DNA of 61,766 bases, from positions 1-61,766 of the forward strand of contig MNXB01000005.1 of NCBI GenBank assembly GCA_001871125.1, given 5' to 3'. The notes beneath the pieces were generated by a model, which did no database searches, was not told the origin of the DNA, and worked only from the letters and a program-made list of their open reading frames with translations. The position numbers and the translations under genes are program-made. Numbering within the stretch: the first letter of the stretch is position 1; the number at the start of each line of letters is the position of its first letter. Source of the DNA: Elusimicrobia bacterium CG1_02_37_114 (lineage in GTDB: Bacteria; Elusimicrobiota; Endomicrobiia; CG1-02-37-114). Shown here piece after piece: positions 1-61,766 of the stretch.

Positions 1-165
1 AACAGGTTTTTCGGGAACCACAGTTTGGACATTTTGGCTTTTTTTTTGATACTTCCGCTTGAGTGTGATCACTACCGAAGCACGGTTCTCTGGTAACTCT
101 TGAATACGAGTCAAAGCTTTGAATCCTGGAAAATCATATGCTTGAGAAAGTCGTGTTATGTTCAT
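1..165 (-). mobile_element. N-terminal part of a probable transposase (ISL3-like zinc-ribbon type?), cut by the window edge
   Basis: Reverse translation from ATG at 163-165: MNITRLSQAYDFPGFKALTRIQELPENRASVVITLKRKYQKK; after an A9 run the -1 frame reads KPKCPNCGSRKT (CxxCG zinc ribbon). Confidence 0.4.
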
Positions 166-235
166 ACGTTTTTATACAATATTTCAAAGAGCATTTCAAG
201 ACTGAGTTTTTGAGAGGCTGTTTTCCGTCTACATA

Positions 236-1057
236 CTATACTGATTCTATCCACTCAAAAAGGAGAAGAGCCTTATTTATGTTTTGTTTCTTGATAAGTT
301 CATAAATCTTTTCCACTCTCTTTATATCGTGTAAAAAGTTATCTTCCGCTAAGTCAATGTATTTTTCTTCTATTTTTGACAGTTCCTCTACTACAGATTC
401 CGGACTTCGCGACAGATATTTTCCCTTCATAACTTTCCACAATGCACAGAAATTACATCTGAAAGGGCATCCTTTTGAAGTCATCATTGAAGCAACTGGA
501 CGCCAGGCACCTCTAAAATATTTATCCCTGTATTTTTTTGTCAACCCTCTATTTGGATAAGGCATTTTATCTAAATCTATATTTATATCCCTCGGTTTAG
601 TAAATACCGGATTTCCATTGTTGCGGATTGCCAACCCGGATATATATGAAAACCCCTGTTTTTTCGCATAAGCATTTACTAATTCTCTAAAAGTAATTTC
701 GCCTTCACCAATAACTATAATATCAATTGATTCTTTATTGAAATCATTTGGTAACATTGTAGCATGGTGTCCGCCGACAACTGTTAGAATTTTTTTATCG
801 TATGATTTAACCTTTTTTGAAATATCAATAATTTTATAGACATCTGTGGTATAACCGGTAATACCGACAATATCAGGTTTAAAATCAGCCAATTCTTTTT
901 CAAATACTGATTCCTCTATTCTCATATCAAGAATCTTCACATCATGTTCAGGTATTGATGCGGCAATTATCTCAAGGGCAAGAGGCTCTGTAAGATACGC
1001 TGTCCCCACACCTATTATATTTGGATTAATTGGTGGCTGAATTAGTAATATTTTCAT
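236..1057 (-). CDS. B12-binding radical SAM protein, C-terminally truncated
   Basis: N-terminal B12-binding-like domain (VVGGHHATMLP) and radical SAM motif SKGCPFRCNFC; only 273 aa, about 450-500 aa expected. Confidence 0.8.
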   Translation of the reverse strand: MKILLIQPPINPNIIGVGTAYLTEPLALEIIAASIPEHDVKILDMRIEESVFEKELADFKPDIVGITGYTTDVYKIIDISKKVKSYDKKILTVVGGHHATMLPNDFNKESIDIIVIGEGEITFRELVNAYAKKQGFSYISGLAIRNNGNPVFTKPRDINIDLDKMPYPNRGLTKKYRDKYFRGAWRPVASMMTSKGCPFRCNFCALWKVMKGKYLSRSPESVVEELSKIEEKYIDLAEDNFLHDIKRVEKIYELIKKQNINKALLLFEWIESV

Positions 1058-2693
1058 TGATTCTGGTTATTATTTTTTTTATTTCCCTATGATTACCTGT
1101 TGAAAAATATTTTCTGCTCTTATCTCTGAATTCCATAGGTTGCATTCCTGCATATTTTGCTATCAATGCGGTATCACTTGTTACCTGTGTTAATATTCCA
1201 TTCTTTTCTAAAGTCTGGGCAAACAAACCTGTTTCCCGGACTAATTCTTTGTCTGTTTTATTGTTAATCTTAAAATAAGGCAGTGCCTTCCAAAGAATGG
1301 GGGGATAAATTATTTTCATTTTATACAACATCATCTGATTTAAAAATTCTTTCTCGTCAAGGATTTCAATGCCATATTTTTCACAATTTATAGTCCACTT
1401 TGTCCCGGGTATAAGAACAGGCGGGTCAACAATGACTGAATCAGGCCTTGTCTCTAATAAAAAATTCAATGTGTCCTGTTTTGTCTGTTCTGTTTCATTC
1501 GGTGCGGGGATTATTATACTTCCTGTTACATATATGCCTGTTTTTTTACAGGCATTTATTTTATTCTTCAGTTGTTCCACTTTCATTTTTTTGTTCATCA
1601 CTTCGTCCAGGAGTTTCTGGTTACCCGACTCAATACCAAACCAGAGAGAAAAACACCCAGAGTCTTTCATTAATTGAAAATCTTCAACAGATACTCCATT
1701 TCCTGAATTGGCAAAGGCGGTATATTCTACTTTCAGTTTTCTTTTCAGTATTTCTTCCGCTATTCCCTTAGCAAGGAGTTTAGGAGTATTAGACCCCGCA
1801 AACCTGAATACATTGATTCCATATTTATTTATAAGTCTTTCCATTTCATTTACTGCAGATTCAGGTGATTTTGTTTTCCATTTATTCCCGCTTTTTACCG
1901 GGTGCAGGCAGAAACTACAGTTATTCGGACAGCCCCTGCTTTCATCGGTAAATATAATTTTCAATTTTTGAGTGTCTCCCATAGAAAGATAGACTTCTTT
2001 ATCATATACCGGCAGAGGTAATTTATTTAAGTCGTCTATTATTTTTCTCGGAGTTGTTATAACTTTCCCATTTTCTTTGTAGATTAAATTAGGTATGTTT
2101 TCCAGATTCGTTTTACCCAGGACATAATCTGCGAGCATATTAATAACTTCTTCACCTTCGCCATATACAAGGACATCAAAAAGATTACACACATCAAGTA
2201 TCTTTTCCCTGAACCAGTCAACATGAGGTCCGCCTGCAAATATCGGCAGGGTGGGGAAATCTTTTTTTAATTGTTTTGCAATTGTTATGGAACCTTCAAA
2301 ACCATCACCCATCCAGAGTTTCATACCGACAAAATCAATGTTATGTTTTTTTACAATACTGCTAATTTCTATAGCAATTTCTTTTACTTTTTTCCTCTGT
2401 AACTGGTCTATTTCATTGTCTAATTTATGAAATATATCCAAATCTTTTTGCTTGGGTGACAGTTTTTGTTTCAAATTAACCAATATTCGTTTTATAACAT
2501 TCTCAATCCGGTCTTTGTATTCATACGGAAAAAGTTTTTCCACTATATCCACTGTAGCATAGTCCAGTATTATGGTCTTGTGACCTTTTGATATCAAAAC
2601 ACCTGCAAGATTTGCCAGTCCATTGTCAGGGACCAACATTCTCGGAGATTCAGGATAACCCGCATAATTTATCAATAGACTTTTAGTAAACAT
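1026..2693 (-). CDS. B12-binding domain radical SAM protein
   Basis: B12-binding-like N-terminus (FAGGPHVDWF), ESRGCPNNCSFCLHP CxxxCxxC motif, 555 aa. Confidence 0.88.
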   Translation of the reverse strand: MFTKSLLINYAGYPESPRMLVPDNGLANLAGVLISKGHKTIILDYATVDIVEKLFPYEYKDRIENVIKRILVNLKQKLSPKQKDLDIFHKLDNEIDQLQRKKVKEIAIEISSIVKKHNIDFVGMKLWMGDGFEGSITIAKQLKKDFPTLPIFAGGPHVDWFREKILDVCNLFDVLVYGEGEEVINMLADYVLGKTNLENIPNLIYKENGKVITTPRKIIDDLNKLPLPVYDKEVYLSMGDTQKLKIIFTDESRGCPNNCSFCLHPVKSGNKWKTKSPESAVNEMERLINKYGINVFRFAGSNTPKLLAKGIAEEILKRKLKVEYTAFANSGNGVSVEDFQLMKDSGCFSLWFGIESGNQKLLDEVMNKKMKVEQLKNKINACKKTGIYVTGSIIIPAPNETEQTKQDTLNFLLETRPDSVIVDPPVLIPGTKWTINCEKYGIEILDEKEFLNQMMLYKMKIIYPPILWKALPYFKINNKTDKELVRETGLFAQTLEKNGILTQVTSDTALIAKYAGMQPMEFRDKSRKYFSTGNHREIKKIITRINENITNSATN

Positions 2694-2702
2694 AGACTAC
2701 TT

Positions 2703-2731
2703 TTGACTTTATCCTTAAATTGATGTATAAT
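2703..2731 (+). promoter_or_regulatory. sigma70-like promoter TTGACT-N17-TATAAT
   Basis: Read directly; upstream of the small TA-like pair. Confidence 0.6.
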
Positions 2732-2750
2732 AATTACAGAGGTGATAATT

Positions 2751-2930
2751 ATGACAACTATTCAAGAAGCAATTAAAGTAATTCGTGTAAATAAAATATC
2801 TATCCCTGAAAAGAAAAAAGGATTGGCTCGTCAATTGCTTGGGAAATTTAAAGGTATAATTCCCGAAAGTAAAACTGGTTGTGAGTTTATTCGAGAGATA
2901 AGGAATTCGCTCCATGGAAAAGTCAAATAA
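2751..2930 (+). CDS. small antitoxin-like protein
   Basis: 60 aa, upstream of and overlapping a PIN-like ORF; GAGGTGA RBS before ATG. Confidence 0.5.
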   Translation: MTTIQEAIKVIRVNKISIPEKKKGLARQLLGKFKGIIPESKTGCEFIREIRNSLHGKVK

Positions 2931-3099
2931 AATTTTAATTTTTGATACAGAATTACTTGACCCTTTTGATGCTATACTATTGGCTATTGCCATTTCTTCT
3001 AAACCTCATCTGTTAATCTCTCGTGATAAATCATTTCTTAAAATAGCTTCAAACTACATTCCATCTTCTATTCCTGAAGATTTTACTTCTACTTCATAA
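2914..3099 (+). CDS. internally deleted PIN-domain (VapC-like) protein or remnant
   Basis: MEKSNKILIFDTELLDPFDAILLAIAISSKPHLLISRDKSF: PIN first-Asp strand joined directly to the C-terminal D.DA..A.A......T/SRDK.F segment. Confidence 0.5.
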   Translation: MEKSNKILIFDTELLDPFDAILLAIAISSKPHLLISRDKSFLKIASNYIPSSIPEDFTSTS

Positions 3100-4508
3100 A
3101 CAGTTTCATATTGTTTAGTGTTTTTTGTAACTTCTTCATTTATTCTAATATTATTGATTATAAGATGGCTATAGGCAATATTATTTGCATTTAGATTTAT
3201 CATTATAGGGGATATTCTATCATATTGTCTGACATTTGTTTTGTTCCACAAATTCCATAGATTCCTGAGCCTTTTAAAAATTGATTCATAACTAAATACC
3301 TGCCGTTGAACCCACCAAAACCCTTTTTCTAAAGTTTCCGGGCTAATTAGTTTAGGTTTAAAACAGGCATGCATACTGTCATATAATTCCCAATTCTGAT
3401 GTAATATTCTGTTTTCATTTTTTAATCTTTCAAATAATCTGGTCCCCGGATAAGGTGTTAATATATGAAAAGCTCCAGCAGAAATATTGGATTCATCAAA
3501 AAACCTTACCATATCTTCAAATACATATTCATCATCACAGTCATATCCAAAAATAAATGAACCATACATTTCAATGCCATAGGACTGTATTTTATTGATA
3601 TATTCAATATATTTCTCAGGGCCATAGGATTTATCTTTGTTCATTTGTTTTAAATTTTCTTCAGATAATGATTCCAGTCCAATAACGATTCTTTTGCAAC
3701 CGCTTTCGGCTAATAATTTCATCAATCCTTCTTCTTTAGCCAGACTGATAGGTAATGAAGCTTGGAATGTTGTCTTTAGGGGTATAAGTCTGATTAACAG
3801 TTCTTTAAGGTATCTTTTATTCGCCATCAGGTTATCGTCTCCAAAAAACAATAGATTTCTTCCCATACTTTTTAGCATTTCAACTTCCCTGATTACTGAT
3901 TCTATGGGTTTTGACCTGATTTTATTTCCTAAAAATATTTTAATTGAACAAAATTCACAGTCATAAGGACATCCCCGCGTGGTTTCAATAGTTGGTGTTG
4001 AATAATATTCGTTTCTTAATAAATCCCAGCGGGGGATTGGCTGATTTTTTAAATCAGGTTTTTGTTCAGAATGGTAGAATTTTTTAAGATTACCTTCCTT
4101 AAAATCATTGATTAAACCTCCCCAGACATTTTCCGCCTCTCCTATAACAACGCAGTCAGAATGTTGTATTGCCTCTTCAGGTAGGACAGACGGATGAATG
4201 CCACCCAGTACCACTTTTACTCCTCTCCTGCGAAATTCATCTGCAATTTGGTATGCTCTGACTGCCAGAGCAGTATATGCACTAATACCCACCATGTCAA
4301 CTTTCTCATCAAAATTTATTTCTTCAATATTTTCATCAATAATTGTTATCTCTGCAATAGGAGGAGTTAAACCTGCTATTAATGGTAAATTTAGTCTTGC
4401 AATGCCATACATTTTCCTGCCTGTGACCAGTGACCAAAAATCCTGATTCCACCAGCCCAATCCATCTTTGTTAACAGTGTCTTTAGGTGCTATTAGTTTT
4501 AGTTTCAT
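3054..4508 (-). CDS. B12-binding domain radical SAM protein
   Basis: VVLGGIHPSVLPEEA B12-binding region; TTRGCPYDCEFCSI radical SAM motif; 484 aa. Confidence 0.9.
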   Translation of the reverse strand: MKLKLIAPKDTVNKDGLGWWNQDFWSLVTGRKMYGIARLNLPLIAGLTPPIAEITIIDENIEEINFDEKVDMVGISAYTALAVRAYQIADEFRRRGVKVVLGGIHPSVLPEEAIQHSDCVVIGEAENVWGGLINDFKEGNLKKFYHSEQKPDLKNQPIPRWDLLRNEYYSTPTIETTRGCPYDCEFCSIKIFLGNKIRSKPIESVIREVEMLKSMGRNLLFFGDDNLMANKRYLKELLIRLIPLKTTFQASLPISLAKEEGLMKLLAESGCKRIVIGLESLSEENLKQMNKDKSYGPEKYIEYINKIQSYGIEMYGSFIFGYDCDDEYVFEDMVRFFDESNISAGAFHILTPYPGTRLFERLKNENRILHQNWELYDSMHACFKPKLISPETLEKGFWWVQRQVFSYESIFKRLRNLWNLWNKTNVRQYDRISPIMINLNANNIAYSHLIINNIRINEEVTKNTKQYETVYEVEVKSSGIEDGM

Positions 4509-4534
4509 AATATTTCGCTCCTCTTGACTATTCC

Positions 4535-4563
4535 TTGACAGAATTTTTCCTTTATGTTATAAT
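4535..4563 (+). promoter_or_regulatory. consensus sigma70 promoter TTGACA-N17-TATAAT
   Basis: Read directly; upstream of the RelBE-like pair. Confidence 0.7.
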
Positions 4564-4583
4564 TATTGTTAGAGGTGACTAAA

Positions 4584-4799
4584 ATGCAACAAACCATTGA
4601 TATACCAAAAGTTGAATTCATTACAACTCCAAAAGGAACACCTAAGTCGGTAGTTCTGGATATCAAAGATTGGAAAAGAATTGTTGAAACATTAAAGATT
4701 ATATCCAGTAAAGAATTAATGCTTTCTCTAACTCGTGCAAAAAACCAACTGCGAGATGGTATAAAACCATTAAGTTTGAAGGAGACCTTCAATTTATAG
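4584..4799 (+). CDS. antitoxin (RelB/Phd-like)
   Basis: 71-aa form from ATG with AGAGGTGA RBS; followed by an overlapping RelE-like ORF. Confidence 0.55.
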   Translation: MQQTIDIPKVEFITTPKGTPKSVVLDIKDWKRIVETLKIISSKELMLSLTRAKNQLRDGIKPLSLKETFNL

Positions 4800-5112
4800 A
4801 ACATTTTTCCTACCTGAATTTCAAAAGCAACTTAAAAGGTATTCCTCGCTAAAAAAGATTTTGCTCAAAAAAATCAATCTTCTGTCACAGAATCCATATA
4901 AGAATTGCAAAAGTGAATTTCTTGTTGGTGAACTTAAGGGACTGCGTTCTGCACGAATTACAAAATCATTTAGGGTTATTTTTTCTGTTTGTGAAGAATG
5001 TAGAACAAAGAAATTCCAGCAATTTATTGGTTGCTCTATGTCTCTATGTAATAGCATGGATTCAAAGACAATCATTTTTCTTACTTTCGGCCCCCATGAA
5101 AAAGTTTATTAG
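4792..5112 (+). CDS. RelE/YoeB-like mRNA interferase toxin
   Basis: FLPEFQKQLKRYSSLKKILLKKINLLSQNPYKNCKSEFLVGELKGLRSARITKSFRVIFSV; frame is open upstream of the tracked TTG start, probably non-canonical ATT at 4792. Confidence 0.6.
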   Translation: MYRTFFLPEFQKQLKRYSSLKKILLKKINLLSQNPYKNCKSEFLVGELKGLRSARITKSFRVIFSVCEECRTKKFQQFIGCSMSLCNSMDSKTIIFLTFGPHEKVY

Positions 5113-5716
5113 AGTTTATTTGGAATAAACTCCATTTTATTAATAAAAATTTTGGGAGAGGCAATATTGCCGATGTTTCTTTCTGGTATTCAATATATTC
5201 TTCACCGAATTTTTCAATAAGTGCTTTTTCTTCAAGGTGAATTCTTATTAAAGTTAATGTTAAGTATCCAATAAATGTCCACACAAATGTAAAATAAGCA
5301 TTGGCAATAATAGGAGCGATTAATATATCAAGTATACTAGTTAAATATGCAGGATGTCTTAAATATTTATAAGGCCCTGCCTTTATAAGTTCGTGTTTCT
5401 CTCTTATTTCAATATTCGGACTCCAAAATTTACCCAAATTTTTTACCGACCAGTATTTAAGTAGAAATCTAATTATAATGAGAAATAGTCCTAAACTAAC
5501 AACAAAAATATTTATTTTTCGTTGAATAACAAAGTATTCTACAAATGTACTGGTGAGCATCAATATATAAAATATTAATACAACGGGGAAAATCCATTTG
5601 TATTTAATCTGTCCTGTTTCTTTCCTCTTGTTGTTAAGGAATACTTCAGTAAATCCTATAGCAGTTCCAATAGTAAACAGTAAGATTAGAAAAACAGTAA
5701 AATTCATATTGCACAT
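5081..5716 (-). CDS. isoprenylcysteine carboxyl methyltransferase (ICMT)/PEMT-like membrane methyltransferase
   Basis: 211 aa multi-TM with LIKAGPYKYLRHPAYLTSI and EEKALIEKFGEEYIEYQKETSAILP. Confidence 0.75.
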   Translation of the reverse strand: MCNMNFTVFLILLFTIGTAIGFTEVFLNNKRKETGQIKYKWIFPVVLIFYILMLTSTFVEYFVIQRKINIFVVSLGLFLIIIRFLLKYWSVKNLGKFWSPNIEIREKHELIKAGPYKYLRHPAYLTSILDILIAPIIANAYFTFVWTFIGYLTLTLIRIHLEEKALIEKFGEEYIEYQKETSAILPLPKFLLIKWSLFQINSNKLFHGGRK

Positions 5717-7005
5717 TGGGTATATTCGTAAGGTAAATAGTTTCTCACTTGTCCGTTGTAATATTTTTCATCTTTATATTTTCTTATTGCCATTGAGATA
5801 TTGTTCCCGCCGGCTCCGAATGAATTAATTAATGCTGTGTTTATTTCTCTGCTGTTACGTGCTTTATTGGGGATATAATCAAGGTCGCATTCAGGGTCCT
5901 GCTCTTCATAGTTTATAGTCGGCGGAAGCCAGTTTGTATCAACTGCCAAAACTGAAGTTATAAATTGCAAACTTGCACTTGCAGACAATGACTGTCCTAT
6001 CATTGATTTAATGGAACTTATAGGTATTCTGTAAGCACACTCTCCCAGTGTAGATTTTATAGCATTTGTCTCTCTTTTATCAGCGACAACGGAAGAACTT
6101 CCGTGAGCATTGATGTAGTCTATTTCTTCAGGGGACACCTTTGCATCTTCCATGCATAATTTTATTGTTCTGGAGACATTCTTGCCCGTGGGTTCCATTT
6201 TGAAAATACTGTATGAATCATTTGTTACACCGTATCCGGCAATTTCAACGTATATCTTTGCCTTTCTTTCTAATGCATGGTCCAGTTTTTCTAATATTAC
6301 TATTCCCGCCCCTTCTCCCAGGATATATCCGTCCCTGTTTTTTTCAAATGGCCTGCTCGCTTTTGTCGGGTCGCCATTCCTTTTGCTAAGGACCTGTGAA
6401 GCACAGAAAGATTCAAAAGTTACAGGGAACAGAGGAGCCTCAGCCCCGCCGGCTATCATTATGTCTGCCCTGCCATTTGATATAATGTCATAAGCATGAG
6501 CAATCGCACTCAGTCCTGCGGAACAGCCCGTGGATATTGTTGTGTTGATTCCATTTATATTGAATTCAATTGCAATAATACCTACCGCAGAATTGGAATT
6601 CATTGACATAACAGAGAACGGACTAATTTTATCCATACCCTTGGTATAAAATACACAGCATTCCTTTTCTGCTATTTCAAGTCCTCCGATTGCGGTACCC
6701 AAAGAAATCCCTGCCCTATAACTGTCATTTATTTTCAGAGCAGAATCTTCTACAGCCATACGCGTAGAGGCTAAAGCAAATTGAGTAAACCTGCTCAGGC
6801 GGTTCGCCATTTTTCTGTCCATATAGTTTGCCGGGTTAAAATCAGAAATTTCACCCGCTACTTTAGAAGGATATTGAGAGATGTCAAAAGTGCTGATTTT
6901 TTTTATGCCTGATATACCACTTGTAAGTGCATGCCAGTAAGCATCTTTGCCGATGCCATTGGGAGATATTGCTCCTATTCCTGTGACTACTACTCTGGGT
7001 TTCAT
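5704..7005 (-). CDS. beta-ketoacyl-ACP synthase (FabF-like), atypical active site
   Basis: VVTGIGAISPNGIGKDAYWHAL, STGCSAG nucleophile, INAHGSSS, SIKSMIGQ where GH is normally found. Confidence 0.88.
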   Translation of the reverse strand: MKPRVVVTGIGAISPNGIGKDAYWHALTSGISGIKKISTFDISQYPSKVAGEISDFNPANYMDRKMANRLSRFTQFALASTRMAVEDSALKINDSYRAGISLGTAIGGLEIAEKECCVFYTKGMDKISPFSVMSMNSNSAVGIIAIEFNINGINTTISTGCSAGLSAIAHAYDIISNGRADIMIAGGAEAPLFPVTFESFCASQVLSKRNGDPTKASRPFEKNRDGYILGEGAGIVILEKLDHALERKAKIYVEIAGYGVTNDSYSIFKMEPTGKNVSRTIKLCMEDAKVSPEEIDYINAHGSSSVVADKRETNAIKSTLGECAYRIPISSIKSMIGQSLSASASLQFITSVLAVDTNWLPPTINYEEQDPECDLDYIPNKARNSREINTALINSFGAGGNNISMAIRKYKDEKYYNGQVRNYLPYEYTQCAI

Positions 7006-7168
7006 TGGGTAACCTCAATATAGAGCAAATTTTCTGCCAGGTCAATAAGAAAAAGATAAAATTGGCATTAGATGAAACAACCTTGAGTAATCAGTTGTTT
7101 TTTCATTGACGGTTATTTTATAGTAAATTGGTGAGGTCGTATAGTTTTTGTGCAGTCTGCACATAAAA

Positions 7169-8566
7169 CTATGTCTTGTTTTGATGTTTAGGTTGGAACT
7201 TCCTTAATCCCAATAAATTTATTTTCCAAATCAGCGTATTGCGATGGATGTTCAGTAACTTGGCGGCATTAGTCTGGTTCCAGTTAGTCTTTTCCAGTAC
7301 GCCAAGTATATATTGTGTTTCAAATTGGTGGACTGCACCTTTGAATAATTTCTTTGGTTTTATACCCTTTTCTTCGCTGATTAGAATATCCAGGGGCAGT
7401 CTTTTGTGAGAGATGATTTTTTCTTTTCCTAAAGTTACAAGCCTTTCAGTGATATTCTGTAATTCCCGGACATTGCCAGGCCAGTTGTAATCTATTAAAT
7501 AGTTCATTGCTTGTTTTGAAATGTCCTGTATGTCCTTATTAAACATTTTACTATACATTTGAAGGAAATAATTCGCCAACATTGGAATATCTGATTTTCG
7601 TTCTCTTAACGGAGGCAGGGAAAGGGGGATAACATTCAATCTGTAATACAGGTCTTCCCTGAATGCGTTCTCTTTAACTGCTTTCTTAAGGTCAATATTT
7701 GTTGCCGAAATTATTCTTATGTCAATCTTAATCGTTTTCTGACTGCCCAATCTCTGGATTTCTCTTTCCTGGATTGCTCTTAGAATTTTTCCCTGCATAG
7801 CCATATCCATATTGCTGATTTCATCCAGGAACAAAGTCCCTGTATTTGCCAGTTCAAATCTGCCTAATTTTTGTGTCGTAGCGTCGGTAAAAGCACCCCT
7901 CTCATGTCCGAACAATTCGCTCTCTAATAAATTCTCCGGGATGGATGCACAGTCAACCGTAACAAAAGGTCTGTCTTTCCTCGGACTGTGGAAATGGATA
8001 GAGCGGGCAACCAGTTCTTTTCCTGTTCCGCTTTCCCCGTTTATCAGGACAGTCGTATCACCCTTGGCTACATCTGTAATCATATCATATACTTTCTTCA
8101 TATTTTCATCACTGCCGACAATATCGTCAAACATAAACGGTGGACTTAACTCGGACTTGAGATATTCAACTTCTCTGAGAAGCCCCTGCCTTTCTATTGC
8201 TTTCCTGATGGATTCCAGTAGTTCATCCACATCAAATGGTTTGGTTATGTAATCATAGGCGCCTAATTTCATTGCTTCAATTGCAGTTTTAACAGTCTTT
8301 ATGGCAGTGACCATAATAATATCTATGTTTTTACCCAACTCCTTTATTTTACGCAGGACATCCATACCGTCCATCTCCGGCATAAGTATATCCAGGAGTA
8401 CTACGTTTATATCCTCTTTCTTTATTTTATCCAGTGCGATTTCACCGCTGTTTGTTGCAAGAACATTATAATTATCTTCAAGTGCAACCTTAAAGGACTC
8501 TATTACACTCTGGTTATCATCAATAACTAAAACTGTAGGTAAAAATTTTTCTTCAGTCATACACAA
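7169..8566 (-). CDS. sigma54-dependent response regulator (NtrC family)
   Basis: Receiver domain, AAA+ with GESGTGKE and GAFTDA, C-terminal HTH NQTNAAKLLNIHRNTL. Confidence 0.95.
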   Translation of the reverse strand: MCMTEEKFLPTVLVIDDNQSVIESFKVALEDNYNVLATNSGEIALDKIKKEDINVVLLDILMPEMDGMDVLRKIKELGKNIDIIMVTAIKTVKTAIEAMKLGAYDYITKPFDVDELLESIRKAIERQGLLREVEYLKSELSPPFMFDDIVGSDENMKKVYDMITDVAKGDTTVLINGESGTGKELVARSIHFHSPRKDRPFVTVDCASIPENLLESELFGHERGAFTDATTQKLGRFELANTGTLFLDEISNMDMAMQGKILRAIQEREIQRLGSQKTIKIDIRIISATNIDLKKAVKENAFREDLYYRLNVIPLSLPPLRERKSDIPMLANYFLQMYSKMFNKDIQDISKQAMNYLIDYNWPGNVRELQNITERLVTLGKEKIISHKRLPLDILISEEKGIKPKKLFKGAVHQFETQYILGVLEKTNWNQTNAAKLLNIHRNTLIWKINLLGLRKFQPKHQNKT

Positions 8567-8576
8567 ATCCTTTCAC

Positions 8577-8673
8577 GTAGCTATTCGGTGAACCATGGTA
8601 AAAACTTGGAATAGACCCTTTAGGGTCATTTACGAGGCTAAAGCCTCTATTCCAACATAGTTCAGTGAGTTAT
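8577..8673. mobile_element. MITE-like element copy 1, with 8-bp flanking duplication CCTTTCAC (8569-8576 / 8674-8681)
   Basis: Near-identical to 16813-16934; imperfect terminal inverted repeats; TSD read directly. Confidence 0.75.
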
Positions 8674-8680
8674 CCTTTCA

Positions 8681-8953
8681 CTATGCACCGTGTTCAAGTA
8701 AATTGAGTATCTCGTCCTTTTTTTCAATTATAATCTTTATATCTTTTGCGGTTAACCCGACAATCTTACTCATTTTCATTTCGCTGTCCCCTTCCCCTTT
8801 CCAGTAGGACCTTTTTTCTAACTTTGGTTTTCTTTTGTTCCAGCTGACAACCCGCAGGATATATACGTCTTTGTCGGTCTCTTCTTTATCCAGCACAAGC
8901 AATATATCTTCTGTCAATTCTCTTATTTTTCTACCTGTTTTTTTCCCCGGCAT
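8681..8953 (-). CDS. conserved small hypothetical protein
   Basis: 90 aa; possible distant PC4-like strand pattern, not secure. Confidence 0.45.
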   Translation of the reverse strand: MPGKKTGRKIRELTEDILLVLDKEETDKDVYILRVVSWNKRKPKLEKRSYWKGEGDSEMKMSKIVGLTAKDIKIIIEKKDEILNLLEHGA

Positions 8954-8992
8954 TTCTAACCCCCTAACTTAATCCCTCTTTATCCCCCTTTA

Positions 8993-9008
8993 TTCCTACG
9001 GAACCTAC
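8993..9008 (-). repeat. REP-like GTAG-headed hairpin (GTAGGTTCCGTAGGAA)
   Basis: Matches copies at 25397 and 54125. Confidence 0.5.
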
Positions 9009-9035
9009 TTCGGTCAAAGGGGGAGTGATGGGGGA

Positions 9036-10301
9036 TTACCCAATTTTATCAAAACTGGTATAAGATTTGAGTGCGGACGGTATGGTTATTGACCCGTCAG
9101 TATTCTGATAATTTTCCAGAATTGCAGCAAATATCCTGCCCACAGCCAACCCCGAACCGTTTATTGTATGGACATATTTTTTGTTATTTTCTGTTCGGAC
9201 CTTTATATTCAGCCTTCTTGACTGAAAATCCCTGCAGTTACTGCAGCTTGAAACCTCACGCCACATTTTTTCGCCCGGCATCCATACTTCCAGGTCGTAT
9301 GTTTTTGCTGAAGTAAACCCCAAATCGGCACCGCAGAGTTCAATAACCCTGTAAGGCAGTTTGAGTTGTTTTAAAACATCTTCTGCATCGTTTAATAATT
9401 TTTCAAGTTCATCCGCTGAATCTTCAGGTTTAGTAAACTTGAACAGTTCAACTTTATTAAACTGGTGGTTGCGGATTAATCCTTTTGTATCCTTGCCGTA
9501 TGAACCCGCTTCCCGGCGGAAACACGCTGAATAAGAGACATATTTTTTCGGCAGTGCGTCTTTATCAAATATTTCATCAGAATGCAAGTTTGCTATTGTT
9601 ACTTCTGCTGTCGGTATGAGATAAAATTCATCGTCTGCACATTTGAATACTTCCTCTTTGAATTTAGGTAACTGCCCCGTGCCTGTAATTGATTTTTTAT
9701 TGACCAGGTAAGGTGTCATAACTTCTGTGTAACCGTGCTGTTTTGTATGCAAATCAAGCATAAACGAAATAATTGCACGTTCAAGTACAGCACCGCGGTC
9801 TTTCAACACTGCAAACCTTGAAGATGACATTTTCGTTGCAATTTCAAAATCAATTATACCTAATTTTGAACCGAGTTCCCAGTGTGGTTTTGGTTTATCT
9901 AATTTCTGTTCGCCGGTTTCTAAATTTTCACGGATTTTTTTGTTGTCTTTTTCTGATTTACCTGTCGGCACACTCTCATCGGGTAGATTTGGTACGGTCA
10001 GCATAAACTCTTCTATTTTATTTTCCAAGTCTAATAATATTTTTTCTTTGTTTTGTATTGTTTCCCGGATTTCTTCCGTCTCTTTCATAAGTTTTTCTGC
10101 GGGTTTCTTTTCCTTCTTTAATAGTCCAACCTGTTCAGAAGTTTTCTTGCGTTTTTCACGGAGTGCATCTATTTCACTGATAAGTTTCCGCCTCCCGCTG
10201 TCCCACTCCAGAAGTTCAGAAAAGTCTATCTTTATCCCGCGTGTGCTCAATCTCTCTTCTACTTCTTCCCTGTTTTCTCTTATAAACTTCAAATCTAACA
10301 T
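9036..10301 (-). CDS. serS: seryl-tRNA synthetase
   Basis: N-terminal coiled coil ([18 protein letters not shown]); class II motifs [15 protein letters not shown] and [32 protein letters not shown]. Confidence 0.97.
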
Positions 10302-10304
10302 ATT

Positions 10305-11720
10305 TTAACCTTTTATTACTCCTACAGGCGACATCCTCACAACTTTCTTTGATATACCTGCCTGATGGCACACTTCAACAACCATATTCACGTCTTTATA
10401 TGCTTCCGGCGCCTCTTCGGCAAGCGTCTTATATTCCCTCGCCTGAACAATTATACCTTCTTTAGCAAGTCTCTGTTTCAGTTCACCGCCGGAAACCCGC
10501 CTCAAAGCTTCCGTTCTGCTCATTGTCCGTCCTGCCCCATGACAGGTTGACCCCCAGGTTTCATCTAAAGCTTTCTGTGTCCCGACCAAAACGTATGAAT
10601 TTGTTCCCATACTGCCCGGGATGATTACCGGCTGTCCCGGGAATGCACGCGTTGCACCTTTGCGGTGGACGATAAGTTTTCTTTTCTTACCCTCAACATT
10701 ATGCTCTTCAATCTTGCCTATGTTATGTGCAACATCATACACAAGTTCAAGCCCAATATCTTTTGGTGACATCCCCATTACCTGCATAAAACTTTCCCTT
10801 GTCCAGTGAGTTATACACTGTCTGTTAGCCCAGGCATAGTTTGCCGCTGAGGACATTGCAGAGAAATAATCCTTCCCTTCATCCGAAGTTACTGGTGCGC
10901 ATACGAGCTGTCTGTCAGGGATTGAAATATTGTATTTTTTTAAGGCATTCTGTAATATTTTTATATAATCGTCACAGACCTGGTAGCCTAACCCGCGGGA
11001 ACCCGTGTGAATCATTATCGTGACCTGTCCTTTAAATAGTCCCATAGAGTTAGCTGCCTGTTCGTCATAAACTTCGTCAATTACCTGTATTTCAAGAAAA
11101 TGGTTACCCGCACCGAGTGTCCCTAACTGTTCTCTCCCGCGTTCCAGTGCTCTCTGTGAAACTTTTGAAGGGTCAGCAGAACTCATCTGCCCCTGGTCTT
11201 CAGTATGAGATAAATCTTCCTGATTACCGAACCCCTTTTTTACAGACCACTTAGAACCTTCTTCAAGAACTTTCATAACTTCGTTACGGTTTAAATTTAT
11301 TTTACCCGTTGACCCCACACCCGACGGTATATTGGTAAATAAAGTAGATATAAGTTTTTCTAATTTTGGGGACACATCACTTAATTCCAAATTTGTCCTG
11401 AGTAACCGCACCCCACAATTTATATCGTACCCGATTCCTCCAGGAGAAATAACTCCTGTATCATAATCAAATCCTGCAACGCCGCCTATCGGGAACCCAT
11501 ATCCCCAGTGTATATCAGGCATAGCAAGTGACCTGCCGACTATGCCCGGCAGATAAGTTACATTTGACACCTGGTTACTTGCCTTATCATGGACAATATG
11601 CTCCAGCATCTTTTCTGAAGCATAAATCATCCCTTCAGTCCGCATACCGCCGGATTTCGGCATCAACCACCGCCAGTCATCAATTTTTTTCAGTCCATGA
11701 TATTCAGTCATAGCAAACAC
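10305..11720 (-). CDS. rtcB: RNA-splicing ligase RtcB
   Basis: LAMPDIHWGYGFPIGGVAGFD, GGIGYDINCGVRLL, GAGNHFLE, HGAGRTMSR. Confidence 0.97.
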   Translation of the reverse strand: MFAMTEYHGLKKIDDWRWLMPKSGGMRTEGMIYASEKMLEHIVHDKASNQVSNVTYLPGIVGRSLAMPDIHWGYGFPIGGVAGFDYDTGVISPGGIGYDINCGVRLLRTNLELSDVSPKLEKLISTLFTNIPSGVGSTGKINLNRNEVMKVLEEGSKWSVKKGFGNQEDLSHTEDQGQMSSADPSKVSQRALERGREQLGTLGAGNHFLEIQVIDEVYDEQAANSMGLFKGQVTIMIHTGSRGLGYQVCDDYIKILQNALKKYNISIPDRQLVCAPVTSDEGKDYFSAMSSAANYAWANRQCITHWTRESFMQVMGMSPKDIGLELVYDVAHNIGKIEEHNVEGKKRKLIVHRKGATRAFPGQPVIIPGSMGTNSYVLVGTQKALDETWGSTCHGAGRTMSRTEALRRVSGGELKQRLAKEGIIVQAREYKTLAEEAPEAYKDVNMVVEVCHQAGISKKVVRMSPVGVIKG

Positions 11721-11724
11721 ATCC

Positions 11725-12027
11725 TTAGTAAAAATCTAAACAGTTATAATCCTCGTCAGTCAACCCATATTTTTTTAACATTTTAAAATTCTCAAGAAAT
11801 ACTCCTCTTTCTTGATGGTAGTTTTCGGGATGATACTTAGAAACGCAATCGGCATAACTGTTGAGTAATGTCAAAAGGTTTTTCTTTGTCATGTTTTTTA
11901 TTTCTAAATTAGGACAGTATTCCTCTTTTGCTTCTAAGAGATTTCTCATTGCTTCTTCATATTTAATAAAAAGAACCGCTTCATCAGGATTTATTCTTGC
12001 TTTTTTCAATAAACTTACCGCTTTCAT
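11725..12027 (-). CDS. hypothetical protein
   Basis: 100-aa ORF tightly upstream of rtcB. Confidence 0.45.
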   Translation of the reverse strand: MKAVSLLKKARINPDEAVLFIKYEEAMRNLLEAKEEYCPNLEIKNMTKKNLLTLLNSYADCVSKYHPENYHQERGVFLENFKMLKKYGLTDEDYNCLDFY

Positions 12028-12196
12028 TTTCGTTCACCTCATTTACAATATTTAAATCCTTTAATTAATTCAATCTTTAATATTTTTTTCCATTTGGTCT
12101 TGATATATGTCCATTTATTCTGTGCTTATCATAAACATCAAAAACATCTTTACAGAATTTAATCATTCTTATACACCACGACCCCACACCGCACAT

Positions 12197-13006
12197 CTAT
12201 AATTGTCTCTTTTGAAAATTTCCTCTTTTAATATTTTCTCTATCTTGTATCAGAAAAGATTCTTTCATTCTTCCAGAATCTATTAATTGATAGGCACTTT
12301 TCATCTTTGTTTTAACAATCCCTGCCTCTCTCCCTGATTTTATTATAATTTCCCTGATTTCAGAATCACTTACACCGCTGGTATCACGGTACTCCGACTT
12401 AGTCGAAAAAAATTTACGAAGACTTTTCGCGAGGACTCTGAATTCATTCTTGGTTATGGTACGTTCTAAACTCCTTATCATTTGCTTCATAATGGGTAGT
12501 ACTCGGGGGTCACGCATTAGTCCCGGTGATTCCATAAGAGTTATCCAATTAAACCATTCCCCTACCCAATTAATATCTTCCCACTTATGTCTTCCTAGTT
12601 GGTAACAATAATGCAAATGATCATATTTCTTACCTTCCCGCCGTGCTTTTGTTGTTGCTCCCACATCTGTTTTTTGGGTACCCCTTGGAAGTAATTCCAA
12701 AGGACAATGCTGTCTTATTGCCTGCCATATATAGCCATTATTCACATCTTCAGGATTTACAAGGGATTTATCATCAACAAAAGATAATTTTTCCCCCAAA
12801 GCATGCCATTTCTTTAAGGCATTTGCATTTAAAGTTCCTTCTCTTTTCATTTCTTTAAGTATATGGTTCATCTTTTGCTCAAGATACTTATCCAATCTTC
12901 TGGCTTTTTCCATATCATCTCTAGTAATTTTACCCTCTCCTAAGAAGGGGGTCATTATAATTTCTTTACCATTTATTATTGCTTTTCTTCTAACTATAAC
13001 AGCCAT
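12197..13006 (-). CDS. uncharacterized partner of the GHKL ATPase
   Basis: 269 aa; starts 3 nt after the GHKL stop codon; no recognised domain. Confidence 0.65.
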   Translation of the reverse strand: MAVIVRRKAIINGKEIIMTPFLGEGKITRDDMEKARRLDKYLEQKMNHILKEMKREGTLNANALKKWHALGEKLSFVDDKSLVNPEDVNNGYIWQAIRQHCPLELLPRGTQKTDVGATTKARREGKKYDHLHYCYQLGRHKWEDINWVGEWFNWITLMESPGLMRDPRVLPIMKQMIRSLERTITKNEFRVLAKSLRKFFSTKSEYRDTSGVSDSEIREIIIKSGREAGIVKTKMKSAYQLIDSGRMKESFLIQDRENIKRGNFQKRQL

Positions 13007-13009
13007 TTT

Positions 13010-15004
13010 TCAAATTTCCTCATAATATTTACTTTTTATTTCGGCCATTTTACCTGAAATCTCAAAATAGGCATCTTTGGGGTCTTTTAATATCTTACTT
13101 GAATCAAGAGGATGATAATCTGGAGTGCCATCTTCTTTATCTGGTCTATTAAGAATGAAATCAATGCTACCTTCTAAAAAGATCTCAAACAGGTAATCAG
13201 TTTGTAATTCTTTATCTTCTTCAACTTGCTTATAACATGAGTGCATGATATTATAATATAGAATTGGTTCCTCTCCAAGAATTCCCGTAGTAATCCATTG
13301 TCTTTTTTCAATGCCTTCTTTATTTGTAAAATCATCCGGATGTGTTTCAAAAGGCAAACGAAACTCTGGGTCTTTTTCAATCCATAGTATTTTTGAAAGA
13401 GAATCTATTTCTAAATTATTAACTTCATTTATTAAGCGAATTTTTAACCGATATTCTCCTGGGTCTGGGAATACACTCTTTGAAAAGATAATACTGAATG
13501 TACCAATCGATTTAGGCTTTAAATATGGAGTAATATCAATGTTTTTTTCATCATGCAATATATTTATTTCTCTGTCGCCAAAGAGCATAAAGATTCTTAA
13601 CCGTCCTTTTAGATGTTCATTTGTTTTATTAAATATTCTAACCTCAAAATCTTTGATTTCTTCTTCCCAATTTATCCTTGGTGCTATCTCAGGGTCTGGA
13701 AAATTAAAATTATGCAACATTATTCCTATTAGTTTATTAGACGGTGGTAGCGGAGATGGTGGAGGTGGTTTAACTATCCCACCCTTTCTACCGAATAAAT
13801 CAAGGTCTTTAGCATATTTTGATAAATATCTTAATGCATCAATTTCAGCTGATGAACGTATCTGCTTCCTCCTTTCACGCGGGTCTATTCCTATCCCAAT
13901 TTTTTTATAACCAAATTCTCTAAGTTCTTCTTTTATATATTCCTTTATTGCTTTGGGAACTGCTCTTCGCCATATTAAATCATAATGATTTGGATTCTGA
14001 TTGTAGTTCTTTCTCAATTCTCTATCTAAATCTCTATCGAATTCTATAAATCCATAAATATTGTCAGTTATATCAAGAGGAACACCTTCCATGTTTATTG
14101 AGGTTATCTTCATATTGTTATGGATAATAGTAACTCCCCTAAATTGTTCTGGTATCTCCCCTCCTTTTTTGTAAGCTATTTGGAGATGCTTTATTTTAAA
14201 TCGCTCTCCACTTAATAATTTTATTTCATCATTATTTTTAATCCATACCTTGATTTTGTCAGTATCTTTTGATGGTATGGGAAATAGTTTCGGTATTTTT
14301 GCAACTTTATCATAATCGGATGTCTTAACACGAATCTTAACTCTTTCTTTTTCTATTGCACGAAACCAAGTTTCTTCAATAGCAGTTATGAAATTACCAT
14401 TTTCGATTTCATCACATAATTCTTTAATGGGGTTAACTATTATTATCCTTGTTCCAAGCTTAGATAATGGTTCAAGGCCTGTAAGCTCTTTCGGTTCACC
14501 GCGCCCATCCTCTTCATCCCAATGAAGCATTGGACAATCTGTTTTTGTTGCCCGTGTTGCACCCAATCGATAAGTATCATCCTCTCTAAGACTGTCATAG
14601 TACATAGAGTAATCTGCTGATGCTGCTAAAAATACAAATTTTCCTTGTCCTCTTGCACCAATAGCGTCTTGATTCGATGTTGTAAAACCAAAACCTTCAA
14701 ATCTCGCCCAATGGTCTGATTCCTCAAGAGTCTCGTATTCTTCTGTTCCCAATACTTTACCAGTAAGGCCATTTGTATTGGAATCAGTCATTGTGAAAAA
14801 AGTGCCTTTTTTATTCTTTACCAACTCAAAAGTAAACTCAACAGGCACGGTTTTATTAGCCGTATGAAAAGCGTTTTGTATAGCATCCTTTTGAGCCCCG
14901 TGAGGAATCCCCAACGGATAATTATCAGCTATAGTTGTACAAATACTTACATAATCAGCTGGTCTATGGCGTCCCTTTGAAAAATCTAATTTTACCTCCG
15001 ACAT
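13010..15004 (-). CDS. GHKL (Hsp90/MutL/histidine kinase-like) ATPase with C-terminal beta-sandwich-like region
   Basis: N-box-like GAQKDAIQNAFHTANK; G1-like FTMTDSNTNGLTG; G2-like GARGQGKFVFLAAS; poly-Pro linker PPPPSPLPPS. Confidence 0.7.
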   Translation of the reverse strand: MSEVKLDFSKGRHRPADYVSICTTIADNYPLGIPHGAQKDAIQNAFHTANKTVPVEFTFELVKNKKGTFFTMTDSNTNGLTGKVLGTEEYETLEESDHWARFEGFGFTTSNQDAIGARGQGKFVFLAASADYSMYYDSLREDDTYRLGATRATKTDCPMLHWDEEDGRGEPKELTGLEPLSKLGTRIIIVNPIKELCDEIENGNFITAIEETWFRAIEKERVKIRVKTSDYDKVAKIPKLFPIPSKDTDKIKVWIKNNDEIKLLSGERFKIKHLQIAYKKGGEIPEQFRGVTIIHNNMKITSINMEGVPLDITDNIYGFIEFDRDLDRELRKNYNQNPNHYDLIWRRAVPKAIKEYIKEELREFGYKKIGIGIDPRERRKQIRSSAEIDALRYLSKYAKDLDLFGRKGGIVKPPPPSPLPPSNKLIGIMLHNFNFPDPEIAPRINWEEEIKDFEVRIFNKTNEHLKGRLRIFMLFGDREINILHDEKNIDITPYLKPKSIGTFSIIFSKSVFPDPGEYRLKIRLINEVNNLEIDSLSKILWIEKDPEFRLPFETHPDDFTNKEGIEKRQWITTGILGEEPILYYNIMHSCYKQVEEDKELQTDYLFEIFLEGSIDFILNRPDKEDGTPDYHPLDSSKILKDPKDAYFEISGKMAEIKSKYYEEI

Positions 15005-15170
15005 ATTTGCCTCCTGAATCTTAAATCTAATTTTATCTGCACTACTATAATTTGTTTACTCATTTATTTTCTTCTCATAAATTAAAGAACTCCTTAATAT
15101 CTACTTAACTGTTTTACAACTTCTATATGGTAGAAAATTTGTTGCTTTATCAAGGATAGAACTCTTTCTC

Positions 15171-15425
15171 TTATTGCTTGTTTGACATATTATAGTGCTT
15201 GCTATTGATAATTTGATTTACGCATAGACTGCAAATACTCTTCAGATTAGTAAAGTCTTCGTTTTTTGGAATTTTCCAATATCCCTCTTTATCATGTCCG
15301 TACTTATTGTAATGTCTGAAGCATTTCTCACACAGTAAATGTCCATCAGTTTGATGAAACACTTGCTCTCCTTTCAATACATGGACACAAACTACTACTA
15401 AGTTATCGCTCATAAATTTACTCAT
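15171..15425 (-). CDS. small zinc-finger-like protein
   Basis: 84 aa with LLCEKCF and SICSLC Cys pairs and interspersed His. Confidence 0.5.
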   Translation of the reverse strand: MSKFMSDNLVVVCVHVLKGEQVFHQTDGHLLCEKCFRHYNKYGHDKEGYWKIPKNEDFTNLKSICSLCVNQIINSKHYNMSNKQ

Positions 15426-15591
15426 TGTTCTGAAAATTTTTCAATCCACCCTATTTTTTGTCTAACTCTTTTATTCTGTATTTTCTCTAATGTAGTTATT
15501 GCCATGGTATTTAAATGAAATCCTGTGTTATTTCCTGAGATTATTTTACCACTTTTATTGTAATTAGTCAACTTATAAAATTTCAAGAAAG

Positions 15592-15642
15592 CCCGATGAA
15601 TCGGGCAACTCCAGGAATTCCCCGATAAAACTGGACGCTACA
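15592..15642 (-). repeat. REP-like palindromic segment, GTAG-headed
   Basis: GTAGCGTCCAG...GCCCGATTCATCGGGC on the minus strand. Confidence 0.45.
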
Positions 15643-15688
15643 AAAATAATTTTATTCCTTTGTAAATCCTTCAAAAATTTTGATATAA

Positions 15689-16156
15689 TTGAAGATGGAG
15701 GAATTCTTTATGGAATTAACCCAGGAAGAAATACAGTGGCTTTATAGAAATCTGAGGAGTGTTGATTTTTTTGCAGACGCAAACGTAGATGATATTGACC
15801 TTTTGTTGAGAACACAGGTTCATAAATATTCTTACAAAAAAGGGCAGAAAATTTGTAAACAGGGCACACCGGGAGACGCATTCTTTATGATTTATAAAGG
15901 AAAAGTTTCAGTGACAGTATCCAAAGGGCTTTTCCAGAAAACCAAGGTGACTGAACTCGGTCCGGGTCAGTTTTTCGGTGAGATGGCATTGATATCCAAT
16001 GAGCCAAGAACAGCAACGGTTATTGCTGATGAATGGACAGAGTGTTTTGCTATCTTAAAGTTTGATTTCAATATGTTTGTTTCTGACAAACCTTTGTTTG
16101 CCCAGAAAGTCCGTTCAGCAACAGCACAAAGAAAATTTGAATTGCAACAGAAATGA
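15689..16156 (+). CDS. cyclic nucleotide-binding domain protein
   Basis: YKKGQKICKQGTPGDAFFMIYKGKVSVTV, GPGQFFGEMALISNEPRTATVIA; no HTH. Confidence 0.88.
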   Translation: MKMEEFFMELTQEEIQWLYRNLRSVDFFADANVDDIDLLLRTQVHKYSYKKGQKICKQGTPGDAFFMIYKGKVSVTVSKGLFQKTKVTELGPGQFFGEMALISNEPRTATVIADEWTECFAILKFDFNMFVSDKPLFAQKVRSATAQRKFELQQK

Positions 16157-16169
16157 TTATAGAAAATCC

Positions 16170-16198
16170 TTGACAAGTTATAGAAAGTATGTTATACT
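16170..16198 (+). promoter_or_regulatory. sigma70 promoter TTGACA-N17-TATACT
   Basis: Read directly; upstream of the AbrB/RelE pair. Confidence 0.7.
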
Positions 16199-16231
16199 TA
16201 TATTAAGCAATACTGAAAAACAGGGGGCAAT

Positions 16232-16519
16232 ATGAGAACAACAACCATACGACCTATAGGTCCAAGGAATCAAGTAACTCTACCTGCAGAAATAATAAAA
16301 CACTTCCGAATACACCCTCATGATTTGGTCAGTTTTAGTATAACAAAAGAAGGTCTCTTAATGAAACCTGTGGTAGTACTTGAAAAAAATGAAGTTTGGG
16401 AAGAAGGCGAACTAGATGCTATTGAAAAAATAATTGATAAACAAATCAAAGCAGGTGAATATGTTGAATTTTCCGATATGTCAAAGGCAGATTCATTTTT
16501 GAAGAAGAAAATAAAATGA
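16232..16519 (+). CDS. AbrB/SpoVT-type antitoxin
   Basis: TIRPIGPRNQVTLPAEIIKHFRIHPHDLVSFSITKEGLLMKP. Confidence 0.75.
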   Translation: MRTTTIRPIGPRNQVTLPAEIIKHFRIHPHDLVSFSITKEGLLMKPVVVLEKNEVWEEGELDAIEKIIDKQIKAGEYVEFSDMSKADSFLKKKIK

Positions 16520-16794
16520 GAATTAGATATCTAACCTCTTTTACCCGAACCTTCGAATATCTATCTCAACAAGAACAAACAAAAACAGCCGACACTATTT
16601 CTGAGTTGGTAAACTTTTTAGATAAAAAAACCCATCCTTCTAAGGGTCTGGGTGTTAAAAAATTAAGAAAAAATCTTTACGAGGTGCGAGTTAACATCAA
16701 GACAAGGATCTTATTTAAGATTTTGCCCGATTTAATTGCGTTTGTAATTATCGGTTCTCACGACGAAATTAAAAGATATCTAAACAATCTATAA
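16516..16794 (+). CDS. RelE/ParE-superfamily toxin
   Basis: 92 aa; GVKKLRKNLYEVRVNIKTRILFKI; ATGA overlap with the antitoxin. Confidence 0.75.
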   Translation: MRIRYLTSFTRTFEYLSQQEQTKTADTISELVNFLDKKTHPSKGLGVKKLRKNLYEVRVNIKTRILFKILPDLIAFVIIGSHDEIKRYLNNL

Positions 16795-16812
16795 CTCTTG
16801 GTTTTTTCTAAG

Positions 16813-16934
16813 GTAACTATTCAGTGAACCATGGTAAAAACTTGGAATAGACCCTTTAGGGTCATTTATCCGCAGGATTATCTTATTTACGAGGCTAAAG
16901 CCTCTATTCCCAACATACTTCAGTGAGCAGTTAC
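16813..16934. mobile_element. MITE-like element copy 2, with 8-bp flanking duplication TTTCTAAG (16805-16812 / 16935-16942)
   Basis: TIRs GTAACTATTCAGTGAACCATGG / GTAACTGCTCACTGAAGTATG; near-identical to 8577-8673. Confidence 0.78.
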
Positions 16935-16952
16935 TTTCTAAGGAAGGTTTTA

Positions 16953-17038
16953 TGCCGGGAGAGGGAATCGAACCCTCACTCCGTCAAAACGGAACTGGTT
17001 TTTGAGACCAGCCTGTCTACCAATTCCAGCACCCCGGC
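16953..17038 (-). tRNA. tRNA-Leu(CAA)
   Basis: Cloverleaf GCCGGGG...CTGGT-CTCAAAA-ACCAG, long variable arm, GGTTCGATTCC T-arm. Confidence 0.93.
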
Positions 17039-17115
17039 GTATATTCGTTTGCAGTAATAAGTTTATCAAAATAATTAAAATTTTTCAATGTAGAAATTAT
17101 AAATAATTTGATAAT

Positions 17116-17139
17116 CGTCCCGATGAATCGGGACGCTAC
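17116..17139 (-). repeat. REP-like hairpin GTAGCGTCCCGATTCATCGGGACG
   Basis: Read directly; GTAG head followed by a perfect stem. Confidence 0.6.
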
Positions 17140-17153
17140 TGTTAGCGGGGAAT

Positions 17154-18977
17154 TTATTCAACGGTAACTGATTTGGCTAAATTGCGTGGTTTGTCCACAT
17201 CACAGCCAAGTTTTACAGCAACATGATAAGCTAATAACTGCAGTGGTACAGCAGTAACTATTGGTGTAATATCTTCCTGGCAGGCAGGGATATAAATAAC
17301 ATCGCTGGCGATTTCAGCAATTTTTTTATCACCTTCAGTAGCAATGGCAATGACAATCCCTTTTCTGGCAATCACTTCCTGGACATTGTTCAACATCTTG
17401 TCATAAAGTTCGTCTTTTGGAATTAAACATACTACCGGCATATCCTGGTTTATAAGCGAAATGGGTCCGTGTTTTATTTCTCCCGCAGGATAACCTGTGG
17501 CATGTATGTAAGATATTTCCTTTAGTTTCAATGTCCCTTCCAGAGCATTGGGATAATTTACTCCCCTGCCCAAAAATATGAAGTCGCGTTTTTGATAATA
17601 CTTCTCTGCACATTTCAGAATGATATCCTGTTTTTTCAAGACCTTATCAATTGCATCCGGTATTTGTTTCAGTTTTTCAATTTTATTTTCCAGATTTTCT
17701 TCAGTAAGTATATAGTTGAGTTTTGCTAAATATAATGTGAAAAGATAAAGCGTTGTTAACTGTGCAGTATATGCTTTTGTTGAAGCCACTCCTATCTCAG
17801 GCCCTGCCATAATCGGTAATATCCCGTCGGATTCCCTTGCGATTGTACTGCTTGTGACATTGACTATAGAGAGAACCTTAACGAATTTACTTTTACCTTC
17901 ACGGATACCCGCGAGAGTATCCGCTGTTTCACCCGACTGTGATATGGCAAGCATCAGAGTATCTCCCTCGGCGATCGGGTTTCTATACCTGAATTCCGAA
18001 GAGACGTCAACTTCCGTGTGGATATGCGCATATTTTTCAAGCCAGTATTTTGCAACCATCCCTGCATGCCAGGAAGTACCGCATGCCTGGATAATAATCC
18101 TTTTGACTTTGGCAAGATATTGTTTGTCCAGGTTCATTTCATCCAGTATAATTTTGCTGTTTTTTATTCTTTCATGCAGGATTTTTTCAATCACCCTGGG
18201 TTGTTCGTTTATTTCCTTCAGCATGAAGTAATCATAGTTGCCTTTATCCAGCCGGGAGATTTCTATATCAACTGTTTCAACCTTTTTTTCAATAATTTTA
18301 CCCTCAAGGTTCATTACTTTTACCTTGTCCTTTGTTATTACAGCAATTTCATTGTCTTTCAGATACATAACCTTGCGGGTAAGCGGTAAAATAGCAGGTA
18401 TATCGGAAGCAACAAAATTTTCTCCGTTACCCAAACCTATAATCAGAGGACCCCCGAGTTTTACACAGATAATTTTGTCAGGTTCTTTTTCGCTTAAAAC
18501 ACAGATGGCATACGCTCCTTTTAGTTCCTTAACCGCCCTACAGACAGCTTTTTCTAAATTGGCGTCCATAAATTTTTCTATGAGATGTGGAATGACTTCA
18601 GTATCTGTTTCTGATTCAAAGACATGCCCTTCTTTTATGAGATTTTCCTTTAAATCCTGATAATTTTCTATTATACCGTTATGCACAACTGCAATTTGTT
18701 TTTTGCAATCGGTATGGGGATGAGCATTTATTTCTGTCGGTTCACCGTGTGTTGCCCATCTCGTATGTCCTATCCCGATGTTTCCTCCAAGGGGTTTGAG
18801 GTTCAAGGATTCAGCCAGTTTTTTAAGTTGTCCTTCTTTTTTCCGTATGTCCAGTTCGCCCTCAAGGATGGTTGCTATCCCGGCAGAATCATAACCGCGG
18901 TACTCAAGCCTTTCCAGTCCTACGAGTAAGACCGAATCTACATATTTATTGCCCACATAACCTATTATTCCACACAT
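17154..18977 (-). CDS. glmS: glutamine--fructose-6-phosphate aminotransferase (isomerizing)
   Basis: MCGIIGYVG, GHTRWATHGEPTEINAHPH, SIS domains, C-terminal NLAKSVTVE. Confidence 0.97.
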   Translation of the reverse strand: MCGIIGYVGNKYVDSVLLVGLERLEYRGYDSAGIATILEGELDIRKKEGQLKKLAESLNLKPLGGNIGIGHTRWATHGEPTEINAHPHTDCKKQIAVVHNGIIENYQDLKENLIKEGHVFESETDTEVIPHLIEKFMDANLEKAVCRAVKELKGAYAICVLSEKEPDKIICVKLGGPLIIGLGNGENFVASDIPAILPLTRKVMYLKDNEIAVITKDKVKVMNLEGKIIEKKVETVDIEISRLDKGNYDYFMLKEINEQPRVIEKILHERIKNSKIILDEMNLDKQYLAKVKRIIIQACGTSWHAGMVAKYWLEKYAHIHTEVDVSSEFRYRNPIAEGDTLMLAISQSGETADTLAGIREGKSKFVKVLSIVNVTSSTIARESDGILPIMAGPEIGVASTKAYTAQLTTLYLFTLYLAKLNYILTEENLENKIEKLKQIPDAIDKVLKKQDIILKCAEKYYQKRDFIFLGRGVNYPNALEGTLKLKEISYIHATGYPAGEIKHGPISLINQDMPVVCLIPKDELYDKMLNNVQEVIARKGIVIAIATEGDKKIAEIASDVIYIPACQEDITPIVTAVPLQLLAYHVAVKLGCDVDKPRNLAKSVTVE

Positions 18978-20419
18978 CTCTTATTACCCTTTCCGATATT
19001 CTGTATGCACTCCATTCCTTCAGCCTTCGGCAGTATATATTTAATATTTTGAATCTCACCGTTTTTATTTTTGAGTTTTCTTATCCGTTGTTTAACCAAT
19101 ACCGAATGTTGAATACACATATCCGGTTCAATTATTGAACCGAAAATATAACTCGTTCCTTTTATCAGACATCTGTCTCCGATACGCACAGGGAATTCAT
19201 CACTGCCTGTTATATTTACCCCTGTCTCAATTCGGACATTATCACCCAGTGTCGTGTTTCCTTTAATAATGTTTCCGCCCACCATCTCCGTTTCCCTGCC
19301 TATTATCAGGGTTTGTTCAGGATATGTTGAAATGTGAACCCCCTCTCCTACCTTTACATTCTCGCTTAAAATAATATTGCCGTCAAGGCAGGCGTTCCTG
19401 CCGATAGTTATTCCTTTATTTATTTTCACTCCTTTAGAAATATAACAACCACTGCCTATGAATATATCCAGGGGACCAATTTTTTTATCTAATTTTATAA
19501 TGTCATTTATAACCTCTTCCGCAATGAAGAAATCCTCTTCGTCTTCAATGGATATTATGTCTTTTAATATTTCGTAATAGTTCTGCCTGACTATTGACTC
19601 CATTTTTTTCAATGTGCTTTTGTTATTGAACCCTAACAGCATTTCACTATTCTTTGACTGGAAACAGCCCACTTTCAACCCGGATTTGTTGAATATACTC
19701 ACTAAATCCGTCATATAAATTTCGCCCTGCACATTTTCTGCTTTAATTTTATTTATGTATTTCATTAGTTTTCCTGCCCTGAAGGCAAGAATACCTGAAT
19801 CAAATTCATTGTTTTTCAGCAGTTCGGTTTTTGTGAAAGCGTAAGGTTTTCCGTGATAATAACTCACGCACTCTCTCTTAGAGTTCAGTTTCAAAATATC
19901 CTTATGTTGAAGAATTTCTATAACCTCACCGGCACCTTCACCAGATTCAGGAACCCTCACTATACGACCATAATAGTTTGTTTCCACCGGTCCCTCGTAG
20001 GTGCCCGAAAGGAGCATCATATCGTAATCCGAATTTTCAAAAGATTTCCTGAAGTCATTTACTAACCAGCTTTTAAGAAGACCCGTGTCACCCGGGAAAA
20101 CATAGACATTGCCTGTCCAACTTTTCGGTATTTTTTTGACTGCTGTCTGTAAAGCATGTCCTGTCCCCCTCTGAACCTTCTGGTATGCAAAGACAGTGTT
20201 TTTTTTCTTGCCGACCAGTTCCATTACATCATTTGCTTTTTGCCCTATAACAATAACCTGGTTGTGACAGCCAAGCCCGTCTTCTACTGACCCGGAGACC
20301 CGCAAAACAGAAGGGATACCCCATATAGTATGCGCTACCTTGGGTGTTTCTGATTTAATCCTCTTGCCGTGCCCGGCGGCAAGAATGACCGCAATACTTT
20401 GTTTTTTTACCTTGTTCAT
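18965..20419 (-). CDS. glmU: GlmU-like nucleotidyltransferase/hexapeptide protein
   Basis: AVILAAGHGKRIKSETPKVAH, QRGTGHAL, FPGDTGLL, left-handed beta-helix repeats; between glmS and glmM. Confidence 0.78.
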   Translation of the reverse strand: MNKVKKQSIAVILAAGHGKRIKSETPKVAHTIWGIPSVLRVSGSVEDGLGCHNQVIVIGQKANDVMELVGKKKNTVFAYQKVQRGTGHALQTAVKKIPKSWTGNVYVFPGDTGLLKSWLVNDFRKSFENSDYDMMLLSGTYEGPVETNYYGRIVRVPESGEGAGEVIEILQHKDILKLNSKRECVSYYHGKPYAFTKTELLKNNEFDSGILAFRAGKLMKYINKIKAENVQGEIYMTDLVSIFNKSGLKVGCFQSKNSEMLLGFNNKSTLKKMESIVRQNYYEILKDIISIEDEEDFFIAEEVINDIIKLDKKIGPLDIFIGSGCYISKGVKINKGITIGRNACLDGNIILSENVKVGEGVHISTYPEQTLIIGRETEMVGGNIIKGNTTLGDNVRIETGVNITGSDEFPVRIGDRCLIKGTSYIFGSIIEPDMCIQHSVLVKQRIRKLKNKNGEIQNIKYILPKAEGMECIQNIGKGNKRCVE

Positions 20420-21912
20420 ACCATTATTGATTTTGTTTGTTGAATCAGTTTATTTACTTTTTTATACGTTTCAAACATTTTTCCTTCAATTTTTCCTTCA
20501 GCAATTATGCGAACCAGCGGTTCGGTATTGGAGGCACGGACATGAATCCAGGAATTATCCTTAAATAATATTTTATATCCATCCGAATTATTTATTGAAT
20601 CAACAGAATTGTTTTTTTCATAGTAGTCACGGACTAATCTGAGTTTTAACTTCGGGTTTGCCAGCCTGAGCTTTCTTTTTATTAAAACATACGGGGGGAT
20701 TTCTTTTTCAAGTTCTGCAATGCTTTTCCCGCTTTCGGCAATATAACAGAGCAATAATGCCATGCCTACCGTAGAATTTCTGCCATAATTAACCGTGCCA
20801 AGAATTGTTCCGCCGTTACCTTCTGCACCGAAAACTGTTTTGTTGTTTATCATAGCATTGACTACATTTATTTCACCGACAGGTGTCCTGGAGATTTCTA
20901 TGCCATAGTGACCTGCAATTTCTTCCCAGGCACCTGTAGTGGATAAATTTACTGGTATACATTTTATATATTTTTTCTTGTTATCTTTTTGTAATTCTAA
21001 TAAAAATTTACCTGCCAGAAGTGGTGTGTATTCTTCATTTCTTAAAGGCATTGCCACAAGTCTGTCCTGGTCAGGGTCAAAGGCAAAACCAATGTCTGCG
21101 TTGAATTTTTGTATTGCTGATTTGAGAATTGCAAGGTGCTGCGGTATGGGTTCTAAAGGTCGGTTTGATTGTTCTATGGCATTGTTGTTGAGGACAATAA
21201 TGTTCTGAGGCAATATACCGATGGACAGTAAAAAGCTTTTTGGGAACTCGGCGCCGGATCTACTGCATGCGTCAATTATTACTTTAAATTCTTTTCCCCT
21301 TATTTTATCAAAGACCTGTGTGCCTTTACCTTTTTGCCCGCAGCATAAATCAATGACGTTTTTTACTTTTCTGAGCACGTCCCGGTTGTATCCGGTTAGG
21401 ACATCCTTTCTTATTTTTGGTAAAACGGTTCCCGGTTTAAATCTAAAATTAATTTCCTTATCGGTTCTATCAAATTTGTCAATGATTTTTTGCATCTGTT
21501 CCGGCTTAAGCAATGTTCCGTAATCATTGTTGTTTTTACCGGATATAAGTTTTATGCCATTCCATTCTATCGGGTTGTGGCTTGCTGTTATGATTATACC
21601 ACCCTGTGCTTTATAATTAATTATCGCCCACTGAATCATCGGTGTCGTTGCGGTCCCGAGATATATCAATTCAAACTTTTGTCTTTCCTTTTTGGAAATG
21701 TCTTCTATAGCAGAAAAAACACCTTGTAGCAGGATATTGCCGGACAGTTTCGGGTCTTTTCCGATAACAATCTTTATAGGTCTATTCCCCGAAGCATTTT
21801 TAACTAAATATTCACCGTAGAATGCAAGAGCAATCTTATATGCTTCAACGAGAGTTATTGATTTACCTACAATCCCTCTTATTCCGGATAAAGATTTTAT
21901 TAATTCTGACAT
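20416..21912 (-). CDS. glmM: phosphoglucosamine mutase-like phosphohexomutase
   Basis: SGIRGIVGKS, GGIIITASHNPIEWNGIK, DPDQDRL, GAEGNGG; start at MSEL chosen. Confidence 0.85.
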   Translation of the reverse strand: MSELIKSLSGIRGIVGKSITLVEAYKIALAFYGEYLVKNASGNRPIKIVIGKDPKLSGNILLQGVFSAIEDISKKERQKFELIYLGTATTPMIQWAIINYKAQGGIIITASHNPIEWNGIKLISGKNNNDYGTLLKPEQMQKIIDKFDRTDKEINFRFKPGTVLPKIRKDVLTGYNRDVLRKVKNVIDLCCGQKGKGTQVFDKIRGKEFKVIIDACSRSGAEFPKSFLLSIGILPQNIIVLNNNAIEQSNRPLEPIPQHLAILKSAIQKFNADIGFAFDPDQDRLVAMPLRNEEYTPLLAGKFLLELQKDNKKKYIKCIPVNLSTTGAWEEIAGHYGIEISRTPVGEINVVNAMINNKTVFGAEGNGGTILGTVNYGRNSTVGMALLLCYIAESGKSIAELEKEIPPYVLIKRKLRLANPKLKLRLVRDYYEKNNSVDSINNSDGYKILFKDNSWIHVRASNTEPLVRIIAEGKIEGKMFETYKKVNKLIQQTKSIMV

Positions 21913-21996
21913 TATTGTTCTATGCCTCAACTGTTTGCATAACTGCTTTCTCCAATATATACATTATACAAACATATACAGGAAAAATCAAAAAAT

Positions 21997-22025
21997 TTGA
22001 AAAATTAATAAAAAAGTAGTACAAT
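21997..22025 (+). promoter_or_regulatory. sigma70-like promoter TTGAAA-N17-TACAAT
   Basis: Read directly; upstream of the nucleotidyltransferase pair. Confidence 0.45.
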
Positions 22026-22086
22026 AGTAGTAGAAATATAAAGAATTTACTTTGTTAAGGCTCATAAATTTTTAGCATTTCACTAT

Positions 22087-22269
22087 ATGGACAGAATTTA
22101 TAAAATTGGTAAAGAAGAATTAGCCCAGTTTTCCAAAATTAACCTTCATCAACGACTGAAACAGGCAAGTTGTGCTTTGAGATTATATTATTCTGTGCAC
22201 CCAATACTTTTCCCACAGTACAAATTTTACAAGTCACTTAAACAATTTTTTAAACATGGGAAACAATAA
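22087..22269 (+). CDS. small partner of nucleotidyltransferase (TA-like)
   Basis: 60 aa, overlaps the next ORF by 14 nt. Confidence 0.4.
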   Translation: MDRIYKIGKEELAQFSKINLHQRLKQASCALRLYYSVHPILFPQYKFYKSLKQFFKHGKQ

Positions 22270-22723
22270 ATTTTTTAGACCTGATTTTAAAACCTTGTGC
22301 GAATTATTAAATAGATATAAAGTCAGATATCTGGTATTTGGCGCGTGGGCAGGGATAATATACGGGCTTCCAAGAACTACTTTAGACGTGGATATAATCA
22401 TTGATAAAACAGAAGAAAATTGTCAGAAGTTGATTGAATCATTATCAAATATAGGTGCCGGTATAGCAAAAGAATTAACTCCAAACGAAATATTAAAGAC
22501 AAAGGTCTTTATGTTTGCCGATATGATTAAGGTTGATATTTTCACCGAAACCTACGGTGTAAAAAATTTTAATGAAGTTTATAAAAGAAGTAAAGAAGTA
22601 AATTTCGAGGGTATAAAAATACCTGTGATTTCATACAAGGATTTTCTAAAAACCAAAAATACTGACCGACCAAAAGACAAAGAAGACCTAAAAATTTTAA
22701 AGAAACTTAAAGTCAAATTCTGA
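22256..22723 (+). CDS. MNT/AbiEii-like nucleotidyltransferase
   Basis: YLVFGAWAGIIYGLPRTTLDVDIIIDKTEEN (GAWA...DVDI). Confidence 0.7.
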   Translation: MGNNKFFRPDFKTLCELLNRYKVRYLVFGAWAGIIYGLPRTTLDVDIIIDKTEENCQKLIESLSNIGAGIAKELTPNEILKTKVFMFADMIKVDIFTETYGVKNFNEVYKRSKEVNFEGIKIPVISYKDFLKTKNTDRPKDKEDLKILKKLKVKF

Positions 22724-22738
22724 AGTTTTTCGGTGTTT

Positions 22739-23431
22739 CTATTCAAGATAAGCATTGAATAGAAGTTCTATTTTATCGAGAGCGTCTTCCTCTAATGAAA
22801 AAGTCACCGAACCTGCAAAACAATCAAGTATAACTACCGCATTAATACTTGCATCCTTAATTTTTATATTCCTGAGCCTTTTACAAAAATTTTTGTTAAC
22901 TGTTTGAATATCCGCATAAATTTCAACGAGTTTTTTTAATTCCCAGTCCGGCTCCTTACCGTGTCTTGCCAGGAAATACTGCGCCAATAGATACATGGAT
23001 AAAACGCGGTACTTCGTTTCGTCTATTGTCGCAAACGGCAGATGAAAACGAACCATAGGCTTCAGTTTTTCCATAATGGGACAGCCGGTTGTAACCATAT
23101 ATATGCCCATGAGGGAACTTATACCCTGCTGTAATGTGGTGTGTTTCGTATATTTCCTTGCCTCGGTCTCAATGTATATATCAACTTCCTCATAGGAATT
23201 TGAGCCGCTGAAGAAATCAATTAAATCAACAAGGTTTATTGCTAGCGGGCAAAATTTATGCTGGTTCTCATTCAGGGGACAATTAGAGCATTTAGAATAT
23301 TTTAATTCTGTCCATTCGGGGTATGATTTCTTTTCTTCTGATATTAAATTCAGGGTTTTATCGTCAAGTTTAACAGTAAATTCTTTCTCTGTGCCGTTAC
23401 TTAATGTAAATTTATAGCGATAGGTAAGCAT
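22739..23431 (-). CDS. conserved hypothetical protein with Cys motif
   Basis: CSNCPLNENQHKFCP; 230 aa; 3 nt from the aldolase gene. Confidence 0.55.
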   Translation of the reverse strand: MLTYRYKFTLSNGTEKEFTVKLDDKTLNLISEEKKSYPEWTELKYSKCSNCPLNENQHKFCPLAINLVDLIDFFSGSNSYEEVDIYIETEARKYTKHTTLQQGISSLMGIYMVTTGCPIMEKLKPMVRFHLPFATIDETKYRVLSMYLLAQYFLARHGKEPDWELKKLVEIYADIQTVNKNFCKRLRNIKIKDASINAVVILDCFAGSVTFSLEEDALDKIELLFNAYLE

Positions 23432-23433
23432 TT

Positions 23434-24399
23434 CTAATCTTCGCCTTCTTTAGTAAGTTCTTCGTATAATTTACGAAATTCAAACTTTTCAGATGCACCA
23501 TCATCCATTTCCATTAGTTTTATTGCTATTTCAGGATGTTGGTTTAGTGTGCCGGTTATCATATATGGAATGGTGTATCCCCAGGAAATTTCTTTGGCAA
23601 GTGGCAATATTTCCTTGGTTATAATATCTAAGAGTGGACGGATATCAAATTTAGGATTTTTTAAGAAACTTATCAGGAGTTCAATCGGACAGTTCCCGGC
23701 AGCACGTCCAAGTCCGTATAATGTGCCGTCAAGGTAGTTGGCACCGCGGATAATACCGGCAATAGTGTTGGCAAATCCTAACTGCTGATGGTTATGGCAG
23801 TGAACCCCGATTTCCTTGTTCTTCAGGTATTTTCTATATTTATCTACAAAAAAATCAATGTCTTCACTGTAAAGAGCTCCGAAACTATCCACTATATAAC
23901 AGGCTGTTATTTTTGTTTCTGCTTCTATTTGCTGCAGTGCCTCGTCAAGGTCACGCTCCAGGGCCTGTGATATAGCCATAATATTAATGGTTGCCGTATA
24001 TCCTTTATCAGTGGCATTGTTTGCAAGTTTAATCGCTTTATCAACGTCCTTGACATAAGTCGCAATGCGTATTACATCCACGACACTTTCTTTTTTTGGA
24101 AGAACATCGTCGGCAACTGCCTTATGGGCATCCTGCATAACTGCAATTTTTGTTTTATCTGATTTTATACCGTCCACCACTTTTTTAAGATTTTCTTCAT
24201 CGCAGAAACGCCACAGTCCGTATTCATCTACAGAGAACATTTTTTTGCTGTTCCTGTAGCCGAGTTCAACAATGTCCACGCCTGCAGCGCAAACTGCTTT
24301 ATAGACATTTCTGACAGTTTCAACTGAAAATTTTGATTTGTTCATCAACCCGCCGTCGCGGATAGTGCAATCAATTACTTTAATCTGCGGTCTGTACAA
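23434..24399 (-). CDS. HMGL-like/DRE-TIM aldolase family protein
   Basis: IKVIDCTIRDGGLMNKSKF, GVHCHNHQQLGFANTIAGI, YLDGTLYGLGRAAGN. Confidence 0.85.
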   Translation of the reverse strand: MYRPQIKVIDCTIRDGGLMNKSKFSVETVRNVYKAVCAAGVDIVELGYRNSKKMFSVDEYGLWRFCDEENLKKVVDGIKSDKTKIAVMQDAHKAVADDVLPKKESVVDVIRIATYVKDVDKAIKLANNATDKGYTATINIMAISQALERDLDEALQQIEAETKITACYIVDSFGALYSEDIDFFVDKYRKYLKNKEIGVHCHNHQQLGFANTIAGIIRGANYLDGTLYGLGRAAGNCPIELLISFLKNPKFDIRPLLDIITKEILPLAKEISWGYTIPYMITGTLNQHPEIAIKLMEMDDGASEKFEFRKLYEELTKEGED

Positions 24400-24414
24400 T
24401 TTTTATCTCCTTTT

Positions 24415-25254
24415 CTAATATCTACCGATTTCGCCGGTAGTTCTTTCTCTGTCTAATATCTTTTTTCCTTCTTCAAACGCAGACTGGACAATTTCGTCTT
24501 TGGAATCCCAGACCCTGCTTTCAAAGGAACGTTTCTCAACCGATTCAAGAAATTTTTTGAATTCGTTAAAATAACTGCCGTATATATGGTAGGAATCCGA
24601 GAAATCCACATATCGCCCGACTTTTACTTCTTTTTTTATCTTTTTTGATATTTCTTCGGCGATGTGTCTCTGGAGGTCAGTCAGTGCAAAAATATTCATA
24701 AAAGCAGCTTTATATGCATCTCTTGAACGCCAGTTTGTGTTCATATTCAGAACAGGAGCATTATTTTCATCATAGGATAACCTGCACCACACTCTCTGCA
24801 GGCAGGGCGGATCGTCTGTTTGAGGGTCAGCGGTTGGTATCCAGGTGATTGCATTTGCTCTTCTTGTATAATCTGTTTTGGAAAGTGAATTTATTATATA
24901 TGTTATCTGGTCAAAAGACTCATAATCAAACAATCTCTTGTGATAAGTATAAGTCCATTTACCTTCCTTGGGATTTATCCAGTAGTCGTGGACACCGTTT
25001 ACAACTTCCTGCCTGTATATTTCAAGGTTTTCAAGTCCTGCCGGGAAATTTTTATGTATCCGCGGTTCAGCAAAAGGCTCTTCTATTACCATAACCATCG
25101 TGACGTCTCTGCTCGGCGGGTCATCGGGTTTATCATACTGGGTTTTTAAAATAGCACCTTTTGACCAGGTTTCAATCAGTGACTTTTCCCACACCTCGGG
25201 TATTGTTTTCCCGGAAACAGTTAGGACAGGAATATTGCCTTTATTTTCTGTCAT
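24415..25254 (-). CDS. thymidylate synthase-family protein
   Basis: DPPCLQRVWCRL catalytic Cys region, NWRSRDAYKAAFMNIFALTDLQ, DFSDSYHIYG. Confidence 0.75.
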   Translation of the reverse strand: MTENKGNIPVLTVSGKTIPEVWEKSLIETWSKGAILKTQYDKPDDPPSRDVTMVMVIEEPFAEPRIHKNFPAGLENLEIYRQEVVNGVHDYWINPKEGKWTYTYHKRLFDYESFDQITYIINSLSKTDYTRRANAITWIPTADPQTDDPPCLQRVWCRLSYDENNAPVLNMNTNWRSRDAYKAAFMNIFALTDLQRHIAEEISKKIKKEVKVGRYVDFSDSYHIYGSYFNEFKKFLESVEKRSFESRVWDSKDEIVQSAFEEGKKILDRERTTGEIGRY

Positions 25255-25317
25255 ATCAGAGGTTCTCCTTTATTTCATTATATCATATTTTTTAACGTAT
25301 AAGAAATTAAAAAATGT

Positions 25318-25422
25318 TTGATAATCGTCCATCTGAAGATGGACGCTACCAGAAGTAGGTTACTCCAGTAACAGTAGCGTCCAGTTTTAACCAACAGTAG
25401 GTTCTTTAGGAACTGGACGATT
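25318..25422. repeat. BIME-like cluster of GTAG-headed REP hairpins (at least 4 units)
   Basis: Minus: GTAGCGTCCATCTTCAGATGGACG; plus: GTAGGTTACTCCAGTAAC, GTAGCGTCCAGTT...AACTGGACG, GTAGGTTCTTTAGGAAC. Confidence 0.7.
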
Positions 25423-25432
25423 TCTTGGCTGT

Positions 25433-27037
25433 TCAATAGGCATTAAACCGGAGAAGTATCTTAAATGATGAAGACACGGCCGGTTTCAGAACAGTTACTT
25501 CAGAAGGATAGTCGGGTCCCGGACCCAAGCCTGCAATCAGTTCGTCTTTACCGTCACCATCTATATCGCCGGCGGCAACGTTTAAACCGTAAGCATAGCG
25601 CAGGTCAGGATAAACAATAGTGTCAAATATGAAGTTCAGGTTTCCGTCAAGGACGGTAAGAAAAGAATTGTTACACTCGTGTACCCCGTATCCCCTGACG
25701 ATTTCGTCATACCCGTCACCGTTTATATCACCGGAATTCAAAATTACACCCGCATCCCAGCCGTTGCGTTCCTTTGGTAGCGGCAGCCGACTTATTTCGT
25801 TACCCTCAAAATCTATTATTTTTAAATTTGTATCGCTCCGGTTGAGATAAACAAGCCCTATAGCCATTTCAGCTTTCTTATCTCCGGTAAAATTGCCGCA
25901 GGTTACATTTATACCGTGTCTCATCGTACCATCAGCTCTCATATCCCTGTTGTAAGGGTAAAGTGTTTTTATTTTTTTCCCGTTGCCCGTCCATATTTTT
26001 AGTTCAGGAAAACACGTAAGACCCGGAGCAGTTCCTACAACTATTTCGTCTTTCCCGTTACCGTCAAAATCACCGGAGGCAACCTCTGCACCGTAATCTT
26101 TCCACCTGCTGAAAGCCCTGAACGACAGGATTTCTTTCCCTTCCCAGTCAAAGACTTTGACTATTGCTTTGTTCCCCGGGCTGATGCCGGGGCTTACAAT
26201 TATTTCTTTTTTCCCGTCCCCATCAATATCACCGACTGCAATGTTAATCCCAAACTTGGTTTTCTTATCAAAAGCAAAAAAACTGCTGATTTCATTTCCT
26301 TTTGAATCAAAAACCTTTATTAAAGAATCATTTTCTGAAGAGGGTCCCCTGCCTGTAATTATTTCTATCTTGCCATCACCATTTACATCCCCACAAGCTA
26401 CTTTAACGCCACTGCCATAATAATAAACACAAATGGTTTCTACCGGCCCGAACTTGAGATTGGCAACCAATCCCGGAACAAGGTAGGACTGCAGGAAAAT
26501 ACTGACTATTCCATGGCATAATCCCAGGGTAAAAATGTTTCTGTTGCGCGAGAAAAGATAAGACCAGATAATTCCGCCGAAAAAAGTAATAATCATCAAA
26601 GGAATGTTTAATGCATGGAGCCAGCTGAAAATTATAGCAGTCCCCAGTATGGATAAAAACCTGTTATTCAACGCACGGTCCAGACGTATATAAAAGAAAC
26701 CCTGGGTAATAAACTGCTGAATGATTCCCCAGGAAATCCAGTACATAATGAATTTTAGATTCACAGGCCATATAGGGAACTGGTAGTGATTGTTTAATGC
26801 AATGATTAGTCCTACCGAAAGAATAATTATTATAGAAACTTTCCACAGTTCACTAAAGAAATTATCAAACCTTACCCCGAGGTCATATAACCGTTCCCTG
26901 TGCAGGTAAAATGAAAGGACGATAAAGCCGAAACATAGCACAATAGTCAGGGGAAGGAGGAGTCGCTGCATCCTGAATAGCCACATATACGAGAAATATA
27001 TTATTAAAGGCGGGAATATTTCAATGATTTTACCCAT
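25433..27037 (-). CDS. CPBP (CaaX protease-like) membrane domain fused to FG-GAP/VCBS repeats
   Basis: WGIIQQFITQGFFYIRLDR...FSWLHALNIP...LCHGIV, then repeated GDVNGDGKIEI/GDIDGDGKKEI. Confidence 0.78.
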   Translation of the reverse strand: MGKIIEIFPPLIIYFSYMWLFRMQRLLLPLTIVLCFGFIVLSFYLHRERLYDLGVRFDNFFSELWKVSIIIILSVGLIIALNNHYQFPIWPVNLKFIMYWISWGIIQQFITQGFFYIRLDRALNNRFLSILGTAIIFSWLHALNIPLMIITFFGGIIWSYLFSRNRNIFTLGLCHGIVSIFLQSYLVPGLVANLKFGPVETICVYYYGSGVKVACGDVNGDGKIEIITGRGPSSENDSLIKVFDSKGNEISSFFAFDKKTKFGINIAVGDIDGDGKKEIIVSPGISPGNKAIVKVFDWEGKEILSFRAFSRWKDYGAEVASGDFDGNGKDEIVVGTAPGLTCFPELKIWTGNGKKIKTLYPYNRDMRADGTMRHGINVTCGNFTGDKKAEMAIGLVYLNRSDTNLKIIDFEGNEISRLPLPKERNGWDAGVILNSGDINGDGYDEIVRGYGVHECNNSFLTVLDGNLNFIFDTIVYPDLRYAYGLNVAAGDIDGDGKDELIAGLGPGPDYPSEVTVLKPAVSSSFKILLRFNAY

Positions 27038-27053
27038 AGGTTCACTTGATGCG

Positions 27054-27592
27054 TTACTTACTCAATGTCTCGTACACTGCTTCTGTAATTGCTAGATGAC
27101 CTGTGAGATTCGGATGTACCGGTTCAGCACAGTTGGCAGCAGTTCAAGGACCTGCTTTCTGAAGGAATCATCCGATTTTTCTGTGCTGATATAGAAAGGG
27201 TCTATTAATAGTATCCCGCATTTTGGAAATTTTTTCTTTGTCCGCACCAGAATATCATTATATACAGACTTAAATATATTGGGAGGGACAGCATCCGGTG
27301 CCTGGTTTAAGGTAGCATGTAAATCATTAATCCCGATTTTTATTGACAGCCAGTCAATCTTGTGCGGGAATACGTCATCGCTCCAGCGGCACTGTAAATC
27401 TGTTATTTTATTCCCGCCGATGCCTTTGTTGATTATTGAGATTTTCTTTTCGGGTTCGCGGAGAGTAACAAAATCAGCAAAAAATTTTACATAGCCGTTT
27501 CCAAGCGGGCACGCTGCATCCCGTCTTCCGCAATCAGTGATGCTATCCCCGATAAAGAGGATTGTTTGTCCGTCTTTGATTTTTAGTACCAT
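27054..27592 (-). pseudogene. SGNH/GDSL hydrolase, frameshifted and probably internally deleted
   Basis: FIGDSITDCGRRD and GGNKITDL in frame; terminal catalytic EPVHPNLTGHLAITEAVYETLSK lies in another frame. Confidence 0.7.
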
Positions 27593-27884
27593 CGTAGTTT
27601 CCTTTCATTATTTTAATATACATAACAGAACCGACTTTCTATCTTTTTTTACCGTATATTTACTCCATATTTGAGAAAAACAACTACTTTTATTATACTT
27701 TTATTTGAAAAAATAGGCAAGATCTATAGATAGTATATTGAACTCGGTTTTTGAAATGATTTCTATAAAAAATGATGGAATATGGAGTAACACGATTTCT
27801 AAAGGATCTCAAAGAATAACATTATTCTTTAACCCAAAATGATTACCGCAATAGTGGTATTAAAGTTAGATTAACTAATTTTAT

Positions 27885-28928
27885 TCAATCCCATTGATCT
27901 ATAAATATTACAATATCGTTATTATTTAAAAGACTATTGAATGATTTGTGGTAATATTTGTAGTTAAATTCCAGTTCTTTATATAAAGGGCCTGTAAAAT
28001 TTTTGATATTAGAAAGAATATCTTTATTGTCATTAAATGATTTTAATAGTTCTTGTAATTTTTTTTGTAATTCTTTATCTTCTATTCGAATATCTATAAA
28101 TTCAACAAGATCCCCCTTTTCATTACTACGTAAATATAATATTGTGGCTCTATAAAAATGTAATCTTTTTAAGTATTTATCTCTAATATTAGTCAAATAA
28201 ACTGCTATACCTTTTGGTGTAGAAGTAGTTGTAATAGGTATCATTTGTACTTTTTTTTCTTCACTTTCTGCTAATCCTTGTATAGAATTAAACATATTTT
28301 CTTTAGTAATATTTGTTTTATCATAATTCATTAAATCGTAATACATTTTATTAAAATTTTCCATATAAACAAATTCGCTCCTAAAGTGCGGAGAATATTT
28401 AATTACAGCATTAAATTCATCTTTCGATATATTAGGATTTAAATTTATATAAATAGTGTCTTCGCAAGAATCATGTATAGTTATTGTTTCATAGCTTCCG
28501 GCTTTTAATTTTTTAATAGTGTTTTTGGGCAAATTAGATACCTCTCCTGCACCTGAAAACCGTACCCAAGAAATCAGAGTTATTTTTTCTGTTTCATCCA
28601 AGGGTATTTTTTCCATATCTTCTTTTATAACCATATTTCCAATATTTTTAAATGAATAGATATCTTTCACAAAAATGATACTTCCTTTATCTCCTCTGCT
28701 TACTATAAGTTCATCTTTAATATCTAGTTTTTGTGAACCTCCTTCTTTTGTATCTGAAGTAGTTACTGAGTCAGAGCCGTATATAGGCGCATATCCTATT
28801 TTATTATTTCCATCTTTAAATCTTATTTCTACTTTAGCCATTGTATAACAATGTGGGCAATCTCCTAAAGAATATGAATTTAAAAATACAAGCATGACTG
28901 GAATAACTAATAAAAATATTCTTTTCAT
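27885..28928 (-). CDS. secreted hypothetical protein
   Basis: MKRIFLLVIPVMLVFLNSYSLGDCPHC signal peptide; 347 aa. Confidence 0.6.
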   Translation of the reverse strand: MKRIFLLVIPVMLVFLNSYSLGDCPHCYTMAKVEIRFKDGNNKIGYAPIYGSDSVTTSDTKEGGSQKLDIKDELIVSRGDKGSIIFVKDIYSFKNIGNMVIKEDMEKIPLDETEKITLISWVRFSGAGEVSNLPKNTIKKLKAGSYETITIHDSCEDTIYINLNPNISKDEFNAVIKYSPHFRSEFVYMENFNKMYYDLMNYDKTNITKENMFNSIQGLAESEEKKVQMIPITTTSTPKGIAVYLTNIRDKYLKRLHFYRATILYLRSNEKGDLVEFIDIRIEDKELQKKLQELLKSFNDNKDILSNIKNFTGPLYKELEFNYKYYHKSFNSLLNNNDIVIFIDQWD

Positions 28929-29257
28929 TTTGATTCCTCCAAAAAAGAACGAAAGTTACACTAATCAATCTGAATTTATCAGTCAAATATTTTAACAAGA
29001 TGTTAGCGTGCAAGTTTTGGTGATTACCGCAACTCTCATCTGGAAATCCATACTCCAATTTTACATCTTTTTGAAAGATAGGTCAAATATGGAAAACCGA
29101 TGAATCGGTAACCGCGCCTTCATCCGGATCCTCTCCCATCAAGGGAGAAGTAAAATAAAGAGATTATCGGTGGTAATGTTGAAATTATGAAAGAAGGTAA
29201 AGATTAGTGGATGGGATTGCCAGGCTACCGCTCGCAATGACAAAAGTCAATTATATT

Positions 29258-29470
29258 TTATTTTGATCCATTTCTTTTTTTTAAAACTATTCTGCTATCT
29301 GGCATAAGATAATAGATGTTTCCTTGCAATGAAAAAGGCGTGGGTATACCAAGTCTTTTATTCTCTTCTATTATTTTATGATAAGTTTTATTAGCTTTAG
29401 CCATAACGTCTATTAAATTCTTATAAAGTTTTAATGGTAAATTGCTATTCTTTTTTGTATTCTTAGACAT
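29258..29470 (-). CDS. small protein, candidate antitoxin of the zeta-like kinase
   Basis: 70 aa, overlaps the zeta-like gene by 8 nt. Confidence 0.5.
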   Translation of the reverse strand: MSKNTKKNSNLPLKLYKNLIDVMAKANKTYHKIIEENKRLGIPTPFSLQGNIYYLMPDSRIVLKKRNGSK

Positions 29471-30014
29471 TTCTTAAAACCTCCTTAAAAACATCAAATT
29501 CAGAGTTGTCAATTATGTATAATTCTTTTTTATTACCAGCAACTATATTTTTAGGTTCTAATTCATTATTGTTTATGATAGTCCATTCATCAGCAAAAAA
29601 CCTGTAACAGGTCCAAAAATTCTGGATACTTCTACGATAACGTCTTTCTACATCTATGTCTGATACGAAATGCCCGCCCTTTTTTACCCGTTCTTTAATT
29701 CTTTCTAACAATAATTCAATTGGATATGCAAAAAGATAATAAATTGTAATTCTATATTGTTCTTTTTTTAAGTATTCAAACCTCTTCAATAATCCTTTAC
29801 CTGACATTGTAGTCTCAAATGAGAAATCTTTGTTCTGAGAAATACACAGATCTATCATTTTAAGAGATTTCTGACCTGCTTCAATATATGATAGGTTCTC
29901 TGTTTTCTTTATGTCATCTGCATTAATAAACTGAATATTATGTTCAAGAATACTTTTTGCAAGGGTCGTTTTACCAGTTCCATTGGCACCAGAAAAAACT
30001 AAAACTTTTGACAT
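29463..30014 (-). CDS. zeta-toxin-like P-loop kinase
   Basis: MSKVLVFSGANGTGKTTLAKSIL, FINADDI, FETTMSG; start moved to the internal Met after the low-complexity N-terminus. Confidence 0.78.
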   Translation of the reverse strand: MSKVLVFSGANGTGKTTLAKSILEHNIQFINADDIKKTENLSYIEAGQKSLKMIDLCISQNKDFSFETTMSGKGLLKRFEYLKKEQYRITIYYLFAYPIELLLERIKERVKKGGHFVSDIDVERRYRRSIQNFWTCYRFFADEWTIINNNELEPKNIVAGNKKELYIIDNSEFDVFKEVLRNV

Positions 30015-30033
30015 CTTCTTTATCCTTATCTTT

Positions 30034-30891
30034 TTAATTATCTGGTTTGAATAATTTCTGCATTTCCTGTATGAAAGGTGCGGTTTTTGATTTGGAACTA
30101 TACGGCACAAAGTTTTTTCCTTTCAAGCCGGGTAAGATATCGTCCAGTCCGATAGATGAGACTTCTTCTATCTTTTCGTCACCTATTGACCTGAGCACAA
30201 GTGTTATTGTGCCTTTTTGGCTGGCAAATGTTAAAAGAGATGATTCCTGTGGAGTTAAAGCAAGCGTCATAACGGTCGGTTCTTTTTCCTGTTGTATTAC
30301 TGCCGGTAATTCCGCTTTTCTGCCATCATCAGATTTATCAGATGAGCCTATAATTTTCTTGCCGACACTGATAACTTCAATATTTTGTAGCAGTGTTAAT
30401 GTTATACTTGCCGACTTATTTTTGTCTTCATAATCAAATGTGCACAGTATATTTACCCTGTTTCCGGGACGAATCAGACCGCCGAAAGTTGACAGTTCAT
30501 CCACTGGTATTGCGATTGCAGTTTTTCCTTCAGGAATTGCTACTGTCAATCCTCTTTCTTCGTACATACCTATCAATTTAGTCTTTGTAATTTGCTCATT
30601 ACTCAAAATTGGCAGGGTTGTTGCATAAATGGGATTGCCTTTCTCATCCACAAGGTCGGAGATAGAAGTCAGGGCACCCGGCTGGACAAATTCTTTGGGG
30701 GTTTTTACTATCTGTACCAGTTTGTCTTTGAGTAGTGTCCCGCGCGGGATATATCCTTTAGATACAACTACCGGGACAGGTTTCGTTGCCTGCTGATATT
30801 TTTCTTCTAATGAATTGAGATAAAACCAGCATAAGATACCCGCGATGATACCGCATGCCAATGCTATTATCAGTGTTTTCTTTAGTGCCAT
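30034..30891 (-). CDS. cpaB: Flp pilus assembly protein CpaB
   Basis: MALKKTLIIALACGIIAG...PVVVSKGYIPRGTLLKDKLV, GKTAIAIPVDELSTFGGLIRPGNRVNILCT; start at MALKK. Confidence 0.85.
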   Translation of the reverse strand: MALKKTLIIALACGIIAGILCWFYLNSLEEKYQQATKPVPVVVSKGYIPRGTLLKDKLVQIVKTPKEFVQPGALTSISDLVDEKGNPIYATTLPILSNEQITKTKLIGMYEERGLTVAIPEGKTAIAIPVDELSTFGGLIRPGNRVNILCTFDYEDKNKSASITLTLLQNIEVISVGKKIIGSSDKSDDGRKAELPAVIQQEKEPTVMTLALTPQESSLLTFASQKGTITLVLRSIGDEKIEEVSSIGLDDILPGLKGKNFVPYSSKSKTAPFIQEMQKLFKPDN

Positions 30892-30903
30892 AGTGTTTCT
30901 CCT

Positions 30904-30982
30904 AAACGGCAGCGAAGCATGTTTGCCGTTTACCCCAGCGAATTGTTTTATCCCTTGTGTTAGGGGATAAAACAGCGTGGGG
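30904..30982. promoter_or_regulatory. two strong intergenic hairpins between tadE-like and cpaB
   Basis: AAACGGCA...TGCCGTTT (30904-30931); CCCCAGCGAATTGTTTTATCCC...GGGGATAAAACAGCGTGGGG (30933-30982). Confidence 0.55.
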
Positions 30983-30985
30983 TTG

Positions 30986-31420
30986 TCAGCTTTGTGAATT
31001 GTAATACCAGCTATTGTTGTAACATTCACTACGCGCTGAAATAGTGAATGGTTTGGGGAACCCCGGTATATTATATAACAATCTGGGCAATGTCAGGTTG
31101 TAGTTAATACTTACTGAACTTGGCCCCCAGAAATTATTTATGTGGACATCAATATTTTCCTGCCTGATATCATTTAATAAATGTTTTTCAGTAGTAAGGT
31201 AATCAACGATTTCGCCTTTAACCTGGTTTTCGTTGTAATTAGCATGAACGATGAGAAAGACACCGTGTCGCGCTGCCTGGGTAAGTATAATCCATGTTAT
31301 AAAAATACGGGCAAAAAATGTTATAGTTACAAGAAATAATACAAAGAGTGGTATTGCGAATAATGTTTCGACACAAGTTTGTCCAGAGGACTTGCATGCC
31401 GGGATTCCGCATTTGTTAAT
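30986..31420 (-). CDS. TadE-like pilus protein, absent from the ORF track (non-ATG start)
   Basis: Minus translation: INKCGIPACKSSGQTCVETLFAIPLFVLFLVTITFFARIFITWIILTQAARHGVFLIVHANYNENQ...; GGAGG upstream; start ATT (31420) or ATC (31426). Confidence 0.7.
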   Translation of the reverse strand: MNKCGIPACKSSGQTCVETLFAIPLFVLFLVTITFFARIFITWIILTQAARHGVFLIVHANYNENQVKGEIVDYLTTEKHLLNDIRQENIDVHINNFWGPSSVSINYNLTLPRLLYNIPGFPKPFTISARSECYNNSWYYNSQS

Positions 31421-32312
31421 GTTGATAAAGACCTCCTACGGGGACTAACTGTGCGTCCCAGCCTTTCCCTGCTAAAAAAGGCAAATATTCTGATGCGGCG
31501 TATATACCGAGACGTTTACCTTTTTCAGGGAACATAGGCCCTATATCGTTGTAAGGTCTTGATGCAGCGACAGTATATATCTCCGGCATTTTTTTGATAT
31601 TAAAGAAATTTTTTCCGAAAGGATACCCCGGACTTGATTTTTTATATGCTGTGATTATTTGTTTCTTCTTATGAAAATTTTCACTTTGCTCATACCACCG
31701 GTCAGCATTTCTTTCCAGTATACCGCAAAATTGCGGCGGTACAGGTATAGGCCCAAAACCAATTCCAGGTATTATGCCCCATACTGTTCCCCAGTACCAT
31801 ATCTCACCTTTGTTTCTTTCCAGTCCCAATGAAAAACTGCCCGGGGTAGTTAGTATTCCATCCGCTCCTGTCGGTTCACCCCTGCTGTTGAATTCCTGCC
31901 TTCTGGCAACACTCCGGGCATACTGGAAGGCAAGTCCACCGCCATAGGCTTTGTTTATCCCCCCCTGTATTTTTTTAATACCGTCTATATATTGTTTTGC
32001 AGCTTTTGCTCCCCAGTCACAGGGTAGGTAAGGTAGTGGTGTAGGCCACCATACAAACTTAGGGAGGCCTAAAGTAAAAACTGGAATACCAAGCGAGGCG
32101 TTCAATGGGCCTATCATATTCAGTCCCCTTGCTCTGATACAGGCTGCAGTTTGAGCAGCGCAATCGGCAGCATTTTGCATCATTATGCGGTCCTTGACCA
32201 TTTTACCGATGTTAATTAGCATTAGCCATAACATTGAAAGCGAAATAACGCTTAATAATACAAAAACAATAATCTGTCCTTTTTGATTTTTTCTATTCAT
32301 CATTTTTTGCAC
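31416..32312 (-). CDS. TadG/TadE-like Flp pilus protein
   Basis: NRKNQKGQIIVFVLLSVISLSMLWLMLINIGKMVKDRIMMQNAADCAAQTAA. Confidence 0.72.
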   Translation of the reverse strand: MQKMMNRKNQKGQIIVFVLLSVISLSMLWLMLINIGKMVKDRIMMQNAADCAAQTAACIRARGLNMIGPLNASLGIPVFTLGLPKFVWWPTPLPYLPCDWGAKAAKQYIDGIKKIQGGINKAYGGGLAFQYARSVARRQEFNSRGEPTGADGILTTPGSFSLGLERNKGEIWYWGTVWGIIPGIGFGPIPVPPQFCGILERNADRWYEQSENFHKKKQIITAYKKSSPGYPFGKNFFNIKKMPEIYTVAASRPYNDIGPMFPEKGKRLGIYAASEYLPFLAGKGWDAQLVPVGGLYQH

Positions 32313-32733
32313 CTGGATATGATTTATCTAAATATTCTTCTGCAGGTGAGTTTATCATCCTGCAGGCAGCACTGCCGGGTAACAAGCGGAGATTGAATAG
32401 AGAGAAAAAAGCCGGGAACATTACTTCTTGCATGTAATTGATCCTTGCGGTTGTAATTTTAAGATTTCCTTCTATCGGCGTTTCAATTATTTGTGGAACG
32501 GGTATGGCCCGGATGCCTGTTTTAAAGACATAAATCACTGATGCCTGCGGGTTTTTTCTAACTATGTTTGCCCGGCAGGCAGCCTGTGCGGCATCAAATG
32601 CTATTATACGGTTGGTTGAGATAATAAAGATCTGGACAAGGCCGAAATACATACCCATTACGAATAAAATAATCAGCGTCGTTTCAACCAAAGATTGTCC
32701 CGAAGTTGTCCTAAACTCCGTTAAAGGATTCAT
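32293..32733 (-). CDS. TadE-like protein
   Basis: TSGQSLVETTLIILFVMGMYFGLVQIF...AFDAAQAACRA. Confidence 0.72.
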   Translation of the reverse strand: MNPLTEFRTTSGQSLVETTLIILFVMGMYFGLVQIFIISTNRIIAFDAAQAACRANIVRKNPQASVIYVFKTGIRAIPVPQIIETPIEGNLKITTARINYMQEVMFPAFFSLFNLRLLPGSAACRMINSPAEEYLDKSYPGAKNDE

Positions 32734-32912
32734 GGAAAAGTTCCCCGCACTATTCCTGTCCGCACATCCGCAATTCTATAAAAATATCCCGATAAAGCTT
32801 TTGAAAATAGTTTGTTAATGCCCAATGTCATAAAGCAAATCATCCAGACAAGAAGTATGTATTCCACCAATGCTTGCCCGTTTGACAGGCGGACCTGCCC
32901 GTTTTTATTCAT
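32730..32912 (-). CDS. Flp-like small pilin
   Basis: SNGQALVEYILLVWMICFMTLGINKLF. Confidence 0.62.
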   Translation of the reverse strand: MNKNGQVRLSNGQALVEYILLVWMICFMTLGINKLFSKALSGYFYRIADVRTGIVRGTFP

Positions 32913-32915
32913 TAT

Positions 32916-33662
32916 TTATGTTTCTTCTAAAATGGTTGGTGTTACAAATATAACAATTGAGGTTTTTTTGGTAATTATTTTGTTTTTGCCAAATAGCACA
33001 CCCAATACCGGAATATCAGCTAATAACGGCACACCAACTTTTATTCTTTCTTTTCTTGTCTGGTTCAACCCGGCTATTGTTATAGTCGCACCGGATTTTA
33101 TGTTCAACTCTGAACTGATTGACCTTGAAAGTATTCCCGGGACAATGTTGCCACTGAGACTAACAAATACACTTTCATCAGGACAGGACACTTCTGATTT
33201 GAGTTCAACATCAATGGAATCCTCTGATTTTATAACTGGTTTTATTTCTAAGACAACCCCGTACTTTTTAAATTGAACACTTACCTGCCCGTTCGCTCCG
33301 GCAACAATGTAAGGTATCTCCCCGCCGGCGTTAAAACTTGCAGTTGTATTGTTCTTTGTTACTAATTTAGGATTTGCAAGAAGGTCAGCAGCACCTTTTT
33401 CCATAAGTAATTTAAGGTCAGCGTATATCCTGGTTAATCTTGTAAAATCACCGACAGCAAAAACGCCGGGGATACTGCTTTCCTCTGCTCTTATTGCATC
33501 AATCCAGTTGATTCCGAACTGGTGGGATAGGTTGGTATCCACTTCAACTATTTCAACAGCTATCTGCACAAGTTTTTCTTCCGCATGGACATAAGACGTG
33601 AATCCTGCAATAGTAGTTAAAAATATTATCTTGAAATATTTTAACATTAGTTGGTTACTCAA
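32916..33662 (-). CDS. secretin-domain protein (CpaC/RcpA or PilQ-like C-terminal domain only)
   Basis: VEIVEVDTNLSHQFGINW, LLANPKLVTKNNTTASFNAGGEIPY, VPLLADIPVLGVLFGKN; 248 aa. Confidence 0.85.
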   Translation of the reverse strand: MSNQLMLKYFKIIFLTTIAGFTSYVHAEEKLVQIAVEIVEVDTNLSHQFGINWIDAIRAEESSIPGVFAVGDFTRLTRIYADLKLLMEKGAADLLANPKLVTKNNTTASFNAGGEIPYIVAGANGQVSVQFKKYGVVLEIKPVIKSEDSIDVELKSEVSCPDESVFVSLSGNIVPGILSRSISSELNIKSGATITIAGLNQTRKERIKVGVPLLADIPVLGVLFGKNKIITKKTSIVIFVTPTILEET

Positions 33663-33664
33663 AA

Positions 33665-33847
33665 TTATTGAAACTTTTCACCAGCAGACTTTGCTGAACT
33701 TACCTCGTTTTCTATTGTTTCTGCCGTGTCTTTGTAGGACTTACTGACTTTCTTGCCGAAAATTTTTAGTGCTGCAATGACAAGTATTGCAATCAAAGCA
33801 ACAATAAGTATGTATTCAACCAGTCCCTGACCCGCTCTTTTCTTCAT
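33665..33847 (-). CDS. flp: Flp family type IVb pilin
   Basis: MKKRAGQGLVEYILIVALIAILVIAALKIFGKKV. Confidence 0.85.
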   Translation of the reverse strand: MKKRAGQGLVEYILIVALIAILVIAALKIFGKKVSKSYKDTAETIENEVSSAKSAGEKFQ

Positions 33848-34185
33848 TTTATTTTCACCCCCTCTAAATTTTTATAGTTTTCCATAAGTTGTTTTACCTG
33901 TTCTTTATAAGCTTCAGGAACCCCTTCACCTATTTCCGGAGATGAGAGTTGCTGTTTGCTTTTTTGTGTTATTTGTTCAGAAATAAAAGCGATTAACAGG
34001 CCCACAATAGCAGAAATCAGTAAAATTAATAAAGCAGCTTTAAATTCTAATGGGGATATAAAAATACGTTTTCTTTTAAGTTTTTTATTGTGAGAGTTAT
34101 GGATATGTTTTGGTGCCACCGGTAGTTTGCCGGGTGAAACCCACACTTTGTTGTGGAGGTCCCCCAAATTATCGTTGTTTTTCAT
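33844..34185 (-). CDS. hypothetical single-TM protein in the Tad locus
   Basis: 113 aa; overlaps flp by 4 nt. Confidence 0.5.
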   Translation of the reverse strand: MKNNDNLGDLHNKVWVSPGKLPVAPKHIHNSHNKKLKRKRIFISPLEFKAALLILLISAIVGLLIAFISEQITQKSKQQLSSPEIGEGVPEAYKEQVKQLMENYKNLEGVKIK

Positions 34186-34201
34186 CCGAAAATGCCTCTC
34201 A

Positions 34202-34918
34202 TTATGGAGTCCCCGACGGATTCTCTGCAGGGACTTCCCCTTCAGGTTCTTTTGCCGTGCCGGGCAGAGGTTTACCCGATATAGCAGCCATTCTTATTTG
34301 TGCTTTCTGTGACCATGTTTCTCCGGGGTAAAGTGTCACAAGTTTTTCATAAGTTTGCATTGCGTCATTCAATGCTCCGGTAAATTCATAGACTCTCGCC
34401 AGTGATTCATAAGTTCTTCCTGTAACATAGTGGTCCGGGAATTTATCAATAAGTTCTTTGTACGTGTTTATCGCTTCCTGGTAATTGTCCAGGGACTCCA
34501 ATGAATTACCCATACCTAAATATGCAGAGGGCATAATGTCCCCCGGTTTCCCAATTTTTATAATTTCTTTGTAAATATCTATGGCCTGTTTATAGTCTCT
34601 GTTCTTGTATAGTATGTCAGCTTTGCTTAATCGTGCATATTGTGCCGATGTTGAGTTTCCAGCCTGTTGTATTATCTGGTTGAGCAGGTCTAAACCCTGA
34701 TTTATTAGATTATTCTGTATATATCCCTGTGCCATTGAAAGTTTATCCCAGGAAGTTTCCTTGATACTTTTTTGTTTGGAAAAAATGTATACGGTAAGTG
34801 CTGTAGCTATAATAACTACTGCTGATACGGAGATAACAACTTCCCTGTGTTTTTTTATCCAGTCAATTGCAGTAAGTATTGCGTCAGTGAGGTCAATCTT
34901 TTTATCCTGGCGATCCAT
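34202..34918 (-). CDS. membrane-anchored TPR protein (YfgM/BamD-like)
   Basis: N-terminal TM then TPRs (YKQAIDIYKEIIKIG, YQEAINTYKELIDKFP). Confidence 0.75.
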   Translation of the reverse strand: MDRQDKKIDLTDAILTAIDWIKKHREVVISVSAVVIIATALTVYIFSKQKSIKETSWDKLSMAQGYIQNNLINQGLDLLNQIIQQAGNSTSAQYARLSKADILYKNRDYKQAIDIYKEIIKIGKPGDIMPSAYLGMGNSLESLDNYQEAINTYKELIDKFPDHYVTGRTYESLARVYEFTGALNDAMQTYEKLVTLYPGETWSQKAQIRMAAISGKPLPGTAKEPEGEVPAENPSGTP

Positions 34919-34935
34919 TTTTTAATTCGCAAATA

Positions 34936-35010
34936 TGCCCCTGGCCGGATTCGAACCGTCAGTCTTCTCCTTAGGAGGGAGCCGCTCTATCCAGATTGAG
35001 CTACAGGGGC
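34936..35010 (-). tRNA. tRNA-Arg(CCT)
   Basis: GCCCCTGTAGCTCAATCTGGATAGAGCGGCTCC-CTCCTAA-GGAG...GGTTCGAATCC...CAGGGGCA. Confidence 0.88.
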
Positions 35011-35011
35011 G

Positions 35012-35527
35012 CTAATATTTTATCAGGGAATATATTTTATAGCCCTTAAGTTTTTGGCGAGGTTTCAGAAACGACAGTTCTATAATAAAAGCTAACCCGA
35101 CAATTTTTCCGCCAAGTTTCTCAACTATTTCTGCGACAGATTTTGCAGTCCCGCCTGTTGCAAGCACATCATCAACAATCAGTACGTTTTCACCCTGTCT
35201 TATAGCGTCCTTATGGATTTCAAGCGTGTCCTGACCATACTCAAGGTTATATGTTATACTGATGGTTTCATACGGTAATTTACCCTTTTTTCGGACAGGG
35301 ACAAAGCCACAATTAAGTTTATATGCCACCGCGCTTCCGAATATAAAACCGCGAGATTCCATACTTACGACCCTATGGATTTTTTTGTTTTTGAAATGAG
35401 ATGAAAGTTTATCCACGGTTTGCTTAAATGCTTTGTTATTGTTTAACAAAGGCGTGATGTCTTTGAAAACAATACCTTTTTTTGGAAAATCAGGCACATC
35501 CCGTATAACTTTTTTCAGGTTTTCCAT
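35012..35527 (-). CDS. apt: adenine phosphoribosyltransferase
   Basis: VLIVDDVLATGGTAKS, MESRGFIFGSAVAYKL. Confidence 0.93.
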   Translation of the reverse strand: MENLKKVIRDVPDFPKKGIVFKDITPLLNNNKAFKQTVDKLSSHFKNKKIHRVVSMESRGFIFGSAVAYKLNCGFVPVRKKGKLPYETISITYNLEYGQDTLEIHKDAIRQGENVLIVDDVLATGGTAKSVAEIVEKLGGKIVGLAFIIELSFLKPRQKLKGYKIYSLIKY

Positions 35528-35530
35528 TTT

Positions 35531-36358
35531 TTATATAAACCTCATTTTATATGCAATCCATTGTAGTCTTTTCTGTGCACGTTTTTCTAATTGACGGATA
35601 CGTTCTCTGGATAAATGGAATTTTTTACCAAGTTGTTCTAATGTTAATATTTTGTTATCTTTTAAGCCAAAACGTAATTCAAGTATCCTGCGTTCACGGG
35701 GTGGAAGTTGACCGAGAGCTTTATCCATTTCATCATAGGTTCTTAGTGAAGCAATTAGATTTTCCGGGGTATCGGTGCTTGAGTCTTTCAGGACATCCTT
35801 AACAAAAAGTTCACCATCTTCGTCAATGGGTGTTTCAAGAGAACCTATCCCGTGCGATATTTCAATTGTATCAGTTATGTTCTTGAGCTGTTTAACTGAA
35901 AAATTTAATTCCTGCGCCATTTCGGCTAATGTAGGGGACCTGCCAAGTTCACCATGGAGATGTTCCCAGTTTTTTATCCATTTCTTTAATGATTCCCAGA
36001 TATGAGACGGTATTCGGATAGTTTTAGATTGCTCTTCAATCGCACGACGGATGGATTGTTCAATCCAGTAAGTCGCATAGGTTGATAGTAAAACTTTTTT
36101 TCCTGGTTTGTATTTTTTGATTGCACGCATAAGTCCGAGGTTACCTTCTTCTACTAAATCCAGTAAATCTATCCCCGGTCGGCAATATTTTTTTGCTAAG
36201 GGTAATACCAGATGCAGGTTTGATTCTATTATTTTTTTTGTCGCTTTAGAATTGCCCTTTTTTGCCTTTAAGAAAAGTTTTTTGAATTCCTGCTTGGACA
36301 GTTTAGGAATTTTATCCACCCTTGAAAGATATGTGTCTGCAATACCCCTTATTCTCAT
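35531..36358 (-). CDS. RNA polymerase sigma-70 family factor
   Basis: DLVEEGNLGLMRAIKKYKPGKKVLLSTYATYWIEQSIRRAI; C-terminal LGKKFHLSRERIRQLEKRAQKRL. Confidence 0.93.
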   Translation of the reverse strand: MRIRGIADTYLSRVDKIPKLSKQEFKKLFLKAKKGNSKATKKIIESNLHLVLPLAKKYCRPGIDLLDLVEEGNLGLMRAIKKYKPGKKVLLSTYATYWIEQSIRRAIEEQSKTIRIPSHIWESLKKWIKNWEHLHGELGRSPTLAEMAQELNFSVKQLKNITDTIEISHGIGSLETPIDEDGELFVKDVLKDSSTDTPENLIASLRTYDEMDKALGQLPPRERRILELRFGLKDNKILTLEQLGKKFHLSRERIRQLEKRAQKRLQWIAYKMRFI

Positions 36359-36369
36359 AATGAGCCCAT

Positions 36370-37038
36370 TCAGGTCACAAGCGTTACGCCAAACACAAAA
36401 TTGTCAAAAAGAGTTTTTATATTACCGATATTGACAATAAACAAATCAATTTTAATGTCCGGTGATAACAGGACTCTCCAGCCGAAGTTTGATTCATTGG
36501 TGGATGAATTCCAGTCCAATAAAAAATATGAATGTTTTGTTGGGTAACCAACACACAAGAACTGATTTAATTCCCATTCCTCTTTATTCATAAGAGAGTT
36601 GCTATAGTTCATTCCTGTCTGCAATACAGCGTTAGCTAGATTACTGAAATCTCTGGCTACAACCAGATAATATTCCTGGTGCTGTTTATAATATATTCCA
36701 AATGAAAAGTCCAGTGGTTGATTAAATGGATGTTGTCTTCGTAGAAGATGATATTTTGTATGGATTGCCATTTCAGACATTTTTTGTTTGAATAAATCTA
36801 TGGTGAAGTCCCTGTATTCTTTCAGGTCAACGGCCACCCCCGCTTCGCATTGTGAATTAAATCCATAGTTAAAGCCAATATAAAATTTATGAAGTCCGAA
36901 AGTAAATTCCCTTTCGTTTACAGTATACGGGGAAGGTGTAAGTATGTTGCCCGTGTAGCCATATAAACTCTGTGCATTAACAAGGTATCCATAGGTATCC
37001 TGCTTGCCAAAGGAATAACTTGCACTACAAACTATCAA
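36370..37038 (-). CDS. hypothetical secreted/outer-membrane-like protein
   Basis: 222 aa with aromatic/beta-rich pattern. Confidence 0.5.
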   Translation of the reverse strand: MIVCSASYSFGKQDTYGYLVNAQSLYGYTGNILTPSPYTVNEREFTFGLHKFYIGFNYGFNSQCEAGVAVDLKEYRDFTIDLFKQKMSEMAIHTKYHLLRRQHPFNQPLDFSFGIYYKQHQEYYLVVARDFSNLANAVLQTGMNYSNSLMNKEEWELNQFLCVGYPTKHSYFLLDWNSSTNESNFGWRVLLSPDIKIDLFIVNIGNIKTLFDNFVFGVTLVT

Positions 37039-37295
37039 TACATAAAAAGCCAGAGCATAAATAGTTTTTAAAATTATATACCCTCCATGCCCATAACAAT
37101 TTCAGATATTTATAATTTCCTAATACTTTGAAAAATTATACTACTTAAATACAAAAAAGTCAATAACAATATACATTTTTTGTTTTTAATCTTGCAAATT
37201 TAATAAAAAAAATGTAAAATCTAAATGTCCATAAGGATAAGAGACAATATCTTTATTTCATACATATCGTATAGAAAATTGGGCAAATACTAAAG

Positions 37296-37685
37296 ATGAA
37301 CAAAATCCTGATAGTTGATGATGATGAAGAAATTGTAAGCTTTCTAGAAGTTGTTCTTCAACAGAAAAACTATCAGGTAATCACCGCTTGCAATGGACAG
37401 GAAGGATTAAAAAAAGCCAAGGAGAATATACCTGACCTGGCACTGGTAGACATTATGATGCCGATTATGAATGGTCATGAATTATGTGAAAAGTTAAAGG
37501 ACGACCCGGACACTAAACATATTCCGATAATTATAATAACTGGTAGGGAGATGTTAGACGATGAAGTTGATAAAATACTGGAAAGAAGGGCTGATTGGTA
37601 TATGCCAAAACCCTTTGATATTAAATATTTGTTAGAGAAAATAGAAAGTCTCATTATTAAGAAACAGAGACTCAACCCCAGATAA
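37296..37685 (+). CDS. stand-alone response regulator receiver domain
   Basis: MNKILIVDDDEEIVSFLE...LALVDIMMPIMNGHELC...IIIITG...KPFDIKYLL. Confidence 0.93.
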   Translation: MNKILIVDDDEEIVSFLEVVLQQKNYQVITACNGQEGLKKAKENIPDLALVDIMMPIMNGHELCEKLKDDPDTKHIPIIIITGREMLDDEVDKILERRADWYMPKPFDIKYLLEKIESLIIKKQRLNPR

Positions 37686-37887
37686 AAAATTTTTTTTGGG
37701 GGGGGGTATTTACATTTTCATTATAATATGCTATAATTATAGCGTTGTGAAGTTTGAAATTACAGAATTCTTCATGTTTACAATTCCAATGGAGCTGTAT
37801 TTCTCACCAGAAATCAGTATCATTTCTTGTAAAACAATCTTGTAATATTTTCAAAAAATTAGCTTCACATGGGTAGGTGATTTTTTA

Positions 37888-38085
37888 ATGAAGGGCACAG
37901 TAAAATGGTTCAATTCTGGTAAGGGATATGGATTCATTTCAACCGAAGAGGGCAAGGACATATTTGTACACTTCTCATCAATTAAGGGAGATGGTTACAA
38001 AAGCCTTAATGAGGGAGACAAGGTTGAATTCGAAATAACTACCGACCAGAAGGGTGACAAGGCAAAAGATGTTGTAAGGATATAA
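37888..38085 (+). CDS. cold shock protein (CspA family)
   Basis: [32 protein letters not shown]. Confidence 0.97.
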
Positions 38086-38111
38086 GAGTCTCGTATCTTA
38101 CACAAATAAAA

Positions 38112-38145
38112 AGCCATCCTGATTAATTTCAGGATGGTTTTTTTA
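38112..38145 (+). terminator. Rho-independent terminator
   Basis: CCATCCTGAttaattTCAGGATGG followed by a T7 run, just after the csp gene. Confidence 0.9.
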
Positions 38146-38169
38146 TTCTTTACGGTCTTCAGGTTCCAA

Positions 38170-38199
38170 TTGACAAAAATAGTTTATGTATGTTATAAT
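38170..38199 (+). promoter_or_regulatory. sigma70 promoter TTGACA-N18-TATAAT
   Basis: Read directly. Confidence 0.65.
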
Positions 38200-38252
38200 A
38201 AGACGTAGAATATAAATAAATCAGAACATACAATAAGATTCAGGGAGGAGCG

Positions 38253-38860
38253 ATGAAAAAGTATTGATAATCGTTGGAATTGTAGTTGTGTTGCTTGTTG
38301 CAGGAATTATTTTTATGTCAAGTTTGGTACCGGACATAAAAAAGTTTGAATATTTAAACTCTCCGCAGATAAGCAGTAAGGCAGACCAGAAAATGATAGT
38401 TGTTGAAGTTACCGGTGATCCGAGCACCGCCGGTAAGAAAGAAATCGGGGTCCTGTTTAAGATGTTCTTTACATTAAAAGGCAAAAACAAAGATATGAAA
38501 ATGGTATCGTTGCGAGCACGCTGGCCGAAGCCTGTCGAAACACCCAGGGAACAGTGGCTGGGTATATGGGCTATGCCAATATCCGAAAACGTAACGGAAC
38601 TTCCTGATATAAAAAGCGATGTAGCCATTAAAATAGATACCTGGAAGTATGGCGAAGTTGCTGAAATACTGCATCTCGGTCCCTACAGCGAAGAGGCGGT
38701 TACAATCGAAAAACTTATAAACCACATAAAAAGCAGCGGTTACGTTACATCTGGACCTCATGAAGAGGAATATTTGAAGGGACCCGGTATGCCGTTTATA
38801 AAACCAAAGGACTATGCTACAATAATCAGGTATCAGGTGAAAAAAGTAAAAGGCAAGTAA
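38253..38860 (+). CDS. membrane-anchored GyrI-like/effector-binding domain protein; start region possibly frameshifted
   Basis: YGEVAEILHLGPYSEEAVTIEKLINHIKSSGYVTSGPHEEEYLKGP; ATG at 38253 behind GGAGGAG is one base out of frame. Confidence 0.65.
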
Positions 38861-38928
38861 TTGTCATAATTTTGTAATTTTGGGGACACATCACTTAATT
38901 ATTTTTAGGTTATAGAGAAACAGCCGAT

Positions 38929-39210
38929 TTAAATGTATTTTTGAAGAGTAGCATAGAAGTTTTCGTGAGTTGCTATAGCGTATAAATAAACCGTCGCTTC
39001 TTTGCTGTTATATTCGTAAGCAAGCAGGTAGAGCTGATGGTGGATTTTGAATTTATGAACCCTTATATATGAAAGTGCGCCTTTTTTCTGTTCACCTAAA
39101 AGAGGGTTGACTGTAATTTTCCGTAATTCTTCTTTAATAACAGACTGTTCTTTAGGGTAGAATTTCTTGTACTGGCGTTCAAATTTTGGGAGAGCTTTCA
39201 GGTCAGCCAT
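38929..39210 (-). CDS. RelE/YafQ-like toxin
   Basis: LPKFERQYKKFYPKEQSVIKEELRKITVNPLLGEQKKGALSYIRVHKFKIHHQLYLLAYEY. Confidence 0.75.
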   Translation of the reverse strand: MADLKALPKFERQYKKFYPKEQSVIKEELRKITVNPLLGEQKKGALSYIRVHKFKIHHQLYLLAYEYNSKEATVYLYAIATHENFYATLQKYI

Positions 39211-39431
39211 TATATTTTAAAAGGTTTTGCCAGTCCTAAGGCCTTTTCTGTCCGGGCTTCTTCTATATCCTTTATGAATTGCAGGGGTAAATCCGGGTTA
39301 TCCTCTGAGATTAAGGCAAGCTCAATGAACCGTTCAATGAGATTACTAATGCTCCGATGCTCCATTTTGGCTCTTATTTGAACTTTATGCCTGATTTGAT
39401 CAGGCAACCTGATGCTCGTTATGTTACTCAT
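39210..39431 (-). CDS. ribbon-helix-helix antitoxin
   Basis: SNITSIRLPDQIRHKVQIRAKMEHRSISNLIERFIELAL; 1-nt overlap with the toxin. Confidence 0.75.
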   Translation of the reverse strand: MSNITSIRLPDQIRHKVQIRAKMEHRSISNLIERFIELALISEDNPDLPLQFIKDIEEARTEKALGLAKPFKI

Positions 39432-39478
39432 GGTTACACTCTCCTTTTTGTCGTTTACAATGTATTACATCCTAATAC

Positions 39479-39507
39479 ATTATAATACAGATATTGATAT
39501 TTGTCAA
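39479..39507 (-). promoter_or_regulatory. consensus sigma70 promoter TTGACA-N17-TATAAT
   Basis: Reverse complement read directly; upstream of the RHH antitoxin. Confidence 0.75.
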
Positions 39508-39573
39508 GAGTTTTTTAAAGAAGTGTTTTTTTAAACGTTTTTTAAGACCGTAGGTTCGAACCTGCAGTTAAGG

Positions 39574-39648
39574 GGTGAGTGAGGGGACTTGAACCCCCAG
39601 CCTTCTGGGCCACAGCCAAACGCTCTAACCAATTGAGCTACACTCACC
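39574..39648 (-). tRNA. tRNA-His(GTG)
   Basis: GGTGAGTGTAGCTCAATTGGTTAGAGC...TTTGG-CTGTGGC-CCAGA...; extra 5' G typical of tRNA-His. Confidence 0.93.
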
Positions 39649-39705
39649 ACGTCTGAACCTTTTCCTAAGAGGTAATAACAAATAAATTAATGTTTTCAAA
39701 AAATA

Positions 39706-39991
39706 TGGGCCTGGTGAGAGTCGAACTCACAACCCCCTGCTTAGCATGCCACACTTAATTACTTAAGCTTTCGGAATGACCGAAATTGTGGTCTGGACTA
39801 TGTCTTCACCATTTCAGGTGTATGGCGTATAGTCTCTGAGGACTCCTATTAAACAATAGGTTGCCTGCAAATAATCCAGATAAAAAATCATCTGGACTTC
39901 CTTGCATATAGCCACATCCATTCTATGTATTTTATTCTACATAGAAGCTCCTTTTGAAGGCAGGTGCTCTATCCAGCTGAGCTACAGGCCC
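39706..39991 (-). tRNA. intron-containing tRNA-Arg(TCT); exons 39957-39991 and 39706-39744
   Basis: Joined exons GGGCCTGTAGCTCAGCTGGATAGAGCACCTGCCTT + CTAAGCAGGGGGTTGTGAGTTCGACTCTCACCAGGCCCA give a full cloverleaf with CTTCTAA loop. Confidence 0.88.
39745..39956 (-). ncRNA. group I self-splicing intron (212 nt, no ORF)
   Basis: 5' exon ends U, intron ends G; CUU/GAG P1; P2 TTCTATGTA/TACATAGAA; CAGAGACTATACG (R-like) and AAGACATAGTCC (S-like) forming P7 GACTAT/ATAGTC. Confidence 0.85.
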
Positions 39992-40013
39992 ATTGTATTT
40001 CAAACAACAAAAA

Positions 40014-40086
40014 TCGGGGCGGTGGGATTTGAACCCACGACCTCACGGTCCCAAACCGTGCGCGCTACCAGCTGCGCCACGCCCCG
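40014..40086 (-). tRNA. tRNA-Pro(TGG)
   Basis: CGGGGCGTGGCGCAGCTGGTAGCGCG-CACGG-TTTGGGA-CCGTG...GGGTTCAAATCCC. Confidence 0.93.
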
Positions 40087-40105
40087 AGATATTGAAAAGA
40101 TTATA

Positions 40106-40714
40106 TCATACTTTGCTGATTATTTCAAGTAGGAGTGCTTTTGCTTTGGTGAATGCCTCTGCACGGTGGCTGATTTCATTTTTTAGTGTAGTTCCTAATT
40201 CGGCAAAGGTTTTATTGTGGTTTATTGGAATGAATACAGGGTCGTAGCCAAACCCGTAATCTCCGAACTCTTCAGTGGCAATATGCCCTTCTATTTTTCC
40301 TTCGGTAATAATGGTATCTTTCCCGGGCTGGCTTATGGCAACAGTACATCTGAACCTGGCGGTTCTTTTTTCAAAAGGGACACCTTCAAGTAGAGACAGC
40401 AGTTTTTTGTTGTTGTCAGCGTAAGTGCATCCGGCGCCGGCAAACCGTGCTGATAGCACACCCGGTTGTCCGTTTAAATAATCCACTTCCAGTCCGCTAT
40501 CGTCTGATATACTTAATAATTTAGTTACCTCAGCGGTGATTTCAGATTTCTTTTTTGCATTTTCTTCAAATGTTAATCCGTCTTCATCAATTTTTTTTAT
40601 TTCCGGAAACTGTGACAATGATAGGACATCTACATCAAGACTTGACAGGTCTTCTAAAAATGTCAGTATTTCTTTTAACTTATCCTGATTGTTGGTGGCT
40701 ACGACTATATACAT
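40106..40714 (-). CDS. rdgB: XTP/dITP diphosphatase (RdgB/HAM1)
   Basis: VVATNNQDKLKEI, LTFEENAKKKSE, SDDSGLEVDYLNGQPGVLSARFAG, GFGYDPVFIP. Confidence 0.95.
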   Translation of the reverse strand: MYIVVATNNQDKLKEILTFLEDLSSLDVDVLSLSQFPEIKKIDEDGLTFEENAKKKSEITAEVTKLLSISDDSGLEVDYLNGQPGVLSARFAGAGCTYADNNKKLLSLLEGVPFEKRTARFRCTVAISQPGKDTIITEGKIEGHIATEEFGDYGFGYDPVFIPINHNKTFAELGTTLKNEISHRAEAFTKAKALLLEIISKV

Positions 40715-40726
40715 TTTTTTGAGGAG

Positions 40727-41437
40727 TTAATCCTTCAGGATTTTACTTACAATTTTCCTCTGGGACTTAATAATTTTTCTTATACCTTTTCTGGCAAGTA
40801 ATAACATTCTGACTAATTCTTCCTGGCTGAACGTTTTTCCTTCAGCGGTGGACTGGACCTCTACGAATTTACCTCTGCCTGTTATCACGACGTTCATGTC
40901 AACCTGTGCTCTGTTATCCTCTTTTTCACACAGGTCTAATATTATCTTATCATCAACGATTCCTATGCTTACCGCTCCCAGATAATCCTTCAGGGGCAGT
41001 TTGGTGAATGCTCCGTCTTTCCTGAGTTTTGCAAGTGCCATGGTTAATGCTATGAATGCTCCGTTTATGGACGCTGTCCTTGTACCACCATCAGCCTGCA
41101 GGACATCACAATCAAGGGTTATTGTCCGTCTGCCAAGTTTTTCCAAATCAACCACAGCCCGCAGTGACCGTCCTATTAACCTTTGTATTTCCTGTGTCCT
41201 GCCTGAATTTACTGATTTTCTTCTTGAAGTTCTCTTACTACCTGCACGTGGAAGCATACCGTATTCAGCTGTTATCCAGCCGATATTTTTTTCTTCGCAG
41301 AACGGCGGGACCCTGTCTTCTCCGATGGTAGCAGTGCATAAAACTTTTGTATTGCCCATCTGGAATAAACAGGAGCCCTCGGTGTGTTTCATATAGTCCG
41401 GAATAATTTTAATTTTTCTAAGTTTTGTTTTCAACAT
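40727..41437 (-). CDS. rph: ribonuclease PH
   Basis: GSCLFQMGNTKVLCTATI, GWITAEYGMLPRAG, LQADGGTRTASINGAF, EVQSTAEG. Confidence 0.96.
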   Translation of the reverse strand: MLKTKLRKIKIIPDYMKHTEGSCLFQMGNTKVLCTATIGEDRVPPFCEEKNIGWITAEYGMLPRAGSKRTSRRKSVNSGRTQEIQRLIGRSLRAVVDLEKLGRRTITLDCDVLQADGGTRTASINGAFIALTMALAKLRKDGAFTKLPLKDYLGAVSIGIVDDKIILDLCEKEDNRAQVDMNVVITGRGKFVEVQSTAEGKTFSQEELVRMLLLARKGIRKIIKSQRKIVSKILKD

Positions 41438-41454
41438 TGCCTCCTTTACTTTAT

Positions 41455-42336
41455 TTATTCTATATTACTGAATATCTTATTGAGTTCTTTGAGAGTTTTA
41501 TCCATGCTGAATGATTTTCTCTCTCCAAGCGTCAAAACATCGAGAAGTTCGGCTTCAATGCGTGAGTTCATATCGCTGATTTCTTTTTCTGAACGTCCCA
41601 TATTGGTGCGGTATTTTTTAAGATTTCCGTCAAATTTATCTTCGGATAGTTTTCTTTTAAACAAATCCAGTAGTTCTTTATCATTGAAGTTAAAACCCGT
41701 CCTGATTAAATATCCAAGGTCATAAAAATCGCGGGGTGCTACAGTAAGACGTGTAGCAGCTGCCCGCATTTTTTCTGCGACAAGTTCCTTAATCGCAAGG
41801 CAACTGACCATTCCTCCTTCAAACAACGGTTCTTTCGTAAAAGGGTGCAGGAATTTATGGTTAATTTTCTGTCTTGATACTGTCAGGAGCGGATTAAACC
41901 GTAATCCCATCTCAAGTTTTATTGATTGTTTTTTATTCAGGACAACGGAATTATAGTCAACATAAAAAATATATTGAGTGGACTGGTTAAACCCGGATTT
42001 GTCAATATTTTCAATCCTCATATTGAACTTTTCGGCATATTCCCTGATTTTATTTTTTACCGGTTTAATTAGATTACTGCGGATTGTACGTGTAATCTCA
42101 CCTGCAGGCAATATCATTGAAAAATCCAAATCCTCGCTTAAGCGATAATAGGAGTAATATATTTTACTCAGGCAAGTCCCTCCCTTGAAAATAAGATTAT
42201 CATTTAGACTATTAATATCTGAAAGCAGAAGCGTAATGTAATAATCTTTTTCCAAAAGATTTAACGGAAATCCACTTTGTGCCGAAGTCCTTTCAAGCAA
42301 TTTTAAAAACTCTTCCCTGTTATTGTGCATCATCAA
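41455..42336 (-). CDS. AbiEii-like nucleotidyltransferase toxin
   Basis: LLEKDYYITLLLSDIN, LIFKGGTCLSKIYYSYYRLSEDLDFSM, PRDFYDLGYL. Confidence 0.87.
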   Translation of the reverse strand: MMMHNNREEFLKLLERTSAQSGFPLNLLEKDYYITLLLSDINSLNDNLIFKGGTCLSKIYYSYYRLSEDLDFSMILPAGEITRTIRSNLIKPVKNKIREYAEKFNMRIENIDKSGFNQSTQYIFYVDYNSVVLNKKQSIKLEMGLRFNPLLTVSRQKINHKFLHPFTKEPLFEGGMVSCLAIKELVAEKMRAAATRLTVAPRDFYDLGYLIRTGFNFNDKELLDLFKRKLSEDKFDGNLKKYRTNMGRSEKEISDMNSRIEAELLDVLTLGERKSFSMDKTLKELNKIFSNIE

Positions 42337-43105
42337 TAATAATTCTCCATTGCGGATTAATCGTGCCCTTTCGTGATTTAGAAGCGTATAAAGTAATTAA
42401 CGCAGTATTTCTTATACTTCTCATTAACGGGGATAGCAGGGCGTTTGACACACCGCATTTTTCAAGAAAATACCCTATACGTTTACGCGTAGAAATGCCG
42501 GGGAATTTAAGAGCATAGCTTATAAGCCTCTTAATATTGGTATCTTTGTTGCTTACCTGTTTTTTTATTATTTCAAAAACATTCTTTAGACTGCCTATGG
42601 GGTCAGGGAAGTAAACCAAATCAACGAGCGTTCTTTCCCGATCGCTGACCAGGACTTCCGAATTTTGAATTTTTATTTTAGTAAGCCCGTACATCCGGCA
42701 CGGTGAAACCTTCAACAGTTTAAAAGATACACCGGATATGATACGTTCCCTCTGGAGCGAAGTATTTAATACATAAAATGTTTGAAAAATCTGTTCTGTA
42801 AAACCATAGTAATTATACATCATTGAATAACCTACATAATAGTTACCTTTAGGAAAGAGAACAGGGGGAATCAGGAATTCATTAATTCGGGTTCCATCGG
42901 GACCCGCTTCAAGCGGAGAAAAATAATATACCCCTCTCGTAATGGGTTTTAAAATCCCCTTTTTCTTCAATTGGTAAATAACCTGGCGGGTTAATACTAA
43001 CTTTCCGAAAAGACGATTAAACTGTTCATTCGTAATAATGCTGACCTTTTCGTAAGTTAATCGGGCTATAACCTCTGATTCTTTAGGACCTAAATATTGA
43101 GGCAT
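42320..43105 (-). CDS. AbiEi-like antitoxin/transcriptional regulator
   Basis: N-terminal winged-helix (QVIYQLKKKGILKPITRGVYYFSP), middle ERTLVDLVYFPDPIGSL; overlaps the toxin gene. Confidence 0.82.
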   Translation of the reverse strand: MPQYLGPKESEVIARLTYEKVSIITNEQFNRLFGKLVLTRQVIYQLKKKGILKPITRGVYYFSPLEAGPDGTRINEFLIPPVLFPKGNYYVGYSMMYNYYGFTEQIFQTFYVLNTSLQRERIISGVSFKLLKVSPCRMYGLTKIKIQNSEVLVSDRERTLVDLVYFPDPIGSLKNVFEIIKKQVSNKDTNIKRLISYALKFPGISTRKRIGYFLEKCGVSNALLSPLMRSIRNTALITLYASKSRKGTINPQWRIIIDDAQ

Positions 43106-43152
43106 TGTATTTATATTTACCTTGTTCGTTTAATAAACGATTAACGTAAATA

Positions 43153-43181
43153 TTTATACAATATAAAAAATGAAAAGTCAA
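43153..43181 (-). promoter_or_regulatory. sigma70-like promoter TTGACT-N17-TATAAA upstream of the AbiE-like pair
   Basis: Reverse complement read directly. Confidence 0.5.
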
Positions 43182-43227
43182 ATTTTTAGATATTAATGGT
43201 CGCTGTCCCTATTTTTCCTGCCGCACA

Positions 43228-43728
43228 TCAGCGGTAGTTGATAAACTGGAGGGGCAGAGGGAAATCAATGCTTTTCAGATAAGTTATTACTGCCTGCAGG
43301 TCATCCTTTTTTGCCGAGGACACCCGCACCTTTATATCATCAATCTGTGCCTGGATGCTTCTCATGTTTAAATCCTTGATAATTTTCACAAGGTCTTTTG
43401 CTTTGTCCCTGGGCAGGCCCATGACAATATCAATGTTCTGGCGGACGGTGTCCCCTGTGGCTTTTTCGGGATTTTTTATGTCCAGGGCTTTTGGGGAAAC
43501 CCCCCGCTTTGCCAGTTTGCCGGATAAAAGTTCCCGCACAACGCGAAGTTTATAATCATCATCCGAAATAATCGTGACTTTCTTTGCCGTGCGGTCGAAA
43601 TCTATGGAAGATTTGCTGTTCTTGAAATCAAACCTCTGCGCAATTTCCTTAAGCGCCTGGTTTACTGCATTGTCGAATTCCTGCATGTTGACTTCTGAAA
43701 CGATGTCAAAGGAAAAATTGTTAGCCAT
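43228..43728 (-). CDS. YajQ family nucleotide-binding protein
   Basis: FSFDIVSEVNMQEFDNAVNQALKEIAQRFDFKNSKSSIDF. Confidence 0.93.
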   Translation of the reverse strand: MANNFSFDIVSEVNMQEFDNAVNQALKEIAQRFDFKNSKSSIDFDRTAKKVTIISDDDYKLRVVRELLSGKLAKRGVSPKALDIKNPEKATGDTVRQNIDIVMGLPRDKAKDLVKIIKDLNMRSIQAQIDDIKVRVSSAKKDDLQAVITYLKSIDFPLPLQFINYR

Positions 43729-43756
43729 TTTATTTGCCCTTTCTCCCTCACCAAAT

Positions 43757-44896
43757 TCACTGAAATAATTCGCCTTTGAAAGATTTTTGCATGAGGGAAT
43801 TGAATAAATTATTGAGTTCTTTTTCTGACTCTTTTTGTTTTTCTTTTAGTTTTTCTACTTTTTGGACAATATCAGCAAATTTATGCTGAAGTTCTATCGG
43901 AGGAACCACTAATTGAATACGTTCCATAATGTCCATAGTAAGATATTTAGTATTTGAACCGATTGATCTATTTTTAAGAATATTTAATTGGTTTTCAAGA
44001 GAAATTTTAAAAAATTCATACGAATTATTAGAGTCTTTCAAAGTAAGAATGTAAGTTCTTTGATAAGCATTGAATTTACCTTTGTAATGCTTAACTGAAT
44101 ATTCTGCGGTTGCATTATTCCCTGACAAAATAAGTGCTTCTTGATCAAAAGCAAAATCATTAATCGCAAATGTTTTTCTTGAACAAGTAAAAAATGGATA
44201 TAAACCATTTTCTTTAGCTGCATTTGCATTCAACTTACCTGTTTTAATATAGAATATTTCGGTCATGTTTTTTATTAAATATGTTTCTTTAAACATTTTG
44301 AGGAAAGTAGATTTGAGGAATTCGTCGGTGAGACGGTTTGCTTCTTTGCGTTTTTCTATAGATGATTCGCATTTTTCAAGAATTGAAGCTGTTTTTTGTT
44401 GAATATTAAGATCTGGTAATGAAATTTTTATAGATTTTATATCTTGCTGGTTTAGACTTGACTGGTTTACTGCTTTCTTACATCTCGTACTGAAATATTC
44501 TCTAATATTATTAGATTTTAGTAAATATAAAAGATATTTTGGAAAAGCTATATTTTGTCGTGGTCTTAGAAGTAGTAGATTAATACCGTGTATTAAAACT
44601 TCTGGTATTCCTTCATAAATAGCAGTTTTACCGATATGTTCTGTTGAGTTTATATGGCTAAATAAAATGTCGCCATTTTGTAGTCTATATCTTTCCAAAT
44701 CCGCATCTAAAATTTGCGAATATTTGACTCTTTCAATATCAATAACTCCATTTGAAATGGTCTCAATCCTAGTGATAGGATAACCTATCATTTTTTCACT
44801 CTGTTTTACGTTAATACCATTCCTTATAAATTCAATTACCTCTTCCAATTTGTAATTTTTCAATTGATTGTCTCTTACTTTATGGTATTTAAACAA
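43757..44896 (-). CDS. hsdS: type I restriction-modification specificity subunit
   Basis: Two target-recognition-like halves with conserved coiled-coil regions; after hsdM. Confidence 0.85.
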   Translation of the reverse strand: MFKYHKVRDNQLKNYKLEEVIEFIRNGINVKQSEKMIGYPITRIETISNGVIDIERVKYSQILDADLERYRLQNGDILFSHINSTEHIGKTAIYEGIPEVLIHGINLLLLRPRQNIAFPKYLLYLLKSNNIREYFSTRCKKAVNQSSLNQQDIKSIKISLPDLNIQQKTASILEKCESSIEKRKEANRLTDEFLKSTFLKMFKETYLIKNMTEIFYIKTGKLNANAAKENGLYPFFTCSRKTFAINDFAFDQEALILSGNNATAEYSVKHYKGKFNAYQRTYILTLKDSNNSYEFFKISLENQLNILKNRSIGSNTKYLTMDIMERIQLVVPPIELQHKFADIVQKVEKLKEKQKESEKELNNLFNSLMQKSFKGELFQ

Positions 44897-46398
44897 TTGG
44901 TTATTTCTTCAATATTTCTTTCTATTTCCTTTTCTAATTCTGATACATGTCTCATTATCATTTCTGGTTTTTCGTATTGGATTTCTTCGTATTCAATGGG
45001 TTTGTAACGGGAAATGGATAGGTCAAAATTGTTTTTCTTTATTTCCTCGTAGTCAACCCAGAGCCATTTTTCACCTTTCTTGGGTTGCTTGTTTTTATTT
45101 CTTGTTTTCCATTTTTCTATTATGTCGGGGATATCGTTCTGTTCAATCTTCGTTCTTTTATCATCAAGAGAATATCCGTCTGCCTGCATATCGTAGAACC
45201 ATACTTTACCTGTCTTTTCACCTTTTGTAAATACAAGAACAGCAGTTGAAACACCGGCGTAGGGCTTGAACACTCCTGATGGCATTGAAATAATTGCTTC
45301 AAGTCCACATTTTTCAAGTATCATTTTTCTTATTTCAACATGAGCATTGCTTGAACCAAAAAGGACACCGTCAGGAACGATTACGCCGCATCGTCCTCCG
45401 GGAATAAGCATGTTTACAAAAAGATTTAGGAATAAAAGTTCTGTTTTAGGGGTTTTACTTTTTCCTGTTATTGTTAAATCCTCTGCAATATCACTCCTGT
45501 CAACATTTCCTTTAAATGGAGGATTTGCAAGGATTATATCATATAAGTTTCTTTCCCTGAAACTTTTTGAGAGCGTATCCGCATACCTGACATTAGGGTT
45601 TCCGATACCGTGAAGAACCATATTCATCAAACCAATCCTTACCATTGTTGTGTCAAAATCATACCCGTAAAAAGTCTTATTCCACAGGAAATTCCAGTGT
45701 TTTTTATCAACTATTTTATCACCAATCAATTTATGCGGTGCACCATCTTCGTCATATTCCATGCTTTCAGGATCAGTGTTTTCTTTTAAAATATGGTTAT
45801 ACGCACCTATTAAAAAACCGGAAGTTCCACAGGCAGGGTCGCAAATCTTATTGCCAAGTTTCGGGTCAACAAGTTCAACAATCATTCTTATTATATGTCT
45901 TGGGGTACGGAATTGCCCGTTTTTACCGGATTGGGAAATTTCACTTAAAAGGTATTCATATATATCCCCCTGGATATCTATTCCCTGGCTGGAAATATTT
46001 AATTCGTCTATAATTTTTACTGCTTCCTGCAAAAGTGATGGTCGGGGGATGAGGAATACAGCATCTTTCATTGATTCTGAATAAAAATTGCCTTCACCTT
46101 TAAGTTCTTTTATAAACTGGAAAACAACTTCCCTGACATGTTTGAGCATTGTTTCAGCGTCAAAATGCATCCAGTGAGACCAGCGACAATTATCCTGCCC
46201 TTTAAAAATAGATGTATAACTCTGTCCCCTTCTCTGGGCAGAATTCTTTTGTTGGTTATCCATATCCTCAAGTCGTTTCATAAAAATAAGATAGGACATC
46301 TGTTCAATAGCAGTAAGGGGATTGGCAATACCACCCTCCCAGAACATTTTCCAGAGTTTATCTATTTTACTTTTTACTTCAGGATGAGCGTTTAACAT
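44875..46398 (-). CDS. hsdM: type I restriction-modification methyltransferase subunit
   Basis: GQFRTPRHIIRMIVELVDPKLGNKICDPACGTSGFLIGAYNHI; ILANPPFKG. Confidence 0.96.
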   Translation of the reverse strand: MLNAHPEVKSKIDKLWKMFWEGGIANPLTAIEQMSYLIFMKRLEDMDNQQKNSAQRRGQSYTSIFKGQDNCRWSHWMHFDAETMLKHVREVVFQFIKELKGEGNFYSESMKDAVFLIPRPSLLQEAVKIIDELNISSQGIDIQGDIYEYLLSEISQSGKNGQFRTPRHIIRMIVELVDPKLGNKICDPACGTSGFLIGAYNHILKENTDPESMEYDEDGAPHKLIGDKIVDKKHWNFLWNKTFYGYDFDTTMVRIGLMNMVLHGIGNPNVRYADTLSKSFRERNLYDIILANPPFKGNVDRSDIAEDLTITGKSKTPKTELLFLNLFVNMLIPGGRCGVIVPDGVLFGSSNAHVEIRKMILEKCGLEAIISMPSGVFKPYAGVSTAVLVFTKGEKTGKVWFYDMQADGYSLDDKRTKIEQNDIPDIIEKWKTRNKNKQPKKGEKWLWVDYEEIKKNNFDLSISRYKPIEYEEIQYEKPEMIMRHVSELEKEIERNIEEITNCLNTIK

Positions 46399-46543
46399 AT
46401 AAAAAATTCCTTAAAATGGATTTATTTAGAACAACCATGGTTTTAATGGGGTAATAACTAATATATAATACCCTATTTAATTAGAATTATACCCTATTTT
46501 AGCGTTAATGTCAATAGGGTATTTAAAATATATTTTGCCCCAT

Positions 46544-47599
46544 TTAAACATCAATTACCCTATTTTTCTCCCACTTTGCATTTCTACCAATACCAGAGGA
46601 CTTTATTTTGTTTTCATCTCTTAGCTGGCGCAATATTTTTCTAATCATATCACGAGTAACATTCGGACAGTTTTTTTCAAGGTCTGAAATTGAGAAAGGT
46701 TTTATAAATCTATCTATTGCGGATTTAACTTGTTCTGTTTTGGAGCCTTTGCCTTTAAATGAACCAACTCGTGATTCAAATTCTTTATAAGCGGCAATGA
46801 GCACACCGTAAAAGTAATTAAACCATGGAAAAATATCATGTTGTGATTGGTGCCATTCTTTTGAAGAAGATTCAAGGGCATCGTAATAACTTGATTTAGA
46901 TTGTTCAATAATCCTTTCAATACTTATGTATTTTCCGACCTTATAGCCTTTTTGGTATAAGAGTAACAGAGTCAATAATCTTGATATTCTGCCATTTCCG
47001 TCTTTGAAAGGATGAATACACAGAAAATCAAATACGAAAAGCGGTATTAGTACAAGAGGGTCATTGTATTCATTTTCTGAATAGTCCTTATATAAAGAAA
47101 TAAGTTTGTTCATGTATTCTGGTGTTTCAAAAGCAGCTACTGGTTTAAATTTTAAGACCCTAGTACCATCGGGATACTTGTCAACAATTTCGTTGTCCCA
47201 TTTTTTCCAGGAACCTGACGGGATATCGGTGTATCTATACAGCATTGAATGAAACTGTAAAATTACATTTTCTAATACCGGAATGTCTTCGTGAGATTGA
47301 TGTATAAGATTAAGTACGTCCCTGTATCCTGCAATTTCCTGTTCCGGCCTTACTTTTGGTTTAGCATTTGCCTTGACTATAGCTTCTATCCGGTTGTGTT
47401 GAGCTATAATACCTTCTATTCTATTTGAAGATTCTGTGCTTTCAACTATTGCACTTTCAAGTAACTTCTCAAGAATATCAGGGGACTGCCTGATATAGAG
47501 TTCTTGCTTGCCCTTATATTCGCCGATAGCTCTGAGTGTTGATATTATCTCGCTTGGAAATTTTAATTGTTTAAAATAATTTTCTTCAAATGATTTCAT
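46544..47599 (-). CDS. Fic family protein (class II inhibitory motif)
   Basis: HPFKDGNGRISRLL active site; N-terminal SSNRIEG. Confidence 0.92.
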   Translation of the reverse strand: MKSFEENYFKQLKFPSEIISTLRAIGEYKGKQELYIRQSPDILEKLLESAIVESTESSNRIEGIIAQHNRIEAIVKANAKPKVRPEQEIAGYRDVLNLIHQSHEDIPVLENVILQFHSMLYRYTDIPSGSWKKWDNEIVDKYPDGTRVLKFKPVAAFETPEYMNKLISLYKDYSENEYNDPLVLIPLFVFDFLCIHPFKDGNGRISRLLTLLLLYQKGYKVGKYISIERIIEQSKSSYYDALESSSKEWHQSQHDIFPWFNYFYGVLIAAYKEFESRVGSFKGKGSKTEQVKSAIDRFIKPFSISDLEKNCPNVTRDMIRKILRQLRDENKIKSSGIGRNAKWEKNRVIDV

Positions 47600-47608
47600 A
47601 ATTACCCC

Positions 47609-50410
47609 TTATTGTATTCTTATACTGTTGAATATCCCAACTATTTCCTTCAATTCGTTTTCATCAAACAGACGAACTGCTGCATCAGTTCCAAAAGATG
47701 TAAATGGCGGTTCAAAAAAGTCGTTATATTCAATATGTTTCTTTTTGGCAAAAACATTTTTGACTGTTCTTAAGAACCTTATTTGTTCTGCAGTTAGTGG
47801 GGTTCTGTTATTTCTTTCCACTATATACGTATTGAAAGATTCATTTATTAAATCTTCGGGTTCGGGGAATTTGTATATTCCGAGTACAAATTTTATAAAC
47901 TGGGTAAATGTGCCGTATGGTTTATTGTATATTTTCCTGAAATTGTCTTCTGTAACGTACAGTTCCGGACTGTTCAGTGTCTTTTCTAGTTCAAAAATGT
48001 CCTGCTCTGAGATTGGTTGGTTATTTTTTATTTTCTGCAGGGTCGGGTGTCTGCCTGCAAGTTCAAGAATCTTATTTTCCACTTTTTCCCTGTAAGAATG
48101 AACATAGTCTCCTTCTCCTTCAGGTCCGAAAGCAATCCATTTTCTTTCAATGACATCGTCTCCAATATCAAGTCTTACAATTTCTCTTTCCTGAATAAGT
48201 TTATATTTCATGATTTCGGTAAGATGTTCCTTAAGAAATTCACATTTATCATGGGTAAGTTGAGACCAGAATTCATCCGATAAAGCTTTCTTGATTTCAT
48301 TTCCCTTTTTTCTTACTGCATTCAGGTTCATCGGAAGGCGTTTTATGTCATCTATTATCGATTTTTCAAAGAGTTCAATATCTTCCTGATTATTTAATAA
48401 TACGGACAAAGCAAGTTTTTCGGTTTTTAGAATAAACTGTTCCTGAAAAAGGTTGAAATCAGATTTATACTTCATCAAAGGAGCTATGCTTTTCTCCAGG
48501 AATTCAAAGGATTCGTCATCAAGGTCCTGCCAGACATTGGAGGAAAGTGCTTTGTCTATGTTTTTTCTGCTTTCTTTTATAGTGATGGAATTTTCCGGCA
48601 GGGTTTTAATGTCATTGATTACTTCTTCTTTTACTCTTTTAAAGCACTCTTTATCATCGTTTGTTTTAAATATTTTTAATTTCTTTAACCTTGTTATGAA
48701 TATTTTGCATGGTATCGGGTACTGGACAGCCGGGGCTTCCCCCTCAGGTTTTTCACCAAAATACTCAAAGTTACTCCAGTGGTCTATAATCATAAATCTG
48801 TCTTTTTCCGTACACCAGGGTTTTCTTTTTGATAAATCTTTTTCAAGGGTTCGTGTTCCTCTGCCAATCATCTGCCAGAATTTAATTTTACTGAATACAG
48901 GTTTGGCAAAAACAAGGTTACATATTTCTCTGATATCTATCCCTGTGTCAAGCATATCGACGGAAATGGCAACTCTTGGAAAGTTTTCATCTTTAAATTT
49001 CTCTATCAGCTTTAGGGGTCTTTCCATTTTTGAATCTATTATATCTACCAATCTACCCTTATATTCGGGGTATAATCTATTAAATATTTCCCATAACCTT
49101 TTTGCATGATTATGCGAGAGTGCAAATATTATTGATTTAGAAGGTATAACTCCCGAATCATCTTTAATACAGACTTCCATAAACTCCCTGACCAATGATT
49201 CATTTGTACCTGCATTTGTTACATTCTTCTCTATTTCAGTACCTTCAAAATCTATATCTTCCAGCGTATAACCTTCTTCAACAAGTTTTTTCTGTATACT
49301 GGGTGGTAATTCGTTGCCTTTAATGCCCTTTATCTGGAAATTTGTTTTTGCAGAATAAGGGGGTCTGAAATCAACAAGAACTTTATTTTTAACAGCTTCA
49401 TCAAATGAGTAATTGAAAACCGGAGTATCGTTCTCACATTCAAAATATTTGAAAGTATCTCTATCAATGTAATCACTGGGTGTAGCCGTAAGCCCGACAT
49501 GGATGGAATGGAAATAACTTAAGACATCTTTCCATTTATTGTAAATAGAACGGTGACATTCATCAGAAATGATTACATCAAAAAATCCGGGTGATACTTT
49601 ATGGAAACATCCCATCATTGTCTGGATTGTAGAAACATATAATCTGCAGGATGTATCAATCTCTCCTCCCCTTATGTAGTGCCTTGATTCATTTGGTAAG
49701 TGTTGTTTAAACCCATCCCCGAAAGACTGTACGGCAAGAGCCTCTCTATCTACAAGAAAAAGCACTTTCTCTGCCCAACCTGCTTTTATAAGTACATCTA
49801 TTAATGCCATTACAGTCCTTGTTTTACCGGTACCCGTAGCCATAACTAAAAGAAATTTCCGTTTATTTTTTTTAAGACCATCAAAAATTCTTTTCAATGC
49901 CTCTATCTGGTAGTCCCTGTCAATAATTTCTGGTTTAATTTGTATAGTACAGGGGTCTTTCCTGAAAGTATTCTGATAACGTATACGTTCAAGTTCGGTT
50001 TTATTGAAGAAACCATGTACCATTACGGGGGCATATCTTTGCCTGTTCCAGTACCATATTTCATATCCATTGGTTAAAAATATCAGGGGATCAACATTGT
50101 GTATTTTCTTTATTCCGTCAGCATAGTCTTCTGCCTGCTGTTTACCTGAAACGGGGTCCCGGGAGGTTCGTTTTGCTTCAATAATAGCCAGGGGTTCAGA
50201 AGCCCTATCCAATAAAAGATAATCAGAAAAACCAGATGGATTAATCTCTGGTTGGTTCTGGGCTATGCTTGATTTTTTATAACCTGCTCCTGTAATCTCA
50301 AACTCTTCTACAACCTCGGATGAGTTACTAATATTCCAACCAGCTTTAGTTAATAAATCGTCAATAATTTTTTTTCTTGTTTGATTTTCTGTTAAATTTT
50401 CTTTAAACAT
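47609..50410 (-). CDS. hsdR: type I restriction endonuclease subunit
   Basis: EAKRTSRDP nuclease region; LLVMATGTGKTRT; ISDECHRSIYNKW; start at MFKENL chosen. Confidence 0.93.
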   Translation of the reverse strand: MFKENLTENQTRKKIIDDLLTKAGWNISNSSEVVEEFEITGAGYKKSSIAQNQPEINPSGFSDYLLLDRASEPLAIIEAKRTSRDPVSGKQQAEDYADGIKKIHNVDPLIFLTNGYEIWYWNRQRYAPVMVHGFFNKTELERIRYQNTFRKDPCTIQIKPEIIDRDYQIEALKRIFDGLKKNKRKFLLVMATGTGKTRTVMALIDVLIKAGWAEKVLFLVDREALAVQSFGDGFKQHLPNESRHYIRGGEIDTSCRLYVSTIQTMMGCFHKVSPGFFDVIISDECHRSIYNKWKDVLSYFHSIHVGLTATPSDYIDRDTFKYFECENDTPVFNYSFDEAVKNKVLVDFRPPYSAKTNFQIKGIKGNELPPSIQKKLVEEGYTLEDIDFEGTEIEKNVTNAGTNESLVREFMEVCIKDDSGVIPSKSIIFALSHNHAKRLWEIFNRLYPEYKGRLVDIIDSKMERPLKLIEKFKDENFPRVAISVDMLDTGIDIREICNLVFAKPVFSKIKFWQMIGRGTRTLEKDLSKRKPWCTEKDRFMIIDHWSNFEYFGEKPEGEAPAVQYPIPCKIFITRLKKLKIFKTNDDKECFKRVKEEVINDIKTLPENSITIKESRKNIDKALSSNVWQDLDDESFEFLEKSIAPLMKYKSDFNLFQEQFILKTEKLALSVLLNNQEDIELFEKSIIDDIKRLPMNLNAVRKKGNEIKKALSDEFWSQLTHDKCEFLKEHLTEIMKYKLIQEREIVRLDIGDDVIERKWIAFGPEGEGDYVHSYREKVENKILELAGRHPTLQKIKNNQPISEQDIFELEKTLNSPELYVTEDNFRKIYNKPYGTFTQFIKFVLGIYKFPEPEDLINESFNTYIVERNNRTPLTAEQIRFLRTVKNVFAKKKHIEYNDFFEPPFTSFGTDAAVRLFDENELKEIVGIFNSIRIQ

Positions 50411-51131
50411 AATTTTCTCGTTTACATTTATCAAAACTAAAATATTCAATTTTACCAAATATTATATGGTCAAGGAATTTAATATTCATTAGTTTTAATG
50501 CTTCCTTTAATGCTTTTGTGAAAACCTCATCTTCTTTAGTTGGAGTAGAATCCCCTGATGGATGATTGTGAATACAGATAATTCCTGAAGCATACTTTTG
50601 TAGGGCTTTTGAAATAATTTCTCTGATAATCGGATTTGTACCAGTCGGCGTTCCTTTAGAGATTTCAATAGTGTCAGTTATAGTATTTTTTGAATTTAGC
50701 AAAATTATTTCAAAGATTTCATTCTTTAAGTTACTCATCCTTGCCTTAAATAATTTAACAACGTCTTCAGTAAATTCTACTTTAGTAAGTTCTATTTTTC
50801 TTTCAGTAGCGTTGAAACGTCTTGCAATCTCTAAAGTCGCTTTTATTTTCGTGATTTTTGTTTTCCCGAGTCCCTTGAATTCTTTCCAGTCTCTGATATC
50901 AGTATGGCTCATATTTTGAAAAGTTTTGAATTTCAGAACAATTTTTCTTGCTAAATCTACAGCGCTTTCTCCCTTAGTTCCTGAACTTAACAATATCGCA
51001 AGCAGTTCAGTATCAGTTAAAGTATGCGACCCATATTTAACAAGTTTTTCACGAGGCCTATCTTCTTCGGGCCATGATTTTATTGATTTGAAATGATTTT
51101 CTATCATTATAGTTAAACGTTGCCCCTGCAA
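50403..51131 (-). CDS. radC: RadC/MPN (JAB) domain protein
   Basis: ILLSSGTKGESAVDLARKI; GIICIHNHPSGDSTPTKED. Confidence 0.93.
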   Translation of the reverse strand: MQGQRLTIMIENHFKSIKSWPEEDRPREKLVKYGSHTLTDTELLAILLSSGTKGESAVDLARKIVLKFKTFQNMSHTDIRDWKEFKGLGKTKITKIKATLEIARRFNATERKIELTKVEFTEDVVKLFKARMSNLKNEIFEIILLNSKNTITDTIEISKGTPTGTNPIIREIISKALQKYASGIICIHNHPSGDSTPTKEDEVFTKALKEALKLMNIKFLDHIIFGKIEYFSFDKCKRENYV

Positions 51132-51142
51132 TTTTGTTAATT

Positions 51143-53839
51143 TTATTGCAGGCTGGCAAGTCTATTTCTTATGCGGGTTATATTTTCCTGTGTTTCTTTG
51201 CTGTAAAGTTTTATTTTTTCCACCTGGTCTTTTGGTGCGTTTGTTATAAATTTTTCATTCTCAAGTTTGCTGTTAAGAGACCGGAGCCTGGCATTAAGTT
51301 CTTCTTCGGTCTTTTTTAATCTTGCTGTTTCTTTTTCAATGTCTATTATCCCTTCAAGTATCACATAAATTTCCATCCCGCTTAAGACAATTACTGCCGA
51401 ATGCAATGGTTTCTGGCTGTAGCGTGAAATTTTATCAACTTTAGCCATTAACCGGAGGTTCGGGAGATATTTTTCTAAGATAGAAATTTTATTTTCCTCG
51501 TTTGTTCTGACTATAATCTCAAATAATTTCTTCGGCGGGACGTTCAGTTCTGTCCGCAGAGTCCTTATGTTCTGAATTACAGCTATTATCAGTTCAACTT
51601 CTTTTATGTCTTCCGGAAAAATCTTTTTTTCGTCAAATTCAGGGAAGGGGGAAACCATTATGGATTCTGCGGAAAGCAGGTTTTTATCACCGGGCTGTGA
51701 TTTCAGTAGTTGATATATTTCTTCGGTAATGAACGGCATTATCGGATGGAGTAATTTCAGCGTCCCTACAAGCACTTCTACCAGGACTGTCTGGCAGACA
51801 ACTTTTTCAGGGCTGTCCGTGCTTAATTTAGGCTTGGTAAGTTCTATATACCAGTCACAGAATTTTGACCAGAAGAAGTCATAAATTAATCTGACTGTTT
51901 CATTGATGTTAAATCTTTCTAATGACGAATGGACATTTTTTGCCAGTAAATTGTATTCATTGAGAATCCATTTATCCATATTGGCGAGTTTTGAATTTTC
52001 AACAGGAGAATAAGAGAATCCCTCAAGGTTCATTAATATATACCTTGTCGCATTCCATATTTTGTTGCATAAATTACGGCCGATTTCACATTTTTCTTTG
52101 GAGAACAGAACGTCCTGTCCTGTTGGTGCAAGATATACAATAGTAAACCTCAATGCATCCGCACCGTATTCGTCAATTATGTCCAGGGGGTCAGGCGAAT
52201 TTCCGAGTGATTTACTCATTTTCCTGCCTTTGATATCCCTGACGATACTTGTAAAATAGACATCTCTGAAAGGCACATCGTCCATAAACTCCAGCCCTGA
52301 CATAATCATCCTTGCCACCCAGAAGAAAATTATGTCGGGCCCGGTAACGAGAGTATTGGTTGGATAGAAATATTTTAAGTCCTCGTTTTCTTTTGGCCAG
52401 CCCAAAGTAGAAAATGGCCACAGCCAGGAAGAAAACCATGTGTCAAGCACATCAGAGTCCTGAACTATATCGGTACCCGAACAATTCGGACATCTGTCCG
52501 GATGTTCCATTGATACTATGGGAGGGCATTTTGTATTTTCGCCCTCTTTCGAGGACTTCGCATTTGATGCTACGCAGTAATAAACGGGTATTCTGTGTCC
52601 CCACCACAACTGTCGGGAAATACACCAATCCCTTATATTTTCCATCCAGTGCTGATAAACCTTAACCCATCTTTCCGGATAGAATTTGATTTTTTTATCC
52701 AGCACAACTTCTAAAGCTTTCTGTGCCAACGGTTTCATTTTCACAAACCACTGGTCTGAAAGATAGGGTTCAATGACTGTATTGCAGCGGTAACAGTGTC
52801 CTACTGCATTGGTGTGTTTTTCAGTTTTTAAAAGTAATCCCTGACTTTCCAAATCGTCGAGTATCTTTTTCCTGCATTCATAACGGTCAAGTCCCCGGTA
52901 CTGTTCGGGAGCATTTTCGTTCATTTTACCGGTTTCATCCATCACGGTTATCTGCCGGAGATTATGACGCAGTCCAATCTGGAAGTCATTGGGGTCATGT
53001 GCTGGTGTCACTTTAACTATCCCTGTGCCGAATTGCGGGTCAACAAAGTTATCTGCTATAACTCTTATTTTTCTGTCTGTCAGGGGGAGCACAACTTCTT
53101 TATTTATCAAATCTTTGTATCTTTCATCCGAAGGATTGACAGCTACCGCAGTATCACCCAACATTGTTTCGGGTCTTGTCGTTGCAACGGTTACAGAATC
53201 GCTGCTGTCTGCAATGGGATATTTTACATACCAAAGGTTTCCGTCGTGGTCACGGTATTCTACCTCATCATCACTTAATGCTGTCCGGCATCTCGGACAC
53301 CAGTTGACTATATATTTCCCTTTGTAGATTAACCCTTTATTATACAGTTCAACGAATACTCTCCTGACTGCAAAAGAAAGACCTTCATCCATCGTGAACC
53401 GTTCACGTGTCCAGTCACAGGATGTCCCTAAATATTTCAATTGTTTAATTATTGTTCCGCCGTACTGTTCTTTCCATTCCCACATTTTCTTAATGAATTC
53501 TTCCCTGCCGAGTTTTTCCTTTGTCAGACCTTTTTCGGCAAGAGATTTTTCCACCACGTTCTGGGTGGCTATGCCTGCATGGTCAGTTCCCGGAATCCAG
53601 CAGGCTTCATAACCCGCCATCCTTTTCCACCGTATAAATATGTCCTGGATGGTGTTATTCAGGACATGTCCGAGGGTGAGAATGCCGGTAATGTTGGGCG
53701 GGGGGATAACTATCGTATAGGGTTTCTTATTGCGTGTGACTTTAGCATGAAAGAACCCTTTCTCTTCCCAGAATTTATACCATTTGGATTCAATAGTTTT
53801 AGGGTTATATATTTTCTGAATTTCCATGTGTTCTGTCAT
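51143..53839 (-). CDS. valS: valyl-tRNA synthetase
   Basis: PPPNITGILTLGHVLNNTIQD; KMSKSLGNSPDPLDII; C-terminal coiled coil; 898 aa. Confidence 0.98.
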   Translation of the reverse strand: MTEHMEIQKIYNPKTIESKWYKFWEEKGFFHAKVTRNKKPYTIVIPPPNITGILTLGHVLNNTIQDIFIRWKRMAGYEACWIPGTDHAGIATQNVVEKSLAEKGLTKEKLGREEFIKKMWEWKEQYGGTIIKQLKYLGTSCDWTRERFTMDEGLSFAVRRVFVELYNKGLIYKGKYIVNWCPRCRTALSDDEVEYRDHDGNLWYVKYPIADSSDSVTVATTRPETMLGDTAVAVNPSDERYKDLINKEVVLPLTDRKIRVIADNFVDPQFGTGIVKVTPAHDPNDFQIGLRHNLRQITVMDETGKMNENAPEQYRGLDRYECRKKILDDLESQGLLLKTEKHTNAVGHCYRCNTVIEPYLSDQWFVKMKPLAQKALEVVLDKKIKFYPERWVKVYQHWMENIRDWCISRQLWWGHRIPVYYCVASNAKSSKEGENTKCPPIVSMEHPDRCPNCSGTDIVQDSDVLDTWFSSWLWPFSTLGWPKENEDLKYFYPTNTLVTGPDIIFFWVARMIMSGLEFMDDVPFRDVYFTSIVRDIKGRKMSKSLGNSPDPLDIIDEYGADALRFTIVYLAPTGQDVLFSKEKCEIGRNLCNKIWNATRYILMNLEGFSYSPVENSKLANMDKWILNEYNLLAKNVHSSLERFNINETVRLIYDFFWSKFCDWYIELTKPKLSTDSPEKVVCQTVLVEVLVGTLKLLHPIMPFITEEIYQLLKSQPGDKNLLSAESIMVSPFPEFDEKKIFPEDIKEVELIIAVIQNIRTLRTELNVPPKKLFEIIVRTNEENKISILEKYLPNLRLMAKVDKISRYSQKPLHSAVIVLSGMEIYVILEGIIDIEKETARLKKTEEELNARLRSLNSKLENEKFITNAPKDQVEKIKLYSKETQENITRIRNRLASLQ

Positions 53840-53867
53840 TCTAATCCCACGTATTCTGTCATTCTGA

Positions 53868-54045
53868 GTTCACACAGCCTGTGTCGTAATCCCATTGGAA
53901 TCCCGAACTTGTTCGGGGGGGGGAGTTGCTCAAGTTTGTGTTCGGGTAGTACTATCAAGTTTTGTCATGTTTTGATTTCTTTTGTTATTTTTTAGCCCCA
54001 ACAAGTTGGGGAATCCGGTTGCGACACAGTCTGGCAACGAAGAAT
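53868..54045. repeat. ~180-bp element with imperfect ~45-bp inverted termini
   Basis: Left CTGTGTCGTAATCCCATTGGAATCCCGAACTTGTTCGGG; right (reverse complement) CTGTGTCGCAACCGGATTCCCCAACTTGTTGGGG. Confidence 0.5.
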
Positions 54046-54071
54046 CTCATTTTACAAGATTATAAATCTTT

Positions 54072-54100
54072 TTGCAAATTGAGTAAATTTGTAGTATAAT
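54072..54100 (+). promoter_or_regulatory. sigma70-like promoter TTGCAA-N17-TATAAT
   Basis: Read directly; upstream of the M-R-M cassette. Confidence 0.5.
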
Positions 54101-54124
54101 CAATTGTATAGGAATTTGCCAACA

Positions 54125-54200
54125 GTAGGTTCCTTAGGAAAAAACGCACCTTAAAAGGTGCGGCTACCAGTTAATGGTAGTCGCAGGCTTTAGCCTGCGT
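54125..54200. repeat. cluster of three GTAG-headed REP hairpins
   Basis: GTAGGTTCCTTAGGAA(+), GTAGCCGCACCTTTTAAGGTGCG(-), GTAGTCGCAGGCTTTAGCCTGCG(+). Confidence 0.65.
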
Positions 54201-54219
54201 TAATTTATAAATAGAATTA

Positions 54220-54441
54220 ATGAAAACCAGATATACAAATATAAATTTAGTTCAACAGAGGAACAAAAGGAAAGGGAATTTCATACCAAAACAGATAGAC
54301 AAATCATTCACTCTGGTTAGAAAAAGGATTGGTAAAAAGAAAGATACCTCTTTGGAAAGAGTTCAGCGAACGGAATCAGTTAATGCTATCCACTGCATCC
54401 AGAAGTGGTTGACATGTAGTGGGTTTATATATACTCTTTAA
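54220..54441 (+). CDS. small basic hypothetical ORF
   Basis: 73 aa, basic; 8 nt before the MTase ORF. Confidence 0.3.
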   Translation: MKTRYTNINLVQQRNKRKGNFIPKQIDKSFTLVRKRIGKKKDTSLERVQRTESVNAIHCIQKWLTCSGFIYTL

Positions 54442-54449
54442 GGTGAAAG

Positions 54450-55205
54450 ATGAAGACAAAAGTAATTTATAAACGAAAAAGAAATAAACAGATTTTTGTA
54501 AAAGAAGGTATAATCTCTACTCTGGCTTACCAGCCAGCTATTAATAAAATTTATAACATGGACTGCATAGAAGGAATGAAAAAAATTCCCAATAACAGCA
54601 TTGACTTGATAATTACCGACCCACCTTATGGATTAAACAAAAATGATGTTCGAAATGATACTGATTTAAGTCTTTTTTATAATGTTATGCCCGAATGCGA
54701 TAGAGTCTTAAAAAAACATAGTTTCTTTATTACATTTTTTAGCACGAAATTTTTACCACAATTATTTAAGGATAACCCATTCAATTATTTTTGGCAAATT
54801 GTTTTATATTGTCCTGAAGGAAGAGTTCGTTCTCCCATTGGATATACAAAATACATGTCTTGCTTTATTTTTAAAAAAGGAAATCCTAAAATTATTCGGT
54901 GGAATAAAGATATATTTATAGATACTCCTGGGAAAATGGTTGAGCCTGATGAAGGATATATAGATCACCCCACACCAAAACCTAAACATTTTATAAAAGA
55001 AATCTTAAAAATGTTTTCAAATGAGAACGACTTAATTTTGGATCCTTTTATAGGAAGTGGTAGCACTGCTGTAGCGTGTCTTCAACTTAATAGAAGATTT
55101 ATTGGTTTTGAAATTGAAGAGAAATATTACAAACTCGCTCTCGGAAGAATCCAAAAAGCATTAGGGTCGGTTATAAAAGAATCGGGAAATGGTAATTTAA
55201 AATAA
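54450..55205 (+). CDS. DNA methyltransferase, beta-class-like motif order
   Basis: LIITDPPYGLNKND then DPFIGSGSTAVACLQLNRRFIGFEIEEKYY. Confidence 0.92.
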   Translation: MKTKVIYKRKRNKQIFVKEGIISTLAYQPAINKIYNMDCIEGMKKIPNNSIDLIITDPPYGLNKNDVRNDTDLSLFYNVMPECDRVLKKHSFFITFFSTKFLPQLFKDNPFNYFWQIVLYCPEGRVRSPIGYTKYMSCFIFKKGNPKIIRWNKDIFIDTPGKMVEPDEGYIDHPTPKPKHFIKEILKMFSNENDLILDPFIGSGSTAVACLQLNRRFIGFEIEEKYYKLALGRIQKALGSVIKESGNGNLK

Positions 55206-55214
55206 GAAATAAAA

Positions 55215-55964
55215 ATGGATTATGCAATTAAAGAAAACAATATTTTATTAACCATACCCGCTACTAATGCCGGTAAATTCAGATTTAAAAAAAGAAAGAG
55301 CAGATTAGATTTCGGTGAAACATTTTCTACAAGAAAATGTCCTTTTGATGAGCAAACATACTTAGAATGGCAAATTAGTTACGATATTCCTATTAAAGAT
55401 ATTGAAAAAGGCAAAAAAGGGACAAAATTAACAAGCAAGCATTTTGTTGGAAGTAACGGGAAAGAAAAGTATCCCTATGAATTATCAGAAATATTTTTTA
55501 AGGCGATGGAGTTAAAATTAATTACTGAAAAAGAAGTTAAAGATTTACTTAATGAAATAAGTCGTTATAAAAGTTTTATAGATGAAAAAGATATAACCAT
55601 TGAACATCATTCAAAGATTACCATAAACGGAATAAACTTTGAAGAAACAAGTATTAAGTTGCCGACACTTTTCATGATCGAAACCTTGGACAATACGCAG
55701 ATAGAGGTGTCTATTGAAAAGCAACAATATGCCTCTGGCGTTCAGCCGATGGTTTATTTTTGCATACCCTTAAAGGCATTCAAGAATTCATCAGTGCTTT
55801 ATGGCAAATCATCCATTTCTGGCGATAAACTTGACTACGTTATTAACAAAAACAATGTTTTAAATCTTGTTTTTATGATGAAAGTGTTTGGAATGGCATC
55901 CAAAAGACACAATCACGATATTGTCAAAATACTTGAAACACTTCTTGAAATTATTAATAGGTGA
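55215..55964 (+). CDS. putative restriction endonuclease (possibly R.PabI-like)
   Basis: Between two MTases; KFRFKKRKSRLDFGETF, YLEWQISYDIPI, KRHNHDIVKIL. Confidence 0.5.
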   Translation: MDYAIKENNILLTIPATNAGKFRFKKRKSRLDFGETFSTRKCPFDEQTYLEWQISYDIPIKDIEKGKKGTKLTSKHFVGSNGKEKYPYELSEIFFKAMELKLITEKEVKDLLNEISRYKSFIDEKDITIEHHSKITINGINFEETSIKLPTLFMIETLDNTQIEVSIEKQQYASGVQPMVYFCIPLKAFKNSSVLYGKSSISGDKLDYVINKNNVLNLVFMMKVFGMASKRHNHDIVKILETLLEIINR

Positions 55965-55970
55965 TAATTA

Positions 55971-57161
55971 ATGCAAGTCCATTTAGCAGAACATCTGCCG
56001 AAAAGTAAAAGAATCCAATTAGGCAGTTACTATACTCCCGAAGAACTTGTTAAATTGGTTCATGAGTTTATAAAACCTTACTTGGAAAACAAGAAAAAAG
56101 ATGTTATCTTGTTTGATAGTGCAGGGGGATGCGGGGCATTTTTATTCGGCATCAAGCAGAGCGATTATCGGATAGCGGATCGTGATTTAAAAGCCTGCGA
56201 GTTTCTCAAACAACATTTTAATCAACAGAAAGTTTTTCATACAAATTCTTTAAATGAAATCAACAGAGAAAAATATTTTATTTCTCCTTCTGCGTTTTTA
56301 ATTATGATAGGAAATCCACCTTATAATGATACAACATCAGAATTTAAGAACGGCGAAAAGGGACAAAATATATGCGATAAAGATTTATATGATAGAGATA
56401 TAGGTGTTTCATTCTTAAAGTCATATCATAAACTTAATGCTGATGTCGTTTGTGTGTTACATCCACTCTCATATTTAATAAAAGAATCTAATTTTGAGAG
56501 ATTACACGATTTTAAAGATAACTACAAGATAATAAGAGCTGAGATATTTTCTAGTGCATTGTTTCATGGAACAGGAACAAGTAAATTTCCAATATTGGTG
56601 GCTCTCTATGAAAAAAATGCAGATGGAATGACATTTAATTATATTAGGAATTTTAGATTTAACATATTAGATAGTGACAAAACATTTGTTTTATCCAATT
56701 TTAAAACTACTGATGGATATATTAATAAATACCCTCCACGCAAAAACGATATCCAAAAATCTCCTATTGGTTTGTATTATTATAGTTTTCGCGATATTAA
56801 TTCTTTAAAGAAAAACACCTCTTTTATGACAAAAGAACATCCCAACGGAATTGTGGTGACATTAGAGAATTTTTATAAGTATGCATATCTTTATTCGCTG
56901 AAAAATCTGTTTAATCCCGAAGATGCATGGTTATATGGAAATTTATCTCCTCTTGTCAATATAGAAGAAGTTGAACAAAATAAAGACCTTTATATCTTGT
57001 ATGCTATTAAAACTAATAAAGTTTTGAGAGAAATGGATAATTCCATTTTGAAGAAAGTTATTCATTATTATGAGATTACATTGAATAATATAGATGCTGT
57101 TGATAGGATAGAGAAAGAAATCAGAGATAGATTGGATAAATTAATTGCAATGGAAAAATAA
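55971..57161 (+). CDS. N6-adenine DNA methyltransferase
   Basis: RIQLGSYYTPEELVKLV, DSAGGCGAFLFGI, MIGNPPYND. Confidence 0.85.
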   Translation: MQVHLAEHLPKSKRIQLGSYYTPEELVKLVHEFIKPYLENKKKDVILFDSAGGCGAFLFGIKQSDYRIADRDLKACEFLKQHFNQQKVFHTNSLNEINREKYFISPSAFLIMIGNPPYNDTTSEFKNGEKGQNICDKDLYDRDIGVSFLKSYHKLNADVVCVLHPLSYLIKESNFERLHDFKDNYKIIRAEIFSSALFHGTGTSKFPILVALYEKNADGMTFNYIRNFRFNILDSDKTFVLSNFKTTDGYINKYPPRKNDIQKSPIGLYYYSFRDINSLKKNTSFMTKEHPNGIVVTLENFYKYAYLYSLKNLFNPEDAWLYGNLSPLVNIEEVEQNKDLYILYAIKTNKVLREMDNSILKKVIHYYEITLNNIDAVDRIEKEIRDRLDKLIAMEK

Positions 57162-57218
57162 CAGAGAATCCACACGAGCAGATAACACGGGGTGAAAATA
57201 AGCGTGGATGGATATACA

Positions 57219-57238
57219 TGCCCCGATTTATCGGGGCG
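57219..57238. repeat. palindrome TGCCCCGATTTATCGGGGCG upstream of hisG
   Basis: Read directly; stem resembles other intergenic hairpins. Confidence 0.45.
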
Positions 57239-57256
57239 GGGGGGTGCGACAAAAAA

Positions 57257-58129
57257 ATGACTAAACTGAAATTAGGATTACCAAAAGGAAGTCTGCAGGA
57301 GTCAACCATTGAACTGTTTTCCCGTGCAGGTATAAAAATATATACAAACGGGAGGTCATATAAGCCCGCCTGCGATGACGATAACCTTGATATAACGCTT
57401 ATCCGTGCACAGGAAATGCCGAAGTATGTTGAATTAGGCGTGTTTGATTGCGGAGTAACCGGTTATGACTGGATACTTGAGACAAATTCAAAAGTGAAAG
57501 AAGTATGTGAATTAATATACGCCAAGTCGGGCTTCCGTCCTGTCCGATGGGTGCTGGCGGTACCGGAGAATTCGTCAATAAGGTCTGTCAGGGACGTCCG
57601 AGGTAAAAGGATTGCCACTGAATTGGTGAATGTAGTTAAAAAATTTCTTAAGAAGAAAAAAGTTAGTGCAGAAGTGGAATTCTCCTGGGGTGCAACGGAA
57701 ATTAAGGCGCCGGATTTTGTTGACGCAATTGTTGAACTTACAGAGACGGGGTCGTCATTAAAGGCAAATAAACTGAAAATTATTGATGAGGTATTGGCAT
57801 CAACAACGAGATTTATCGCAGGTAATAATTCCTGGAGAATCCCCTCCAAAAGAGAAAAAATAGAAAACCTTGCTATATTGCTTAAGGGTGCTCTGACAGC
57901 AGAGAATATGGTTGGACTAAAAATGAATATGAAGGAAGGGGACTTAAACAGGATTCTGAAAATCTTACCCGCGCTCAAAAGACCTACGATATCTAAATTA
58001 ACCTTACCGGGATGGATTGCACTGGAAGTTGTTATAGAGGAAAATAAAGTCAAAGAAATCATACCGAAGTTAAAAAAATCTGGTGCGCAGGGTATAATTG
58101 AATATCCGCTTAATAAAGTTATACCCTGA
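57257..58129 (+). CDS. hisG: ATP phosphoribosyltransferase (HisG, long form)
   Basis: LKLGLPKGSLQESTIELFSRAG, EVNAIVELTETGSSL-like IVELTETGSSLKAN, C-terminal regulatory domain. Confidence 0.94.
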   Translation: MTKLKLGLPKGSLQESTIELFSRAGIKIYTNGRSYKPACDDDNLDITLIRAQEMPKYVELGVFDCGVTGYDWILETNSKVKEVCELIYAKSGFRPVRWVLAVPENSSIRSVRDVRGKRIATELVNVVKKFLKKKKVSAEVEFSWGATEIKAPDFVDAIVELTETGSSLKANKLKIIDEVLASTTRFIAGNNSWRIPSKREKIENLAILLKGALTAENMVGLKMNMKEGDLNRILKILPALKRPTISKLTLPGWIALEVVIEENKVKEIIPKLKKSGAQGIIEYPLNKVIP

Positions 58130-58143
58130 CGCTTGGGTTAGGA

Positions 58144-60837
58144 ATGAATCATCCTAAAAACAAACTCATATTATTTTGTTGTTTAATCTTTCTGTCCAAC
58201 ACAGGTTTTACCCGCCCGATTGAACAAATTCTTGAAACAATTGAAAAAGGCACTCCGGAGTCCCGTGCCAAAGCAGTCCAGGAACTCGTAGAACTCCGTA
58301 ATAACGAATATATACCCGTTATATTGAACCTCTTAAATGACCCGTCACCTGAAGTGCGGATAAGCGCTGTTTTAGGGCTAAAACAACTAAAAGCGAAGGA
58401 AACAACACAGAAACTAATAAATTCGTTATCCGACCCTTCTGTCAGTGTATGTAAAGAAATAAGAAATGTCCTTGCTGAATTTGCCAGCAGAGAAGAACTG
58501 GAAAAAGTTTTATTAGAGAATGATAAACCACAGGTCCGACAACAAATAGCAAAGCTTTTAGGTGAGCTGGGGAATAGAGAATCCGTCCCGGTACTAATCA
58601 ATGCATTGAAGGATAACGATTTTGTGAGATATTCTGCCGTTGAATCACTTGGCAGGACAGGTGACTACCTGGCAATACCGGAATTAGAAAAAGTTTTGTC
58701 TGATGTAGTTGGTGAGATAAGGCTTGAATCAGCGAAGTCACTTGCAAGACTAAAATCATACAGGTCTATTCCAAAAATCTTTGATTTACTTGAAGATAAA
58801 GACCCGATGGTAAGGAATGAAATTGAACCTGTGTTGCTGGAACTTGTCGCAGCGGAAAGCGTACTTTATTTTACCGAGGCAGTTATTAAAGATAGACGTC
58901 CAACTATCCGCAGGTTTTCCGCAAAAGCCCTGGGTGCTTTGAATGATAAATCCGTTACACCTTTATTGTTTCGGGCCGTGAAGGATAGCGACCCGACTGT
59001 TCGTAAGGAAGTGGTTAATTCACTTGCCATATTAGTTGATAAAACAATGCTGTTTAATCTGTGTTTATTGTTAGGTGAAAGAGATATAAATATACGCACG
59101 TATGCCGTTAACACACTTGCTAATCTGAAGGATTCGCGTGCTATACCGGGTTTATTGGATATGCTTAAAAGAGATAAAGAATTCAAAGAGACTGCACGGA
59201 ACACGATATTAGAAATATGCGATGAAACTATAACGGATTTCCTTGCCTTAGCAATAAAAGATAAAGATTTGAGCGTGCGCCTTTGTGTAGTTGAATGCAT
59301 TTCTAAATTAAAAGCAGTAAATCTTTTACCCGAACTTTCACAGGCGTTTGCCGACGAAAACAACCAGGAAGCCAAACTTACAATGCTGAAAACCATTAAA
59401 GAACTAAATGATAAAAAGGCATTGCCTGGCTTGCACCGTGCACTTATAGAAGAAAAAAGCATTGAAATTAAATTTGCAGTAATTGATGTCCTGAAACTCA
59501 TTGGAGATTACACTTCAATACCCCCGTTATTAGAATGCTTAAGAACAAACAATGAAATGCTTATTATGGATGCAGAGGAGTTATTAGATAACCTTGCAGA
59601 TATAAAAACGCTGCCGTTTTTTTATAAGGCGATTAAAGATAAAAACGTGGTAATCAGGACGTATGCAATGAAAGTAATCAAGAAATATCCTGTTAATGAA
59701 GTTTTAGCCGTTGTGCTGGAAGCCACCAGGGATAAGGATATATATATTCGTCGTGATGCAGTCATTATAATAGGTAGCATTGGTGACAAATCAGCAATAC
59801 CTGTATTGGAGAGAACACTTAAGGATAGTTATGATGAAATACGTCTTGAAACGGTAAAATCTCTGGCACAGATTGGTGACCCTGCAATAGTCCCTCTTAT
59901 AATGAAGTCCATGAAGGATAAGTTATCCGAAATAAGGTTAGAAGCAGTGAAGGTTTTTGCCGTCTATGCCAGTGAGGATACGGTGCCGTTTTTGGGAAAG
60001 CGGTTAAAAAAAGAGACAGACCCTTTTGTCATTGAGCAGATAATAGCGCTGTTAGAGAAATACGGGGATAGGTCAGTGACTAAAGCATTACTCCGTATGC
60101 TGAAAAACGATGAGCTGGTGGTTCGCAGTGCAAGCGTCCGTGCATTGGGTGGATTGAAAGACCCTTCAGCAATTAAACCCCTGAAAGACCAATATGTCAG
60201 TGAATATAGCTCGGAAGTCAAAGCCCAGATAATGAAGTCGTTGGCAAAACTTGGTGAAAAAGAGATGATACCGGAATTTATTGAACTGCTGCACGACCCT
60301 ATGGAAGAAACGAGAAATGCAGCACGGGAATCACTTGATTTGCTTATTGATAGTTCCTACAGTTCATACCTGGTTGAATCCCTGCATAATGAACATGTTG
60401 AAACAAGAAATTATTGTGCCGAGAAATTAAAGGAATACAAATCCGAGGAAATTACAAAAAAATTATTCTCTATGATAAAAACAGAAAAAGGACTTATCCG
60501 CAAGGAATTGATGGACCTTACAAATGACATCACTGATGGAAATAATATACCGGATTTTTTATTCTTAATTGATGTCCCCGAAACAAATAAAGACGCGGAA
60601 TTACAAATATGGGTATTAAAAAACCTTGGTAAATTTAGAGTTAAAGATAAAAACTCCGTTGCGTTTTTACTGCAATCTACGAAAAATGAAAATCTAAGTG
60701 TACGTAAAGAATCTGTGGAGTTACTCGGGGAAGTGGATTCACTGATAGCAAAGAGAACCCTTGAATACATTGCTTCAAACGATAGTTCGCTTGTGATAAG
60801 GAGCACCGCAGAAAAGGTATTAAAAAGGATTAAATAA
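58144..60837 (+). CDS. HEAT-repeat protein with signal peptide
   Basis: Many repeats such as DPSPEVRISAVLGLKQLKAKE and DNDFVRYSAVESLGRTGD; 897 aa. Confidence 0.92.
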   Translation: MNHPKNKLILFCCLIFLSNTGFTRPIEQILETIEKGTPESRAKAVQELVELRNNEYIPVILNLLNDPSPEVRISAVLGLKQLKAKETTQKLINSLSDPSVSVCKEIRNVLAEFASREELEKVLLENDKPQVRQQIAKLLGELGNRESVPVLINALKDNDFVRYSAVESLGRTGDYLAIPELEKVLSDVVGEIRLESAKSLARLKSYRSIPKIFDLLEDKDPMVRNEIEPVLLELVAAESVLYFTEAVIKDRRPTIRRFSAKALGALNDKSVTPLLFRAVKDSDPTVRKEVVNSLAILVDKTMLFNLCLLLGERDINIRTYAVNTLANLKDSRAIPGLLDMLKRDKEFKETARNTILEICDETITDFLALAIKDKDLSVRLCVVECISKLKAVNLLPELSQAFADENNQEAKLTMLKTIKELNDKKALPGLHRALIEEKSIEIKFAVIDVLKLIGDYTSIPPLLECLRTNNEMLIMDAEELLDNLADIKTLPFFYKAIKDKNVVIRTYAMKVIKKYPVNEVLAVVLEATRDKDIYIRRDAVIIIGSIGDKSAIPVLERTLKDSYDEIRLETVKSLAQIGDPAIVPLIMKSMKDKLSEIRLEAVKVFAVYASEDTVPFLGKRLKKETDPFVIEQIIALLEKYGDRSVTKALLRMLKNDELVVRSASVRALGGLKDPSAIKPLKDQYVSEYSSEVKAQIMKSLAKLGEKEMIPEFIELLHDPMEETRNAARESLDLLIDSSYSSYLVESLHNEHVETRNYCAEKLKEYKSEEITKKLFSMIKTEKGLIRKELMDLTNDITDGNNIPDFLFLIDVPETNKDAELQIWVLKNLGKFRVKDKNSVAFLLQSTKNENLSVRKESVELLGEVDSLIAKRTLEYIASNDSSLVIRSTAEKVLKRIK

Positions 60838-60929
60838 TTTTAAAGGAGCCCCCATAGTTCTGCCTCATAGAGCGAGGCATAACTGACACGGGGGACAGGC
60901 AAAAAGACATTGACTAAGGAGGAAAAAAC

Positions 60930-61304
60930 ATGCCTAAAAAACGGATTCAACTTGAGTTGATTAAATTTACAATTTGTGTATTTTTTGTGTTGCTTTTTGT
61001 AACTGCGGTAAACTTTTATTCTTTTCTTTCTACGATGCTGCCGTCATCCCTTATACTTCAAAGCAAGGCGCGCATAATCATATTTGGTTTAGTGACCACT
61101 GTTCTGATATTTGGTATCACATGGATGTTAGTGCAGTGGTTTACCTACCGGACCATAGGTCCGATAGTGAGACTTGAACGGGAGATAAAGTCAATGGTAG
61201 ATAGCGGTGATTATCGTCCACTGACGGTGCGCAAAGGAGATATTCTGCAGGGATTGATAGAACACTTTAATTTACTCATTGAGAAACTTATTCAGAAAAG
61301 ATGA
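60930..61304 (+). CDS. two-TM protein with HAMP-like linker
   Basis: TIGPIVRLEREIKSMVDSGDYRPLTVRKGD. Confidence 0.6.
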   Translation: MPKKRIQLELIKFTICVFFVLLFVTAVNFYSFLSTMLPSSLILQSKARIIIFGLVTTVLIFGITWMLVQWFTYRTIGPIVRLEREIKSMVDSGDYRPLTVRKGDILQGLIEHFNLLIEKLIQKR

Positions 61305-61766
61305 AGAGAATAATAGTCATTTCAGCGATTCTTCTGGCAGGAATATTGTTCAGTATAAACATTTATACCCAGGATAGTAGTCTTGATAATTTATTCAAAC
61401 GTCTTGAGCGTCCCGTCGGGCAAAAAAGCAAAACAGTTGAACCTGCAAAACCGTCAGCAGTCCGGACCGAACAGTCACCAGATGAAGAGGATAAATCCGT
61501 TATACACATTGAAAAAAAGACAACAACCGCTATAACGGTTGAAAAAATTCCCGGTATGGTCTATATACCACCGGGTGAATTTTTAATGGGCATAAACGAT
61601 GGGTTTGATTATGAGTTCCCGAGACATCAGGTTTATCTTGAGGGTTATTATATTGATAAATACGAAGTGACAAACGTCCAGTACAAGAGATTTATTATTT
61701 CAACAGAACACAAGCCCCCGCCTCACTGGAAAGGTATTAATTATCCGCAGGGACAGGATTACAGTC
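61301..61766 (+). CDS. formylglycine-generating enzyme/sulfatase-modifying factor domain protein (partial, cut by window end)
   Basis: IPGMVYIPPGEFLMGINDGFDYEFPRHQVYLEGYYIDKYEVTNVQYKRFI; ATGA overlap with the previous gene. Confidence 0.85.
   Translation, partial: MKRIIVISAILLAGILFSINIYTQDSSLDNLFKRLERPVGQKSKTVEPAKPSAVRTEQSPDEEDKSVIHIEKKTTTAITVEKIPGMVYIPPGEFLMGINDGFDYEFPRHQVYLEGYYIDKYEVTNVQYKRFIISTEHKPPPHWKGINYPQGQDYS

Follow-up and report, generated by a model that had tools for sequence, protein, structure and literature searches.

A rare GHKL-S5 ATPase gene and its partner gene, a candidate paraMORC-type restriction or defense module of bacteria and archaea

Layout of the locus

What is the role of a GHKL-type ATPase gene that is followed, almost without a gap, by a gene of no recognizable family? 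We addressed this question for a block within the window (the whole stretch of DNA analyzed here, 61,766 nucleotides), where searches of the window proteins against Pfam, PADLOC, NCBIfam, and PHROGs gave no convincing matches. The pair is best read as an unnamed, rare, and horizontally moving paraMORC-type restriction or defense module with a new partner family.

The ATPase gene lies on the reverse strand (13010..15004, 664 amino acids). After a gap of 3 nucleotides, it is followed by the partner gene on the same strand (12197..13006, 269 amino acids). A third reverse-strand ORF (15171..15425), located 166 nucleotides upstream of the pair, encodes an 84-amino acid, Zn-finger-like protein with a CxxC/CxxC pattern. 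The coordinates and lengths given in an earlier note on this DNA proved correct on re-check. The note had also regarded the genes as an accessory block, and their base composition bears this out, with a GC content of 32–36% in the block versus 37–44% in the surrounding DNA. The low-GC block sits between core genes. It is flanked by serS and rtcB at one end, and its neighbors at the other end are a cNMP-binding-like gene, a MazE-like/YoeB-like pair, tRNA-Leu, and glmS. Direct repeats marking an insertion were sought at the flanks of the block, and none was convincing. Divergent from the block, an ORF at 15689–16156 (plus strand, 155 amino acids) reads as a protein with a cyclic nucleotide-binding domain.

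Domain organization of the ATPase

The N-terminal part of the 664-residue protein (residues ∼15–235) resembles a Bergerat ATPase domain with motif I (QKDAIQN, residues 38–44), motif II (DSNTNGL, residues 74–80), motif III (GARGQGK, residues 116–122), and motif IV (GTR, residues 184–186). QKDAIQN, DxxTxGL, GxxGxGK, and GTR are invariant among six aligned family members; the GHKL motifs quoted by the earlier note are thus genuine and recur in relatives. At the acidic position of motif I, these six sequences feature an aspartate instead of the usual glutamate.

The ATPase domain is followed by an S5/transducer-like domain (residues ∼250–370), which contains the FRGVTIIHNNMK loop and carries QNPNH at the position of an ExxxH motif. 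The basic residue of this loop (Lys-299 in GVTIIHNNMK) is a lysine in five of six members and a threonine in L004. A proline linker (residues 413–421) leads to an Ig-like β-sandwich (residues 426–542) and a helical tail (residues ∼590–664) with a conserved N585xxH588 motif. The β-sandwich had been proposed before and appears in the AF2 model with seven strands (pLDDT mostly 72–88). The PPPPSPLPP segment fits the linker role assigned to it, but it is not conserved, as relatives possess other linkers (for example, a Gly-rich one in L002).

The AF2 model of the full protein has a mean pLDDT of 67 and was built on an alignment of five sequences. In a Foldseek search against the PDB, it matched the ATPase–S5 modules of topoisomerase VI-B, GRP94/TRAP1, SMCHD1, and MORC3/4 (E values of ∼1e-10 to 1e-7, probability 1.00), and the alignments to MORC3/4, SMCHD1, and topoisomerase VI-B span ∼410–510 columns. 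The HATPase fold anticipated for 13010–15004 is therefore present in the model. Motifs I–IV and the modeled Bergerat fold place the protein in the GHKL ATPase superfamily, and the predicted S5-type transducer with its basic loop residue fits the GHKL-S5 group (MutL, topoisomerase VI-B, MORC, and Hsp90). The window protein deviates from its relatives in motif II (DSNTNGL versus DxGTxGL), in the S5 loop, and in QNPNH versus ExxxH. Because the motif II of a cousin GHKL protein, L042, also reads DxNTxGL, the deviation in this motif need not mean lost activity.

The fold also bears on the kind of action to be expected. MORC3/4 and SMCHD1 modules are among the best PDB matches of the model, neither protein of the pair contains a recognizable nuclease domain, and the window copy comes without a DNA methyltransferase or Vsr beside it, all of which would suit a MORC-like silencing complex that condenses or topologically traps foreign DNA with no cutting. 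However, none of the ten GHKL sequences checked contains the MORC signature of the S5 domain (GhXhhpXXRhl). Topoisomerase VI-B and Hsp90, moreover, match the model equally well, so that the fold cannot choose between outcomes. We consider silencing of this type unlikely and retain a restriction or defense module as the preferred reading.

The partner protein

The description of the 269-residue protein as belonging to no recognized family holds against Pfam families and PDB chains, with zero matches. Its AF2 model is of low confidence (mean pLDDT 58) and comprises a short N-terminal β-hairpin, followed by mostly helical structure; a PDB search with this model was uninformative because the model is too poor. 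The partner varies between 209 and 270 amino acids across loci, and Ala-35, Gly-71, Trp-94, Trp-151, Trp-154, and Arg-190 are invariant in the seven homologues. No nuclease motif is visible in the partner sequence. Two assignments were discarded. A weak match to PP2C_C (E value 0.033) arose with a single member and was attributed to chance, and kinship with the small proteins of PDC-M33/Mza-like loci was dropped after profile comparison showed no detectable relation to either. The partner represents a new family that is probably obligate to the GHKL protein.

Conservation and distribution of the pair

To find relatives, we scanned 85,462 genomes with a query that gave extra weight to the motifs presumed to belong to the ATPase and S5 domains; its conserved stretches were chosen from an artificial alignment that kept these presumed motifs alone. 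The scan yielded four distant relatives (27–38% identity by tblastn), and its hits were independently confirmed by tblastn and by the presence of a downstream partner. Profile searches around these four revealed two more copies and showed that the truncated L003 copy continues on L009, where its other half lies. In total, six distant copies of the pair were found, in archaea, Ignavibacteria-class genomes, and one unclassified bacterium. Their GHKL proteins share 25–35% and their partners 19–26% sequence identity with those of the window.

The resulting sample consists of seven loci, two of which (L005 and L016) are closely related to each other. In all seven, the partner starts 0–4 nucleotides past the stop codon of the GHKL gene (window, 3; L002, 0; L004, 1; L005, 2; L009, 2; L016, 2; L011/L025, 4 when counted from ATG). 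The linkage of the two genes, on which the earlier note had made its proposal depend, is thus kept throughout. For L005 and L016, dN/dS is 0.12 (GHKL) and 0.17 (partner), indicating that both genes are under purifying selection in this pair of copies.

The family is rare: it occurred once among 342 genomes of the window's phylum, twice among 281 genomes of L005's phylum, twice among 296 genomes of L003's class, and once among 249 genomes of L002's phylum. BLAST against 296 genomes of the window's phylum returned the window copy alone, and a profile search of 342 genomes of that phylum added one distant cousin, which falls outside the family of the pair. Viral contigs contained no relatives in single-protein and profile scans, nor did plasmids and phages in tblastn searches with the window, L002, and L005 queries. 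The L011 partner, from an Ignavibacteria-class genome, is 42–44% identical to those of the archaeal loci L005 and L016 and 23% identical to that of L009, likewise of the Ignavibacteria class, which favors lateral transfer.

Genomic neighborhood

A C5-cytosine methyltransferase (C5-MTase) adjoins the pair in four of the seven loci, accompanied by Vsr in three (L005, L016/L026, and the L025 part of L011/L025) and by an HhH-GPD glycosylase in one (L002). On the basis of these four loci, we assign the pair to the restriction-linked radiation of GHKL proteins (MORC/paraMORC), and from the combined analysis we judge a role in restriction or defense, in the broad sense, moderately probable. No SFII helicase was seen beside the pair. 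The neighborhood of L005 further includes a 569-amino acid protein (11160–12869, minus strand) with no family match, in which a D...QLK stretch forms a possible, unproven PD-(D/E)xK pattern.

Neither C5-MTase nor Vsr is adjacent to the pair in L003/L009, L004, and the window. The genome of the window (96% completeness) has no matches to C5-MTase or Vsr at all, so that the window pair must work alone or with other proteins. This genome (2.09 Mb) is unusually rich in methyltransferases, with 35 matches to N6/N4 DNA methyltransferases (PF01555), some of which are fragments of one gene, yet it has no C5-MTase. A second block that resembles a restriction-modification (R-M) system lies in the window at 54450–57161 (plus strand), between valS and hisG-like genes. 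It comprises an N4/N6 methyltransferase (251 amino acids), a 249-amino acid protein that is possibly an endonuclease, and a 396-amino acid protein with an N6-methyltransferase-like NPPY motif.

Four of the seven loci combine a C5-MTase and an enzyme of the T:G repair type (Vsr or HhH-GPD), and this could also point to a MutL-like repair accessory, in which the GHKL protein and Vsr or the HhH glycosylase would repair deaminated 5mC near the C5-MTase and have no part in defense. The link of MutL to very-short-patch repair described by Iyer et al. (PMC2292703) speaks for the same idea. In the window genome, however, the pair would have no repair substrate, because both C5-MTase and Vsr are missing there. 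In addition, C5-MTase R-M loci often contain Vsr without any GHKL protein, and we regard a function in repair as improbable.

Under the preferred reading as a restriction or defense module, the extent of the system needs to be defined. The genes upstream of the pair differ between loci, being other genes or nothing recognizable. L005 and L016 encode a protein with a Zn-ribbon and a region shared with the upstream protein of L002 (BLASTP E value 1e-5), and L003 encodes a sigma-region-4/α-CTD protein. The earlier note had included the 84-residue Zn-finger-like protein in the block. As a third component, we rejected it; the ORF is set apart by 166 nucleotides, is not conserved next to the relatives' pairs, and is unrelated to the Zn-ribbon protein upstream of L005. 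Since upstream genes vary and the ORF of the window is unrelated to them, it is left out and probably lies outside the system. Three elements of the earlier note's reading stand: the ATPase has a GHKL fold, the two genes form a pair, and the block is accessory in character. A defense function is attached to them by genomic context only.

The Zn-ribbon/winged-helix-like or sigma-region-4 features of the relatives' upstream genes would be compatible with a regulatory pair, as would the layout itself: a two-gene GHKL module with a small partner beside C5-MTase and Vsr recalls the HEF_HK and Response_reg_2 pairs (PMC8011034). Yet PF19191 (HEF_HK) matches none of the ATPases and PF19192 (Response_reg_2) none of the partners, and the S5 domain is a feature of topoisomerases, MutL, and MORC, not of the histidine kinase layout. 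A regulatory function therefore appears very improbable to us.

Proposed mode of action

MutL, topoisomerase VI-B, and MORC close a gate or clamp on DNA in an ATP-driven manner. If the pair acts as a restriction or defense module, ATP binding by the GHKL-S5 protein would lead to N-terminal dimerization and to the closing of a gate or clamp around DNA. The C-terminal β-sandwich and helical tail of the GHKL protein would likely provide the docking surface for the co-translated partner, which, made from the same transcript, is likely the effector or target reader. In most relatives, self DNA may be marked by the C5-MTase, and T:G mismatches arising from deamination of 5mC may be repaired by Vsr or the HhH glycosylase. 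The putative GHKL–partner complex would target unmarked incoming DNA and either promote its cleavage (by a Vsr-like or another nuclease) or occlude it. In the window genome, foreign DNA might be recognized by another cue or via one of the many N-methyltransferases.

We tentatively extend this scheme to an undescribed defense system that would act directly on invading DNA through a GHKL clamp gated by ATP, together with the new partner family. Such a system could exist in bacteria and archaea in two forms, one guided by C5-methylation (with C5-MTase and Vsr or glycosylase) and a stripped-down, methylation-independent form of two genes, as in the window. Predictions dating back to 2008 have GHKL-S5 ATPases driving restriction-type systems, and their mechanism is little understood where no nuclease is obvious. 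Being compact and keeping its new partner family in every locus seen, the pair offers a small, testable case. Comparing pairs with and without a C5-MTase would tell whether methylation is a self mark or an add-on.

Comparison with known systems

As the earlier note had stated, the pair corresponds to no named defense system. PADLOC and the literature gave no assignment, and we found no paper that names this GHKL–partner pair. MORC/paraMORC GHKL-S5 proteins have been described in R-M loci with C5-MTases and Vsr, with lateral mobility as a theme of their neighborhoods (PMC2292703). Several groups of this radiation differ from the pair. The family lacks the S5 motif of strict MORCs, the C-terminal or adjacent TIR domain of paraMORC4 (no Pfam match in the window proteins and the family members scanned), and the C-terminal HxH motif of paraMORC5 (absent from all six family members).

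The paraMORC3-type protein VcSduA (Shedu) has proven anti-phage activity (PMC12137116) and shares a GHKL ATPase domain with the window protein. The C terminus of the latter, in contrast, consists of a β-sandwich and helices, and the DUF4263 PD-(D/E)xK nuclease was unmatched in Pfam searches.

A profile match was obtained with the GHKL proteins of PDC-M33-like and Z1/DUF4420 (Mza-like) loci, which align with the GHKL family of the pair through the ATPase and S5 domains, including ExxxH (hhalign probability 98.2, E value 3.9e-14). These cousins (E values 1e-3 to 1e-5) occur with Z1 and DUF4420 genes in L021 and with C5-MTases and HhH or Vsr in L022 and L023; some of these loci thus share the neighbors of the pair. 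Whereas the pair has its single partner, the cousin loci hold two other small proteins (plus Z1/DUF4420 in L021). Pfam and PADLOC detected no Z1 or DUF4420 among the neighbors of the pair, unscanned neighbors being judged from their translations. The PDC-M33A model of PADLOC matches the cousins L021 and L022 and leaves the GHKL proteins of the window and L005 unmatched. In L022 (G1003) and L023 (G924), a PDC-M33A-like GHKL protein with two small proteins adjoins a C5-MTase, with an HhH glycosylase in L022 and Vsr in L023, an arrangement suggestive of a link to C5-methylation R-M for the PDC-M33 candidate module as well.

The family also resembles paraMORC2, whose mark is an ExxxH motif in the C-terminal portion of the S5 domain (PMC2292703). 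The motif is present in L002–L005, L016, and the cousins L021–L023 and L042, and the window has QNPNH (QxxxH). Like paraMORC2, the family combines GHKL and S5 domains, is sporadic and laterally mobile, and is linked to C5-MTase and Vsr. It differs in its constant single partner of 209–270 amino acids, the lack of an SFII helicase, and the Ig-like C-terminal domain with its NxxH tail. Because its profile matches the cousins, ExxxH included, and because it shows the MORC/paraMORC traits described in PMC2292703, the family is best called paraMORC2-like, a placement made by motif and published description, in which the window protein departs from the exact mark.
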